Origin: Lysobacteraceae bacterium
GTDB lineage: Bacteria; Pseudomonadota; Gammaproteobacteria; Xanthomonadales; BQJN01
Direction: 5' to 3'
NCBI GenBank assembly: GCA_021604725.1
Contig: BQJN01000002.1
Span: 19,241 to 83,240, forward strand
DNA: 64,000 nucleotides
The notes below the pieces were generated by a model that was not told the DNA's origin, did not search any database, and saw nothing but the letters and a program-made list of their open reading frames with translations. Positions 1 to 64,000 of the stretch are shown in pieces (position 1 is the first letter of the stretch; each line of letters opens with the position of its first letter). A program made the position numbers and the translations under genes.

Positions 1-150
1 GTTCCTTTGCTGTGTTTTCGGCCTAATGAAGGATCGCAATATTGGCAGCAAGAATACGGTCAATGGCCAAGTGGGATTGCTAAAAATTGCCAAAAAATAG
101 CTAACATTGAGCGGCCGTCGCGAACACCTGAAATGAGAATGGCGGGCTAG
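1..150 (+). CDS. possible 3' end of a CDS truncated by window start (…PNEGSQYWQQEYGQWPSGIAKNCQKIANIERPSRTPEMRMAG*)
   Basis: Frame 1 open from base 1 to TAG at 148-150; no start visible; identity unknown. Confidence 0.3.
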   Translation, partial: VPLLCFRPNEGSQYWQQEYGQWPSGIAKNCQKIANIERPSRTPEMRMAG

Positions 151-374
151 TTGGTGACGGGCTTGGTTACACCTTTCAAGAGAAACCTGAGGGCCTTTGG
201 GGTCGCCGGCAATCAGGTTTGGAGTCCTTGCCACAAATGGCAGCTCAGTCTTTGGGGGCGGCAGGAGACGGTTTTGGTCGTAGAATTTTCCCCGGTTCTA
301 AGGGGTTTGTATTGGCCCCTTGATCGGGCGAATCAATCTTTCGAACTGGTGTTGCTGGCCGTTGTTTTTTCGTC

Positions 375-980
375 TTACTCACCTTTGATTTCCTCTACTT
401 TGTAAAACTCAATCCATCGGACGTCCTTAGCCGGAATCAGTATGTCACGGGCCCTCAACTGCGTTTCGCTACCGTCACCGCTAACCCACGCAGCCTCTGA
501 GACGTCGAAATGTCCTTCGTCAGGTGTAGGCGGCCAATGCAACACAAAGCATAGCAGCCTTTTACCATTTTCCAAGTGAAGTAGGACATACCCATGCGAG
601 TCCATGAAACGACCATACCAAACCGAATGGTACGACGTTTCTCTCGTAACACTTCGGCTGCGGGCAAGCCGATGAATATAGTCGTTGTTTGCAGCATGTG
701 CGAAAAGCAGTCCTAGACAGAGCCCCCAAAGTACGGAAGAAACCAGAGTTGATGTCTCCGTCCAGGGACCAAGTATCACCCATCGACCCAAGAATAGGGC
801 GATGCCCTCAGTAAGCTTTATGACTACCTGAACAAAGAGCGTGTAGATCAGGGCTTGGATGACATCAGCGAATTGAGACTCTGAGCGATAGGCCGTTAAT
901 CCCCGGAAGACCCACAGCACCAGAAAACCAGGAAGAAGGTATTGAAGTATGTCGATTAGGCCTTCAGATAGGTGCGCCAT
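375..980 (-). CDS. DUF6338-like membrane protein
   Basis: 201 aa ORF; N-terminal hydrophobic segments (LLPGFLVLWVFRGLTAY…) resembling DUF6338 proteins; divergent from the 1070 gene. Confidence 0.65.
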   Translation of the reverse strand: MAHLSEGLIDILQYLLPGFLVLWVFRGLTAYRSESQFADVIQALIYTLFVQVVIKLTEGIALFLGRWVILGPWTETSTLVSSVLWGLCLGLLFAHAANNDYIHRLARSRSVTRETSYHSVWYGRFMDSHGYVLLHLENGKRLLCFVLHWPPTPDEGHFDVSEAAWVSGDGSETQLRARDILIPAKDVRWIEFYKVEEIKGE

Positions 981-1069
981 CGTAGTAGGGACTTGTTATC
1001 CAATAATCACCAACTATGCTATATGTATAACTACATTTCACGCAATTGTAGCTATAGGGTTTGGAATCG

Positions 1070-1579
1070 ATGACCCCACGTTCGACCGATGACCAGCTGC
1101 GCGCTGCCGACGCTATGGTCGGCAAAGCCATACGTGCCTTTAGCGAACTTGAGGTCGAATTGCACTTGTGTCTTCGCGAGTTCCTGCCTCTTGAGTCATA
1201 CGAACACCTCGCAAAAAAGAGGCATCTTTCCATACCGATACTGACATCCGTCGTGTACGCGATGGTCTCAATAGATGTAGCAAAGTTGGAGCCCGTCGAC
1301 CGAGAGCAGTTAGAGACCGACTTACGCGCGTGCTTGGATGAAATAGAAAGCCTATCGAAAACCCGCAACAAATTGGCTCACAGTCCAGTATCAATCTGGC
1401 AGAACTCTGGGTTATTCCCTAGGAGCCGTTACGATGGCGTCGGTATATTTCGCAGCGCAAATGGTAAGGAGCTTCAATTGGATCTGACTAGTATAGAAAC
1501 GTTCGCTTTGGCAACAGTTGAAGCGCGACGAAAGCTCCAAGTGGTCATGTCCCACATTTCGCGATCGAGGGAAGAATGA
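1070..1579 (+). CDS. hypothetical protein with HEPN-like RX4H motif (KTRNKLAHS)
   Basis: ORF; ATG at 1070 (TTG at 1061 also possible); helical protein with RNKLAH near C-terminal half; 4-bp overlap with downstream gene. Confidence 0.65.
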   Translation: MTPRSTDDQLRAADAMVGKAIRAFSELEVELHLCLREFLPLESYEHLAKKRHLSIPILTSVVYAMVSIDVAKLEPVDREQLETDLRACLDEIESLSKTRNKLAHSPVSIWQNSGLFPRSRYDGVGIFRSANGKELQLDLTSIETFALATVEARRKLQVVMSHISRSREE

Positions 1580-2340
1580 AGACTGATAAGGACGCGCAAA
1601 AAGTGTCGATGTCCGTCAGGGTTCGCAAGCCAAGTAAGCACAAGACTCCGGGACGGTTTTTCGGTGTGTTGGCAGGACTAGCAGTCCTCGGCGGTTTCGT
1701 ATCTTATTGGCACTGGGTAAGTGAGATTCATCCGATTGAAAGCGGGGCAGGAACTCTCGGTGACAGTTTCGGGCCGCTAACCTCACTTTTCACTGGGCTG
1801 GCATTCGTCGGTCTAGTAGTCACACTACTTCTCCAAAGGGCCGACTTAAGACACCAGATGATGGAGCTCGAAGAGACTAGGGGCGATGCCAACCGGAGAG
1901 GGATCGAGGCGACCTATTTCCAGATGCTTCGACTGTGGAGCGAATCAGTCCATCAATTGGAAACGAAGAACCATTGCGGTAGGCAGGTAGTCTCGCTATT
2001 TTTCAACAAGATGTCTGGCACTGGCGACCTACAGATACACGAGTCATTCAACGAGGTTTGGCACAATCGAGGGTTTGACGAACTGCTCGAGCCTATTTAC
2101 TCCAAGTTCTTGTTCGAAATACTACTTTTCATCGAGACTAGAACAGAAACCACAGACACTCAGTCAAAAGTTTTGTACCAAAGGCTGTTGCGGGCTCAAT
2201 TATCCAAGAAGGAATTCGAGCTAGTATTGCATATCATTCGACACAAAAAATGCGATTCGGGCCTCGAGCGCCTATTCGGGTCGATTTGCGCGATTGAGAT
2301 GGAGGGCGAAGGCGAGAATAGAGACTTCAACGCAAAGTGA
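1576..2340 (+). CDS. putative phage abortive infection protein-like (putAbiC family) membrane protein
   Basis: 254 aa; two N-terminal TM segments flanking FGPLTSLFTGLAFVGLVVTLLLQRADL; RGIEATYFQMLRLW and YQRLLRAQLSKKEFELV typical of putAbiC. Confidence 0.7.
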   Translation: MKTDKDAQKVSMSVRVRKPSKHKTPGRFFGVLAGLAVLGGFVSYWHWVSEIHPIESGAGTLGDSFGPLTSLFTGLAFVGLVVTLLLQRADLRHQMMELEETRGDANRRGIEATYFQMLRLWSESVHQLETKNHCGRQVVSLFFNKMSGTGDLQIHESFNEVWHNRGFDELLEPIYSKFLFEILLFIETRTETTDTQSKVLYQRLLRAQLSKKEFELVLHIIRHKKCDSGLERLFGSICAIEMEGEGENRDFNAK

Positions 2341-2516
2341 AGGCAAGGCAAGCAAGCAAACCGGGGGAACTTTTGGGGGAACTGGCATTGTGTTCCGTGA
2401 GTTAAATTCATTATTTCCAAGGGCTTATGTTAACTATATGGTAGCGCCCCTGGCACCATTCCTTTCATACGATAGCTCCTAGCCGCGACGAAACTCCAAT
2501 GCTTCGGACGTAGCGC

Positions 2517-3060
2517 TGTGGGCGGAATCGAACGGCGTTGGGTGCTTCGCGAAGGAGTTGGGTGTTGGGTTGGACCCGTGGTGCCACCAACCCTCCATGG
2601 TAGCCACCCGGCCTGCACGTCCATGTGCAGGCGTTTGTCCGCCGCAGAGTGCCTTGGGGCACTCCGCACTGATGGCGGCCAAACCCCTGGGCACCATTCC
2701 TTTGGCTCCTGATACTCATCACTTCGCAGTGGTACGTTTGTGCTTCGGCTTGTCAGGCTGTGGGTGAGCCGGATCCACCAGAACGAGTGACTTAACGTCA
2801 CTCGGTCCCGGCGAACGACGGTACATGGATGTACCGGCTGGGTGCGGTCCAGGTAGGGTTGTTGCCATCATCCTCGCCTATTGGTACAACCGAGGCAATC
2901 GGTCCCGGCGAAGGTCCTTACATGAGGGGGGCTTTCCAGGTCGCGCAACATTAGAGCGAACGCACGGGCAAGCCCTTCTCCCAGCGAGTTGGCGAGCGAC
3001 ACGGGAGAAGGTGGCTGCACGTTTAGGTGCAGACGGATGAGGGGCTCATGCTGGTTGTAG
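2517..3060. repeat. intergenic array of modular hairpins (REP-like)
   Basis: Hairpins at 2611-2632, 2647-2664, 2784-2804, 2819-2836 and 3015-3032; block 2778-2836 is homologous in reverse complement to 11780-11837. Confidence 0.75.
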
Positions 3061-3312
3061 CCTTTTGGATTGAGTGACGACCAGGGTGCTGCGTTGGTGG
3101 TGCCGGAGAAGCCGTCCTTGGCGAAGTGCTGAACTTTGTTGGAGTCTCGAGCCTTGCGCCCAAACGCCGACCGAATGTTTGTCGTGAGAAGGCCGGAAAC
3201 TAATGGGCGTAATGAGCGTTGGACATGCAATGTTTGAGTGTCCAAACTATTGCGCTCATCTACATTTTTTGTGGGCACTGCGTGTTCTGCGATCAATTCG
3301 TGAGGAGTTTGC

Positions 3313-4351
3313 GTGAAACAACGCATCGATGTAGGAACTGATGTTGCGCGGGTTGGTGTTTGGGATGCGTCTTGTGCGGATGATCCGTTGCCGGAGCTTG
3401 GGATTGGCCAGCTTGCGGATGTGATTGCGGAGGATGCGAAGCGGGGGCGGGTGTTTCTTCTGCAGCTTGGGGGTGATTGGGGTGGTTCGGTTGATGTCTA
3501 TGTAGACAGCTCTGTGTGTGACGAGCATTCCGGTGCGATGGAGCGCTTGCCGGGGAAGTTTCTGGTGTCGGCTCCAACGGGTCAAATTGTGGTTGGAGGG
3601 GCTGAGGACTATCGACGTGCAGAACCTGGGATTACGTCCGAGTCCAGCGTTGTCGAGCTGCCGGTTGGCGACTACAGTGTTGAATGCTATGAGTTGAAGA
3701 GCGGGCATCATGAGTATCCAGATGGGCCGTCTTTTGAGGAAGTTAAAAAGGATGTTGGTGCTGAGGCATACGAGTATTACGAGCGCTTCAACAAGGGAAG
3801 CTCTGATTAATTCGAATATGACTCTGGCCTACAGAGCAGTTCGCAATCGAGGCCTTCCTTCGAAAGCATGCTCACTGCCTGGTGAGAAGGAATAACGAAG
3901 AGTGCGGGCTGCTCTGCAGGCCCCGCAGGGCTTGGCCTGAAGCGCACATCTGCGTTGTTCCATCCCTTGCCAAGGGCTACGGCCATTGCCTGCGGAATGC
4001 GCCTAGCAGCTGCACGCTTCAGGTCAAGCAGAGCCGCATTCGAATTGATCAGAGCTTCCCAAGCAAACCCTCCGTGGATTTTTTCTGCCCATTCTCTTTT
4101 TTCCGCTTTGGTATTTCTTTGGGGCCTTAATCGCTGCGGTAATTACCGCTGTGTTGTTCTTCGGGTACTTTCATATTCAGGATTGGAGACAGCGGCGAGA
4201 CCCCAGGTATTGCCTGGTCGACAAAGCGGCACAGTCGGCCAGGGTGCAGGCAGCAGAGACGATGCCACCGGCTTTTGCATTGGTGTTGACACGACTGAGT
4301 TCAAAGGGGCAACTTCAGGGTGGAATCTTGGACTGCTCTCATGTTCAGTGA
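3313..4351 (+). pseudogene. membrane protein gene interrupted by MITE-like element (5' part 3313-3794, 3' part from 4061)
   Basis: ORF 3313-3810 takes its stop codon from inside the element; deleting 3795-4060 plus one AA copy gives one continuous frame …YYERFNKQTLRGFFLPILFFPLWYFFGALIAAVITAVLFFGYFHIQDW… to TGA at 4349-4351. Confidence 0.75.
3795..4060 (+). mobile_element. MITE-like element, copy 1 (266 bp)
   Basis: Terminal inverted repeats GGGAAGCTCTGATTAATTCGAAT / ATTCGAATTGATCAGAGCTTCCC; AA on both sides; no transposase ORF; second copy in opposite orientation at 4766. Confidence 0.85.
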
Positions 4352-4455
4352 ACAGCTACAGTCAGGCTGCGCTGCAGCTATTCTATTTGATGCAAGGACA
4401 AAACCGGCAGCCGCCGGCCTCCTTGAACTCCTGATCTCCCTGTTCACTTATAAAA
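4340..4455. repeat. degenerate copy of the CACAATGAGA-type inverted-repeat element
   Basis: Shares GGCTGCGCTGCAGCTAT…CCGGCAGCCGCCGGCCTCCTTGAACTCCTGATCTCCCTGTT with 7140-7260. Confidence 0.65.
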
Positions 4456-4475
4456 AAGTCGATCCGTCCCCAATC

Positions 4476-5239
4476 ATGTCCAAAAAGCGAAAGTCCAAAT
4501 ACAAAGCCTACGTTCCGCATCCTCGCTACGGAGACAAGCCGGTTTACTCCGGGGAGAGCTTTACGCTTGAAGAGATCCATTCGGCGTTCTGGCGGTACCG
4601 AGGTGAGGCGGTGTTTCCAGAGTCGGCGGTGGCGGCGGATGTGGACAAGCAGAATTACTCGATCTTTCCGCGCAAGGTGTATGTGGACATTGAGAAAGCG
4701 TGCAGGGAATGCGGTAGGCACTTTCTTTTTTACGCTCTGGAACAGCGGTACTGGTTTGAAGAGTTGGGAAGCTCTGATCCATTGGAATACGGCTCTGCTT
4801 GACCTGAAGCGTGCAGCTGCTAGGCGCATTCCGCAGGTAATGGCCGTAGCCCTTGGCAAGGGATGGAACAACGCAGATGTGCGCTTCAGGCCAAGCCCTG
4901 CGGGGCCGGCAGAGCAGCCCGCACTCTATCGTCATGCCTCCTCACCAGGCAGTGAGCATGCTTTCGGAGGAAGGCCTCGATTGCGAACTGCTCTGTAGGC
5001 CAGAGTCATATTCGAATGGGTCAGAGCTTCCCTTGGGATTCTACGTTGATGCGGACTGTGTGAAGTGTGTTGAGTGCAGGAAGGCGGAGCAGCAGGTGAA
5101 GCTGTTGATGCTGGAGTATGAGGCTTTACTGAAGCTAGACAAGCGAGACGGTCAGGAGTCGGCCAGGTTGAAGGAGGTTGCCGAGGAGCTGTTCCGGGTA
5201 GGCTACATCAAGAATCCGGACAAGGCTCGAGGGAAGTAG
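4476..5239 (+). pseudogene. zinc-ribbon domain protein gene interrupted by MITE-like element copy 2
   Basis: 5' part MSKKRKSKYKAYVPHPRYGDKP…YVDIEKACRECGRHFLFYALEQRYWFEEL; 3' part GFYVDADCVKCVECRKAEQQVK…; deleting 4766-5032 plus one TT copy restores EELGFYVDADCVKC in frame. Confidence 0.85.
4766..5032 (-). mobile_element. MITE-like element, copy 2 (267 bp)
   Basis: Reverse complement of 3795-4060 with few differences; ends GGGAAGCTCTGA/TCAGAGCTTCCC; TT on both sides. Confidence 0.87.
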
Positions 5240-5368
5240 TCCAGTCCGGTTGAATTCCTCCGTGTTAACACCACGATCCGCCCGTTTCACCCCATTTTGA
5301 CACTGGCTTCATTGCAAGGGCCTCAGGGTCGACTTATTAATGATTGCACTTAAGACCAATGAGGCTGA

Positions 5369-6820
5369 GTGATCATGAACATGCATACCCAAGGTTGTAC
5401 GAGGGGTATCGCAGTGAGGTGTGTTTCGGTTCTTGCCATAGTATCTGTGCTCGCCTTTCGTTCAGAGGCGGGGATTGATGTTGGGTCGACACCATTGCGG
5501 CCGCCACTCGATGCCGATATCGCTTTGTCAGGGGTCTGGGCCGATTCTTGCGTGCCGGAGAATCTGGCCAAGGTCAACTATCGGCCGAACGAGATCGAAC
5601 TGGTCGTTGGTTTTCATACCTCGCATTATTTCGCCTGCGGCTTCGCCTTTACTCCGTACTCGTTTGATGTTCAGTCGTTAAACATACCGGCAGTGGCGCC
5701 GATTGATTCGGGCACGGTAGTCCTAAGAAAAGAGCAGCTACTGCATGCATCGATGTCTGAATCAGTACAAGTTGAGGTGTCGTTGCCTCCCGCAGTTTCA
5801 CAGTTCGCATACCTGATTACCACAAATTCCGACATCGCGATTTATCGAGTCGATGACTGGACCAAGGTGGCGACGATCCAGACAAACTATGCGGAGCGGC
5901 TTTTTTCGAATCAAAACAACTATTTCATGCTCACGGGCGAAACAACGCCAGGGACCACGTCGGAATCCCTGGGCTATTTGGACTCTGATCTCAATCAAGT
6001 GCTTGCGGTCAGGAGAGGGGCCACTGTTATGGACATCGTGATGATTGACACTGGGTCGCCATGGTTTACTGACGGCGCCTACATGGTCAGCGAAAGCGAC
6101 CCCCGTACTGTTCGTTCCGACTCGTTTCAGACCTACTTGCTCGGTGTTGTTGGTGGCCTGGCGTACTCGGACCGCTATCTGTTTGCCTCGCAGCCCGAGA
6201 TCAACAAGGTTGTTGCCCTGGATCTGACCGATGGAAACATTGTCGAAGAAATCGTCGTCGGGGCAGGGCCGACACTCGCCCATCAAAGCACGGAGCTGGA
6301 TCGCATCATCGTGGCAAATCAGGGCGACCAAAGCATTGGCCTGATAGATGCTGTGACTCGTCAGTTGGTGGCAACATCAGACGTTGATTCACAGATTGCA
6401 CAGTTTACCTTTGCCGACAGTTCGAATCGGTTCTACGCGGTGTTGCGAAATGGCACCATCCAAGGGGTCTCCGCGACAGATGGGCTTGTTACAGATGCTA
6501 TGGCGTTTGTGCAGCCCGCGATTGGGGTGGCAATGAATCAACAGCGCAATGAGCTTTACGTCGTGCTATCCGGAGGGAACGGTACCGACATCGCCGTGGT
6601 CGATGCTCTTACCATGGAGCAGTTGAAGACTGTTCACCTGCCGGACATTACAACATCAATTGCCCACTACACGTCCCGTAGCTATCGCCTACCTGCACCG
6701 CAGGGAATACCCGCTAGACAGATTCCAGTAAACGGCGCTATTTGGCTGTGCCTGCTCCTGGTTCTGGCCTCGGTGATCGGTTTACGCACGCTGCGATCGC
6801 GACAAGCGTTGCGCGATTGA
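5369..6820 (+). CDS. secreted YncE-like beta-propeller protein with C-terminal TM tail
   Basis: 483 aa; signal peptide; repeated blades (VVALDLTDGNIVEEI, IGLIDAVTRQLVATS, IAVVDALTMEQLKTV); C-terminus IPVNGAIWLCLLLVLASVIGLRTLRSRQ. Confidence 0.75.
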   Translation: MIMNMHTQGCTRGIAVRCVSVLAIVSVLAFRSEAGIDVGSTPLRPPLDADIALSGVWADSCVPENLAKVNYRPNEIELVVGFHTSHYFACGFAFTPYSFDVQSLNIPAVAPIDSGTVVLRKEQLLHASMSESVQVEVSLPPAVSQFAYLITTNSDIAIYRVDDWTKVATIQTNYAERLFSNQNNYFMLTGETTPGTTSESLGYLDSDLNQVLAVRRGATVMDIVMIDTGSPWFTDGAYMVSESDPRTVRSDSFQTYLLGVVGGLAYSDRYLFASQPEINKVVALDLTDGNIVEEIVVGAGPTLAHQSTELDRIIVANQGDQSIGLIDAVTRQLVATSDVDSQIAQFTFADSSNRFYAVLRNGTIQGVSATDGLVTDAMAFVQPAIGVAMNQQRNELYVVLSGGNGTDIAVVDALTMEQLKTVHLPDITTSIAHYTSRSYRLPAPQGIPARQIPVNGAIWLCLLLVLASVIGLRTLRSRQALRD

Positions 6821-6917
6821 CGCAGTCTCAACTCATCGGGGCACTGCATGATCGCATGGTTAGGGACCGGGACTCAGTCCTCGCTGAGATTGAAACGCGC
6901 GCTCACGCGCTCGAAGA

Positions 6918-7050
6918 AAATAATCACAATGAGAGAAGGAGGTCAGAGAGGCTGCACTGCAGCTTCACTATTTGATTGAAGATCGAAAAATCCGGCGAAC
7001 TCGCCGGTCTCCCTGACCTCCTGACCTCCTAGTTTCCTGTTTCTTTCAGA
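6918..7050. repeat. CACAATGAGA-type inverted-repeat element, copy
   Basis: aataatcacaatgagagaaggaggtca…ggctgcactgcagc…ccggcgaactcgccgg…; same layout as 7140-7260. Confidence 0.7.
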
Positions 7051-7139
7051 GGGACTGTGTCCGTATTCCCGGCGGCCATCGTTTTGAAACTGGCCCAGTC
7101 AATAAGCTGCCAAACCAACTTCATACGTACTTAAAAGGC

Positions 7140-7260
7140 AAATGATCACAATGAGAGAAGGAGGTCAATGAGGCTGCGCTGCAGCTATGCTGTTTGGTGC
7201 TAGCGTAAAGCCGGCAGCCGCCGGCCTCCTTGAACTCCTGATCTCCCTGTTTCATTTTTC
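7140..7260. repeat. CACAATGAGA-type inverted-repeat element, copy
   Basis: aatgatcacaatgagagaaggaggtcaatgaggctgcgctgcagc…ccggcagccgccggcc…ctgatctccctg; shared with 4340-4455 and related to 38711-39360. Confidence 0.75.
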
Positions 7261-7361
7261 TTAAGTTGACCTACAACCAGCAGCCGTTTCCGTAGCCCTA
7301 TCCAATATCTAGTGCGCTCGGTATCATCATTGGCTTTGTTTCTTCGTTTTACTCGGCGGGA

Positions 7362-8549
7362 TTGGATTTCTTGAACTGGATTAAGACATTGGTGATTTGC
7401 GGCGCGATTGTGGCGTCGGCTGCATTGGCGTTAGCGGCGATATACACTACCGAGCCGACGGCCCAGCGTACCAGCGCATCGCGTGAAACAGCCATGCTGG
7501 TGGAGGTCACCGAGGTAAGCCATGGAACTTACACGCCGACACTTTCGGCGGTTGGGTCAGTGCGTGCAGAGAAAGAAATCATGCTCAGTTCGCGCGTGGC
7601 GGGCGAGATTATTGCAGTCGCTGATGGTTTTTCGCCGGGTGGCTTCGTCGAACAGGGCGAGGTGTTATTGCGTATTGACCCTGCCGATTACGACGCTGCG
7701 TTGACGCAACGCCTTAGCGAGTTACATCAGGCACAAGCAGATTTCGAGCTTGAACTGGGACGCCAGGAGTTGGCCCGCGGGGATTATGAGGAGCTGAAAG
7801 GGTCGATTTCACCTCAATACGAAACCCTGGTGTTGCGACGGCCACAGCTCAATGCGGCTCGAGCCCGCGTCGAGGCCGCAGAGGCCGCGGTAAAACGTGC
7901 CGAGCTGGACCTTGAACGTACTCGTATAAGAGCGCCGTTCGCCGCGCAGGTGCTGACCCGTGAAGTCAACCTGGGCAGCCAGGTTTCGCCGGCTGAAACC
8001 CTCGGGCAATTGGTGGGTACCGATCAATACTGGGTCGAGGTGGCTTTGCCAGCTGCCGATGTGTCCTGGATCCGCTTCCCGGATGCGCAGCAGTCAGAGG
8101 GATCTGTCACCCGAGTCCGAAATCGAACTGCCTGGCCTGAAGGGGTCTACCGCACCGGCTTCGCCAAAAGCCTGATTGGCGCATTGGACAGCCAGACACG
8201 CCTTGCACGAGTGTTGGTCGCCGTGACTGATCCGCTGTCTCAGCTATCCGAGTCCGCCGGACAGCCGCCGCTAATGGTGGGGTCTTTTGTCGAAGCGAAC
8301 ATTGAAGGCCGACCCATAGAGAACGTCATACGGCTCGAACAGGATTACTTGCGCCGCAACGATACTGTGTGGGTCAACGGCAATGGCCAACTCGAAATTC
8401 GCGACGTGGATGTGCTGTTTCGGGACAAGACGTTTGCCTACATCAGAAGCGGTCTGGCTGAGGGCGAACAGGTGGTGATGACAGATCTGGCCACTGTGAT
8501 TGCCGGAGCCGCCCTTCGTTTGGACCGATCAGATAACAGCGATGAGTAA
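7362..8549 (+). CDS. RND efflux transporter periplasmic adaptor subunit (HlyD/MFP family)
   Basis: 395 aa; [43 protein letters not shown] lipoyl-like motif; coupled to RND permease. Confidence 0.9.
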
Positions 8550-11500
8550 GTTTACACCCGGCAGGGATGGGTTCATTTCGTGGATGGCGCAGCACTCCAT
8601 TGCAGCCAACCTGTTGATGCTTTTGCTGATTGGTGGTGGCATCTGGACCGCCATCAACATTCAGAAAGAAGTACATCCAGAATTTGAGCTGGATATCGTC
8701 AGCGTCAGCGTGGGTTACCCGGGGGCAGCGCCAACCGAGGTTGAGCAGGGCATTCTGCGTCCGGTGGAAGAAGCCATCCGCGGCATTCAGGGTATTCGCG
8801 AGATCACCTCTACCGCACGAGAAGGGTCGGGCTCGGTGACGATCGAATTGGTCACCGGCATTGAGCGGATGAAGGTTTTCCAGGAAATCGACCAGGCGGT
8901 GAATCGCATTCGCACATTTCCTGACGACACCGAAAAACCCGAGGTTTCCCTGCGATCACAGCAGCGAGAAGTGATGTCGCTGGCTCTGTATGGAGACGTC
9001 GACGTCTGGACGCTTCGCAAGCTCAGTGAGCAACTACGCGACCGCTTGTTGAACGATCCCTACATCACTCAGGTAGAGCTCAGCAGGGCACTGGACTACG
9101 TGACCCATGTCGAGATCCCGCAACACCGCCTGCGTGAGTATGGCCTGACGCTAGGGCAGGTGGCGCAGATGATCCGCAACTCCAGCGAGGATGTGCCGGC
9201 CGGGGTGGTCGAAACCAATGCCGGCGAAGTTTTGCTGCGAATGAAGGAGCGCAGGCAGTGGTCTGATGAATTTGCCAACATTGAAATCATTTCTTCGGGT
9301 ACCGGCGCATCGGTCAAACTCGGCGACATTGCGACCATCACAGACGGCTTCGAAGAGGTTAGCTTCCACTCGCAGTTCAACCAGCAGTATTCGGCGCAGA
9401 TTGAGATTTACCGCGTTGGTAGGCAATCGCCGCAGGAAATCGCAGAACGAGTCCAAGCTGTCATGGCGGATTTCGAGACCACCCTGCCCAAAGGCGTGGC
9501 CTGGCGAATTGACGGAAACGCCGCGCGCGACTACGAGCAGCGACTGAACTTGTTGCTGGAAAATGGCTTCCTGGCCATTGGCATCGTGCTGTTGATCCTG
9601 GCCCTGTTCCTGGAATTTCGCCTGGCATTCTGGGTGATGATGGGCATGACCATCTCGTTTATTGGTGCCATCCTGTTCCTGCCGGTGGTGGGCGTGAGCA
9701 TCAACATGATTTCCATGTTTGCCTTCCTGGTGGTGCTCGGTATCGTGGTTGACGATGCCATCGTGGTCGGTGAAAACGTCTACGAGAACCGGCAAAAGGG
9801 GCTGGACCACATGACAGCGGCCATTGCAGGCACGCAGGAAATAGCCAAGCCAGTCACGGTCGCCATTATCACCACTATCGTGGCCTTTGTGCCCCTGTTG
9901 TTCATGCCCGGCACAACCGGCAAGTTCTGGTGGCCGTTGCCGGCCGTAGTCATCACGGTACTGGCCTTGTCCTTGATTGAGGCGCTGTACATCTTGCCCG
10001 CACACCTGGCGCACAGCAGCAGCAAGCCGCGCTCCGCCGTGGGTGTGCGTTTGCATGAGCTGCAACAAAGGTTTGCGCGGGCGTTTAGCCATTTCGTCAA
10101 TACACGCTACCGAAGTTTCCTCGACCTGTGCCTGAAACATCGCTACGTGACCATCACTGTGGCATTGGCCCTGTTGGTGGTCGTCGGTGGCTATGCCCGC
10201 AGCGGACACATGGGCATGATACTGATGCCACAGGTTGCCGCCGATGAAATCGAGGCGGGTATTCGTTTGCCCGTTGGCACCACGCCCGACCAGGCGGCCC
10301 GCGTAGCGCAACAAGTCACCGATGCCACGCTGCGAATGTTTGACGAACACGATCTGTATCAAGCGGCCCACGGCGTCAAGACCAATGTTCGGGGCGGCGC
10401 ATTTGTCGACGTTGAAATCGTGATGCGACCGCCGGATGAGCGAGACCTGTCGGCTGATGATGTCATTCAACTGTGGCGAGATCAGATTGGCGATATCGAA
10501 GGGGTTGATCAGATCACCTTCGAGGCGGAGCGTGGCCCGGGTGGGCATAGAAAAGAGATTGTGATTGATCTTAGCCATTCGGACATTGAAGTACTGGAAC
10601 TGGCGAGCCAGGCCCTGGTTGATCGACTTCGGGAGTTCGAAGACGCGGTCAACATCAACGACAACAGCAGCCGCGGCAAATTGCAGTTCGACTTCACCTT
10701 GCTACCGGAAGGGCGAAACCTTGGCTTAACCCCGGCAGATGTCGGCCAACAGGTTCGCGATGCGTTCTTCGGCGCGCTGGCCATGCGCCAGATTCGGGGC
10801 ACCAACGAAGTCGAAATACGCGTCAAGCTGCCGCGAGAAGACCGCAAAGACATCCAGACCTTCTCAGACCTGGTGATTTACACACCGGATGGCACCGAAG
10901 TGCCGTTGCTGGATGTTGTGGAATTGCGTCGCGGCGAGGCTTACAGTTCGATCAGCCGTCGGGACGGCCGGCGAGTGGTCAGTGTGGGCCTGGATGTCGA
11001 GCCAAAGCGCAATGTGTCACGCGTACTGGAGGCGATAAACACTCAAACGCTGCCGGAATTGCGCGCCAATCATCCCGGCTTGACCTGGTCCTTTGAAGGC
11101 AGCCAGGCTGAAATGCGCGAATCAACCGCCACGCTTTGGGGTGGGTTCGGCCTGGCCATGGCCGTGGTGTACGCTCTGCTGGCGGTGGCATTTGGCAGCT
11201 ATCTGCAGCCCATCATCGTCATGCTGGCCATTCCGTTTGGAATAATCGGTGCAGTCATCGGGCATATCCTGTTGGGTCATGACCTGTCACTGGTGAGTTT
11301 GATGGGAGTGATCGCCCTGTCAGGCGTGGTCATCAACGATGCGCTCATCATGATCGAATTGGCGAATCGTCAGCGAGGCAAAGTGTCTGCGTATGAAGCC
11401 ATTCATTCGGCCGGGCTGCGACGTTTCCGCCCCATCGTGCTGACCACCTTGACGACATTTGGCGGTCTGACCCCCATCATCCTGGAAACATCTCGCCAGG

Positions 11501-11661
11501 CCGCTCACCTGGTGCCAATGGCCATATCCCTGGGGTTTGGGATCGTCTTCGCTACCGCGATTATTCTTGTGCTCATCCCGTGTCTGTACATGATGCTGGA
11601 GGACATAAAGGAGCGTCGGGTAACAAGGCCTGAGCAGGGTGATGAGGTTGTTGTTCCTTAG
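8542..11661 (+). CDS. RND efflux transporter permease (AcrB/HAE1-like)
   Basis: ~1039 aa from ATG 8542, overlapping the adaptor stop; [51 protein letters not shown]. Confidence 0.95.
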
Positions 11662-11744
11662 AGATTTGGACTGCGGGTTGGTTTTGGGTTCATTCAAGAG
11701 CGACAGCCAGTTGGTATCTTTGGGGGGCGGGCCAGTAGGGTAGT

Positions 11745-11960
11745 GGGGCGGCAACAACCGTCCATGGACCGCAGCCAGCCCGCACATCCATGTGCGGTCG
11801 TTCGCCGGGATCGAGTGATCAATATCACTCGTTCTGGGCCCAGCTCACCCATCCATGGCGCGGCGAACTACCTTCGAGTGAAAGCCCAGCCTCGACATCC
11901 ATGTCGAGTCGTTCGGCGCTTGTGGCGTGCCTTGGGGCACCCCACTACTACAGCGCCTCA
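11745..11960. repeat. intergenic array of modular hairpins (REP-like)
   Basis: CCGCACA-TCCA-TGTGCGG (11780-11797), CGAGTGAT-CAAT-ATCACTCG (11812-11831), CTCGACA-TCCA-TGTCGAG (~11893-11910), GTGCC-TTGG-GGCAC. Confidence 0.8.
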
Positions 11961-11968
11961 CCCTCATC

Positions 11969-13117
11969 CTAACGTGTGGTTGAATACCGCGGCGTCATCA
12001 CCAACGGTACAAAGAGCAAGAGGGCGGCGATTGCACCAATCAGCCCCACCGACACTACCGAATGGGTAATGGTCAGCGCCGTGATCGTTCCAGCGATCGC
12101 CGGGCCGCTGGCTGCTCCCAGGGCTTCGGTTCCTGGGGCCAGTGCCAGGACCTTGTTGCCATGGCGATCCTCGGCCAGGAAGCCAAGCAAATTTGCGATG
12201 CCGAAATTCCAGCCGAAGCCCCAAAGGGCAAGGCCAATGACGAAACTTGTCTGGCCATTGGATAACGCCAATAGCAGTAGTCCAAGCAGCTGCAGTACAG
12301 CGATACTTGCCAGGCGTAGCAGCGGTCGATTTGCTGAGCCCAGGGCGATGGCTGTCAGTGAGCCGGCGGCCTGAAAGACGATGGAGAGACTCAGGTAGCC
12401 CGCAATATCTGCCGATGCTAGACCCGACTCAGCACCGACTTTGGCGGCGAAGCCCCAGACTGCCCCCAAGTTGAGTGTGAACGCAAACAGACCCAACAGG
12501 GCCATCCAGGGCCTGCTCTGCCAGACGATCCCGGGTCGCCGGGCCTGGTCCAAATCGAGCTTCGGCAGCTGAAAGCTGGCCACTAAAGCTATCACGCCCA
12601 TGCCAGCCAGCAACCCCATCAGCAGCTTCCAAAGATCAGCGCCAACCTGGTCAGGCAGGGAAGCCAGAACAGCGCCAATGATGCACATGTTGGTAAAGGA
12701 GAAGATTGCGAATGCTCGTACCGGACTTGACTGCCGACCAAGCACTACGACGGCACAGGCATACAGCAAGCCATCGCCGGCACAGCCTATTGCAAAGCGC
12801 AGCGCCAGCAGTGTCTGGTAGTCGGTGATCGCGGCCGCTGCGAGGTTGCCCAAGGCGACTACTGCGGCACCGGCAAGTGCCAGTTTTCTTACGCCAATAC
12901 GACGCGTAAAGGCCAGTACCACTATTGAGGCGATGGCGATTCCGAACACTTCTGCGCCCATCAGCCAGCCCAATTGTTGATCGCTCAATTGCAGCAGGTC
13001 TGCGGCGGCCGACAACACCATCGGCGATAAATTGAACATCGCGGTGCCGGCAACGCCGATAACGATCGCGGCAAGCAGTTGGCTCAGCGGATATTTTTCT
13101 GACGAGTTGGTGTTCAC
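11969..13117 (-). CDS. MFS transporter
   Basis: 12-TM-type hydrophobic protein; likely GTG start at 13117 (VNTNSSEKYPLSQLLAAIVIGVAGTAMFNLSPM); the longer 516 aa ORF overlaps the divergent gene. Confidence 0.8.
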   Translation of the reverse strand: MNTNSSEKYPLSQLLAAIVIGVAGTAMFNLSPMVLSAAADLLQLSDQQLGWLMGAEVFGIAIASIVVLAFTRRIGVRKLALAGAAVVALGNLAAAAITDYQTLLALRFAIGCAGDGLLYACAVVVLGRQSSPVRAFAIFSFTNMCIIGAVLASLPDQVGADLWKLLMGLLAGMGVIALVASFQLPKLDLDQARRPGIVWQSRPWMALLGLFAFTLNLGAVWGFAAKVGAESGLASADIAGYLSLSIVFQAAGSLTAIALGSANRPLLRLASIAVLQLLGLLLLALSNGQTSFVIGLALWGFGWNFGIANLLGFLAEDRHGNKVLALAPGTEALGAASGPAIAGTITALTITHSVVSVGLIGAIAALLLFVPLVMTPRYSTTR

Positions 13118-13127
13118 ATTCGACGGC

Positions 13128-13145
13128 GTTAACGAAAACGTTAAC
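13128..13145. promoter_or_regulatory. perfect inverted repeat GTTAACG-AAAA-CGTTAAC, candidate operator
   Basis: 7-bp perfect arms in the divergent intergenic region between MFS and porin genes. Confidence 0.5.
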
Positions 13146-13201
13146 CTACCTGAGCACTCGCCCATTTGTAAGTATTTCCTTGGGATGGTTGGGAGTGGAG
13201 C

Positions 13202-14446
13202 TTGAAAGGCATCGTCAATATTTTTCTGGCAGCGGCGCTTGCCGGTGTCGGTGTCGCGACGGATGCCAGCGATGGCGCAGAAAACGCCGCTTCGCTCTAT
13301 GGTGAGCTTTCGATCCTGGAAGACTATGCAGACCCCACCTTGCGCAGCGGTCACGACCTGTTTCGTCCGCTCACGGACGCCATGGCGGGTTACTTCGATT
13401 TCAAGGACCGGTTGAGCGACAAGCAGGGACTGGCGTACACCATAGAGATCGCCCCGCAATTTCAGTGGGGACTGGATGGCGGCTATACCGCCAATAACGA
13501 AACCAATTTGATCTTGCAATGGGCGGCGGTTGATACGACCGATTCCAAACGCGGCAGCCTGTTGGCCTGGTACCAGTTCGCCAATACTTTAAGTGATCTC
13601 AACACCTCGCAGTTCATGGATCGAATCGGTGTCATCAGCCCGGTAAACGGTGGAGATACCGCGCCGGGCAGCGCCAACCAGCTGTGGCAGATGCTGGCCT
13701 GGGAGCAGTGGTTTGCCGATGAGGCGCTGCGCTTTGGCGTGGGCAAGCTGACGACACGAACATTTCTCAATCTCAATCGTTACGCCGTCAGCGACCGGGA
13801 AGATTTCTTCAGCCCGATGATCGTCAACAATCCGGTTTCGCCGTTCACTGCGCGAAATGGCATGGGGGCATTTGGTCAATACCATTTCGACACCTCCTAT
13901 CTGACCACCATGCTGCGTGAGGCTGATGGCACCAGTACCGATATCAGTTTCGACTCCATTGGCAGTGGCAAGTGGGAAGGTGCGGTAGAGCTTGGTTTGA
14001 CGCCTCAGGTGGCGGGGCTGGGACAGGGCTATTACCGCTTCACCGCCTATTACACCGACGACATCGGTGCCGGTGTCGATCTGCAACCCCATGGTTGGTC
14101 TGCAGCGCTGAGTTTCGACCAGGACTTTGGTGACAAATATGCCGGGCTCGTGCGTTATGCCTGGGCCAGCGAACGCTATCGTGCGTTCAAACAGCGGATC
14201 GCTATCGGCGCACAAATCAAAGCTCCATTGCAGTTTGAAAATGACCGCATTGGGGTTGCCGCCTGGTGGGCCGAATCCAGCGCCGCTCAGTTGGGCAATG
14301 AGACCGGTCTGGAGCTGTTCTGGAAACTCCAGTTGGCGCCATACCTGGAGTTCACTCCTGACTTGCAAGTGATCTTCAACCCGCAGCAAGACACCACGCG
14401 AGATGTGGTCTATGTCGCCAACCTTCGATTGCGCGTCGTTTTGTAG
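13202..14446 (+). CDS. OprB-like carbohydrate porin family protein
   Basis: 414 aa; signal peptide; QLWQMLAWEQWFADEALRFGVGKLTTRTFLNLNRYA…; C-terminal beta-strand LRLRVVL. Confidence 0.65.
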   Translation: MKGIVNIFLAAALAGVGVATDASDGAENAASLYGELSILEDYADPTLRSGHDLFRPLTDAMAGYFDFKDRLSDKQGLAYTIEIAPQFQWGLDGGYTANNETNLILQWAAVDTTDSKRGSLLAWYQFANTLSDLNTSQFMDRIGVISPVNGGDTAPGSANQLWQMLAWEQWFADEALRFGVGKLTTRTFLNLNRYAVSDREDFFSPMIVNNPVSPFTARNGMGAFGQYHFDTSYLTTMLREADGTSTDISFDSIGSGKWEGAVELGLTPQVAGLGQGYYRFTAYYTDDIGAGVDLQPHGWSAALSFDQDFGDKYAGLVRYAWASERYRAFKQRIAIGAQIKAPLQFENDRIGVAAWWAESSAAQLGNETGLELFWKLQLAPYLEFTPDLQVIFNPQQDTTRDVVYVANLRLRVVL

Positions 14447-14474
14447 GTGGATCTATTTATCGTTTATTGAGGAC

Positions 14475-15740
14475 ATGGAAATGAATCGAAACAAACTAGT
14501 ACTGGGCCTGCTGGCCAGCTTGTCATCCGGACTCTGCATGGCGCAAATGGGCGCGGCCGATACGCCGGAAGAGATTGATCCTATCGATCCGGGTGAGGAG
14601 CCCGTGGTTCACTTGAATCCTGACGATCCCACCTATGACGTATGGAAAAAAGTCCGTGACGATATTCAAGAGGGGCGAGACCCGGGGCCGATCAATGTGC
14701 AGCGCTTTGAAGGCCATGTGCCGTGGGTTGGCATTCCGACCTTTTTTCACTTGCCGGTTGCGCTGACAACCAAAGACCTCGAGGTCGGAAAGGTCGAAGT
14801 GGCGATCATGGGGGCCGAGTTGATTGGAGACATGCGAGCGCGTTCCTGGGGTCCACAGGAAATGCGTAACCCGCATCGATCGGAGGTCTACCACAACTGG
14901 GGCAGCATGACGATGCCGGAACTCGATTCAGGGGTGACAGCACTGCAAGAGTTGACGGTGGTCGACTACGGCGATGCGCCGATTGAGCCGATGAGCATTG
15001 AGCGCACCATTCCGCTGGTCCGGGAGTATGTTCGTGACATCGCCAGCGTTGAGATCGAACCTGGAAAACGAACCATTCCGATCATTATTGGTGGTGGGCA
15101 TGCCTTGATGTATCCCGATGCGGCCGGGTTGACAGATGTTTATGGCAAGAAGAACCTCAGCATTATTCACTTCGACGCCCATGCCGACCAGGCACCGGTG
15201 GGCTTTGGTCATTTTGTGACGCATGGGAATCCGGTACGGCAATTGGTTGAGGGCGGATTCATCGAAGGCAACGATGTGATTCAGGTTGGCCTGCGTGGAC
15301 CTAACTCGACAGACCTAAGTGGGGTGGAGTGGAACCGCACCAACAACCTTCGCTACTACATGATGGCGGAAGTGGAGGTTCGTGGTTGGCAGGCGGTAAT
15401 GGAGGATATCCTCAAAGACGTACGAGACGTTGGCAAGCCATTGTTCGTTTCATTTGATGTTGATGTGATTGATCCGGCGTTTATTCCTGGCACCTCAACG
15501 CCCGAGCCGGGTGGCATGTATATGCGAGAAGCGTTGCCGTTGATGCGCCGTCTCTGCGCAGAGAATCAGGTCGTTGGCGTGGAGATCGTCGAATTAAGAC
15601 CGGACTCAGACCCTGGCTACACGACCATGCTCAATGCGAAGGCGATACTACGCCAATGCTTGAACGGGCTGGCGATGCGCAAGAAGGGTCTAACCGAGCC
15701 GGGCTATATGCACCCGCATATGGTCGACGACGGCCAATAA
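14475..15740 (+). CDS. secreted agmatinase/arginase-family ureohydrolase
   Basis: GGGHALMYPDA, HFDAHAD, SFDVDVIDP metal-binding motifs; N-terminal signal peptide MEMNRNKLVLGLLASLSSGLCMAQ. Confidence 0.85.
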   Translation: MEMNRNKLVLGLLASLSSGLCMAQMGAADTPEEIDPIDPGEEPVVHLNPDDPTYDVWKKVRDDIQEGRDPGPINVQRFEGHVPWVGIPTFFHLPVALTTKDLEVGKVEVAIMGAELIGDMRARSWGPQEMRNPHRSEVYHNWGSMTMPELDSGVTALQELTVVDYGDAPIEPMSIERTIPLVREYVRDIASVEIEPGKRTIPIIIGGGHALMYPDAAGLTDVYGKKNLSIIHFDAHADQAPVGFGHFVTHGNPVRQLVEGGFIEGNDVIQVGLRGPNSTDLSGVEWNRTNNLRYYMMAEVEVRGWQAVMEDILKDVRDVGKPLFVSFDVDVIDPAFIPGTSTPEPGGMYMREALPLMRRLCAENQVVGVEIVELRPDSDPGYTTMLNAKAILRQCLNGLAMRKKGLTEPGYMHPHMVDDGQ

Positions 15741-15841
15741 GGTTGACGGTATCGAGCACGGCCATGGATTGGCTGGCTTGATGTTGATGGTTTGGCAACT
15801 TTCTGCAGTGGACTCACTGTGTCCAGGGTGCGCGAGCGTCG

Positions 15842-17458
15842 CTAGTCCCAGGTAGCCCTCACTTGAAGGCCGGCTTTGCGCAGGCCGTCGATTAGATCAG
15901 CGACCAGTTCGTCTTCGGCAATGAAACAGCTGATGAAGCGCTTGCCATGGTCGACAAAGTCGGGTCGTAGCTTCAGTAGCTCCGCCAACTCAGGTTTGGC
16001 ATGATCGGTCATCCCCAATTGCCCCATGCAACTGGCGCGCATCAACGGCTGCCAGAACAGTGCTGCGGGCTTGAGCTGACGGGCCAAATCCAGCGCTTCA
16101 TGGTATTGACGATCGCGAACGGCCTTGAAAACCATCGGGTAGTCGAAGTAGGCCGGGTGTCCGTCCATGGTTTGCAGCAGCTCACGCAACAATCCGCAGG
16201 CACGGTCCCAATCACCAGCGAACCCCAACAACACCGCCGCGTCGGCGCGGTACGAGGCTGGGGTCGTTTGGTCGTTGATGATGGCGTCGGCAATGCCGCG
16301 CAATTGCTCCAGTTTGCGTTGCTGTAACAAGGTGAATCCGTAGGAGATACGGCAGGGCGCACACTCGGGCGCCAACTCTAGTGCTTTTTGCTGCAGCGCC
16401 ACCACCGATCGAAGCTGGCTTGCTTCGTCGGTATAGCCGAATGCCCAGGCGGCCCGTCGCAAGTCGCCCAACATGGACAATACCAGCGGGTTTTCGGGCT
16501 CTAGCTCAACGGCACGTTCCAAGGAAGCCCTGGCCTGTGCGTAGGACGGTGCCGACGTTTTGTGCAGGTAGTGGTGAAAACGCAGGATGGACTCATAGAC
16601 TCGGAAATCGCTGTCGGCACTGGCCCCCAGCTCACTGCGCAAATTTCGACCGAGAACACCGGTGAAAATGTCAGCAGATTGCGAAATGACCTGCTGCGCA
16701 ATCGTTGTTTGCAGGTCTAACAGGCCGGCGGTGTCTAAATCGCGGTCAAAGCGATCTGCCCAGCATTCACGGTGTAGAAAATGGTCGTACAGTCTTGCAT
16801 TGACTCTCAAATTGGAGCCATCGCGCCTAACACTGCCTTCCAGAAAGAAGCGGACGCCCATTTTGCCCATTGCGTCCAAGTCAGGGGTGGAGTCGACGTG
16901 TGGCTCGATTGCGTGACGCGAGACCACACGCAGTTCGGGAATTCGTGTCAGGATCTGGATCAGCTCTTCTCTCAAGCCATCAGCCAGCCAGGCTTCGCTT
17001 TGATGTTCGCTATGGTCGGCAAAAGGCAATACGGCAACGCCGGTTGGCCCGGCGGCGGACATTGCGCTGGCTGGCGGCGCGGCTTTGCTGCGAATATGAA
17101 AACTTGGCTGGTACCGGCCTTTAGGTATGGTAATGACCACCGGGTCCAACATGCCGGCGCTCAAGTAATACGCATCAAGCGCGCGCCTGAGCTTGCCGAC
17201 CTCAATGCGTACGATGGCATCGTTGGCCGGGTCGAAGTCGGCACCGCGTGCCAGCACTTCATGTGCCAGCAAGCGTTGGGTCAGCGGCTCGGTGGGTTGC
17301 GCCCGTGCAGCATGCACCATGAAACTCAGGAGCTTGCGCGAGCGATCTGAGGCTCGGAACGTCCGCACCTCAAGCAGCCTGGACAACTGTGCAATCACTG
17401 GATCGTCAGTTGCTGTCAACTTTTCTGAAGCGGTGTCAGGCTGATGCTGTGTGACCAT
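15842..17458 (-). CDS. TPR protein with CadC/adenylate-cyclase-type N-terminal region and TolB-like FlgO segment
   Basis: FDPANDAIVRIEVGKLRRALDAYY…ITIPKGRYQPSF; VAVLPFADHSEHQSEAWLADGLREELIQILTRIPELRVVSR; TPR-like C-terminus. Confidence 0.7.
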   Translation of the reverse strand: MVTQHQPDTASEKLTATDDPVIAQLSRLLEVRTFRASDRSRKLLSFMVHAARAQPTEPLTQRLLAHEVLARGADFDPANDAIVRIEVGKLRRALDAYYLSAGMLDPVVITIPKGRYQPSFHIRSKAAPPASAMSAAGPTGVAVLPFADHSEHQSEAWLADGLREELIQILTRIPELRVVSRHAIEPHVDSTPDLDAMGKMGVRFFLEGSVRRDGSNLRVNARLYDHFLHRECWADRFDRDLDTAGLLDLQTTIAQQVISQSADIFTGVLGRNLRSELGASADSDFRVYESILRFHHYLHKTSAPSYAQARASLERAVELEPENPLVLSMLGDLRRAAWAFGYTDEASQLRSVVALQQKALELAPECAPCRISYGFTLLQQRKLEQLRGIADAIINDQTTPASYRADAAVLLGFAGDWDRACGLLRELLQTMDGHPAYFDYPMVFKAVRDRQYHEALDLARQLKPAALFWQPLMRASCMGQLGMTDHAKPELAELLKLRPDFVDHGKRFISCFIAEDELVADLIDGLRKAGLQVRATWD

Positions 17459-17597
17459 GTAAGTGATTGTAACCAGAACGGCCATCGAACGCGCCAGCAA
17501 CCGTTGCGTGCCGATGTCTGCTTGAAGAGGTTGACCGATGCAAGCTACGAAAAGCAGCCTTTTTGGCGCACAGGACGGTGGTCTATATTGTTTCCGG

Positions 17598-18068
17598 TCA
17601 GAAGCCGTAGCCGACGCTTACGCCAAAATAGCTTGTATTGCTGCCATCCTCGATGAAATCGAAACTGGCAATGGGGCCAACCGTCCAGTCATCGAAATGC
17701 CAATCGTAGCCGAGGCTGATTTGCCAGAGGAACAATGTCTTGTTGTTCTTCAGCTTGGTTTCAGCGCCTGGCCCGGTAGCGACTTTCCAGCCGTTATCGA
17801 AAAATTTTGCGGCCGCGAACCCGTATGCGGCCAGATCGAAGTCGCCGCGCACCTGCTCGACGAAAACCACCGCTGAATAGCCATTGTCGAAGGTATAGGC
17901 GTAATCGACACCCAAATAGACCGAACTTTCGCCGTCGTGCCACGCCGCGCCCGTCGCCATGGCGATGTGGTGCGGATGCTTGTCATCGCCGGCCGCCAAC
18001 GCGAAAGAGCCTGCGAATGCCCAGATCGCTGTGATGAGCAGGCAATATGCGAGTTGCTTTGATGGCAT
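17598..18068 (-). CDS. hypothetical outer-membrane beta-barrel-like protein
   Basis: Signal peptide MPSKQLAYCLLITAIWAFAGSFALA; alternating beta-strands; C-terminal aromatic (VGYGF). Confidence 0.55.
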   Translation of the reverse strand: MPSKQLAYCLLITAIWAFAGSFALAAGDDKHPHHIAMATGAAWHDGESSVYLGVDYAYTFDNGYSAVVFVEQVRGDFDLAAYGFAAAKFFDNGWKVATGPGAETKLKNNKTLFLWQISLGYDWHFDDWTVGPIASFDFIEDGSNTSYFGVSVGYGF

Positions 18069-18169
18069 ATCAGTTCCAGAGCTGAGAATCACCGAATTGC
18101 AGTTACCAGCCGTGCCCGGTGGCATGGGGTGTTCATGTCACAGCGGCTGTTCGACAGCTGTTGCCGCTC

Positions 18170-18450
18170 AGACCGTGGACGCTTTGGCTAACAAACCCCA
18201 CCCAAGTTCCGGAGAACTTGGGTGGGAGCGTGGTGTCGGTGGAGACTTCGGGTTTGATGCCCACTTCTGCAGTTTCGCGACAACCTTCTGTGTGGTCGAG
18301 GCTGTTGCGAAACCACAGCCGACGCGATACATGGATGTATCGCTCATTTCGATGGGCCCTAAGCCATTGAAATGTAAGGAACCCGATAACCGCGCTTCTC
18401 GGGTTCCGCGGTGTTGCTAGTCCAGGATGGACTATTGCAACACCCTCTGG
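18170..18450. repeat. intergenic array of hairpins (same family)
   Basis: CCCACCCAAGTTC-CGGA-GAACTTGGGTGGG (18197-18226), GCGATACA-TGGA-TGTATCGC (18324-18343), GGAACCCGA…TCGGGTTCC (18378-18407), GGTGTTGC…GCAACACC (18410-18444). Confidence 0.8.
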
Positions 18451-20262
18451 TCAGTGAAAGGAAATCTGTGCCGCAAAAGGCCGATCCAGCTGCGCTTGTA
18501 CCTGGGCGCTTACCGCATCCCTGATGCTCACCGGTTCGCCACGGAAAATCGTGGTCAGCACGCTGGTCTTGGCGATGTCGCTCGGGTCGATCTCAAACAG
18601 GTTCTGATCCAGGATGATGAAATCCGCTGACTTTCCGGCCTTGATGCTGCCGGTGAGGTCTTCCAGCTCCATGGCCCAGGCACCGTTAATGGTCATCATG
18701 CGAATGGCCTGGTCCAGCGAAATCGGAGTGCCCCAGGCACCTTCCATCTCACCCCACGGGTTTTCGCGGGTCACCAGGGTCTCGAAGCCGATCCAGATGC
18801 CCTCCAGCGGCGTGACCGGCCAGTCGGTGCCGACAACGCCTCGTCCACCAGCAGCCAGAATCTCGGCGATCGGAAATGCGCCCTCGACCTGTCCATCGGT
18901 CAGAAGGGTTTTGGCCCCTTCGGCGAACTCCGAGTTGTACCAGTAGATTGGCGAAAACTCTGGAATCACGTTGAGTTCAGCAAAACGTGGTCGGTCGTCA
19001 GGGTGCACAAAGACAGTGTGCGTCATCTGGTGGCGCGGCCCATTCGGTCCATTCTTCTTTCGAGCGAACTCTACGGCATCGAGAAATTGTTGTGCCGAGC
19101 CGTCGCCATTGCAATGCGCATCGACACGGATACCCAACTGGTCCAGATAGGCGACGACGTCATTGATCTCCGGTTGCGTCAGATTGGCGTCACCGCCGCG
19201 CCAACTCTCCTCGCCGCGGTAGGGGTCGAGCATCAACGAGGAGCGCGATGGCGTGACCCCATCGAAATGGAATTTGACGCCGTTGGGGTTAACCAGTTCG
19301 GAACGGTACATCAAGCGCTTGCCGGCGATATGGTCCCAGCGGCCGTCGACATAGCCATAGTCATCTTTCCAGGACAGGTGAGTCTCAACCCGGAGCGTGA
19401 GCTGGTCGCTTTCGTCGAGATAATGCACGGCCTCGATCATGGGTACGTTCATTTGCGAGAACTTGGCGCCAACCACGCCGATCGCACTGAGCCGCTCGAC
19501 CGCTTCCTTGTAGGCTTCTTCGTAGGCTTGCTGAGGTATCGGTGGCATGGCGGCGAAGAAGGGGGCCTGGGCACCGTCTTCGACAATACCCAGCAGATCG
19601 CCGTCCTCAGTACGCAGGAAATGGCCGTGGCGCGGATCACGTGTTTCGCGCGACAGGCCCGCCAACTCCATCGCTTTGGTGTTGAACATATTGTGCACGG
19701 TGCTGTTGTCGATCAGATACACGGGTCGGTCAGGCATGAACTCATCCAGCCACGCCCGCCCCGCGGTGATGCCGGCCTGATGGAATACCACGGGCTGCCA
19801 TCCGCGCCCGACAATCCAGCCGTCGCCAGGGTTTTGCTCAGCGAACTCCCGCACCTGTTGCTTGACCTGCTCGGGTGTCGGCACCGCTTGTTCGAAATAG
19901 AACTGGCCGACCTTCTCGGGTACCAGAGCCAGGTCGGGATGAAGATGGGAGTCGTAAATTCCCGGCATCACAAAGCGGCCGTTGAGGTCGACCACAGTGG
20001 TTTCATCGCCAATCCACTCAGCGACTCCATCGTTGTCACCAACATAGGCGAATGCGCCGTCAACAATGGCGACCGCTTCGGCCCAAGGTTGGTCATTTTC
20101 AACGGTATAGATTTTGCCGTTGCGGTAGACTGTGTCGGAGGGTACTTGCGCCAAAGCCAGTATGGGGACCAGGCCAATCAATGCAGCTACCGCGCGACTC
20201 GACTGTTTGGCGACTTGCCTCGTCGGCTCGGTGGCCCCGCTGTGGAATTTATTGCATCTCAT
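18451..20262 (-). CDS. secreted amidohydrolase family protein (YtcJ-like)
   Basis: VYRNGKIYTVENDQPWAEAVAI…GRFVMPGIYDSHLHPD…GTDWPVTPLEGIW; overlaps next gene by 14 bp. Confidence 0.85.
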   Translation of the reverse strand: MRCNKFHSGATEPTRQVAKQSSRAVAALIGLVPILALAQVPSDTVYRNGKIYTVENDQPWAEAVAIVDGAFAYVGDNDGVAEWIGDETTVVDLNGRFVMPGIYDSHLHPDLALVPEKVGQFYFEQAVPTPEQVKQQVREFAEQNPGDGWIVGRGWQPVVFHQAGITAGRAWLDEFMPDRPVYLIDNSTVHNMFNTKAMELAGLSRETRDPRHGHFLRTEDGDLLGIVEDGAQAPFFAAMPPIPQQAYEEAYKEAVERLSAIGVVGAKFSQMNVPMIEAVHYLDESDQLTLRVETHLSWKDDYGYVDGRWDHIAGKRLMYRSELVNPNGVKFHFDGVTPSRSSLMLDPYRGEESWRGGDANLTQPEINDVVAYLDQLGIRVDAHCNGDGSAQQFLDAVEFARKKNGPNGPRHQMTHTVFVHPDDRPRFAELNVIPEFSPIYWYNSEFAEGAKTLLTDGQVEGAFPIAEILAAGGRGVVGTDWPVTPLEGIWIGFETLVTRENPWGEMEGAWGTPISLDQAIRMMTINGAWAMELEDLTGSIKAGKSADFIILDQNLFEIDPSDIAKTSVLTTIFRGEPVSIRDAVSAQVQAQLDRPFAAQISFH

Positions 20263-21931
20263 AAACAGTTTTCCCCTCAAACACGGTGCGCAAGACACTC
20301 GTCTCGCCGATTTCCTGGCGTGACGCCTCAAACAGATTTCGATCAAGCACGATGAAGTCGGCCAAGTTACCTTCGGTGATGGAGCCTGCTTCGTCTTCCA
20401 GGTACATGGCATAGGCGCCGTTGTAGGTCACGATCTTGAGAGCTGCTGAAAGATCTACGTCCTGCCACCCATACTTGCCACCCCGGTTAACCATGTCGCG
20501 AATGCCGGGGAATGGGTTGGGTTCCAGGCTGACCGGCCAGTCGCTGCTAATTACCGGCATCGCACCGTTGTCGAGCGCACCGCGAATATTGAAGTAGTTC
20601 GACATACGTTCCTCGCCGATATACAGCGGGACCAGCTCTGCGACCTCGCCGTCTGGATTCCACATTTGCCAGCCGCCGAATTCCGGAATGATGTTCAGCT
20701 GTTCGAAACGGGCCAGATCTTCCGGGGTGGCGAAGTTCATGTGTGCGACCGAGTGCCGCAGATCGCTCATGCCATTTTTCTCACGCATGTGTTCGTAGGC
20801 ATCCAGTGCCAGGCGGATTGCGCCGTCGCCAATCGCATGGGCAACCACGGTGATACCGCGCCGATCCATGTCAACGACGATGTCACGCAACTCCCACGGA
20901 TTTTCATTCAATGCCCCGCGCCAGCCGTTCTTGCCCATTTCACCGGCATACGGTTCCAGCAGATAGGCGGTGCCGAAAGAGCCGTCGAGGTGGAATTTAA
21001 TGTAGTTCGGGTTGACGTGTTCCGAGCGATATCGAAACCGTTCGCCAGAAAGCAATTCCGCGCGATCCGGAACAGTGAATACGATGTCGTCCTTCCAACT
21101 GATCGCAGCATCGAAACGCACCGTCAGCTCACCCTTGCGCTCCAGCATTTGTAGACCGCGCAAACGGGCTGTATTGACGTGGTTTGAACGCGCTGCAACG
21201 ATGCCGAAGCCATTGAGAATAGGCAGGCTCTGGCGATACGCCTCCTCCATGATGCGCCAATCCAGCGCCGGCATTGCATGTTCGGCCAGCGTTTGCGCAC
21301 CATCTTGCAGCAAGCCGAGCAGTCGCCCTGTTTCCGGGTCCTTGTGGATAATGCCGTGGTCTGGTTCGAAAGTATTTTCATCCAGACCCGCCAATTCAAG
21401 TCCCTTGCTGTTAATCATCAGAATATGGCGAGAGTCATCAAGAATGGCGACTGGCCGATCCGGCAGGAAGCTATCTAGCCAGTCACGGCCAGGTTGTACA
21501 CCCTGATCTTTGAATATCGGGTCAAACCAGGGCTCACCGACGATCCATTCCTTGTCCGGGTTGGCCTTGGCGTAGTCCAGCAGTTCTTGCTTGATCTGCT
21601 CCGGCGGTGCGTATTGGGTGAGGATCACCTGGCCGGCAACGCGCGGCCCGAACGCCAGATCGGGGTGGATGTGCATGTCGTAGATGCCGGGCATCACAAA
21701 GCGGCCTTGCAGGTCGACTACTTCGGTTTGCGGGCCAGCCAGCTGTTGCGCATCCGATGTGCTGCCAACAAACGAGAAGCGGTTGTCGGTGACCGCGACT
21801 GCCTCAGCCCAGGGTTGATCAGGATCGACCGTGTAAATTCGACCATTAATGAAGATGCTGTCGACCTCGGCTTTGACTGCGTGCGTCAAACTCGCGCTCA
21901 AAGCAACCACAATGACAAAAATACGAAGCAT
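20249..21931 (-). CDS. secreted amidohydrolase family protein (YtcJ-like), paralog
   Basis: INGRIYTVDPDQPWAEAVAVTDNRFSFVG…GRFVMPGIYDMHIHPD…SSDWPVSLEPNPF; signal peptide MLRIFVIVVALSASLTHA. Confidence 0.85.
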   Translation of the reverse strand: MLRIFVIVVALSASLTHAVKAEVDSIFINGRIYTVDPDQPWAEAVAVTDNRFSFVGSTSDAQQLAGPQTEVVDLQGRFVMPGIYDMHIHPDLAFGPRVAGQVILTQYAPPEQIKQELLDYAKANPDKEWIVGEPWFDPIFKDQGVQPGRDWLDSFLPDRPVAILDDSRHILMINSKGLELAGLDENTFEPDHGIIHKDPETGRLLGLLQDGAQTLAEHAMPALDWRIMEEAYRQSLPILNGFGIVAARSNHVNTARLRGLQMLERKGELTVRFDAAISWKDDIVFTVPDRAELLSGERFRYRSEHVNPNYIKFHLDGSFGTAYLLEPYAGEMGKNGWRGALNENPWELRDIVVDMDRRGITVVAHAIGDGAIRLALDAYEHMREKNGMSDLRHSVAHMNFATPEDLARFEQLNIIPEFGGWQMWNPDGEVAELVPLYIGEERMSNYFNIRGALDNGAMPVISSDWPVSLEPNPFPGIRDMVNRGGKYGWQDVDLSAALKIVTYNGAYAMYLEDEAGSITEGNLADFIVLDRNLFEASRQEIGETSVLRTVFEGKTVYEMQ

Positions 21932-22059
21932 AGTAAGAACCCTCCCAAGGGTGTTGCCTTCTAAAACTGCCCGCCCCAAGCACCCCAATTGAACGGCCTG
22001 TGGTTGGGCGATATACTCAAGCTACCGCGCGGTCGGGCGCACAACGCTCAGTGGGTGTG

Positions 22060-22255
22060 GCGTTGTGCATGCGATGGCTTTGTCCATTGCGCCTTCTCGC
22101 GTTCATGACCATCATCGGGGGCGCTGCGCATGCTCGCTATCGGATTCCTGCCAACCGCTTGGGAGGGTGTTGCAATAGCCCGTCCTGGGCCAGCAACACA
22201 CGGCTTCCGAAAAGCGTGGTTTTCTGGGCCAAGAGGCTGTTGCGAAACCCAGGGG
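22060..22255. repeat. intergenic hairpin/repeat cluster
   Basis: CGCTATCGGATTCCTGCCA (22135-22153) repeated at 26220-26238; GTGTTGC…GCAACAC hairpin (22166-22199) is the reverse-complement homolog of 18410-18444; AGGCTGTTGCGAAACC shared with ~18298. Confidence 0.7.
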
Positions 22256-22260
22256 GAGCT

Positions 22261-23247
22261 ATGCATGACGGCATAACTACCGCTGACATTGACTTGCCGG
22301 ATGCTTGTCTGTTGTACGGTGAGGACCAGATGTTCGAGGGTCAGGCCACTCAACTTCGGCCCGGAAACCCTCGTACACGAGCAAAGGTCATCCACTGTTT
22401 GGGGATGCAGTTGTGGCTATATGCCATCGTGCAGCCATACCGTGTCACCCACGCGTTGACACAGGATGCTTTTGATCTGGCCATTGCGGTGCAATTGGAG
22501 GCCCCCGCGCTACACAACGGCGTGACCTGCGAAGCCGGGGCTTGCATCGAACTGAACCCGCATCAACAGGTTGAACAGTTGGTTCAACCGGGTCTAATCC
22601 TTGAAGTCGTCACGGATCGTTGCACTGCCATCGACCGCGGATGGTCTAGCGGTCAGGGCGCGGTTGGACGTCTACATTCACAAGTGCGGCAGCGGCTAAA
22701 CGCGGTGGCATCGAAAGTCTACGCCGCGCCAGCGCCGGAAACGGTTGCTATCGACAGGGCCAGCACCCCCATGGAGTGCCGGCTGTTTCGCATGGTCGAG
22801 AACCTTCTGGATGCCGGGGGCCATGCGCCGACAATGGATTCAGAAGTGGAACTGAGTCGTAACCATAGCCGACATATCGTTACCCAAGCTACCGGCTTGC
22901 TGCCAGATTGTGAGTTGGACGACACGATCTCGGTGCCTGCTTTGGCGCGTCTGGTAAACGTTTCTGAAAGAACGCTTTATCGCGCTTTTTCCAGGCACCT
23001 TGGTGTCAGCCCCTACAAATACATTCTGTGCTGGCGCCTGCATCGCCTTCGTCGACTATTGTTGTCGGCACCCGGAGATGATTTTGCGGTTACTACAGCC
23101 GCTTCACATTCCGGCTTCAATCATCTTGGGGAAATGGGTCAGCATTATCGCCGGGCGTTCGGTGAAACACCCAGCGAAACGCTGTTTAGAAGCCGCCAAC
23201 AGCGAAGTTTGTTCGGTGTTCAGCATGCAGAGACATTATTCCAATGA
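22261..23247 (+). CDS. AraC family transcriptional regulator
   Basis: C-terminal HTH_18: LVNVSERTLYRAFSRHLGVSPYKYILCWRLHRLRRLL…VTTAASHSGFNHLGEMGQHYRRAFGETPSET; ATG 22261. Confidence 0.85.
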   Translation: MHDGITTADIDLPDACLLYGEDQMFEGQATQLRPGNPRTRAKVIHCLGMQLWLYAIVQPYRVTHALTQDAFDLAIAVQLEAPALHNGVTCEAGACIELNPHQQVEQLVQPGLILEVVTDRCTAIDRGWSSGQGAVGRLHSQVRQRLNAVASKVYAAPAPETVAIDRASTPMECRLFRMVENLLDAGGHAPTMDSEVELSRNHSRHIVTQATGLLPDCELDDTISVPALARLVNVSERTLYRAFSRHLGVSPYKYILCWRLHRLRRLLLSAPGDDFAVTTAASHSGFNHLGEMGQHYRRAFGETPSETLFRSRQQRSLFGVQHAETLFQ

Positions 23248-23510
23248 CTGACTTTATCGGCTACGCCGCCGGTTTGATGTTGGCGCTTTGTTTTTTGCCG
23301 CAGGTGATCAAGTCGTGGCGGACCAAACAGGTTGATGATGTCTCCATGGGCATGCTGTTGTTGTCGCTCGGCTCGGCGAGCCTTTACGAAATTTATGCTT
23401 GGCAGTTAGGCCTCACACCCGTCGTCATCATGAATGCGGTTTTTGGCGTGCTGATCATGATCGAGATTTCGCTCAAGCTGATTTACGGGCGCTCCAAAGC
23501 AAACTCGTAA
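23244..23510 (+). CDS. SemiSWEET family (PQ-loop) transporter
   Basis: 88 aa, 3 TM; GLMLALCFLPQVIKSWRTKQVDDVSMGMLLL; overlaps the AraC gene by 4 bp. Confidence 0.85.
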   Translation: MTDFIGYAAGLMLALCFLPQVIKSWRTKQVDDVSMGMLLLSLGSASLYEIYAWQLGLTPVVIMNAVFGVLIMIEISLKLIYGRSKANS

Positions 23511-23545
23511 GCCGACTCGAGCCGCACCCGCCTGATCTACCGCGG

Positions 23546-25228
23546 TTACTGCGACCCCGAGTAGAAGGTGTCAGCCAGATAGGTGAGTCGGCCATTCATC
23601 ACGGTAGCGCTGATACGAATGTCCTTGATCGTCTCTGGTGGTACCGCGCGTGGGTCGGCTGAAAGGACCACGAAGTCCGCTTTTTTCCCGGCCTCCAGGC
23701 TCCCGATCTGATCTTCCATTCCAAACTGCCACGCGGCGTCGCGAGTGTAGGCGGCCAGCGCTTCTTCGACGGTGAGACGCATCGTTTGATCCAGCTTGCG
23801 CCCCGAACGCGTGGTGCGGTTGACCACGGCCCAGATATTCAGCATTGGATTGGTCGGCGCTACGGGAGCGTCATCATGCATTGTAGTTTTCAATCCATGG
23901 TCGATTGACCAACGCAAGGGACTGATTTGATTGCCGCGTTCTGGACCCATCATCAAGTCCAGGTGAAGGTCACCGTAGTAGTAGATGTGCGAAGAAAAGA
24001 AGGTGCAGCTAGCGCCAAGCTCAACCATGCGTTCAAACTGCTCGGGACGCACGTATTGGCAGTGAATCAGTTGTGGACGAACGTCGTCTGCTCCTACCGT
24101 CTGGCGCAGGTTCTCAATGGCGCCCAGCGCCATGTCCAGCGCGGCATCGCCGTTGGCATGCAGGGCCGGCCAGTAACCCATCTCGTACATTGACATCACC
24201 TGGGCGTTGAAGCCCTCCTGATCGGTGGTCAGGCCTGACTCGACCGAAGTCTGCATCTTGTAGTAGCCATCCGACAAGGCACCGGTGCCGCCTTGCAGCG
24301 AGCCATCGGCCCAGGATTTGATGAACGGCAGTTTGAATAGCTCATTCTCATGGTCGCGTGCGGTCGGTGCGACGTTTTCAATACCAGGCATGGAGATGAA
24401 CATGCCGCCGATCAGGCGAACCGGGAAATCGGGCTCGTTGGTCACCTGTTCAATCAGCTTAAGCATTATCGGCGAGGTGATGGCTAGCTCGGACGCAGTG
24501 GTGATGCCAACACTGGCTCGTTGCTTGGCGGCCGCGCGGGTGGATTCAGGCGTGACGGCAGGAAAGCCGCGAATCATCATCCAGGCTGGGCGACCGCGGA
24601 CAAAGCCGGTTAGGTTCCCGTTCTCATCCTTGTCAAAATCGCTGCCGGGCGGCGTCTCGGTGGCCGCCGTGATGCCGGCGTCCTCAAACACGCGCGAGTT
24701 GACGTACGCCGCGTGACCACTGTTGTGATAAAGGAATACCGGAATATCCGGAAAGGCCGCATCGAGGGTTTCGATCCACGGTTCTCGGCCTTCTTCATTG
24801 TCATAGAGCAAGGGTTCAACACCGAAGCCCAGAATCCAGCCATCATCGTCCAGCGGCTGTCGGCGCAATTTCGCTATGGCATGTTCGCGATCCCGCGTAG
24901 TTGCGGGCGACAGGTCGGCGTATCCCATGGAGACGGCACCGAACATCACCATGTGGTCATGGGTCTCAATAAACCCGGGCACCACGGTGGCACCTCCGAG
25001 GTCATACACTTCGGCAGAATCGCCAGCAGACTGACGGACCGTGGCCTCATCGCCGACGGCCAGAAGGGTACCGTTGTCGAAGGCCATGGCGGTGGCGTTG
25101 GGTTGCGCCGAGGACATGGTCAGTATGTTGGCGTTGACCACCAGTTGTACATCGTCGCCTCGCACCTGATTTGATAGGGCAAGTGTGACCGCGGCAAATG
25201 CGATGAGGTTTTGTGTCACTTGATTCAT
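23546..25228 (-). CDS. secreted amidohydrolase family protein (YtcJ-like), third paralog
   Basis: VVNANILTMSSAQPNATAMAFDNGTLLAVGDEA…GATVVPGFIETHDHMVMFG; HANGDAALDMALGAI. Confidence 0.85.
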   Translation of the reverse strand: MNQVTQNLIAFAAVTLALSNQVRGDDVQLVVNANILTMSSAQPNATAMAFDNGTLLAVGDEATVRQSAGDSAEVYDLGGATVVPGFIETHDHMVMFGAVSMGYADLSPATTRDREHAIAKLRRQPLDDDGWILGFGVEPLLYDNEEGREPWIETLDAAFPDIPVFLYHNSGHAAYVNSRVFEDAGITAATETPPGSDFDKDENGNLTGFVRGRPAWMMIRGFPAVTPESTRAAAKQRASVGITTASELAITSPIMLKLIEQVTNEPDFPVRLIGGMFISMPGIENVAPTARDHENELFKLPFIKSWADGSLQGGTGALSDGYYKMQTSVESGLTTDQEGFNAQVMSMYEMGYWPALHANGDAALDMALGAIENLRQTVGADDVRPQLIHCQYVRPEQFERMVELGASCTFFSSHIYYYGDLHLDLMMGPERGNQISPLRWSIDHGLKTTMHDDAPVAPTNPMLNIWAVVNRTTRSGRKLDQTMRLTVEEALAAYTRDAAWQFGMEDQIGSLEAGKKADFVVLSADPRAVPPETIKDIRISATVMNGRLTYLADTFYSGSQ

Positions 25229-25259
25229 TGGTTTACTCCTGGCGCTTCGCCACTCGCAA

Positions 25260-26099
25260 CTAAAAGAAGGATCTGAAGGTCAGTCGGAAAGACTGGGTGT
25301 CGGTGTCTGGCGAGTCGCGCAAGAAGAACTGCAGCTGGTGTTTCGGGCTCAAGGTGTAGTTGAGTAGCAACTCATGGCTGAAGGTGGAGGGCAGTTTGCT
25401 GTCTGCCTTTAGATAGATGGGTGTGTAGGAGAGCCACACCTTGTCGCTGACAACGATCGGTGTGATCGCCTGGATGCTGTAGCCATGCAACGAGCCACGG
25501 CTGGCTTCTGGCACCAACAGGCTGTCGGTAGAGTCGGTATAGACATAGGAGACAATGGGGAACGTTTGAATCCACGGCGCGATCATCAAGCCGCCAGCAA
25601 CAGCAGGTGCTATCACCGCGCGGTCGCTGCCGAGGCCATCATCAATGTCTCCGGTGGGCAGGACCGTATCAACAGACAAAGCGAAGGCACCGAAGAACTG
25701 CGAGTAGTCCTTCCATAGGATATTGAAGTAGCGCAGGCGCGTATCGCCTATTCCGGTCTTGCCGGTAGATTCATTGCGCAGCAGCGGAAGCTCTACCAAC
25801 ACCAGGTTCTCGGGGTTTGGCGCCCATTGCAGGTTCCCGCGATAGCCCCAGATGTCCGTGCCAGCGGCTTCGGTGTACTCGAGGTTGTGACCGAAGGAGC
25901 TGAATAGATTGGTTGGCTTTGAAGTGTCCGGCGCTTCGATTGGGTTACCAGCAGCATCGGTACCTACGATGTCGTATTCGTCTTCGGCATTGTCGTGATC
26001 TTGGGCAGCGGCAACCCCGGTTGGAAGTGCAGCTACAAGCAAGGCCAGCGCCAGTGCGATGAGGCTGTTGGAAAGGCGGGTAGTGTCAAAGTCCATCAT
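25260..26099 (-). CDS. secreted outer-membrane beta-barrel-like protein (transporter-like)
   Basis: Signal peptide; VLVELPLLRNESTGKTGIGDTRLRYFN…, C-terminal beta-strand SFRLTFRSFF. Confidence 0.6.
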   Translation of the reverse strand: MMDFDTTRLSNSLIALALALLVAALPTGVAAAQDHDNAEDEYDIVGTDAAGNPIEAPDTSKPTNLFSSFGHNLEYTEAAGTDIWGYRGNLQWAPNPENLVLVELPLLRNESTGKTGIGDTRLRYFNILWKDYSQFFGAFALSVDTVLPTGDIDDGLGSDRAVIAPAVAGGLMIAPWIQTFPIVSYVYTDSTDSLLVPEASRGSLHGYSIQAITPIVVSDKVWLSYTPIYLKADSKLPSTFSHELLLNYTLSPKHQLQFFLRDSPDTDTQSFRLTFRSFF

Positions 26100-26179
26100 C
26101 GGCTCCGTGCGAAGAGTTGAGTACGAAGGGCCCAGCGATCGTATCTGTCTGAATCGGGTTGGATTCCAGGTGATGGTCG

Positions 26180-26310
26180 CTTGCACTCTCCACCATCATC
26201 GGCAATGCGGTAGCCCGCACGCTATCGGATTCCTGCCATCGTTTTTCCGGTGCACGGATGACCGGTACAGCTGTATTCGGATACCCGTTAACACCCCTTC
26301 CTAACTGCAG
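26180..26310. repeat. intergenic repeat related to 22.1 kb cluster
   Basis: ACCATCATCGG…CGCTATCGGATTCCTGCCATCG…GGTGCACGGATGACCGG. Confidence 0.6.
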
Positions 26311-26370
26311 CTTCGGTGTTGTACAGTGCTTGTTCGACAGGTTCGCTCAGATGAGCTTCGGGAGGCTACG

Positions 26371-26610
26371 ATGCGTTTGATTTCCATAGTGCTGGTCTTG
26401 TTTTTTGCTGGTTCACTGGCGGCTTGCGGCAACCCTCACAAGAAGGCTGCCAAGGCGCAGGCCAAGAGTTATGAGGCGCAAGGTGAGGTGGCCAAACAAC
26501 GGTTGAGACTGGTTGATCAGTATCAAGAGTGTGTTATTTCGGCGAACAATGACACGATGAAAATTGAGGCCTGCGACTCCTATCTGAAGGCAGCGGAAGC
26601 CCTGAAGTAG
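26371..26610 (+). CDS. small putative lipoprotein
   Basis: MRLISIVLVLFFAGSLAACGNPHKKAAK lipobox (LAAC). Confidence 0.6.
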   Translation: MRLISIVLVLFFAGSLAACGNPHKKAAKAQAKSYEAQGEVAKQRLRLVDQYQECVISANNDTMKIEACDSYLKAAEALK

Positions 26611-26857
26611 GTTGCAGTCGGCAAGAAGGGTCGGACTTGAGCAAGTGGAGAGGGTGGTTCGCGCGCGGCTTGTTTTTGCCGTTGTATTTTGCCGCTGCCG
26701 TTTCTAAAGGAAGCGACTTTGCCAGGTGAGCCTCTATCGGCCTGCCGGGTGGCCTACGGTTACGAGGGCGAAGAGCAGCCTTCCATGTGAGCGGGTCGGT
26801 GTCGGCAGAGTAAACCGATTTCTGCCAAAATGTGGGCAGGCAATTGGAGGACTCAGC

Positions 26858-27487
26858 ATGTCAATCAGGTACCTTGTTTCCCTTATCTTTGGCGGTTTGC
26901 TGCTGCCAGTGGCGGTGGATGCTTCCGAGCAACCTGACATTACCGGCTTGAATGCAATCGACTCGACGATTTCACAGGCCTCACGCGCAGTGCGCGCCAT
27001 GACCGTTCGGCCCGGCAGCCAGTTTGCGGTGGCCCAGGGGCTGCTGTCAGATATCACCTACCGCACCGCGAATTTGATCGGTCACGCCGCACCTGAACTG
27101 CGCATCACCGGTGCCGGTGCCACAGTCACCGACTCGGGCAAGGGCTTTGCGCTTGGGTGGTACGTTCGTACTGAACAAGCCATCGACCAATCACAGGCAG
27201 AGGCTTTATGCGAAGGGCTGTTGGACGGCATCCGGGAAGGTCTGGGTTACGCTGCAGACGGTACTGCCAATGGACAAGTGGTCGGTGACGACGGGATTCC
27301 GCATGGTTTGGTCTTGGCAGCGGTATTCGGCGCGCTTAATCAGTCTGTTGGCGCCAATCGGCGCGCTATTGCGTTGGCGCAGGCGCTGGCCATCGAGGCG
27401 CATTCCGGCTTGTGGGCTGCCGTCGGCTATGGTGATGACCCGGAAAACAACGCTGTCTGTATTGAAGCGTTAAGACTGAGCGACTAA
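26858..27487 (+). CDS. hypothetical secreted protein
   Basis: Signal peptide MSIRYLVSLIFGGLLLPVAVDA; start inferred at ATG 26858. Confidence 0.6.
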   Translation: MSIRYLVSLIFGGLLLPVAVDASEQPDITGLNAIDSTISQASRAVRAMTVRPGSQFAVAQGLLSDITYRTANLIGHAAPELRITGAGATVTDSGKGFALGWYVRTEQAIDQSQAEALCEGLLDGIREGLGYAADGTANGQVVGDDGIPHGLVLAAVFGALNQSVGANRRAIALAQALAIEAHSGLWAAVGYGDDPENNAVCIEALRLSD

Positions 27488-27494
27488 TTCCAAG

Positions 27495-28433
27495 GTGACA
27501 TCCAAATACGAGCAGCGTTCGCTGTCCGCTGCCAAGTGGGGCAGTTTGCTAATGGCCTTGGCCGGCGTCGCCGCTGCGGTGACGTCGCATTCCGATGCAT
27601 TGATGGTGGACGGCTTGTATTCGGGCGTTAACTTCTTTGCTGCCATTATTGCAGCCCGAGTCGGGCAACAGGTGATGTCAGCCCCGGATGCCACGTACCC
27701 ACTGGGTCAGGATGCCGCCGAGCCCATCTATGTCACCTTTCGCGCACTGGTGCTGCTAGGGGTCATGGTGTTTGCTGCGATGTCGGCCGGTGGCAAGGTC
27801 ATCACATTCTGGTCCGGCGGTGACGTCGTTGCACTGAACTATGGTCCAATCCTGATTTACGTCGTCGCCATGGTTGCGATTTGTTTTTCGCTGTCGGCCT
27901 TTCACTTTCTCAACCTGCGACGCAGTGGTGGCAAAAACGCGATCTTGCGAACAGAAGCTCAGGCAGCCCTGTTCGATGGTTTACTGACCGCAGGCGCTGG
28001 CTCGGCTTTGCTGATGTCGCAATGGTTGGTGGGTACATTCCTGGCACCGATCATTCCGATCGTTGACTCTCTGATTGTGCTGTTGCTGGTGGTGGTGATC
28101 CTGCCGCAGCCGATCGAGATTCTGCGACACGCCCTCAAGCAATTGATGGGCGCAGCAGCGTCGTCTGGCGAGCATCAAGCAGCGATCGGGGAGGTCATGG
28201 CCAGGCACAGCGAAAGCTTTGATTTGCTCCGCGTCGACGTTTTGCCGATGGGTCGCAGAGACAGTGTGGTGGTGCGCGCCCGTCCGCGCCATGGGGTGAC
28301 CGGCCTCGACGTTGATCAACTTCGCGATGAGATACAAATGCTCTACCAACAACGGTTCGGCTTGGCGCGAACGTTTGTGTTGATTACTGACAGGTCGGAA
28401 TTTTCAGATACCGATGGTACGCCACGCAAATGA
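27495..28433 (+). CDS. cation diffusion facilitator (CDF) family transporter
   Basis: MALAGVAAAVTSHSDALMVDGLYSGVNFFAAIIAARVG; multiple TM; cytosolic C-terminal domain. Confidence 0.8.
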   Translation: MTSKYEQRSLSAAKWGSLLMALAGVAAAVTSHSDALMVDGLYSGVNFFAAIIAARVGQQVMSAPDATYPLGQDAAEPIYVTFRALVLLGVMVFAAMSAGGKVITFWSGGDVVALNYGPILIYVVAMVAICFSLSAFHFLNLRRSGGKNAILRTEAQAALFDGLLTAGAGSALLMSQWLVGTFLAPIIPIVDSLIVLLLVVVILPQPIEILRHALKQLMGAAASSGEHQAAIGEVMARHSESFDLLRVDVLPMGRRDSVVVRARPRHGVTGLDVDQLRDEIQMLYQQRFGLARTFVLITDRSEFSDTDGTPRK

Positions 28434-31400
28434 GTGGACCTCGAAGGGCTTGGAGGCGCTTTGCCGTCATCGCCACTGGCCTGGTGCTGGCGGCGTTGCT
28501 CGGTGTCGCTCTGCTGGCCAGTTTTGCAGTACCTGTTGGCTTGGGGCTGTTCAAGAACCAAATCGCCAACGCTTCTACGCAGTTACTCGGCCTGCCCATT
28601 ACCTTTGATCAGGCGGTATTGCGAACCGGCCCACAGCCCAGGTTGTCGGCCACAGGACTGGTACTGGGATCTGTAGACAAACCACTGCTGCGCGTGCAGC
28701 AGTTGGAGGCGGGGCTTGAGCTGGCCGCACTGTTTTCCAGTCAAGTCGAGCTGACAGCCATCGAGATCTCTGGGCTGGTCTATGACGCACACGCGACGCA
28801 ACTGCAATTGTCGAGCGACGACAATGATGACAGCAGCGACTGGCAAGTGGTTGCACCGCCTGAGCTTATGGTCACCGACGCGGCAGTGCTGGGGGAGAAT
28901 TTTCACGTCGACACCTTGCAATTGGTCACTGATCAGCAGTCGCGGATCTCCGTACAAGCCATGTGGCAAGACTTGCCAATGACCCTGGACGCTCAATTGC
29001 CGCCGCTTCAGGCTCTGCATGCGTTGCGGTGGGATCAGGCGCTTCTGGAGCTAAAGGTGCTGGACTCGGAAGTTCGAGCCCAAGCTAGCGAGATGTCTGA
29101 GTCTGGCGGTGTCCTGCAAGTTTCAGGCGATATTGATTCGACCGCGTGGCAATTGCTGGGCTTGGCTGGTGGGCCGCAAACACTGAATCTGCAGAGCCGC
29201 GTGCAACGCGATCAACAGACCTTCTTGCTGAGCGAGCTTTCACTGTCAGCGGACTCGGATCGATTGCAAATTGAGCGGCTTGAGATTGAATCCGGTGGTG
29301 ACCGTTTGGCTGTTAAGGGGCAGATCAACGACCTGGCGATTTCGATTGACTCATGGCAGCGATGGCTGTCGACCGAAGCGGCTGATGAACCTTCTGCGTT
29401 GCAACAGTGGCCATTGGATCTGCAGCTTGAGATCGACCAGGTCAGTGCCAACTACCAGGCCCATGATGTGGTGCTGAGCAGCAGTAAATTAAGCATGAAT
29501 CATAGCGTGCTGCGGCTTGTCTCCGCTCTCGATGTTGCAAGCGATGCGCAGAGCCTCGGTCATGCTCAGATCGATGCCTCTGTGCTATTGCAGCCAGACT
29601 GTATGCGCCTTTCAGGGTCATCGCAGGCTGCGCTTCAGCGGCCCTGGCAGCTCAATTCAGATTTCGCCGTAAATCAGTTGCAGCAGGTGCTGGCGGAGTT
29701 CGATATTTGTATCGACGACATCGACAGCGCGTTGGCCAATCCAAAGCTGAAGCTGGACGTCAGTGGCCTGGCGATCGCCATGGATGAATCTGCAATGCCT
29801 GTTGATCAGCTGTCCATTGAGCTTGGCGATGGGCGTGGTGTGGCCAACATCAGGACCGTGCTTGAGGGGCGCCCTTTGACCGCAACAATCCGTGCACCAG
29901 GTTTGCCGCAAGCATTCGAGTCAGGCCAGATGCCGTTCGAGCTGGACGTGGACGACACCGAGGTGGCCTCGGCGCTCAGTGGCACGATCAGCTGGAATCA
30001 GGATGACTTTTCTGTGCTGGCCGACTTGACCGCGGCTGGACGGGGCGATGGCGAGCTGAAGTTGTCGGCAGCTGTGCAGCTCGATAATGAACAGCTGTCC
30101 ATTCAGGACGTGTCGGTCGATATGGTGGGTATTGACCTGGAGGGGCAGTTTAAAGCCGAGTTTTCCGACCCGCCCCGCATGACGGTTGAGGCCAATGCCG
30201 GGCTGATCGACAAGGCAAGGCTGATGCACTATCTCGGCCGCCTGGATCGGGAGTTGGAGGAAGCTGAACAGCAGGGCGATGCGTTTGACTGGCTAGGTGC
30301 TGACTTTGAATTTATCGACCAACTGTTGGCAACGCCGCTGATTGAGTTTCGTCTTGCCATTGAAGAGATAGCCGGTCTTGCAGTGGGCGTGTCGGATATC
30401 AAGGCACAAGGCAAGCTTGGGGCAGGACGCATAGACGACGCCCAGATTAGCGCGAATTTCGACAATGTCGATGTGGCCGGCACCCTCAAAGCCGATTTCT
30501 CCGGACACGAAGAACAACTGGCGCTGACTTTGGACGCGCAGAATGTTGATCTCGACGCGATCTTGCGCCGGCTCAAGATCAACCCGGGTGTCGAGATTCA
30601 GGCACCGTCAGCGTCGCTTTCAGTGCAATCCAAGGGACGCAACCTGGCTGCTCTTTTGACTCATGCTGACCTTCGTTTCGCTATCCCGCAAACAAGCTTC
30701 GACATCGGTGGAGGGGATGAATTGTGGCGTACGCTGAGCATCACCGAAATGGTCGTGGGCACCGGTGTTGGCGATCCGGTTCGTATTGATGCCCTGGTCG
30801 ATATTGACGGTGCACCGATGACCGCGGAGCTCATAGCGCCGTCCATTGATGACATGCTGAACAAGCCTGAGGAACCTATAGCGGTGCAATTGACGCTGGG
30901 TTCCGAAGAGGATCAGCTCACCGCTGTTGGTCGTGTGTTACAGCCGGTCAGTGATGATCGATTTGAAGCGGATATTCAGTTGAGTGGTACGCGGCTTGAT
31001 CTGCTTGATGGTGCCGATGATGATCTGCAGCCTGAACTGGGACCGTATTCGATTGCTGCCAACATAAAGGCCACTCCTGAGCGCGTGGAGTTGTCACTGA
31101 CTGAGGCGACCATCGGTTATAGCCGACTGCAAGGCGCGGTGACCATTGATCGATCACAGAGTCGGCAAAGGATTGATGTTGTTGTTGATGCCGAGAGAAT
31201 TCGCATCGAGGACCTGGTGGATACCGAGCTGGCAGATGCGGTAGATCCAGCAGAGCAGGATCAGGTGCCGGCAACAGTTGCCGAACAACTGGATCGGTTT
31301 TTCAATGAATTCCTTCCAGAGCTGGTGTTGGAGTCGGATCTTTCATTGACGCTACAGGCCGATGAGATTCGTGCCAATGAGCAGCTTTTGGGGTCGGGTG

Positions 31401-32218
31401 TCGTCGTCGCCACATTGATGGACAAGCGGTTGCATGTATCCCGGCTGGAAATCATTACCCCACACGGGGAGATCATGGGCTCGCTTGATCTGGCCGACAC
31501 TGCCGCCGGGGCCAGTATCGACCTGGATCTGGATATCGATGGCCTGGATATGGCCGTTGTCGCCCAGCGGGTAGGGCAAGATCACGACGGCTTAGGCTTA
31601 TTGTTCATGAAGGCTGATTTGCATGGCGAGGGTCAGGACATCGTGGACATGCGGCGGTCCCTGACGGGTCGCTTGGACATGTTCTTCTGGCCGGAGAATG
31701 TGTCAGCAGGGACTTACGACCTTTGGGTCTCCAACGTCTTTCTCGCCATCTTGCCGCTGTTCGGCAAAGGCGAATCAAACTTCAATTGTGCTGTCGCACG
31801 CTTCGGCATTGCCGATGGCGTTATGAACGCAGAAACCCTGATGGTCGACACCAGCAAGATGGTGGTGCATGGGCGCGGTGAGATCAACCTGGCAGATCAA
31901 ACGCTGTTGCTAGGCTTTGTGCCGCAGTCGAAAAAGGCGGCCTTCTTGTCGATGGAAACGCCGGTAACAATCAAGGGACCGATTGACGACTTTGGGGTGT
32001 CTATTGGGCCTCTGGACATGGCGTTTTCCGCCTTTCGTTTGTACTACAACTTGCTGTACGTCCCCTACCAGTGGATGCGTGGTCGCGCATTGCCTGAAGA
32101 TGGCATGCCGATTTGTCTACAGGAAATGCAGTGGGAGCAGCCTGAGGACCGGCCGGCCGCGTTGCAGGATTTTCCGATTCCATTCGAAGATCAGAAAAAA
32201 CCCAGGAGGTCCAGATGA
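28430..32218 (+). CDS. large AsmA-like / YhdP-like protein
   Basis: 1262 aa, N-terminal TM, long beta-rich repeat region; AsmA-type C-terminus (CAVARFGIADGVMNAETLMVDTSKMVVHGRGEINLADQTLLLGFVPQSK). Confidence 0.8.
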   Translation: MSGPRRAWRRFAVIATGLVLAALLGVALLASFAVPVGLGLFKNQIANASTQLLGLPITFDQAVLRTGPQPRLSATGLVLGSVDKPLLRVQQLEAGLELAALFSSQVELTAIEISGLVYDAHATQLQLSSDDNDDSSDWQVVAPPELMVTDAAVLGENFHVDTLQLVTDQQSRISVQAMWQDLPMTLDAQLPPLQALHALRWDQALLELKVLDSEVRAQASEMSESGGVLQVSGDIDSTAWQLLGLAGGPQTLNLQSRVQRDQQTFLLSELSLSADSDRLQIERLEIESGGDRLAVKGQINDLAISIDSWQRWLSTEAADEPSALQQWPLDLQLEIDQVSANYQAHDVVLSSSKLSMNHSVLRLVSALDVASDAQSLGHAQIDASVLLQPDCMRLSGSSQAALQRPWQLNSDFAVNQLQQVLAEFDICIDDIDSALANPKLKLDVSGLAIAMDESAMPVDQLSIELGDGRGVANIRTVLEGRPLTATIRAPGLPQAFESGQMPFELDVDDTEVASALSGTISWNQDDFSVLADLTAAGRGDGELKLSAAVQLDNEQLSIQDVSVDMVGIDLEGQFKAEFSDPPRMTVEANAGLIDKARLMHYLGRLDRELEEAEQQGDAFDWLGADFEFIDQLLATPLIEFRLAIEEIAGLAVGVSDIKAQGKLGAGRIDDAQISANFDNVDVAGTLKADFSGHEEQLALTLDAQNVDLDAILRRLKINPGVEIQAPSASLSVQSKGRNLAALLTHADLRFAIPQTSFDIGGGDELWRTLSITEMVVGTGVGDPVRIDALVDIDGAPMTAELIAPSIDDMLNKPEEPIAVQLTLGSEEDQLTAVGRVLQPVSDDRFEADIQLSGTRLDLLDGADDDLQPELGPYSIAANIKATPERVELSLTEATIGYSRLQGAVTIDRSQSRQRIDVVVDAERIRIEDLVDTELADAVDPAEQDQVPATVAEQLDRFFNEFLPELVLESDLSLTLQADEIRANEQLLGSGVVVATLMDKRLHVSRLEIITPHGEIMGSLDLADTAAGASIDLDLDIDGLDMAVVAQRVGQDHDGLGLLFMKADLHGEGQDIVDMRRSLTGRLDMFFWPENVSAGTYDLWVSNVFLAILPLFGKGESNFNCAVARFGIADGVMNAETLMVDTSKMVVHGRGEINLADQTLLLGFVPQSKKAAFLSMETPVTIKGPIDDFGVSIGPLDMAFSAFRLYYNLLYVPYQWMRGRALPEDGMPICLQEMQWEQPEDRPAALQDFPIPFEDQKKPRRSR

Positions 32219-33447
32219 GCGGCTACCGTTACCGCACGTCCATTGGCATCTTGCTTTTGGCGCTAATCTCAGCCTGTGCCTCTTTTGACCCGAAGCCGAT
32301 TGAGCCCGTTATCGATGCCTACATGACCCGGGCGCTGACCGAGCGTGACCATGGTGTTTCTGTCAACGCAGTGCCACTGACCGCCGAAGAATCTGCAGCA
32401 ATATTTGGCGTCAAACTGGCCAGGAAGAAGATTCAGCCGGTTTGGCTGGCTATCGACAACCAGGAGTCTTCGGACCTTTGGCTGCTGACCTTGATGCTGG
32501 ACCCCGACTACTACTCGACGCGTGAGGCGGCCTGGGCATTGGGTGCTCGTTACAAGCGCGAAATTGAAGACCACTTTGCGAGCTTCGACATGCCGATTCA
32601 TGTTCCGGCTGGGCAACGGGTCGAGGGTTTTGTGTTCACTACCCTAGATGAGCACGCCAAGGCGATCAGCGTGTCGCTGGTGGGCGATGACCATTTTCGG
32701 CAGGTCGATATGGTGTTTTCAATGCCGGCCAAGCGCGGGCTGGACTGGCAGAGTGTTGACTTCGATACGCTTTACCCGTCGCTCGCCGAGTTGGATGAGG
32801 TGCAACTAAAGGCCGAGCTGGAGGCTTTGCCGTGCTGTGTGCTCAGTACCGATGAACAGCGAAATGGCGACCCCGTCAATGTGGCCTTTGTTGGTTCGGC
32901 CGATCAGCTTTACTCGGTGCTGGTGCAGGCGGGCTGGGATGAGACCCATGCTCTGACTGCTGGAACCGCGGTGAAGACTGGCGTGAAAGGTGTATTCGGA
33001 GGTGAGTACAAACATTCGCCAATCAGCCCATTGTTGCTGTTCGGTCGCCCCCAGGATGCCGGTTTTCAAATGGCGCGGTCCAACATCCATCAACGCAATC
33101 ACATGCGAGTCTGGAAATCCCCCTGGAGTTATCAGGAAACGCCGGTCTGGATCGGTCAGATCAGCCGTGACATCGGGGTCAGGTTCACCAGATATTCACC
33201 ATTTCTCACCACCCACAAAATCGATCCGGACATCGATGAATCGAGATACGCATTGACGCAACAGATGCTGCTCAGTCAGCGCGTGCGAGCCTTTGGCTAT
33301 GTTGGTGGGTCTTTGCATGCGACACCGAATGAGCCGGGGTTCAATACGACCTTCGATCCGATGTGGTCTGATGGCCAGCGCGTGGTGTTCTTTCTGACAG
33401 ACAACCCAACCGCGCTGGATGAAATAGACTATATCGACTTTGATTAG
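32215..33447 (+). CDS. LssY_C domain-containing lipoprotein-like protein
   Basis: Lipobox LLLALISACAS; DPVNVAFVGSADQLYSVLVQAGWDETHALTAGTAVKTG…SPISPLLLFGRPQDAGFQMAR typical LssY_C. Confidence 0.8.
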   Translation: MSGYRYRTSIGILLLALISACASFDPKPIEPVIDAYMTRALTERDHGVSVNAVPLTAEESAAIFGVKLARKKIQPVWLAIDNQESSDLWLLTLMLDPDYYSTREAAWALGARYKREIEDHFASFDMPIHVPAGQRVEGFVFTTLDEHAKAISVSLVGDDHFRQVDMVFSMPAKRGLDWQSVDFDTLYPSLAELDEVQLKAELEALPCCVLSTDEQRNGDPVNVAFVGSADQLYSVLVQAGWDETHALTAGTAVKTGVKGVFGGEYKHSPISPLLLFGRPQDAGFQMARSNIHQRNHMRVWKSPWSYQETPVWIGQISRDIGVRFTRYSPFLTTHKIDPDIDESRYALTQQMLLSQRVRAFGYVGGSLHATPNEPGFNTTFDPMWSDGQRVVFFLTDNPTALDEIDYIDFD

Positions 33448-33510
33448 TTTGCCGACCAGTGTCCCGCGAGTCTGTGGCGAGACCTGCTGACCTTGCTTGG
33501 CGCAAGCGGT

Positions 33511-33536
33511 TGGCCGGCTGACAAGTCAGCCGGCCA
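33511..33536. terminator. near-perfect palindrome, candidate bidirectional terminator hairpin
   Basis: TGGCCGGCTGAC-AA-GTCAGCCGGCCA between convergent genes. Confidence 0.55.
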
Positions 33537-33544
33537 CTTAGCCT

Positions 33545-34105
33545 TTAGCGGTTTGGTGCGGTGAACGGGTAGTCGGCGAAGATCGCGGTAACCGCATTGT
33601 TGATCGGCTCGCGCGGTGCCTTCAACGCTTTTTCCGTTATGCGGCCAACAGCACTGCCTTCCCAGACGATCTGCTCGCGTTGCATGTCGACCAGGTCAAT
33701 GGTTAGCGTTCCTTCGGTCCATTGATCAACTCGCGTTTCGTATCGTGTTGCGCCCCAGTAGCCATAGTGACCATACCAGGGGTCGACGTACATGCTGGAG
33801 GTCGGCACGGTAGAGACCCGGGTCTTCTCATCTGAGTGAACGAAGAAGTTGACCTCAAGGTCCGGATTGCTTTCGTCGTAGTAATAGCCGCGAACAGCCA
33901 TTTCCCGCTTCACCGCATCTTTCAGTATCTGCGTGATCAAGGTCGAATACTGAGCGTTGTCGGTACCCACTCGGTCAAAGAAACCGTAGGTCTTGTAGCG
34001 GCTAAAGTCGCCGGACGGGTCATAGTCTGAATAGATCTTCGGTGACGAGGTGCAGCCTGCGGCCAACACGACCAAGCCCAAAGCTAAAATTGCGATTTTT
34101 CTCAT
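33545..34105 (-). CDS. DUF4136 domain-containing lipoprotein
   Basis: Lipobox LVVLAAGCTS; YSDYDPSGDFSRYKTYGF…LTIDLVDMQREQIVWEGSAVGRI. Confidence 0.85.
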   Translation of the reverse strand: MRKIAILALGLVVLAAGCTSSPKIYSDYDPSGDFSRYKTYGFFDRVGTDNAQYSTLITQILKDAVKREMAVRGYYYDESNPDLEVNFFVHSDEKTRVSTVPTSSMYVDPWYGHYGYWGATRYETRVDQWTEGTLTIDLVDMQREQIVWEGSAVGRITEKALKAPREPINNAVTAIFADYPFTAPNR

Positions 34106-34162
34106 GAGTCAGTCCAGGTAGTAGTGTGATAAGTCAATCATATCAGAGCTTCCCGTGTCGCT

Positions 34163-34660
34163 TTAGCCGCCGTTTCGGATCATGTGACGGAGCAACTCTT
34201 GCGACGGTTCGCCGGTTTCGAGCAGGCCGTGGTCAGCCTGGTATCGCATGATCGCCTCCCTTGTTCGGCTGTTCATGCTGCCGATATCGCCCGGGTCGTA
34301 GCCGAGGCGAAGCAGTGAACGCTGGATCTCCGATACGGTGCCACCTGAAGACGAAGTGTTGTAAGTGGGCGTCGAGCGATAGGATGAGCGGTACCGTTCC
34401 ATTTCCGCCTGGCGTCGATAGTGCGCCGCTTCCTGCTCTGCTCGTCGCCGGGAATGCCTTTCCCGATTGACGCCGCGTGACAGTCCCCGGATACCACCCA
34501 AGGTTGCACCGATATCGGCTCCGCGGTCACCACCCAGCAAGCCGCCGATCAAGGCACCACCAATGGCGCCGCCAATCGCTTCGCCGAATGGTCCGCTCTG
34601 TGCTGGTGAAGATAGTGCAAGGGCAGTCAACAAAATCGTAACTGTGCTAAGTCTTTTCAT
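34163..34660 (-). CDS. glycine-zipper / peptidoglycan-binding domain protein
   Basis: GEAIGGAIGGALIGGLLGGDRGADIGATLGG; EIQRSLLRLGYDPGDIGSMNSRTREAIMRYQADHGL. Confidence 0.8.
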   Translation of the reverse strand: MKRLSTVTILLTALALSSPAQSGPFGEAIGGAIGGALIGGLLGGDRGADIGATLGGIRGLSRGVNRERHSRRRAEQEAAHYRRQAEMERYRSSYRSTPTYNTSSSGGTVSEIQRSLLRLGYDPGDIGSMNSRTREAIMRYQADHGLLETGEPSQELLRHMIRNGG

Positions 34661-35466
34661 TGCTGTTTCTCCCCTTTGATCCAGATCTCACTTTCAATTG
34701 CGCCGTCGGCAAGTGTCACAACGAAAGTACCATTGGGTTGCCCGTCCTGGAACGGTCCCTCGTATACGTTGCCGTCAAGATCTGTGAATTTGCCGTCTCC
34801 TTCCGGTTCGCCTTCACTGAAAGGGCCCTCGTAGCGCCCTTCGGAAAATTCAGCAACCCCGGTACCATGGGGCTCATCGTTGAGCCATTTTCCTTTGTAG
34901 TAGACACCATCGGTGGTCAGGATTTCGCCTTCGCCGCTGCGCTGACCGTTGAGCCACTGGCCACGGTACATGTCGCCGTTGGCGAAAGTCATGAAACCCT
35001 GACCATGAGGTTCCAGGTTCAGAAATTCGCCTTCGTACTCAGCGCCATCTGGAGTCGACGCGCGACCCGCGCCTGCACCTGAATTTCCATCCAGTATGCC
35101 CTCGAAATATGAGCCATCCGGGCCAAAGTACTCCGCTTGCCCGTCGATAATGCCGTCAACGAATTGGCCGACAATTCTGTGTACGCCATCATCGGTATGT
35201 TCGAAGTAAACGCCGTGGCCGTGCGCTCGGCCATCGTTGGCGGGGCCGTCATAACGGTATTGGACCTCGCCATCGTCGGTTACGACTATCGAGCCCTCTC
35301 CGTTGGCAAGACCTTGAGCGCAATCGCCGGTCCAGAGCACTTCGTAGTCGGCCGGGAGATCAAGAACTTCAATCATGCAACCGGTTGTGGGGTCTTCATA
35401 CCAACCCTCCAGCGCCGCAGCGATGGGGGCGGCAATCAACGCTGAGGCCATAAACAGTGTTCTCAT
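34657..35466 (-). CDS. MORN repeat protein
   Basis: Repeats YEGEFLNLEPHGQGFMTFANGDMYRGQWLNGQRSGEGEI…; signal peptide; 4-bp overlap with next gene. Confidence 0.85.
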   Translation of the reverse strand: MRTLFMASALIAAPIAAALEGWYEDPTTGCMIEVLDLPADYEVLWTGDCAQGLANGEGSIVVTDDGEVQYRYDGPANDGRAHGHGVYFEHTDDGVHRIVGQFVDGIIDGQAEYFGPDGSYFEGILDGNSGAGAGRASTPDGAEYEGEFLNLEPHGQGFMTFANGDMYRGQWLNGQRSGEGEILTTDGVYYKGKWLNDEPHGTGVAEFSEGRYEGPFSEGEPEGDGKFTDLDGNVYEGPFQDGQPNGTFVVTLADGAIESEIWIKGEKQQ

Positions 35467-35552
35467 CGCTTTTCCGTCCGCGCAACAAAAAAACCAAACT
35501 GCCATGCCGCTGTTATCGTCGTCAATGACTAGTTGCTGGCACTTTCGGCCAT

Positions 35553-35825
35553 TCAGCTCTCGGGAGCGACGTAACCGGCAGGTTTCTCTGAGCCCTTGCC
35601 GAAGAAGAACTTCTCCATTTCCTGCTCGAGAAACTGGCGATGTCTGGGGTCAATCGGGGTCAATCGGTTTTCGTTGATCAGCATCACTTGATGCGCCAGC
35701 CAATCTGACCAGGCTTGTTTGGAGACCCGCTCAAAGATTCGCTTGCCCAGGTCACCAGGATAGGGTTGCCGGTCCAAGCCCTCGGCTTCTATGTCGAGTT
35801 TGATGCAGTGAACGGTGCGGGTCAT
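35553..35825 (-). CDS. yggX: oxidative damage protection protein / Fe(2+)-trafficking protein
   Basis: [55 protein letters not shown]; 4-bp overlap with mutY. Confidence 0.95.
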
Positions 35826-36865
35826 GGTCTCTCCAATACGGTGCGAACAGGGGTAGGCAATCCGAGCTTTGTGGCTTGCTTTGGCGATAGCCAGCGACTC
35901 GAAGCATCCATTATAGCGCCGGCCTGGTAGCCCTTGACCAGCATCACTTCGGCGTGAAGGTGGTAGTGCGAAAAGCTGTGGCGGATAGTGGTCAACGCTT
36001 TGGGTGTGCTTTGGCAACCCAAGGCCATTGTTTGGATCAGCAGATCATCTTCCGAATCAAATTCGGGGAGGCACCACAGACCGCCCCACAGTCCACTTGC
36101 CGGTCGTTGCGTTAAAAGCAGGCGGCCGGCATTGTCTTCAAGCTTTAGCCACCAGCGCTTGCGCGTCGGCAACACCTTTTTGGGTCGGGGTGTGGGCAGT
36201 TGATCGTGCAATCCCTGCGCCAGGGCCTGGCATTCATGATGCACCGGACAGCGCTGGCAATCCGGTCGGCGGCGCGTACAAAGCGTTGCCCCAAGGTCCA
36301 TGATGGCCTGGGTATAGTCGGCGACGCGTTCGGTTGGCATGTGGGCCTGCGCCAGTTCCCATAGCCGGCGTTCAACGGCGGCCTTGCCTGGCCAGCCTTC
36401 AATACCATGCAGGCGGCACATCACGCGTTTTACGTTGCCATCAAGAATGGCGACAGGCAATCCAAATGCCTGTGCTGCGATGGCGTTGGCGGTGGAGCGA
36501 CCAATACCTGGCAGGTCTTGAAGCTGCTGTGGTGAAACAGGCAACTGGCCGTCGTGTTCTTGCATACACCGTTGCGCGGCTTTGTGCAGATTTCTGCCAC
36601 GAGCGTAGTAGCCCAGCCCGGACCAGTGCGCCAGAACATCGTCCAGCGTCGCTTCGGCTAAAGTCTGCAGCTTGGGAAACGCTTCCATGAAACGCTCAAA
36701 GTAGGGAATGACCGTGGCAGCCTGTGTTTGTTGCAGCATGATTTCCGACACCCAGATGCGGTAAGGCGTGGGCGATTTCTGCCACGGCAGACTGTGCCGT
36801 CCGTGCTGATCAAACCAGTCCAGCAAGTTTTTTACAAAAAATGAGTATTGCGCGGTTGTATACAA
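35822..36865 (-). CDS. mutY: A/G-specific adenine glycosylase
   Basis: [70 protein letters not shown] Fe-S motif; TTG (or internal GTG) start. Confidence 0.95.
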
Positions 36866-37046
36866 TGTTTGTCTGTGTTAACTTCTGCGCTCACTGCTGG
36901 TCACACACTGAACAACGGATGTAAAGCGACACGTAGTTGACCTGTTTCCGGGTTGGTCGAACCTGGATAGGTGGTGCCCCTCAATGGGCATCATCGTAAA
37001 CGGAGGGCGGGCCGCCCCCAAAAACCGCCCTCCGTTTTCCTTTTTC
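36866..37046 (+). ncRNA. candidate intergenic sRNA with three hairpins, the last an intrinsic terminator
   Basis: Hairpin 1 at 36940-36972, hairpin 2 at 36970-36995 (GGTGGTGCCC-CTCAAT-GGGCATCATC with G:U pairs), terminator 36998-37046 (AAACGGAGGGCGG…CCGCCCTCCGTTTTCCTTTTT). Confidence 0.5.
36998..37046 (+). terminator. intrinsic (rho-independent) terminator
   Basis: 13-bp perfect stem AAACGGAGGGCGG/CCGCCCTCCGTTT followed by TCCTTTTT on + strand. Confidence 0.8.
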
Positions 37047-37071
37047 AATGCGCTAGCCGAGCCGACTGGCC

Positions 37072-38070
37072 TCACGGCAACAAGGCGTCGACAAACTCCG
37101 CCGGATCGAAATCACGAAGGTCGTGAACCTGTTCACCGACGCCGATGTACCTCATCGGAATCCCGAATGTGTTGGCCAGTGCAAAAAGCACACCGCCCTT
37201 GGCCGTGCCGTCGAGCTTGGTCAAGGCCAGGCCACTGACCTTTACTGCTGCGGCGAACTCCCTGGTCTGTGACAACGCGTTCTGGCCGGTGCTGCCATCG
37301 AGTACCAATAACACTTCGTGCGGTGCCGTTTCATCCTGTTTAGCGACCACTCGGCTGACTTTTGTCAACTCATCCATCAGGCCACCACGGGTGTGCAGGC
37401 GGCCAGCGGTGTCGGCGATGACAACATCAATGTTTCGTGCTTTCGCTGCGGCGACAGTGTCGAAAATCACCGAGGCCGAATCTGCCCCTTCACCTTGCGA
37501 TATGACCGGGACGTCGACTCTGCGGCCCCATTCAGCCAACTGTTCGCAAGCCGCTGCCCGATAACTATCCCCGGCCGCCAGAAGCACCGATTTGCCCTCG
37601 GCCTTGTAGCGAGCGGCCAGTTTGCCAATGGTGGTGGTCTTGCCGGCACCGTTAACACCAACGACCAAGATGACAAATGGGCCGCCGCTGGCGGGCCGCT
37701 GGATGGTCAATGGCACGGCGACCTTGTTGGCCATGTCTGTCAGGTAATCTTTTAACGCGCCCATCAAGGCATCGAAGTCATCAAGCCGGCTGCGTTTGAT
37801 GCGCAGGCGCAGCTCATCAAGAATGGTGCCAGTCGTTTGCGCACCAACATCAGCGACCAGCAAGGCAGTTTCGAGCTCTTCGAGTACATCCTCATCGATG
37901 CGTCGTCGTACATTGACCATGCCTTTGAGGCTTTGAGCGATTTGCTGACGGGTCGCCCGCATCCGTTCGCGCAGAGGCTGCGGCGTTGGCTCTGGTGCAG
38001 TCTCGGCCGGTGCCGGTGCCTGTTCGACGGCAGCTTCGGTCTGCTTGTTTCGGTTTCGCTTAAAGATCAT
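37072..38070 (-). CDS. ftsY: signal recognition particle receptor FtsY
   Basis: GVNGAGKTTTIGKLAARYKAEGKSVLLAAGDSYRAAACEQL, DTAGRLHT, TKLDGTAKGG; ATG 38070. Confidence 0.97.
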   Translation of the reverse strand: MIFKRNRNKQTEAAVEQAPAPAETAPEPTPQPLRERMRATRQQIAQSLKGMVNVRRRIDEDVLEELETALLVADVGAQTTGTILDELRLRIKRSRLDDFDALMGALKDYLTDMANKVAVPLTIQRPASGGPFVILVVGVNGAGKTTTIGKLAARYKAEGKSVLLAAGDSYRAAACEQLAEWGRRVDVPVISQGEGADSASVIFDTVAAAKARNIDVVIADTAGRLHTRGGLMDELTKVSRVVAKQDETAPHEVLLVLDGSTGQNALSQTREFAAAVKVSGLALTKLDGTAKGGVLFALANTFGIPMRYIGVGEQVHDLRDFDPAEFVDALLP

Positions 38071-38110
38071 GTGAACGAGTACAATCTGTTTTTTGCTCCA
38101 ATATCTGCAA

Positions 38111-38695
38111 ATGCGGTCCAAAGGCAAACAAATCAACGCACGCATATCGGAAATCCGTGTCATCGCGGGTCAATACCGGGGCCGCAAGGTCAAGGTTCTG
38201 GACGCCGAAGGCTTGCGCCCCAGCGGTAGCCGTATTCGAGAGACGCTGTTCAATTGGCTGGCTCCCTACTTGCCCGGTGCTCGCGTGCTCGATTTGTACG
38301 CCGGCAGTGGCATTTTAGGTGTTGAGGCGGTATCCAGAGGCGCTGATCACACCGATCTGGTGGAGTTGTCAGCGCGGGCCGCGCGCACGATTCATGGCAC
38401 GCTAATCGACTTTGGTATCGACAACGCGCAAGTACATACCGCGTCGGCCGAACAATTTCTGTCGCGGGACCTCGGTCCCTGGGACATCGTGTTTATCGAC
38501 CCGCCTTTTGCGGAGGGTCCAAGCGCTTCGGTGCTTCGCCATTTGCAAAGCGCCAGCATGGTGACCGAAGGTGCATGGGTATATGTAGAAAGCCCAATCG
38601 AATCGCCATGGCCGATGCCGGAACGTTTTACAGAGCATCGCGGTAAGGTCGCTGGGGGCGTTGACTATCGGCTGTACCGCGTAAGTTGTAGTTAG
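38111..38695 (+). CDS. rsmD: 16S rRNA (guanine(966)-N(2))-methyltransferase RsmD
   Basis: RVIAGQYRGRKV…RPSGSRIRETLFNWL…VLDLYAGSGILGVEAVSRGA…FIDPPF. Confidence 0.95.
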   Translation: MRSKGKQINARISEIRVIAGQYRGRKVKVLDAEGLRPSGSRIRETLFNWLAPYLPGARVLDLYAGSGILGVEAVSRGADHTDLVELSARAARTIHGTLIDFGIDNAQVHTASAEQFLSRDLGPWDIVFIDPPFAEGPSASVLRHLQSASMVTEGAWVYVESPIESPWPMPERFTEHRGKVAGGVDYRLYRVSCS

Positions 38696-38710
38696 AGGTC
38701 GTCCACGATT

Positions 38711-39360
38711 TTCTTAAGGCGGGCGCTGCCCGCTCTCTGCGCGCCGCGCTTCAAAAGCAAAGACATGCACAATGAGAGAATGAGGGAAATGAGGGCTGCG
38801 GCTGCAGCCTTGGGGTTCGACAGGGGGAAGGGGGGGCGCATTTGCCTGGGGCGCAACGCGGTTCTGGAGCCGGCACCCGGAATCCATCTTGAAAAGCGGG
38901 CCGTGCTCGCCTCACTGATCTCCTTTTCTCATTGTGATCATTTTTTTGGGCGTGCGCTGCACGCTCTCTGCGCGCCGCGCTTCAAAAGCAAAGACATGCA
39001 CAATGAGAGAATGAGGGAAATGAGGGCTGCGGCTGCAGCCTTGGGGTTCGACAGGGGGAAGGGGGCGCGCATTGCCTTGGGGCCAACGCGGTTCTGGAGC
39101 CGGCACCCGGAAGCCATCTTGAAAAGCGAGCCGTGCTCGCCTCACTGATCTCCTTTTCTCATTGTGCTTATTTTCTTAAGGCGGGCGCTGCCCGCTCTCT
39201 GCGCGCCGCGCCTCAATAGCAAAGACGTGCACAATGAGAGAATGCGGGAAATGAGGGCTGCAGCTGCAGCCTGAGGGTTCGACAGGAGGAAGGAGGGCGC
39301 ATTGCCGGGCGCGTAACGCGGTTCTGGATCCCGGTCCCGGGTCCAGGCCCGGATTTTTAA
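38711..39360. repeat. three tandem ~230 bp units containing CACAATGAGA…TCTCATTGTG inverted-repeat elements
   Basis: Units start at 38711, 38941 and 39173; each with GCGGGC-GCT-GCCCGC or GCGTGC-GCT-GCACGC hairpin, CACAATGAGAGAATGAGG… and (units 1-2) CCTCACTGATCTCCTTTTCTCATTGTG. Confidence 0.85.
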
Positions 39361-39436
39361 CTCACGTGGTCACGCCATCCGCCATTTTCGCGTACCATGT
39401 TTGGTTGCGGAATAATCAAGAAAGAGGCCCTTCTTA

Positions 39437-40834
39437 ATGCATCGGATTTGTTTGCTGCTGGCATTGTGCGGCGGTGCCCACCTCGCGCACGCTCAAACCC
39501 TCATTTCACAGGACGATCTGGACATTGCGGCGCAGCTGCGCGACCGGGCTCTAAACAGTGACATGGCTTATCAACTGCTCGAGTCCTTGACCGTTGAAGT
39601 GGGGCCGAGAATGGCCGGGACGCCCGGTGATGCTGCAGGCGTGGCGTGGGCAAAGAAGACTTTCGAGGCGCTTGACTACGATCAGGTCGCCTTGGAGCCG
39701 GTAACATTTCCACTTTGGCGTCGCGGCGCCGAGTCTGCCGAAGTGACGGCACCGTATCCGCAACCGCTGGCGGTGACCGCATTGGGTTTTTCTCCCGGCA
39801 CCGGACCGCAGGGCGTTGAGGCCAAGGTCGTGCACTTTGGCACGCTGCACGAGCTTGCGCAGATCGAGGATGGCTCGTTAAACGGCGAAATCGTGTTTAT
39901 CTCCAATCAAATGGAACGCACCAAGACCGGCGAAGGCTATGGTCCGGCCGTGGTCGCGCGACGCGATGGCTCGACTGTTACCGCAGCCAAAGGTGGGTCT
40001 GCGGTGATGATTCGCTCAGTTGGTACTGACAACAACAGGACGCCTCATACCGGCACCATGCGAGTCGAGCCTGGGCAAGCCGCTGTTCCCGCCGCTGCAT
40101 TGTCAAATCCCGATGCCGACCTGTTGGTGGCCATGCTTGAGCGTGGTGATGTCACGGTCAAGTTGTCGCTCGATGTGGGCATTGACGGTGAAGGGCTGTC
40201 GCACAACGTGATTGGCGACATCAAAGGCAGCGATAAAGCTGACGAGTTTGTGATCATCGGCGGTCACCTTGATTCATGGGACCTGGGCACCGGTGCGGTT
40301 GACGATGGCTTTGGTGTTGCCATCACTATGGCAGCGGGGCGCTTCATCGCCGAACATGCTCCACGGCCGCCATCGCGCACTATTCGTGTTGTGGCCTGGG
40401 CCAATGAAGAGCAAGGGCTGTGGGGTGCCAAAGCCTATTATGAGGCGCACAAAGACCAATTGGAAAAACACCTGGTTGGGGCCGAGTCAGACTTTGGCGC
40501 GGGTCGCGTCTGGGCCTTTGCCTCACGCGTTAACAAGGCAGCCTTGCCGGTGATTGGACAAATCCACTCGGTACTTGAGCCGCTCGGTATTGAGTTGGGC
40601 AACAATGCCGCGTTTGGTGGGGCCGATGTATTGCCGCTTCGGGCTGCGGGCATGCCTGTAGTTTCCCTTTATCAGGACGGCAGTGACTATTTCGATTATC
40701 ACCACACCGCAAACGACACACTGGACAAAGTTGATCCAGAGGTGATGCGGCAAAACTTCGCCGCCTGGGTGGCCTTCACCTGGCTGGCGGCCAACTATCC
40801 GGGCACTTTTTCGCCGGCACCGGTGATTGAGTGA
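39437..40834 (+). CDS. secreted M28 family peptidase
   Basis: Signal peptide; IIGGHLDSWDLGTGAVDDGFGVAITMAAGRF; VVAWANEEQGLWGAKAYYEAH. Confidence 0.88.
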   Translation: MHRICLLLALCGGAHLAHAQTLISQDDLDIAAQLRDRALNSDMAYQLLESLTVEVGPRMAGTPGDAAGVAWAKKTFEALDYDQVALEPVTFPLWRRGAESAEVTAPYPQPLAVTALGFSPGTGPQGVEAKVVHFGTLHELAQIEDGSLNGEIVFISNQMERTKTGEGYGPAVVARRDGSTVTAAKGGSAVMIRSVGTDNNRTPHTGTMRVEPGQAAVPAAALSNPDADLLVAMLERGDVTVKLSLDVGIDGEGLSHNVIGDIKGSDKADEFVIIGGHLDSWDLGTGAVDDGFGVAITMAAGRFIAEHAPRPPSRTIRVVAWANEEQGLWGAKAYYEAHKDQLEKHLVGAESDFGAGRVWAFASRVNKAALPVIGQIHSVLEPLGIELGNNAAFGGADVLPLRAAGMPVVSLYQDGSDYFDYHHTANDTLDKVDPEVMRQNFAAWVAFTWLAANYPGTFSPAPVIE

Positions 40835-40861
40835 TCGAGGGTTTAGCGTAGGCATTCTCAG

Positions 40862-43423
40862 GTGACTGGCAGTTCACAATTCGCGTTGCCGATTGGCACG
40901 CGCTTCGAACAGCTTGAAGTGGTTGAACTGCTTGGGTCGGGCGGCTTTGGCATCACCTATCGCTGTCGCGACTTGCATCTGCAGGCGGATGTCGCGGTCA
41001 AGGAGTACTTTCCCAACGATATCGCCCGGCGCCGCGCTGATGCAGTCAGTGTTATTCCGAGTGGCGAGGATACCGTCGATGCCTTTGAAACAGGCAAGGA
41101 GAGGTTCCTCAACGAGGCTCGTACCCTGGCGCGGTTTCGACACGCCAATCTGGTTCGGGTCCACCAGTTTCTGGAGGCCAACGGAACCGCCTACCTGGTA
41201 ATGGATTACGAGTCGGGCAAGACTCTGCTCGATCGAATCCGTCAGGGCGATTACCCCGATGACCTGGAGATACGGCATCTTTTGACCGGTTTGCTGGACG
41301 GTTTGGAGGTCCTGCATGAACACGGCTTCCTGCATCATGACATCAAGCCGGCGAATGTTGTTTTGCGCGAAGACGGAAGCCCGGTATTGATCGATTTCGG
41401 TGCGGCGCGTCGAACTGTAGTGGAAGGGACGGCGACCATGACCCGCTTCCTGTCGCCAGGCTATGCTCCGATCGAACAGTATGGGGCAGATCAGGCTCAG
41501 GGTGCCTGGTCAGATTTGTATGCTCTGGGTGCAACGTTCTATCACCTGATCACAGCTCATCCGCCGGTTGAATCGCCGCAAAGGGCGCTGGAGCTCGCTA
41601 CCAACGACGAAGAAACCATGACGCAGGCGGTAGATGCTGCGGAAGGGCGCTACGACAAACACTTGCTGGCAGTGATCGATTGGATGTTGGCGGTTTATCC
41701 GCATGAGCGTCCAGAGAATGCGGCTGCTGTCCGCGTTAGCTTGTTGGGTACAGGTCTAGGCTCGGAGGCCCCGACCGTGCCTATTCGTTCCAATCCGACC
41801 ACTCGCGCATGGCGACCGTGGGCGATCTCAGCGGCACTGGTAGCTGTCGCTGTTCTGGTCTTCACGTGGGTCTCTCTGGATAAACGGCCAGCTGCAACAG
41901 TGGACTCGGCCTATGTCTCGGTTGGTCCCTTCCGCGCCGTCGGGGAAGACTCGGAATACCTGGCCGAAGGGGTCACCGAGGCCCTGGTCGCCCAACTTGG
42001 CCCGACACCTGGACTTTTTCTGGTTCGGTCCAGTCCGCAGCTAAAAACCGAATGGTCCATTGAGGGGGCCGTGCTACGGCAAGGCGACAAGCTGCGTGTC
42101 ACCTATCAACTGAGCAAACTCGGGCAGCCGGCTGCCTTGCGTTCTGGCGTCGTCGATGGTGTTTTGGCTGAACTGTTTGATATCCAGGATCGGCTATCTA
42201 CACAGGTTGGAGAAGGGTTGGCAGTAGATGTTGGGCTCGCTTCAGTGGTTACGTTAGATAGACCCGAGCCAGTGATTGGTGCCTACGAGGCATATCTTCG
42301 AGGCATGGTGGCCGTTCGAAAGGCATCCACCCAGTCGAACCTGCAAGAAGCGCTAGAGTGGTTTGAAGTCTCATTGAAATCAGATGAACAGTTCGCACCC
42401 GCGTTGGCGGGGATATGCAATGCTGCATGGACGCTGTTTCGGACTACTGGAGAGAGACAACTGGTTGATCAGGCAGAGGCTACCTGTCGCCAGGCACTGA
42501 CAATTGACCCGTCTTTGGTCGCTACGCGAGTAGCGTTGGGTCGATTACTCACAGGAACTGGAAGAGGCGAAGAGGCTAGGGAGATATATGATCAGGCGAT
42601 CAATCAGGGTTTGGGCAACTCCAACTTGTACCTGGGGCTCGCGGCGCTGGAAGCATCGGTCGGTCAAACTGAGGCTGCTGAGCAAGCACACCTTGATGCG
42701 ATAGATAGAGGTCGGGACGACTGGCGAACCCACGCCGCATATGGATCCTTTTTGATTCATCGCGGCAGGTTGGATGTGGCGGAGCAGGTGTTACAGGATG
42801 CTTTGAGCAAGACCCCATTTAACGCAGATGTCTTGAATGACCTGGGAGTCACAGCCTTGTATAGAGGGGACTTCGATTCGGCTGTGTCATATTTTGAACA
42901 GGCTATTGAGATTGACCCGACGCCTGAGGCCTTTTCAAATGCGGGAACAACATATTTCTATGCGGCGGATTATGATCGAGCTGCTGACTCATACCGAGAG
43001 GCGTTGAAACTTGCACCTCAAAACTTCATTTTGGCGGGGAACTTGGCTGATGCGCTTCGTTTGGCCGGCAAGGATAACAACGAAGAGTATCTTCAAGGTG
43101 TAGAGTTAGCGAGGTCAGCAATGGAGGTCTCGGAAACGAATATGTTGGCAGCTGCTGCCGCTGGTCTGTATTTGGCGCGGGCTGGCAGATTCTCTGATGC
43201 TGTCGAGATGATCTCCAAAGTCGACATGACGCGTGATCAAAGTATCGAAGTCATTCGCAACATGGTTGTTGCGTACTGGCTGATCGGAGACGAAGAAACC
43301 GCCATATCGACACTAGAAAAAGCAATTGAGCTCGGTTACAGCAAGGATATGATAGAAAGCGACCCTGACATGAAAGACATTCGCGCCGACCAAAGGGCAG
43401 TCGAGATACTATCGACACAGTAA
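40862..43423 (+). CDS. serine/threonine protein kinase with TM and TPR repeats
   Basis: LGSGGFGITYRCRDLHLQADVAVKEYFP; HDIKPANVVLREDGSPVLIDFGAAR; C-terminal TPR array. Confidence 0.92.
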   Translation: MTGSSQFALPIGTRFEQLEVVELLGSGGFGITYRCRDLHLQADVAVKEYFPNDIARRRADAVSVIPSGEDTVDAFETGKERFLNEARTLARFRHANLVRVHQFLEANGTAYLVMDYESGKTLLDRIRQGDYPDDLEIRHLLTGLLDGLEVLHEHGFLHHDIKPANVVLREDGSPVLIDFGAARRTVVEGTATMTRFLSPGYAPIEQYGADQAQGAWSDLYALGATFYHLITAHPPVESPQRALELATNDEETMTQAVDAAEGRYDKHLLAVIDWMLAVYPHERPENAAAVRVSLLGTGLGSEAPTVPIRSNPTTRAWRPWAISAALVAVAVLVFTWVSLDKRPAATVDSAYVSVGPFRAVGEDSEYLAEGVTEALVAQLGPTPGLFLVRSSPQLKTEWSIEGAVLRQGDKLRVTYQLSKLGQPAALRSGVVDGVLAELFDIQDRLSTQVGEGLAVDVGLASVVTLDRPEPVIGAYEAYLRGMVAVRKASTQSNLQEALEWFEVSLKSDEQFAPALAGICNAAWTLFRTTGERQLVDQAEATCRQALTIDPSLVATRVALGRLLTGTGRGEEAREIYDQAINQGLGNSNLYLGLAALEASVGQTEAAEQAHLDAIDRGRDDWRTHAAYGSFLIHRGRLDVAEQVLQDALSKTPFNADVLNDLGVTALYRGDFDSAVSYFEQAIEIDPTPEAFSNAGTTYFYAADYDRAADSYREALKLAPQNFILAGNLADALRLAGKDNNEEYLQGVELARSAMEVSETNMLAAAAAGLYLARAGRFSDAVEMISKVDMTRDQSIEVIRNMVVAYWLIGDEETAISTLEKAIELGYSKDMIESDPDMKDIRADQRAVEILSTQ

Positions 43424-43470
43424 TGTAGTCTAGTCAGCTGAATTTGAATTGTTCACTTGAGGGAGAGGAT

Positions 43471-43965
43471 ATGAAATTTATTGGTAAAGCTATCACCATC
43501 GCATTGCTTCCAGCAGTTGGTGCCTGTGCCGTTGTTGTCGATGACCGTCAAGGAGGACGCCTTAGCGACGAAGAGGTGGCATTGATGGATGAGCGTTGCG
43601 GCAAAGGGGAGTGGGTTGACGGACGTCGAAACGAAGCGGTGTTGCGAGTTCGATTTCCTGACGGAATTGGAATGGCTGAGGTATCGACCTCTTGCATGAT
43701 CCTGGGGACATCACAATCTTTGCGAATTGAAGTAGAGGACGGGCGTCACGCTGAATTTCGATTTCCGGATAACAGCCCGTTCGCTGCAAACTTGTTCCGT
43801 GTAGATGGCAAGAGGGGCGCAACGCTCAGGGTCGTTGAGGGAGCCGACTGTCCACTGACACGAGACTCTTTCGGCTGCAAATATGATGTCGCTGAGGCAG
43901 AGAACTCTCGAAGAGAAGTGCTCGACCCCATCATTATCATCAAGGGCGGCGGCGGCACACAATAG
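43471..43965 (+). CDS. hypothetical secreted/lipoprotein-like protein
   Basis: MKFIGKAITIALLPAVGACAVVVDD; no family recognised. Confidence 0.5.
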   Translation: MKFIGKAITIALLPAVGACAVVVDDRQGGRLSDEEVALMDERCGKGEWVDGRRNEAVLRVRFPDGIGMAEVSTSCMILGTSQSLRIEVEDGRHAEFRFPDNSPFAANLFRVDGKRGATLRVVEGADCPLTRDSFGCKYDVAEAENSRREVLDPIIIIKGGGGTQ

Positions 43966-44026
43966 CCGCTCGACGCACATTGTTCCTTGCGCCCATGCCG
44001 ACGAAGCCTGAGTAGGAGATACAACC

Positions 44027-45379
44027 TTGAGCCAGAACAATAACCCCATGTGGAAATCCCGAATGGGGTTTATTCTCGCTGCGACCGGGTCGGCCATTGG
44101 GCTCGGTAATGTCTGGAAATTCCCGTACATTGCTGGCGAGAACGGCGGTGGTGCCTTCGTTCTGGTTTATCTGTTGTGTATCGCCGCGATTGGCTTGCCG
44201 ATCATGATGGCTGAGGTATTGCTGGGTCGCAGGACCCGGCAATCCCCGATGCGTGCATATGCGACCCTGGCCAAACAAGCCGGTGCCAGTCGTTTTTGGG
44301 CACCGGTCGGCGTGATTGGCGCCACGGCGAGTTTTCTGGTGATGACCTTTTACGCGGTGGTCGCCGGTTGGACCCTGGCCTACGTGTTCGAGGTCGGCAG
44401 AGGTGCCTTTGCGGGTGCGACCGCGCAACAGGTGGGTGAGCATTTCGGTCATTTCGTTTCAAACCCATGGGTACTGGCATTCTGGACCACATTGTTGATG
44501 TGGTCGGCATTGGCAGTGCAGTCTCTGGGTGTCAACAAAGGGATCGAGCGGGCTGTTCGTATCATGATGCCCGGTATGCTGGTCATGATCCTTGGGCTGG
44601 TGGGGTATGCCGCAGTTGAAGGTGAGTTTGCACAAGCCACGACCTTCCTGTTTCAGCCTGACTTTTCAAAGCTGTCAGCCAACGGCGTTTTGATCGCGCT
44701 GGGTCACGCCTTTTTTACCCTTGGGGTCGCCGGCGGCATCATGTTGATCTTTGGTGCCTACCTGCCCGAAGGGGTGTCGATTGCCCGTACCGCCGTCGCG
44801 GTGGCGGTCGCTGATACCTTGATTGCTTTATTGGCCGGCATGGCGATTTTTCCACTGGTGTTTGCCAATGGGCTTGAACCCTCGTCAGGACCGGGACTGA
44901 TTTTCACCACTTTGCCGATCGCCTTTGGCTCCATGCCACTGGGTACCTTGATCGGTACGTTGTTCTTCGTGATGTTGTCGATGGCAGCTTTCACCACCCT
45001 GGTGTCGATTGTCGAGGCTTACGTTGCCTGGCTGGTTGAACGTGGATGGGGGCGGCGCAAAGCCACTTTTTCGGTAGGCCTGGTCGCATGGATACTCAGT
45101 TTCGGAACGGTGTTTTCGTTTAACGTGTGGTCCGAACCCAACATCTTCGGCATGACTTTTTTCGATGCGGTAGATCATCTGGCGACCAACATCATGCTGC
45201 CGCTTAGCGCCATTCTGATCACGATTTTCGTAGGGTGGGTACTAAAGCCTGCCATTACCACAGACGAGTTGGCGATGCGCGAGGATGCTATTTCCTACAA
45301 GGCCTGGCTGTGGTCGATTCGAGTCATCGCACCGGTTGCGATCATAGTGGTCTTTTTACACGCGATCGGCGTGTTCTAG
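44027..45379 (+). CDS. sodium-dependent transporter (neurotransmitter:sodium symporter family)
   Basis: WKSRMGFILAATGSAIGLGNVWKFPYIAGENGGGAFVLVYL. Confidence 0.95.
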   Translation: MSQNNNPMWKSRMGFILAATGSAIGLGNVWKFPYIAGENGGGAFVLVYLLCIAAIGLPIMMAEVLLGRRTRQSPMRAYATLAKQAGASRFWAPVGVIGATASFLVMTFYAVVAGWTLAYVFEVGRGAFAGATAQQVGEHFGHFVSNPWVLAFWTTLLMWSALAVQSLGVNKGIERAVRIMMPGMLVMILGLVGYAAVEGEFAQATTFLFQPDFSKLSANGVLIALGHAFFTLGVAGGIMLIFGAYLPEGVSIARTAVAVAVADTLIALLAGMAIFPLVFANGLEPSSGPGLIFTTLPIAFGSMPLGTLIGTLFFVMLSMAAFTTLVSIVEAYVAWLVERGWGRRKATFSVGLVAWILSFGTVFSFNVWSEPNIFGMTFFDAVDHLATNIMLPLSAILITIFVGWVLKPAITTDELAMREDAISYKAWLWSIRVIAPVAIIVVFLHAIGVF

Positions 45380-45401
45380 GCTGCGGTCAGGCTGGCGGTT
45401 A

Positions 45402-47219
45402 TTAGAACTGCCAGATTAGCCCCAACCACTTCGACCATTTGTAAATGGCGCGTTGAAACTTGGTCGTGCGCCCTTTGCTGCCGCCTTGGGCAATGATCTG
45501 TCTGCGCATTTGAAGCCACTGAGGCGAGCCCCATTGGTAGGATTGTTCAACCAACAGGTCGTAGCCGGCTTGCAGTTCGGCGATCAGTTGCGGGCTCTCA
45601 AAGAAAAAGCCCACTTCATTGTTCAGCAGGCGTGATCGATAGTCGAAATTGCTGGTGCCAACAAAGCCGACATCGCCATTGATATAGAACTTGGCGTGCA
45701 TTTTTCCGTAGGTTTCATCACCACCAAAGTAACTCGAGTCGCTGCGCCCCAACTCGTAAATGCTGATCTGAGGGTGATTGACCATCCTTTGCCAGGCCTC
45801 GCTTGAGAGGAACGCCTCGGGTGCGCGATTCTCCTTGGTGTCTTTCCACCTTTCGATCATGGCCTCATCCAGCAGCAGGCGGGGGACAGTGTTCATGTCG
45901 ATCACTGCCTGGGCGATGAAGTTGTCGGAGGTCAGGGCTGAATTGGTCACCAATTCAAAGCGCGCTTCGGGGTAGCGGTCCAGCCAGTTGAGGATTTGCT
46001 GCGCCTCATCCACAGCTGCGGCCTGGTCCGTTTCGTCGTATTCGGCCAGGAATAAATACGGCGATGCAAAACTCAAGGTGGTGTTGTGGTCAAGGTGTCG
46101 ATTGATTTGACGCATCACCTCGAGGATGGAGTTGCTGTTGCCGCGCTCGTTCTCCACTTGATTGACGAACACCTTGTTATCGGTGAGGTTCCCCAGTTCG
46201 TGTGCCAGGCGTACTTTGGCCGTGTGAAAGCCTTCGGACATGTACACATCCATCGAACTGAGTTCATCGGCCAGCAGCGGCCAGGACTTGACTTGCTGCA
46301 ATGTCTCCAAGGCCTGTTGTCGCACTGCGTCGTAAGTCTTCAGGGTTCGTTGGCCACGGCCAGGGCGCAGTACATTGTTGCCCTTGAACAGGAAGATCAC
46401 GCTGGCGTACTTGCCAGCCATCTCTGCCACTTGCGGCAACTCGGGGTTGCCCTCCGGCGCATCGCGCAGCAGGATCTCGGTGTCTCGGTAAGCATCCAGA
46501 TCGAGCTCGCCCTCATTGCTGACACCATAGTAGTCCAGGGCGATGTTGCGGCCGCCGGTCATTACCATTGCCTTGCTCGGGTAACTGCCGTCGGTAACTA
46601 GAAGCTTGTCGTGTGAGCGTCGGTTGAAGTTGGCTGAGAAGTTGCTGACGGCATTGAAGGCCACGGCCTGTACGCGCGCTCTGTTCGTTGTCAGCTGGCC
46701 GTCAGCAGTTCGCATGAATCCAGCCTGGTCCTGGCAACCGACTATGGCGCGCAGCGTTTGCTTGGGCAAGGATGTGGAGCCCACGGCATCGACCATAATG
46801 CGAACATCGACACCGCGCTTGACCGCTTCACACAATGCTCCAAGCATGGCCATACCGACCGCGTCATCGCGCAGAATGTAATAGAAAAAGTCGATGGTGT
46901 GATCGGCCGCCTCAATCATCGCCAGCTTGACGGCCAACGAACGTTGGGCATCGGCGGTGGAGGGACCAATAATCTTGCCCAGTGCTTGCTGTACCGGAAT
47001 ATCAGCGGTCTTGCCCAGTTCGATCAAATCCGTGGGCAAGTTTTCGTTGGCTTTCCACGTTCGTTTTTTGTGGACATCGGCCGTAAAGTCATCATCGATG
47101 GCGTGTGCAGGAGGGCAATACCGAGCCAAGTCTCCCGGGCCACATAACTGTTGTTCTGGCACGGCGGAACAAGCAGCCAGGATCAGGCAAAACAGACCCG
47201 CGACATAAATTGAACGCAT
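45402..47219 (-). CDS. phospholipase D family protein (cardiolipin synthase-like)
   Basis: NRRSHDKLLVTDG and GKMHAKFYINGDVGFVGTSNFDYRSRLLNNE HKD-type motifs; lipobox LCLILAACS. Confidence 0.88.
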   Translation of the reverse strand: MRSIYVAGLFCLILAACSAVPEQQLCGPGDLARYCPPAHAIDDDFTADVHKKRTWKANENLPTDLIELGKTADIPVQQALGKIIGPSTADAQRSLAVKLAMIEAADHTIDFFYYILRDDAVGMAMLGALCEAVKRGVDVRIMVDAVGSTSLPKQTLRAIVGCQDQAGFMRTADGQLTTNRARVQAVAFNAVSNFSANFNRRSHDKLLVTDGSYPSKAMVMTGGRNIALDYYGVSNEGELDLDAYRDTEILLRDAPEGNPELPQVAEMAGKYASVIFLFKGNNVLRPGRGQRTLKTYDAVRQQALETLQQVKSWPLLADELSSMDVYMSEGFHTAKVRLAHELGNLTDNKVFVNQVENERGNSNSILEVMRQINRHLDHNTTLSFASPYLFLAEYDETDQAAAVDEAQQILNWLDRYPEARFELVTNSALTSDNFIAQAVIDMNTVPRLLLDEAMIERWKDTKENRAPEAFLSSEAWQRMVNHPQISIYELGRSDSSYFGGDETYGKMHAKFYINGDVGFVGTSNFDYRSRLLNNEVGFFFESPQLIAELQAGYDLLVEQSYQWGSPQWLQMRRQIIAQGGSKGRTTKFQRAIYKWSKWLGLIWQF

Positions 47220-47239
47220 GGAGTTACTCGACACCGTCA

Positions 47240-47680
47240 CTACCTTTTGTCGTCTTCATCGTATTTGAAATAGGCAACATATCTTAATGTAAGGAAATTG
47301 ATAACCGCCATCATGGTGGCAATCTCATAGCGATCGAAAGCGACCGCCATGCCGATCAGCCCGGTGTTCCAGATACTGGCTGCTGTGGCGGTCCCCGAGA
47401 CGCCACCCTTGTCTTTCAGTATCGCACCGCCGCCAATAAAGCCGATGCCGGTGATAATGCCCTGCAGAACTCGCGCCTCGGCATCGGTCGTGTCGAGCAC
47501 CGCAATGCCTATCAGTGAGAAACCGCATGCGGCGACGGCAACCAAAGGAAAAGTACGCAGCCCCGCGCCACGGCTCGACCGCTCGCGGTCCAGGGCGATG
47601 GGCAGGGCCAACAGATAGGCGACCCCCAAATGGATCAGGTTAAATTTGATGATTTCCCAATCGAAACTAAGCTCTGGCAT
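47240..47680 (-). CDS. MgtC/SapB family protein
   Basis: LPIALDRERSSRGAGLRTFPLVAVAACGFSLIG…GIITGIGFIGGGAILKD. Confidence 0.9.
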   Translation of the reverse strand: MPELSFDWEIIKFNLIHLGVAYLLALPIALDRERSSRGAGLRTFPLVAVAACGFSLIGIAVLDTTDAEARVLQGIITGIGFIGGGAILKDKGGVSGTATAASIWNTGLIGMAVAFDRYEIATMMAVINFLTLRYVAYFKYDEDDKR

Positions 47681-47737
47681 TGCCGTTCTCCCGTCGGTAT
47701 TGGCGTACAAACAGTACTGCAAACACCGCGCTACGTG

Positions 47738-48388
47738 CTAATGGTGTTGGCTAATGCGGCGAATTTTCTCTGTCTTGGACAAGCGGCAAAAACGTCGGAG
47801 CTCGCGCAGCAAGCCGATATTTCGCGACTCCACGGCATGGCTGCGCTCCAAGTGTGCGCAATACTGACTCGCCAGCTTGTTGGCCAGCTGGTATCGATCT
47901 CTGACCGCATTGCCAAGCTCTGGGCGAACCTGAAAGTTGTTAAATAGGGTTTGGTGAATGGCGGCCGCAGACGTCCCTTCCTGCTGTTGCTTGACCAACG
48001 CCACGGTACTCAAAAACTTGTCCACCTCGGCGATCAGCTCCAGTTCAAGTTGGGTAATGGGGCGGTCGTGCTCAGCATGCCAGGCGGTATGTACGAAGTG
48101 ACTGACCCCTTCCACCGCCATCAAAAAGGAATTGAGGTTCGCGGCATGCAGACGATCGGTCGGGTTGTCGTCGTGCAGTGCGTCCATCAACTTTTGATGC
48201 AGGAATAGCGAGATTTCCAGCTCACCATTGGATTCGGCGACCAGCAACTGCTCAGGGCTGTGCTGGAAGCTGTCGCCGGCCAGCACCGCAGCATGCACCG
48301 GATCATGCAGCAGGAAATCGTCGATCGGATAATGTACGTCGAAATCGTAGACGCCAGAAAGTTGCTGTTGCAGCTGCGCCAGCATCAA
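47738..48388 (-). CDS. conserved hypothetical protein
   Basis: 216 aa ORF, 4-bp overlap with upstream gene. Confidence 0.6.
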   Translation of the reverse strand: MMLAQLQQQLSGVYDFDVHYPIDDFLLHDPVHAAVLAGDSFQHSPEQLLVAESNGELEISLFLHQKLMDALHDDNPTDRLHAANLNSFLMAVEGVSHFVHTAWHAEHDRPITQLELELIAEVDKFLSTVALVKQQQEGTSAAAIHQTLFNNFQVRPELGNAVRDRYQLANKLASQYCAHLERSHAVESRNIGLLRELRRFCRLSKTEKIRRISQHH

Positions 48389-48912
48389 TGCAAATGCCCA
48401 GCACTGAATCCGGGTAGTGGCGACCCCTTATGCCCACCCACTTCGTTCAATACGGCCACGAACAACGGGAACTGATCCGCCAACTCCGCGAATACTTCGT
48501 TGCGAGCAGTTTGCTGTCGATACGCCAGCGATGAGTAGGCCGACTCGCCCATGCCAATGTAATAGTCAATGCCTATGGGGCGCCGCGGGTGGTCCAGCAG
48601 GCCGGAGAATAGACCAGCGACAAATAAAGCCACATCACCTAGCCGCTGCAATAGTAAATCACGTTCAGCCCGTGAACTGGCCGCTACGGAACCGGCGTAC
48701 AGTTCGGCCAGTGGTCGCAGCGCAATGCCGTGTTCAGTGAAATCAAATAGACGCTCAGAGCGAGCATAGTCAGCGAGGAGGTGACACAAGTACCAGACGG
48801 TGGCGTCGCTTGTGTCGACATTTTGGTGATCGATAGCCATCGTAATTCGACGATGGAAAAACGAATGCAGGTTTTCGGTGGTGCCTGTAGTCGGCGCCGA
48901 GTGTTGGCTCAT
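48385..48912 (-). CDS. conserved hypothetical protein
   Basis: 175 aa ORF; MAIDHQNVDTSDATVWYLCHLLADYARSERLFDF…. Confidence 0.6.
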   Translation of the reverse strand: MSQHSAPTTGTTENLHSFFHRRITMAIDHQNVDTSDATVWYLCHLLADYARSERLFDFTEHGIALRPLAELYAGSVAASSRAERDLLLQRLGDVALFVAGLFSGLLDHPRRPIGIDYYIGMGESAYSSLAYRQQTARNEVFAELADQFPLFVAVLNEVGGHKGSPLPGFSAGHLH

Positions 48913-49061
48913 ACGCGTTACTCCTGTTCAACCTTCATGAGAAGCTCATTGCTTAGAGCTACCCTTGCCTAAAGGTTTAGTCCGACCGGCCGCTACAGTC
49001 AACGACGCACGTCAAATATGAGCACTCTCACCTGGTGGCTGCCAATGCAAGCTCCAACCAC

Positions 49062-49775
49062 TATGAGCCCCTCCACGGCCATTCCGCATCGTCATTCCGG
49101 CCCTGGACCCGGAACCCAGAAGCGCGTCAGCGCAAAAGGCTACCGATGTCGGAAAACCGCTGCCCACATTGCGCCCCTGCACGGCCATCCCCAACCGTCA
49201 TTCCGGGCCTGGACCCGGAATCCAGGAGCGCGTCAGCGCCAGAGGCTACCGATGTCGGAAAAACGCTACCCACATTGCGCCCCTCCACGGCCATCCCCCA
49301 TCGTCATTCCGGGCCTGGACCCGGAACCCAGAAGCGCGTCAGCGCCAGGGCTACCGATGTCGGAAAAACGCTATCCACATTGCGCCCCTCCACGGCCATC
49401 CCCAACGTCATTCCGGGCCTGGACCCGGAACTCAGAAGCGCGTCAGCGTCAGGGCTACCGATGTCGGAAAAACGCTACCCACATTGCGCCCCTCCACGGC
49501 CATCCCCGACCGTCATTCCGGGCCTGGACCCGGAACCCAGAAGCGCGTCAGCGCCAGGGCTACCGATGTCGGAAAAACGCTACCCACATTGCGCCCCTAC
49601 ACGGCCATCCCCATCGTCATTCCGGGCCTGGACCCGGAACCCAGTAGCGCGTCAGCGCCAAGGCTACCGATGTCGGAAAAACGCTGCCCACGTTGCGCCC
49701 CTGCACGGCCATCCCCAACCGTCATTCCGGGCCTGGACCCGGAATCCAGAAGCGCGTCAGCGCCAGAGGAGTTCA
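49062..49775. repeat. tandem array of ~105 bp units, about 7 copies
   Basis: GTCATTCCGGGCCTGGACCCGGAA starts at 49091, 49197, 49303, 49407, 49512, 49616, 49721; inter-copy sequence also nearly identical. Confidence 0.95.
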
Positions 49776-49784
49776 GGACAATCC

Positions 49785-51500
49785 CTACAAGCCCTTGAAG
49801 TAAGCCAGCGTTGCTTCCGCCTCTGTGCGAAGGTCGAATTGTTGAGCGGTTTGCATCGCCGCCGCGCTCAGACGCTGCGCGGTCTCGTCCTCGGTCAGTA
49901 GTGTATCGACGTGGTCGACCAGAGCGAAGATGTCGTCGGGGTTGGCCAGCAAACTATTGCCGCCATGTTTGGCGTAGGCGTTGACGCCGCCCTGGTCGGA
50001 AAGTACGCAGGCGCAGCCACAAGCCATCGCTTCCAACGCACAGCGCCCGAAGCCCTGAAATCTAGAGGTATCGATAAACACGCGGTGGCTGCCGTAAAGC
50101 TGGGCCAGGTGTTGCTGGTCTTCCACTATCCCTTCATTCACGCAGGGGAAGGGCAGCTTGCGGGTGTTTAGCTCGCCGCTGCCAAACAGCGTGATTTTGG
50201 TGTCAGGAAAGCGTTCATGGATCTGTTCAAGGACCTGCACCAGTGCACCAAAGCCTCGGCGTTCGGTGCCGGGTCGCGCCATGGCGATGACAGATTTTTC
50301 TCGAGGCTGCTCGAGGCCTGACGAAAATAGGTCGAGGTCAAGACCCAACGCAATCTGCGTGCTGTCTGCGGCGTGTCGCTTCAGCTTGTCGGCCAGCCAC
50401 TGACTCTTGACGATGCGGTTCGGAATACGGGCGTAACTGGATCGCACCAGATCCCTGCGCTCATCCCCTTTGTCATAAAACCAGGCTTCGTAATCCTGGA
50501 CAAAATAGGCGGCAGCTTTGGCTGTGCCGGCAAACTTGAGATCGGCAACCGTTGCCGCGGTGGTCCACATGGTCGCCACGGCGACATCGCATGGAGGCAA
50601 GGTCTCGCCCATGGTGTCTAGGCTTTCATAGACCATTGGACGGGTAAGAAGCGGCATCCAGCGGTAGATGGCAGGATCGACAAAGCGCGCGGCGATACGA
50701 GCATCTACACCGAGAAGAATCAGCTCATTGACCAGCTGAATCACCGATTGGGTGCCGCCAGCGACAACCAACTCGTCGAGAACGTAGGTGACACTGAACC
50801 GATCAGTATTCTTGACGACATGGATCTCGGGTCGCTTGCGAAACAGGCCTGCAATGGCGGCACCTGCCTGTCGAATGCGGTTGCCAATAGAGCCACCACG
50901 CAGCACGGCGCGCCCGATCTCCCAGCTCATTGCACGCAGGTCGCCGCTGCCTTTGCTGCTTGGCATCTCGGGCAGCAATAGCAGCGAGCGGTTAGTGGAA
51001 CGGTCAACCCCAAAGATCGGTGCGGTGGCTGAGTTCGGGTCAGAAAATGCGGCGTCGAGAAAACTGTCGTTGAGAATGGCGATCAGCCGAATGCGCGGCA
51101 CACCGGCAGCAGCCAATTTATGCGGCTTTCCAACCGGGTCCAGCTCCAGCGCAGCACTCAATACCTGGCCTGGCTTAAGACCACGTACGTTCTCCGGGTG
51201 GGCGGCGACGACGACATCGTTCGCTTCCAGCGCGCGATTGGCCAGTGCGCGCGCAGACAGGCTCGGTAACAGCACATCTTCTTCAATGGCTACAACTGCG
51301 GGGTGTTCACAATCGATCAACCATTGTCGAAGATCGAAGTCGCTGACGCAGCTCACACCGCAGCGCGCAGCGACATGATGTGCTACCGGGCTATCGCCGA
51401 CCAGGCAGACCGCGCTGGCTTCGGCTTGCAACAGCCGTGTCGCCAATGACAGCCATCGCGCATCAGACCCGGCAATGATCAGGCCGACAAAGTCTGTCAT
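49785..51500 (-). CDS. glycosyltransferase family 4 protein
   Basis: VTYVLDELVVAGGTQSVIQLVNELILLGVDARI…FIDTSRFQGFGRCALEAMACGCACVLSDQGGVNAYAKHGGNSLLA. Confidence 0.85.
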   Translation of the reverse strand: MTDFVGLIIAGSDARWLSLATRLLQAEASAVCLVGDSPVAHHVAARCGVSCVSDFDLRQWLIDCEHPAVVAIEEDVLLPSLSARALANRALEANDVVVAAHPENVRGLKPGQVLSAALELDPVGKPHKLAAAGVPRIRLIAILNDSFLDAAFSDPNSATAPIFGVDRSTNRSLLLLPEMPSSKGSGDLRAMSWEIGRAVLRGGSIGNRIRQAGAAIAGLFRKRPEIHVVKNTDRFSVTYVLDELVVAGGTQSVIQLVNELILLGVDARIAARFVDPAIYRWMPLLTRPMVYESLDTMGETLPPCDVAVATMWTTAATVADLKFAGTAKAAAYFVQDYEAWFYDKGDERRDLVRSSYARIPNRIVKSQWLADKLKRHAADSTQIALGLDLDLFSSGLEQPREKSVIAMARPGTERRGFGALVQVLEQIHERFPDTKITLFGSGELNTRKLPFPCVNEGIVEDQQHLAQLYGSHRVFIDTSRFQGFGRCALEAMACGCACVLSDQGGVNAYAKHGGNSLLANPDDIFALVDHVDTLLTEDETAQRLSAAAMQTAQQFDLRTEAEATLAYFKGL

Positions 51501-51507
51501 GATCTAA

Positions 51508-52827
51508 CTATGCTCCCAACTCAGCAAAGGCCTCACGCGTCAAGTTGCGGGGGCCTTTGGCGCTGGCCACAACATTGTCCTCAATTCGCACACCGCCAAA
51601 AGGTTTGAGTTCGGCGACTCGATCCCAGTTGATGTCTCGCTCAAGTTCAGTGCCCTTGTGCTCATCGAGCAGCATGTCGATGAAGTACAGGCCAGGTTCA
51701 ATGGTGACCACAGCATTGGTGGTGAGTGTTCGTGTTAGTCGCAGGTAAGGGTGGTCACTGGGAGGCGGTTTGCCACCGCCGGTTTCGGTCGCTTGATGGC
51801 CGCCAATATCATGCACCTGCAAACCGAGGAAATGGCCGACGCCGTGAGGGAAGAAGGTGCTGGTCAGACCACTGCCAAGCGCTTGTTCCGCTGAGCAGCG
51901 AATAACATCAAACTGTGCCAGTAGCTCCGCTACCTTTTCATGGGTTGCCAGGTGGATTTCGACATAGTCGCGACCGGGAGTCACCATGTTGCATAGCTCC
52001 AACTGGGCCTCGTCCATGGCGCTGATCATGTCGCTGAACAGGTCTGGGTTGGCGCTATAGGTTCGAGTGATGTCAGAGGCGTAGCCTGCAACCTCAGCGC
52101 CGGCGTCAATCAAGAACGACCGGAACTGGCTCGGTTTATCGCGTTGCGGTGCGTCGTAATGCAGTACCGCGCCATGCTCGTTGAGGGCGACAATATTGTT
52201 GTACGGAACATCAAAATCAGTGGCATCAATTGCGGCCAGATAGGCGCGATTGATATCAAACTCACTGCAGCCCCGCTCGAAGGCTTCGCGCGCCGCAGTG
52301 TGGGCGCGTGCACCCTGCATCGACGCCTCTTTCAGCGCAGCGATTTCGTAATCGGTTTTTCCGGCCCGTGCCCAATGCAGGCGATGAATCAACTCGGCGC
52401 AGTCGCTGTCTCCACCGGTGTCGAAGCCGATCATGTCGAGCTCACCAATAACTGCGACGCGACCATCAGGCCAGTGTTTGAGGACCTCATCCGGAGAGCG
52501 CATGACGACAATATCGAAGTGTTCGGTCCAGTAACCCTGTGGGTCAGTGGGAACCAAATGCCAATAGTCCCGCGGCTGGTAATAGAACAAGCGTGGTTTG
52601 CCGTCGGCAGGGCACTGTATCCAGCTGTAAGGGTGTCGATTCAGCGGCGCCCACCATTTGAACATCGGGTTTGCCGCAAACGGCATCGTGCGGTCGTCCT
52701 GGAATTGGTAACGCACACCACCGGAGAAGATCATTGCGTGGTCGTATTCCGTGGTCTTCAGAGCATCCTGGTGATGCTGTAGTACCGATGCAACGTGCTG
52801 TGGGTAGTGGGTCGAAAGCGCTGTCAT
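51508..52827 (-). CDS. pepQ: Xaa-Pro dipeptidase
   Basis: FLIDAGAEVAGYASDITRTY; FFPHGVGHFLGLQVHDIGG; TIEPGLYFIDMLL; GVRIEDNVV. Confidence 0.92.
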   Translation of the reverse strand: MTALSTHYPQHVASVLQHHQDALKTTEYDHAMIFSGGVRYQFQDDRTMPFAANPMFKWWAPLNRHPYSWIQCPADGKPRLFYYQPRDYWHLVPTDPQGYWTEHFDIVVMRSPDEVLKHWPDGRVAVIGELDMIGFDTGGDSDCAELIHRLHWARAGKTDYEIAALKEASMQGARAHTAAREAFERGCSEFDINRAYLAAIDATDFDVPYNNIVALNEHGAVLHYDAPQRDKPSQFRSFLIDAGAEVAGYASDITRTYSANPDLFSDMISAMDEAQLELCNMVTPGRDYVEIHLATHEKVAELLAQFDVIRCSAEQALGSGLTSTFFPHGVGHFLGLQVHDIGGHQATETGGGKPPPSDHPYLRLTRTLTTNAVVTIEPGLYFIDMLLDEHKGTELERDINWDRVAELKPFGGVRIEDNVVASAKGPRNLTREAFAELGA

Positions 52828-53024
52828 GGTCAGTATTGATCCTGTAATTGGTCTGGTCATCGCCACAGGTGGCTAGTGCGTCACCGAGTGTAGGCTGAAT
52901 CGGCTCTTGCGCAAAGGTTATAGGAAAATTCCACCTGTGATTGAGGGATTTTTCCACTATTCGGTCGGCGGTGAAGAATCTAAGCTTGATCCTGTCCTGT
53001 TCGCACGAATTCGGACACTGCTGT

Positions 53025-53048
53025 CGGCACACGGATGTGCCGTTTTTT
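53025..53048 (+). terminator. terminator-like hairpin CGGCACA-CGGA-TGTGCCG-TTTTTT
   Basis: 7-bp perfect stem, tetraloop, six T; loop related to the dispersed hairpin family. Confidence 0.6.
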
Positions 53049-53108
53049 AACATTGAACAGGCTGGCAAGCGACAACGGATGAGCTAGTTGCCAGTCGGAG
53101 TAGCTGAA

Positions 53109-53285
53109 ATGACCGAGATCGACACCGTCCGCTTGAAGCGACGTATTCGCGAGTTGCAGTTGGAGATCACCCGCTGCTCCATGAGTCTGGATTTGCGAGA
53201 CTCGAAAGTGCATCGATTGTTGTTGGCAGAGCTTGAGAAGTCCAGGGATATGCTGGGCGAAAGACAGCGACGACGCGCCGGATAA
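53109..53285 (+). CDS. small hypothetical coiled-coil protein
   Basis: MTEIDTVRLKRRIRELQLEITRCSMSLDLRDSKVHRLLLAELEKSRDMLGERQRRRAG. Confidence 0.45.
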   Translation: MTEIDTVRLKRRIRELQLEITRCSMSLDLRDSKVHRLLLAELEKSRDMLGERQRRRAG

Positions 53286-53327
53286 CCCGGACGTCCGCCA
53301 TGAGGATCGTGAAAGGGCCCTCGCGCT

Positions 53328-53762
53328 CTAACCTGCGATGTAGTGCTCTAGCTGCTCAATCTGATGTTGCTGTTCAGCAATAATTGACTTGACCAGGTCG
53401 CCGATCGACACCATGCCAATGAGTTGTTCCGCCTCATTGACCACCGGCAAATGGCGAAATCGCTTTTCCGTCATCAAACCCATGGCTTGATCAACGGTTT
53501 GCGCGCTGCGAGCGCAAACCACCGGGTGCGACATGATCGCCTCGGCCGGCGTCGATCGAGAGCTTCGCCCTTTCAAGATAACTTTTCTGGCGTAATCGCG
53601 TTCCGATAGCATGCCTACCAGCTCACCGCCGGCATTGATGACCAACAAGGCACCAATGCCTTTCTCGGCCATCATACTGATCGCGTCCAGGACGGGGGTT
53701 TCAGGGGTGACCGACCAAATTTCGCCACCCTTGGCTTCTACTAACTGACCCAGTGTCTGCAT
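53328..53762 (-). CDS. CBS domain-containing protein
   Basis: Two CBS motifs: VLDAISMMAEKGIGALLVINAGGELVGMLSERDYARKV; VDQAMGLMTEKRFRHLPVVNEAEQLIGMVSIGDLVK. Confidence 0.92.
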   Translation of the reverse strand: MQTLGQLVEAKGGEIWSVTPETPVLDAISMMAEKGIGALLVINAGGELVGMLSERDYARKVILKGRSSRSTPAEAIMSHPVVCARSAQTVDQAMGLMTEKRFRHLPVVNEAEQLIGMVSIGDLVKSIIAEQQHQIEQLEHYIAG

Positions 53763-53852
53763 CGTGCGCTCCGGCGGAAGTGGATCGTGGCTACAGATTA
53801 GCGCTTTTTTGCCCTGCTTGTCACACGGCCATGCGCCGTCAGCAGCTGGAAT

Positions 53853-54509
53853 TTAAGCCTGCTGCGGATTATTGGCGCTGTTGCTACGGTTTCGCCAACG
53901 GTGCGCGGTCATGTCGCCGACGGTCTTCAGCGCAATTAACAAAAGCAGCGCCCAAACCGGGCTACCAAGGGCCATCACAGCCGCACCACCGAAAATAATG
54001 GTGACGTGCAGGATAACCACCCGACCGTAAGGCCGCATCATCAACATGCTGGCGCTGGTCGTTCTGTATTCCCCACCAAACACAAAGTTGGCGAAAAAGG
54101 ACACCAGGTGACTGGCGGCAAGCGCGGCCACTGCCCACCATAGCTCAGCGTGGGGAAATATTTCCGGTACACGCAACAGGTCCGGGATATCCATATGCAA
54201 GCCATACTCTTCACCGAACAGGCCGATGACGAAAATCCCATGGATGGCTGTGAACATGCCGTAGTGCACGCAGAAAAACGGCACAAGGAACAGTTTGCTG
54301 GCCCAGTTGGCAAGGCTCTTCGGTTGCGACACCAGCATGCGCAGCACATTGAGCACGCCAACGATGACATTCTCAATCCAGAACAGCAGCATGATTGAGA
54401 ACACATCCCAATCCAACAGCGCCACCCCCAGCAGGGGAATGGCGTTGGCGGCTAGCAGGACAGCGCCGGTCAGCCTTGAGCGGGCTGCCGGCACCGTGGT
54501 TTCGCTCAT
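53853..54509 (-). CDS. DUF6498-containing membrane protein
   Basis: ANAIPLLGVALLDWDVFSIMLLFWIENVIVGVLNVLRML. Confidence 0.8.
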   Translation of the reverse strand: MSETTVPAARSRLTGAVLLAANAIPLLGVALLDWDVFSIMLLFWIENVIVGVLNVLRMLVSQPKSLANWASKLFLVPFFCVHYGMFTAIHGIFVIGLFGEEYGLHMDIPDLLRVPEIFPHAELWWAVAALAASHLVSFFANFVFGGEYRTTSASMLMMRPYGRVVILHVTIIFGGAAVMALGSPVWALLLLIALKTVGDMTAHRWRNRSNSANNPQQA

Positions 54510-55669
54510 TACTCGCTTGCGGTGCGCGTGCTCGATATTTGGCCCGCGCTGGCGGCAGCCAGGGCCTCTTTCAGGTCATCCTCGCAAGAGACCAATTGCT
54601 GCTCTGCCTCGGCGCGACGCTTCTTGGCATCGTCGGCGATTTGCAGGCTTTCCTGAATGGTTTCAATCAAGGTTTGATTGGCTTTCTTGACCGCTTCGAT
54701 ATCAAAAATACCGCGTTCGATCTGAGTGCGAACTTCTGCGTTGGCCTGTTTCAGGGTTTCCGCACCTGATTCAAGCAACTCGTTGGTTAGATCATTGGCG
54801 GCCTTGACTGTCTTGCCAGCCTGCGCGGAGCGATAAATAGTGACCGTTTGCGCCAGCTGCTGACGCCACAGCGGGATGGTGTTGGCGATGGTCGAATTGA
54901 TCTTGGTGACCAGGCCCTTGTCGTTGTCTTGCACCAGGCGAATGCTGGGCAGAGCCTGCATGATGACCTGCCGCGTTAACTTCAGGTCATGCACTCGGCG
55001 CTCCAGGTCGTCACGCGCACTGCGTAGATCCTTGAGCTCCTGCGACTTGAGCATGTCTTGTGCTGCCTCGACTTCCTTGGCAAATGCCGGAATAACCTCA
55101 TTGTCCAGCTCAAGCAATTTCTTTTCGCCAGCGTGGATGTAGTCTTCCAGGTTGTGAAAATAATCGAGGTTTGCGTCGTACAAGCGATCCAGCGAGGTGA
55201 TGTCGGTTAGCAACTGTGTCTTGTGCCGTTCCAGCTTGTCGGTGATGGCATCAATTTGGTTGCGCACTTCCTCGTACTTTTGCAGGAATTTGGCCACCGG
55301 TTTGGCGAACCCGAGCAAGCGAGCAAACCAGCTGGGTTTTTCGTTCGGGTTGAGCTTTTCAACATCGAAACCTCGCAGCGCCAACACCATTTCGCTGAGC
55401 GCGCTGCCCGCAGCCCCAGTGTCCTTGTTACGCACGCCTTCGAGCATGCGATCAGACAGCTCGGTCAATTCTTGCTGAGCTTTGGTTCCGAAGTAGATGA
55501 TTGACGTTGAGTCGTTCGGGTCAATCTCGGTCATCAACCGATCAATGCGCTCCTGGTCCTTGGCATCCAGCTCGTCCAATGGCACCAATGCGTTGGTGAC
55601 CCCCGGGACGATCTCGGTCTTGAGCAGGACTTCTTCAGTCGTTTCGGTTGTGGTCGTGGTCTTTGCCAT
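54509..55669 (-). CDS. toxic anion resistance protein TelA family
   Basis: STSIIYFGTKAQQELTELSDRML…SWFARLLGFAKPVAKFLQKYEEVRNQIDAITDKLERHKTQLLTDI. Confidence 0.9.
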   Translation of the reverse strand: MAKTTTTTETTEEVLLKTEIVPGVTNALVPLDELDAKDQERIDRLMTEIDPNDSTSIIYFGTKAQQELTELSDRMLEGVRNKDTGAAGSALSEMVLALRGFDVEKLNPNEKPSWFARLLGFAKPVAKFLQKYEEVRNQIDAITDKLERHKTQLLTDITSLDRLYDANLDYFHNLEDYIHAGEKKLLELDNEVIPAFAKEVEAAQDMLKSQELKDLRSARDDLERRVHDLKLTRQVIMQALPSIRLVQDNDKGLVTKINSTIANTIPLWRQQLAQTVTIYRSAQAGKTVKAANDLTNELLESGAETLKQANAEVRTQIERGIFDIEAVKKANQTLIETIQESLQIADDAKKRRAEAEQQLVSCEDDLKEALAAASAGQISSTRTASE

Positions 55670-55749
55670 TGGGCTTCTCTCCCCTTGCCAGTTCGTTTGC
55701 TTAAACTACACGCTCGGTCGCGCAGTGTCTTGTGTTTTGATCAGACGGC

Positions 55750-56577
55750 TTATTGCACGCCCTCTCGCTCCATTTGTGTGGTCAGTACTTCGATTTGCAC
55801 ATCAAGATCGGTGCGGTCGCGCTCGAGCAGCTTTTGTTTCTGTTCGACGAACACTGTTTCGATCGTACTCAATACGTTGCGAAAATTGGCGTCCAACTCT
55901 TGCGACTGACCATGTCGACTGGTCGCCGCGTAGCGCTCGATCACGCTTTCCGCACCTTCAAGATAGGTATTCATGAATTTGCGCGCCCGCCGAATATCTT
56001 TCGGATTGTCTTCCAGAATGTCGAGGATCTCGCGTCCACGGATGCAGATGGTGTCCAGCCGATCGGTCAATTCAGGGCAGTCAATCCTGGCGTTGGCTTT
56101 TTCAATGGCGATAATTCGCGACTCTGCGGCCGCCAATGTCTCGGCTGCCTGCTTGGCCACTTCCAGATCGGAGATGTTGATTTTAGTGCGTCTGGGGTCA
56201 AGACCGTAAGTAAACAGTACGCCGGCGGCGGTGCCCATGCCGAGCAAGACCGAATGGGCCAATGAATAGTCGGTCATGGTCAGCGCCGTAAATACGGTTG
56301 CCGCGCCAGCCAGCAGCGAGGCCAATGTTTTAAATGGTGTGGGTGACTCCGGGACGAATTTTCGGCCTCGAGTTTCAGCAACGTCTCGATGCGAGCGGCG
56401 AACCAGCATGCCGGCCAGGTAATAGCCGGCCAGGCCAACACCGGAATACAGTAGGCGCAAGTAGTCGCCTGAGGTCAACGCGCCCAATGCAACGGCCATC
56501 AGCGGCAGCGGCAGGATAAACAGGGCCAGTGCGGCAGGAGCCTTCAACTTCGTTTTGTCAGCGGGTTTTTTGTACAT
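55750..56577 (-). CDS. 5-bromo-4-chloroindolyl phosphate hydrolysis (XpaC-like) family protein
   Basis: N-terminal TM pairs; RLDTICIRGREILDILEDNPKDIRRARKFMNTYLEGAESVIERYA; adjacent to TelA as commonly seen. Confidence 0.78.
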   Translation of the reverse strand: MYKKPADKTKLKAPAALALFILPLPLMAVALGALTSGDYLRLLYSGVGLAGYYLAGMLVRRSHRDVAETRGRKFVPESPTPFKTLASLLAGAATVFTALTMTDYSLAHSVLLGMGTAAGVLFTYGLDPRRTKINISDLEVAKQAAETLAAAESRIIAIEKANARIDCPELTDRLDTICIRGREILDILEDNPKDIRRARKFMNTYLEGAESVIERYAATSRHGQSQELDANFRNVLSTIETVFVEQKQKLLERDRTDLDVQIEVLTTQMEREGVQ

Positions 56578-56651
56578 TCGGGTCGTTTACAGTGTCTGAC
56601 AGGAAACCAGGCCGACGGTGAAAATCAGCAGCATCAGGCCAATGGCTTTTT

Positions 56652-57236
56652 TCAGGAAACTGGGCATATCGGGGCTCCTTTTCGGTCGCAGATTATACTG
56701 CGGAATGTCAGGTTGATGCGTGGCGCTACCGCACGACGGGTTTTCGGCACGCAATGCTGCCACTGACGCTGGCTTTGCCCGCGCATGATGAGCAGGTCGC
56801 CGTGGCGTAAGTCCAGACCGATTGATTCGGCGTGGTGGTCAGTTCGGCGTAACCTGAAGCGTCGCGCGCCACCGAGACTGACACTGGCAATGGTCGGTTG
56901 CGGGCCGAGCTCTGGTTCGTTGTCGGCGTGCCAACCCATGGAGTCCTGGCCGTTGCGATACAGATTGCACAGCACGCTATTCATACCCGCACCACACAAG
57001 TCCATGACGGTGTCTCTGATTTCAACAATCGGTTTGACCCACGCGCTCGGTTTGCGTTCAACCCCTGAGTAGACGTAGCTGAGGCCCGAGTCGCCCAACC
57101 ATGCGCTTAAGCGAGGCTCGGTTACCTTGCGCCCAAAGATCGTGATCGTGTGTTGCTGCCAGTCGATCGCTTCGCTGATTCGCGCGGCGTCCAGTTGGCT
57201 GAAGGCACCGGGCATCACGGCAACGCCGGATACCAC
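56652..57236 (-). CDS. alpha-ketoglutarate-dependent dioxygenase AlkB family
   Basis: NSVLCNLYRNGQDSMGWHADNEPELGPQPTIASVSLGGARRFRLRR; LRHGDLLIMRG. Confidence 0.92.
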   Translation of the reverse strand: MVSGVAVMPGAFSQLDAARISEAIDWQQHTITIFGRKVTEPRLSAWLGDSGLSYVYSGVERKPSAWVKPIVEIRDTVMDLCGAGMNSVLCNLYRNGQDSMGWHADNEPELGPQPTIASVSLGGARRFRLRRTDHHAESIGLDLRHGDLLIMRGQSQRQWQHCVPKTRRAVAPRINLTFRSIICDRKGAPICPVS

Positions 57237-57259
57237 GGACTGCCATTTCGGTTGTAGCG

Positions 57260-58186
57260 TCAGTTTTTGGTTTGCCCTTGCTGCAGTATTTTTTGCAGGC
57301 CAGCGACCGCACCACCGATATTACTGAGCTCAGCAGGCAGGATCAGCGTGTTGGTCTCGTCGGCCAAGCGTCCGAACTCCTTCACATACTGTTCGGCGAT
57401 GCGCAGATTGACTGCATTCTCACCACCGGGCTGATTGATGGCGACGGCAATGCGCTCAAGCCCGCGTGCGGTCGCCTCGGCCAACAGCATGATCTCCTTG
57501 GCTTTACCTTCAGCTTCGTTGATCTGCTTCTGTTTCTCGGCTTCCGAGATGTTGATAATCTCGGCTCGTTCACCCAGTGAAACGTTGATCTTGGCTTCTT
57601 TCTCGCCTTCGGACTCAGCCACGACTGCGCGACGTTCGCGCTCGGCGCGCATCTGTTTCTCCAATGCGTCCTGCACCGAGGGTGGCGGCTTGATGTTTGA
57701 AATCTCGTAACGCAACACCTTGACGCCCCATGGTTTGGCGGCTTCATCCAGAGCGTCTACTACCTTGCCGTTGATGGTTTCACGCTCTTCGAAGGTTTGA
57801 TCCAATTGGATCTTGCCGATCACCGAACGCAAGGTGGTTTGTGCCAACTGGGTGGTCGCGTACTGGTAGTCTTCGATGCCATAAGCAGCGTTAGCCGGGT
57901 CAACCACTTGCAGATACAGAACGCCGTCTATCTCCACTGCGATGTTGTCAGAGGTAATACAGATCTGGCTGGCCACATCGATTGCGGTTTCTTTCAAATT
58001 CAGCTTGTACGCGACCTTGTCTATGAACGGCACCAGAATGTGGAAGCCAGCGCTTAACGTTTTTGAGTATTTACCGAGCCGTTCAACCACAAACGCCGCT
58101 CGTTGCGGCACAATTCGCGCCGTCTTGAGAATGGCGATGACGACAACAATCGCCAGGCCATACCCTAATAATTCTCCGAATCCCAT
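57260..58186 (-). CDS. SPFH domain (stomatin/paraslipin, QmcA-like) protein
   Basis: IVPQRAAFVVERLGKYSKTLSAGFHILVPFIDKVAYKLNLKETAIDVASQICITSDNIAVEIDGVLYLQVVDP. Confidence 0.93.
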   Translation of the reverse strand: MGFGELLGYGLAIVVVIAILKTARIVPQRAAFVVERLGKYSKTLSAGFHILVPFIDKVAYKLNLKETAIDVASQICITSDNIAVEIDGVLYLQVVDPANAAYGIEDYQYATTQLAQTTLRSVIGKIQLDQTFEERETINGKVVDALDEAAKPWGVKVLRYEISNIKPPPSVQDALEKQMRAERERRAVVAESEGEKEAKINVSLGERAEIINISEAEKQKQINEAEGKAKEIMLLAEATARGLERIAVAINQPGGENAVNLRIAEQYVKEFGRLADETNTLILPAELSNIGGAVAGLQKILQQGQTKN

Positions 58187-58199
58187 AACTTAATGCTCC

Positions 58200-58652
58200 C
58201 TATTCAACAACCAGTTGCGTGCTGTCACGACTAACAATGCGAGCCGATTGGCCGGCCTTGAGTTTTTTTGATGCCTTGGCGTGCCATTTAACACCGTTGA
58301 GCTCCACCTTGCCACGGCCATTGACAAAGTCGTCGACAATGACGACCTCCTGACCGATCAAGCGTTCATCTTGAGCAACATTTTCGTCCTGACTGGTTCC
58401 GGTGAACCAGCGCTGAAATGTCCGCCGCAAGGTAACCAGGGAAGCCACTGATAACACTGCGAAAATGGTCAACTGCACACCTGAGGAGGATATGAGGCCG
58501 ATCCAGGTTAGAAAAGCCACTACCAGGGCTGCAAAGCCAAAGAACACAACGACAAAGCCCGGCATTGCGAACTCTAAAACGATCAGTGCGATCGCAGCGA
58601 TTAACCAAACGGTATAGTCCATGTTTCCTACTCCCGTGCGAGGGACTTCCAT
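58200..58652 (-). CDS. NfeD family protein
   Basis: IALIVLEFAMPGFVVVFFGFAALVVAFLTWIG…NGVKWHAKASKKLKAGQSARIV; next to SPFH gene. Confidence 0.88.
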   Translation of the reverse strand: MEVPRTGVGNMDYTVWLIAAIALIVLEFAMPGFVVVFFGFAALVVAFLTWIGLISSSGVQLTIFAVLSVASLVTLRRTFQRWFTGTSQDENVAQDERLIGQEVVIVDDFVNGRGKVELNGVKWHAKASKKLKAGQSARIVSRDSTQLVVE

Positions 58653-58822
58653 CGTAGCACTAGGGGGCGGTTTTCGCTTGTCCCGAATGGCCTATTGACC
58701 AGCTCATCCTGCTCAATTGTCCGTTTACCGTTTGTTTCGGTAAATCGCTTGCCTGCTAGTACCGGTACTGCGTATCTTCATACGAAGATGGTCGTATTGA
58801 GCTTATTGCGAGTGAGGGCGCG

Positions 58823-61800
58823 ATGAAACGAATATTTGCCTTAACACTGACCGTGGCGTTTGCGGCCGCTGTTTGGGATGTGCGTTATGGTCAGCAGGAC
58901 GATCCTTTGGATCGCTCGCTGAGACCAGATCAGCCGTATGAGCGCCAGCAGTTACATGAACAGAAGCGCCTGCCGCCTGGTGCCGACTATCTACCGCCTG
59001 ACCCGTACCGACAGGCCCGCAGTTCGTTGGCGCAGATGCCGCTTTACAGCACTGTTGCTGGTCGTCAGATTGACCGACAAGAGAAGTCGGCTGTCGGAAC
59101 CTGGGAATCGCTGGGTCCAGACAATGTAGGTGGCCGCACACGGCGGCTGTTGATGGACAGCAATGGCACCCTGTTTGCAGCTGGCGTGTCCGGCGGCGTT
59201 TGGCGCAAAGCAGCCAGCGAAACAAAATGGACGCCACTGGCTGATGAGCTGGCCAATCTCAATGTCGGGGCGCTGGTCATCGACCCCAACGATGACGACA
59301 TTCTGTATGCCGGTACGGGGGAGGTTTATCGGCACACCAACCGGCCATACTCCTCGATGTCAGGAGGAGGGCTGTTCAAATCGATCGACGCTGGCGACAC
59401 CTGGGTGCAGTTGCACGACACCGTGGGTGAAGACTTCATGTACATCTCAGATGTGGTGGTCTCGCCAAATAACAGTCAGCGTGTCTACCTGGCGAGCAAT
59501 ACGGGCATCTGGCGGTCCGACAATGGCGGTGCCAGCTTCGAATCTATACTGCGACCGGTAGACGGTGACGACCAGCCTTTGTTTGAAGGGTGCACCGACT
59601 TGTCCATCCACATGGGAGCCGAAACTGACGAAGTGTTGGCCAGCTGCGCTTCACGATCCACCGATGACAGGTATTTTCTGCCGGGCCTGTTGCCGGATGC
59701 CTGTGGCGGCTCACCGTGTGATGCCAGGGTGTATTTCAATGCAGATGCCGGCGGTGATGGCCAGTGGTCGGTGGCATTGACCGAATCTGGAATGGGGCGC
59801 ACATCCATGGCCCGTCATTATGACGACCCCAACATTGTGTATGCGGTGTCCTCATCCATCGTCCCTGGGCCGGACTTCAATGCCGATGGATTCGGCGACT
59901 ACGAAAACGGCTTGCACGCGGTATTTCGTTCAGATGACGGTGGGCGCAGTTGGGCAGCGACTGTTCGCAACTCTGATCCCGACAAACTTAACACCTTCCT
60001 GCTGGCCTACGCTGACATGGCCTTCTGCAGTCTAATATCCCCATACAGTGCAGGATGGTACAACCAGGCGATCGAGGTCGATCCGCATGATCCCGATGTA
60101 GTTTGGGTCGGCGGCATGCAATTGTACCGTTCTGATGATGGCGGTCAGAGCTTTGGCCTGGCCTCGTATTGGTACACCGATAGCTCGGTCTCCGGTAGCG
60201 CCGGCACCTACATGCACGCGGACATCCACACCCTTTACGCCCCACCTGGCAGTGGCGACCTTTGGATCGGCAATGACGGTGGGGTTTGGTATAGCGATGA
60301 CCCACACCGTCCAACGCACACCAATAACACGGATGTGTGTCAGCCCAAGGCTGGTGGACCGACATATGCTGAACTGAATGACGGCTACACCACGACGCAG
60401 TTCTATCACGGTGTCCCGTACGACGATGGCGAGATCTACGTCGGTGGATTGCAAGACAATGGCACGGTATGGACCGGCTCTGGTAGCAAAGATTGGTCGC
60501 ATATCCTGGGTGGCGATGGAGCCGTCTCGGCCGTTAGTCAGGATGGGCAGGATCTGTTTGTTGCATACCAAAATGCCGGTCTCGGCCACTATGGTGCGAA
60601 CGGCTTCCGCTGGATTACCTTTGGTCTACGGGGCAATGACGACTTCCTGTTTATCACCCCCTATATTCTGGACTCTTTTGACAATACACATCTGTATGTG
60701 GCCGGCACACATATGTGGCGTAGCCCGAACAAGGGTACGACCTGGGAGCAGGCCAGCGCGCAGTTGCTGCCGGGGAATGATTTCGCTTCGAAGGCGACCG
60801 CGATAACGCAAGCACCAACCATGCAAACCCGCTTGCTGATCGGCAATGGTCATGGCATCTATCGCCACAATCAGGCCACGTTCGGTTCGCCGGCCTACAT
60901 AATGACGGAAACGGATGCGCCTCGAGAAGGGTGGGTCTCTTCGCTGATTTTCGATCCGAACGATGCCGAAATCGCCTACGCCACGTATTCGACCTTTGGT
61001 GGTCAGCATGTCTTCAAATCGACTGATGGCGGCCTGACCTGGGCATCGATCGATGGCAGCGGCAAGAATGCCTTGCCTGACATCCCAGTTCACACTTTGG
61101 CAGTGCATCCAGATGACCCGAACCGACTCTATGTAGGCACCGATCTTGGCGTTTTCCTTACCTTTGACGGTGGCCAAAACTGGGCGTGGGAGTACTCGGG
61201 CTTTGGCACATCCATCGTCGAGAGCCTGCAAATCAATACCGCCAGTGGGCCGAGCGATGAGCGCTACCTGTTCGCATTTACCTATGGCCGCGGTGCCTGG
61301 CGTGCATCTCTGGACGCTGTCGATGCGACGCCGCCGTATTCGGCAGGTTCTGACATTAACGGCGCCTGGTGGGATCAGCCAGGGCAGGGCGTACAGATGC
61401 AACTGGTTGAAATAGATGGCGAAGACATTGTCCACTTCGGCTGGTACACCCATTACCTTGGCCAGTGGATGTGGGTCTTCGGACAAGCGCCGCTGGTTGG
61501 TGACCAGGTGCGGATCGAAGCCTATACCGCTGTCGGCAGTAATTTTCCGCCCAACCTGAATCCCGATGATGTCGTTGTCGAGCTGTGGGGCACCGTAGAT
61601 ATCAAATTCGTCAATGGCACCGAGGCAATCATGGCCTGGCAAGCAGCCGGCCCCGGCTTTGGCGCAGGTACCGTTCATCTGTCGAAGCAAATTGCCTACG
61701 ACGATATTTCGGTTCCCAATACGCCGGTTAGCATGTGCAAGTCTGGTGCCTGGGGCAACAAGGACTACGCTGTTGGTGACGGCATGTTCCTGCAAACCAT

Positions 61801-62104
61801 TCTGATCAATGGTCAGCCCGGTCTGGTCATTTCCTGGTATGCCTTCAAGGACGGCCTGCAGTACTGGATTGCCGGTGCAGGCGTGTTCGATGGCGACACC
61901 GTGATCGTGTACCCGGCACAGGTCCAGGGCGGGCAATTCCCGCCAGCGTACAGTGCCAGCGATGTCACCAATACCGCCTGGGGCGAAGTGAAGATCAAGT
62001 TCCTGGCCAATGGCAATGCGCGTGTGACCAGTACGCCGTATTTGGAGGGGTTTGAGGGGGCGTTTTTTACAATCAAACAACTAGCACCCCCAAAAGGCTG
62101 CTAG
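58823..62104 (+). CDS. large secreted BNR/VPS10-like beta-propeller protein with duplicated C-terminal domain
   Basis: 1093 aa; GGVWRKAASETKWTPLAD, GGLFKSIDAGDTWVQLHD, VFKSTDGGLTWASIDG; two GAWW/GAWG…WYxxxxGQxxW-type C-terminal units. Confidence 0.8.
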   Translation: MKRIFALTLTVAFAAAVWDVRYGQQDDPLDRSLRPDQPYERQQLHEQKRLPPGADYLPPDPYRQARSSLAQMPLYSTVAGRQIDRQEKSAVGTWESLGPDNVGGRTRRLLMDSNGTLFAAGVSGGVWRKAASETKWTPLADELANLNVGALVIDPNDDDILYAGTGEVYRHTNRPYSSMSGGGLFKSIDAGDTWVQLHDTVGEDFMYISDVVVSPNNSQRVYLASNTGIWRSDNGGASFESILRPVDGDDQPLFEGCTDLSIHMGAETDEVLASCASRSTDDRYFLPGLLPDACGGSPCDARVYFNADAGGDGQWSVALTESGMGRTSMARHYDDPNIVYAVSSSIVPGPDFNADGFGDYENGLHAVFRSDDGGRSWAATVRNSDPDKLNTFLLAYADMAFCSLISPYSAGWYNQAIEVDPHDPDVVWVGGMQLYRSDDGGQSFGLASYWYTDSSVSGSAGTYMHADIHTLYAPPGSGDLWIGNDGGVWYSDDPHRPTHTNNTDVCQPKAGGPTYAELNDGYTTTQFYHGVPYDDGEIYVGGLQDNGTVWTGSGSKDWSHILGGDGAVSAVSQDGQDLFVAYQNAGLGHYGANGFRWITFGLRGNDDFLFITPYILDSFDNTHLYVAGTHMWRSPNKGTTWEQASAQLLPGNDFASKATAITQAPTMQTRLLIGNGHGIYRHNQATFGSPAYIMTETDAPREGWVSSLIFDPNDAEIAYATYSTFGGQHVFKSTDGGLTWASIDGSGKNALPDIPVHTLAVHPDDPNRLYVGTDLGVFLTFDGGQNWAWEYSGFGTSIVESLQINTASGPSDERYLFAFTYGRGAWRASLDAVDATPPYSAGSDINGAWWDQPGQGVQMQLVEIDGEDIVHFGWYTHYLGQWMWVFGQAPLVGDQVRIEAYTAVGSNFPPNLNPDDVVVELWGTVDIKFVNGTEAIMAWQAAGPGFGAGTVHLSKQIAYDDISVPNTPVSMCKSGAWGNKDYAVGDGMFLQTILINGQPGLVISWYAFKDGLQYWIAGAGVFDGDTVIVYPAQVQGGQFPPAYSASDVTNTAWGEVKIKFLANGNARVTSTPYLEGFEGAFFTIKQLAPPKGC

Positions 62105-62372
62105 GTGCTAGATCGCCCGCTGGCGGCGCGAGTCGTTGTTAGGGTACGCCCGAGAAATGCTCATTTGCGATATGCAAACTCCGCTTTCTCGACCGCACCA
62201 AGCCTAGACTCGCACCACCAGCGAACGACCCTGGAGGTGGGTGTTGCGCGCCATGGGGCAAGCCAATGCAGATTGGCTATTTGACTGTCGTACTGATTTC
62301 AAACGTCCCCTGGCTAATCGAATCGACGAAAATCCGCGCAAACCCGGATTCGTAGATATGGGCAATAGCGTT

Positions 62373-63011
62373 CTAAGTTAATGAGATTGGTGTTGCGACT
62401 TGGCCCTTGCCAATAGATATTGCTAGCCAAACCTCATCGCACCTTCGTTTATAGCTTGCGGCTTTTTCCTCCTTCCCCATTAATTCTGCTGTGACCCTCT
62501 TCGCGTCCCAAGCATCTTCCCAGCCACTCTGGTCAGCGGTCCACCAGGCTTGAGTTTGATTAGGTGAGCGAAACACCATCAGTTCTCCAATTCGATGTTT
62601 CATCAACTTACTGAACCTTGTCGGAACAGTTACCGATGTAAGTCCATATTGGGGTGGGCAGTTCGCGGAGAAGACCTGGAGTAGATTTTCCGAAAGGTTT
62701 CGAACATCGCTCTTGGCGATGTCGAAGTTTGTGTGTTGGGAGAAACTTACGCTCGCCACCGGTATGTCTGACTGGTTATGTAATTCCGTTGCGCGGGTTG
62801 CAACAGAATTCCACAGTGAAATTTGCTCCGGCATTGGTCGGGTGCTGGACACACCGTCAGCGAAGAACCTTGTTACCTCGACGCCTATCATTCGATTGCC
62901 AAGCGTGAAACGGACATCAGGCCGCTCTCCCGGCATCAGATTAAAATCCCCTATCCCGATAGACGACAGTACGTTCCTCACAACCCCAAGCTCGAATTCT
63001 TTCTCGTCCAT
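62373..63011 (-). CDS. hypothetical protein, PD-(D/E)XK-nuclease-like signature
   Basis: ERPDVRFTLGNRMIGVEVTRFFADG (D…ExT spacing); no other family recognised. Confidence 0.55.
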   Translation of the reverse strand: MDEKEFELGVVRNVLSSIGIGDFNLMPGERPDVRFTLGNRMIGVEVTRFFADGVSSTRPMPEQISLWNSVATRATELHNQSDIPVASVSFSQHTNFDIAKSDVRNLSENLLQVFSANCPPQYGLTSVTVPTRFSKLMKHRIGELMVFRSPNQTQAWWTADQSGWEDAWDAKRVTAELMGKEEKAASYKRRCDEVWLAISIGKGQVATPISLT

Positions 63012-63137
63012 GGTGCTCCAGTTCGTTTAGCCATAGCAGGGAGAGCTCCGGCGCCTGCAATCCGGTTCTGCCGATTTCATACTAGACGGAATGGTCCACC
63101 TGCATTACAATGCCGCGCCCACGTTCTGTGGCCCCGT

Positions 63138-63213
63138 GCCGGCATAGCTCAGTTGGTAGAGCAACTGATTTGTAATCAGTAGGTCCCGAGTTCGAATCTT
63201 GGTGCCGGCACCA
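63138..63213 (+). tRNA. tRNA-Thr (anticodon TGT), CCA encoded
   Basis: GCCGGCATAGCTCAGTTGGTAGAGCAACTGATTTGTAATCAGTAGGTCCCGAGTTCGAATCTTGGTGCCGGCACCA: complete cloverleaf. Confidence 0.97.
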
Positions 63214-63282
63214 ATTTTCCTCCCGAGTTCGATCAGGATCGTCTGGAACGACCCGAGCAGCTTTAGCTGGCCCTATAGGGCA

Positions 63283-64000
63283 TTAGCCAATCTCAAAACT
63301 CATCAGTTCGACAGGCACGGTCATGCAATCGACGGCTGCGTCGTTGTCGAGGACCAGCAATGAGGCGCTGGCGGTGTTGCCTACGCCTACCAGGTTGCCG
63401 ACGGCATCGACCTGGATGTCAATGGCAGTGGCGGCGGCCATGCCGGAGCCCGCTCCAAGGTCGGTCAGTGTGGTTTGGTTGACGCGGACGTGACCGGTGA
63501 CGCCTAGACCGGCCAAGCCTGCGAAGGTTGAAAGGTCAATGTCGACAGCGGCCGAGCCGTTGGCGCCGGCCAAAATGGACACGCCCAACACGTTTACACT
63601 GAGGTTGGTAATGGAGGTCGTTGCCGCTTCTGTAAGATCGTTTGTACCCCCTGCACCACAAGCACCGGTGACACTGGACGAGTTGGATAACGCGTCGGCG
63701 GTTACGGTCAGAAGGTCGGGCAATACGCCGGTGAGGTCGACCAGAACGTCAAGGTTAGTGAGGCTGCCGGTGGAGTGATGTTGATCCGTGGCGTCGACAA
63801 AGCTGGTGGATACCGAGAAGACATTATCACCGGCTATGATACTTCCGAAACTACCAAGTGTGGCCATCGCGCCAAGGTCTACCGCCAGATCGTCATCAGT
63901 AGTATCTGTGTCGACCCCGGCTAAACTGACAGCCGGTGTCGGGCCTACCTCCACGCCCGCGCCAACGGTGCCTACTATGATCCCGCCAGTATCGGCCAGG
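63283..64000 (-). CDS. C-terminal part of a secreted Ala/Ser/Thr/Asp-rich protein (truncated by window end)
   Basis: Open frame continues past the apparent GTG at 63954 to base 64000; C-terminus …MTVPVELMSFEIG. Confidence 0.65.
   Translation of the reverse strand, partial: LADTGGIIVGTVGAGVEVGPTPAVSLAGVDTDTTDDDLAVDLGAMATLGSFGSIIAGDNVFSVSTSFVDATDQHHSTGSLTNLDVLVDLTGVLPDLLTVTADALSNSSSVTGACGAGGTNDLTEAATTSITNLSVNVLGVSILAGANGSAAVDIDLSTFAGLAGLGVTGHVRVNQTTLTDLGAGSGMAAATAIDIQVDAVGNLVGVGNTASASLLVLDNDAAVDCMTVPVELMSFEIG

Follow-up and report, generated by a model that had tools for sequence, protein, structure and literature searches.

At its left end, the window (the whole stretch of DNA analysed, 64,000 nucleotides, bases 19241–83240 of contig BQJN01000002.1, here C2, from a 4.68-Mb assembly in 210 contigs) carries overlapping genes for a HEPN-like protein and a putAbiC-like membrane protein, and the question is whether these two act together as an anti-phage module or merely share an acquired segment of DNA. 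An ORF check recovered these genes and a divergent third, all at the coordinates first noted. The features of the locus, in window coordinates, are as follows.

375–980, minus strand: DUF6338 family gene; 201-aa membrane protein with three hydrophobic windows, divergent from the HEPN/putAbiC pair (PF19865, hydropathy)
981–1069, no strand: divergent intergenic region, 89 nt, AT-rich (GC 37%)
1070–1579, plus strand: HEPN-like protein, 169 aa, with RNKLAH at residues 99–104, window 1364–1381 (family alignment, AF2)
1576–2340, plus strand: putAbiC protein, 254 aa, with transmembrane (TM) helices at about 26–51 and at the start of 65–126, then a helical cytosolic domain (PF16872, phrog_8999, AF2)
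2445–2819, plus strand: right-hand direct repeat, opening with a copy of the tRNA-Phe 3' end and 93% identical to C2:18785–19157

The overlap reported in the initial annotation is confirmed: the TGA stop of the HEPN-like gene (1577–1579) and the ATG start of putAbiC (1576–1578) form an ATGA, which implies co-translation, and AGGGAAG lies immediately 5' of the putAbiC start. The 172-aa product originally listed does contain RNKLAH, but its start has been revised; the listed TTG at 1061 has an AGGG just ~2 nt upstream, and the ATG at 1070 (AGGG ~11 nt upstream, giving 169 aa) appears the more plausible start from its sequence context. Neither a sigma-70 promoter (sigma-70 scan) nor a terminator was found in 900–2600; the promoters are probably located in the divergent intergenic region. 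The CTACA…TGTAG inverted repeat at 1031–1051, which had been singled out between the divergent genes, was dropped as a meaningful signal, since shuffling the 89-nt intergenic stretch placed it at chance level (80% of shuffles hold a 5-bp inverted repeat, and the extended 8-nt form with one mismatch was equalled or bettered in 41%). The identification of the divergent gene as a DUF6338-like membrane protein stands (PF19865, E = 1.6e-9, 38.1 bits against a cut-off of 26.5); this gene may be mere fellow cargo.

For the 169-aa protein, no library searched, Pfam, PADLOC and PHROG among them, returned a match above threshold. The sub-threshold hints were all HEPN proteins, namely HEPN_Cthe2314 as the top Pfam hint (E = 0.073, 13.5 bits against a cut-off of 27.1) and, in PADLOC, Csx1 (E = 0.0072) and CARF_HEPN (0.025), with alignments spanning the RNKLAH region. 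As every library match fell below threshold, the HEPN call required a family to be built iteratively. Direct homologue scans found nothing in genome contigs, viral contigs or plasmids, and in 369 genomes of the class the sole match was the window's own assembly. When 399 genomes of the phylum were searched loosely (E ≤ 0.1), a single small protein, L137, stood out as a convincing homologue; the remaining matches (ABC transporters and others) were set aside as mostly chance alignments. Used as a query, L137 led to L169, a protein on Pseudomonas syringae plasmids, a two-sequence profile added L152 and L163, and a search of 279 genomes with a five-sequence profile (E ≤ 0.001) brought in a further 14. 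Queries with L169, L163 and L169 plus L152 gave no match in viral contigs. Genome matches to PF18730 were rejected as relatives, having proved to be HepT-like proteins adjoining MNT genes, and hhalign of the family against the HepT-like pair aligned the motif alone (probability 1.4). At L163 (3–1031 and 1258–1785), the small HEPN-family gene is divergent from an integron-integrase-like tyrosine recombinase and is possibly a first-cassette HEPN.

The resulting family comprises 19 sequences of ~160–230 aa, with members 13–20% identical to the window protein. R99, H104 and G18 are invariant (19/19), N100 is conserved in 18 of the 19, and position 28 is acidic throughout (E in 17, D in two); these counts carry some circularity, the members having been collected with profiles in which the motif was included. 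This was partly controlled for with a profile restricted to the 14 second-round members: searched against the ORFs of the window and the first 126 loci, it had a single hit, the window protein, at E ~1e-5. Among the relatives, two have matches to Pfam HEPN_RiboL-PSP, the better at E 1.8e-4, and one has a match to Csx1_HEPN (0.025). In the single-sequence AF2 model (pLDDT 78.9, pTM 0.72) a helix at 75–103 ends with RNKLAH and is followed by a three-strand insertion and a C-terminal helix (139–168). HEPN domains are defined by an Rx4-6H motif, with a polar residue following the R, that closes the penultimate helix (PMC3710099), and the place of Rx4H in the model agrees with this position; the conserved motif and the upstream acidic residue in the family of 19 likewise fit the published description (PMC3710099). 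Foldseek of the model against the PDB gave no match at E ≤ 0.001 and no HEPN protein among the best 50 listed, with generic helix bundles only for this and the putAbiC model; the best viral match was an unnamed 159-aa protein (prob 1.00, TM 0.62, E 0.018). With R and H conserved in homologues and a HEPN-like topology in the model, the HEPN identity first proposed is upheld, and we consider it highly probable; RNase activity would be predicted from the motif. The proteins make up a small RNxxxH family outside Pfam that merits its own model.

The putAbiC assignment was also borne out, by PF16872 (E = 2.4e-5, 25.2 bits against a cut-off of 22) and by phrog_8999 (E = 1.3e-9). An alignment with relatives (n = 26) shows invariant G62, F65, G66 and F72 to G79 positions, and the AF2 model built with the 26 sequences (pLDDT 81.1) contains helices at 26–51 and 65–126 and then a helical domain, the arrangement expected for PF16872, in which cytosolic helices follow a TM pair at the N-terminus. 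Foldseek of this model against the PDB matched no known fold. PADLOC models for AbiP match 24 of the 26 aligned proteins (best 9e-17) and those for AbiC match 16, whereas the window protein, the C-terminus of which is divergent, has no AbiP or AbiC match at E ≤ 0.01 and only a weak one to HEC-02B (E = 0.0032). AbiP is described as membrane-anchored and nucleic-acid-binding in the account of it cited in PMC10127798 (Domingues 2008). The relatives come from phages, plasmids, an integron-like Vibrio region and chromosomes; the filamentous Vibrio phage vB_VipaK (Inoviridae) carries one putAbiC gene (L009:2890–3738), near zot. Beyond its annotation, 'putative phage abortive infection', the family has almost no literature; full-text searching on putAbiC/PF16872 returned no paper in the literature searched.

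For comparison, another 118 loci with putAbiC were gathered from genomes, viral contigs, plasmids and phages; the set includes a few near-duplicates, and some of its contigs stop close to the gene. A relative of the window HEPN protein was present at none of the 118, and putAbiC was absent from the available flanks of all 18 loci of HEPN-family relatives and of all seven other DUF6338 loci. The initial annotation had treated the two genes as a candidate module and had named a failure to co-occur elsewhere as grounds against it; no co-occurrence was found for this HEPN family at the sampled depth, so the pair appears idiosyncratic and not a conserved two-gene system. The only putAbiC locus of the 118 with a HEPN gene upstream is from Devosia (L019:1844–4133), where putAbiC is preceded, at a distance of 98 nt, by a Swt1-like HEPN of another family that carries RNVVAH (E 4.3e-6 and 27.4 bits, just under the cut-off of 27.5). 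At the other putAbiC loci the neighbours include TIR, Mrr, GmrSD, PIN, NACHT, SpbK-like and phage integrase proteins, which places the family among defence and mobile genes; they vary between loci, and a conserved partner is lacking for most putAbiC genes. Most HEPN-family genes, similarly, have no tightly spaced same-strand neighbour, and it appears that most members of both families stand alone. Four individual putAbiC loci hold what are possibly interchangeable partners: a CAP12/PCTIR TIR fragment adjoining the gene (L003:80–1788), an Mrr nuclease with a hydrophobic N-terminus that overlaps it (L084:1973–3591), a 525-aa GmrSD_N-like protein that also overlaps it (L008:3845–6438) and the Swt1-like HEPN ahead of it at L019.

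The genomic setting, which was absent from the initial annotation, is a pair of direct repeats at a tRNA gene. A tRNA-Phe(GAA) gene at C2:18724–18799 is separated from the left end of the window by 441 nt, and a ~375-bp repeat that starts inside its 3' end (C2:18785–19157) recurs at window 2445–2819 (351/377 identical); the tRNA-Phe end copy in the right repeat is one base short. Each repeat contains an additional tRNA-end copy, CCCCTGGGCACCATTCCTTT, at L011:19022 (C2) and window 2684 (2684–2703), respectively. The insert between the repeats measures ~2.5 kb, its only recognised genes are DUF6338, HEPN and putAbiC, and the GC content of these genes (0.495–0.508) is below that of the long ORFs of the window (0.567, sd 0.022). 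No integrase is present on this contig, and four Phage_integrase matches occur elsewhere in the assembly; of the marks of a tRNA-associated integrative element, the locus thus has the direct repeats that duplicate the tRNA 3' end and lacks a nearby integrase. Window 2579–3065 is a hairpin-rich repeat, not in Rfam, with at least 74 matches (72–94% identity) listed across the same assembly, and, because segments of it are dispersed, the three genes could have entered by homologous recombination between repeats instead of through an integrase. By either route the three-gene block looks horizontally acquired, and the tRNA-Phe repeats, as far as their sequence indicates, would mark a site of integration or accretion. 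The tRNA-Phe repeats led us to abandon an integron-cassette reading of the locus. Rfam gave nothing in window 1–12000, and the ~19 kb upstream contained no further gene recognised as defensive.

Several further repeats and a small ORF were observed to the right of the insert. Two 272-nt copies in inverted orientation (window 3792–4062 and 4764–5035; 95% identical, each with internal inverted repeats) flank a small zf_Tbcl treble-clef gene (4320–4802) and are possibly a MITE pair around cargo. Short direct repeats occur at 4359–4444 and 7166–7251 (88%) and at 6918–6974 and 7140–7196 (86%), and a 165-aa ORF beside the insert (3313–3810) has a weak match to DUF6386 (E 0.0023, below cut-off).

The reading that we tentatively favour, at slightly less than even confidence, is that the insert is an acquired ~2.5-kb anti-phage cargo in which a HEPN RNase and a two-TM putAbiC protein form an operon, the membrane protein may work with the RNase, and DUF6338 is divergent. 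Phage infection would perturb or engage the membrane-anchored putAbiC, which would then release the HEPN RNase or position it at the inner membrane; the RNase would cut RNA (host, phage or tRNA) and the infection would be aborted. Gene identities, the conserved R and H, the ATGA overlap, the tRNA-derived flanking repeats and the lower GC were computed for the locus; the anti-phage role, the trigger and a physical or functional coupling of the two proteins are what we infer. For the coupling, the evidence consists of two observations, the gene overlap and the one analogous adjacency in Devosia. HEPN domains fused to TM helices have been proposed to be membrane-controlled RNases (PMC3710099). 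A more specific and rather doubtful form of the proposal is a split system, in which an AbiP/AbiC-type membrane sensor gates a separately encoded HEPN RNase and the HEPN_Swt1/putAbiC arrangement of Devosia is a second, convergent case. If that were true, putAbiC would be a membrane module with interchangeable effectors, of which the Klebsiella GmrSD_N-like and Helicobacteraceae Mrr partners would be further cases.

Because both genes usually stand alone, it is nearly as likely that they are two independent cargo genes, in which case putAbiC would act by itself, through exclusion or abortive infection at the membrane, and the HEPN protein would be an RNase or toxin in its own right, encoded upstream by coincidence. 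The neighbours of putAbiC that differ from locus to locus, the HEPN-family genes that mostly lack a tight same-strand neighbour and in no case adjoin putAbiC, and the position of the insert beside a tRNA gene, where unrelated cargo can accumulate, all point in this direction; the co-translation implied by the ATGA and the existence of a second HEPN/putAbiC adjacency, albeit with a different HEPN, argue against it, and we regard independence as a substantial possibility that falls short of being the expected outcome.

The absence of a HEPN gene from nearly all putAbiC loci tells against putAbiC as a dedicated antitoxin, and so against a toxin–antitoxin-like pair in which the HEPN toxin is restrained by the membrane protein (or by DUF6338) as MNT restrains HEPN toxins. 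HEPN toxins are common in such pairs (PMC3710099, PMC7641770) and a small overlapping bicistron would suit one, but library scans detected no MNT or known antitoxin domain, and the neighbours of the HEPN gene are putAbiC and DUF6338; we judge this arrangement improbable. Least probable, to the point that we would be surprised by it, is that the 169-aa protein is an inactive helical protein with a HEPN-like motif, serving in binding or as a scaffold, with putAbiC the sole effector. The lack of a library match over threshold or a PDB fold match, and a profile comparison with the HepT-like pair that aligned no more than the motif, are what such a protein would give, but R and H are invariant across the 19 sequences despite their low identity to the window protein, and the HEPN_RiboL-PSP and Csx1_HEPN models are reached by its relatives. 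The preferred reading remains the acquired operon of HEPN RNase and putAbiC, in which the translationally coupled HEPN partner gives a concrete handle on putAbiC as a membrane switch for an effector.

Every part of this locus is of a known kind, and the split putAbiC and HEPN arrangement appears undescribed in the literature searched. The window protein shares with the HEPN superfamily the R-N-x3-H ending the penultimate helix, an upstream conserved acidic residue and a helical bundle, its nearest weak matches being Cthe_2314, RiboL-PSP and the Csx1 HEPN, but in its family beta strands are inserted after the motif, ahead of the last helix, and no Pfam model scores above threshold. The membrane protein resembles putAbiC, AbiP and AbiC proteins in its two N-terminal TM helices, its GD.FG...LF.GLAF.G membrane segment and YxRLLRAQLS; it differs in being only 22–32% identical to the aligned relatives, in lacking the FYNC-type C-terminal motif and in being translationally coupled to a HEPN protein. 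Lactococcal AbiP is likewise a membrane-anchored abortive infection protein, the models of which match most putAbiC relatives (Domingues 2008, as cited in PMC10127798), but the account in PMC10127798 mentions no HEPN partner. SNIPE (PMC13190303) offers a parallel in general principle, as a membrane-localised nuclease defence, although it involves other proteins and cuts DNA, not RNA, and no homology is claimed. A comparable logic has been proposed for the TM-fused HEPN groups (DUF4145-WP, Abi2/Swt1-TM and HEPN-TM-Zn-ribbon; PMC3710099), in which a membrane element controls a cytoplasmic HEPN RNase; in the window, by contrast, the genes are separate and overlapping and the membrane part is putAbiC. 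Should the pair be shown to work, putAbiC and HEPN would constitute a new variant of membrane-controlled HEPN defence.
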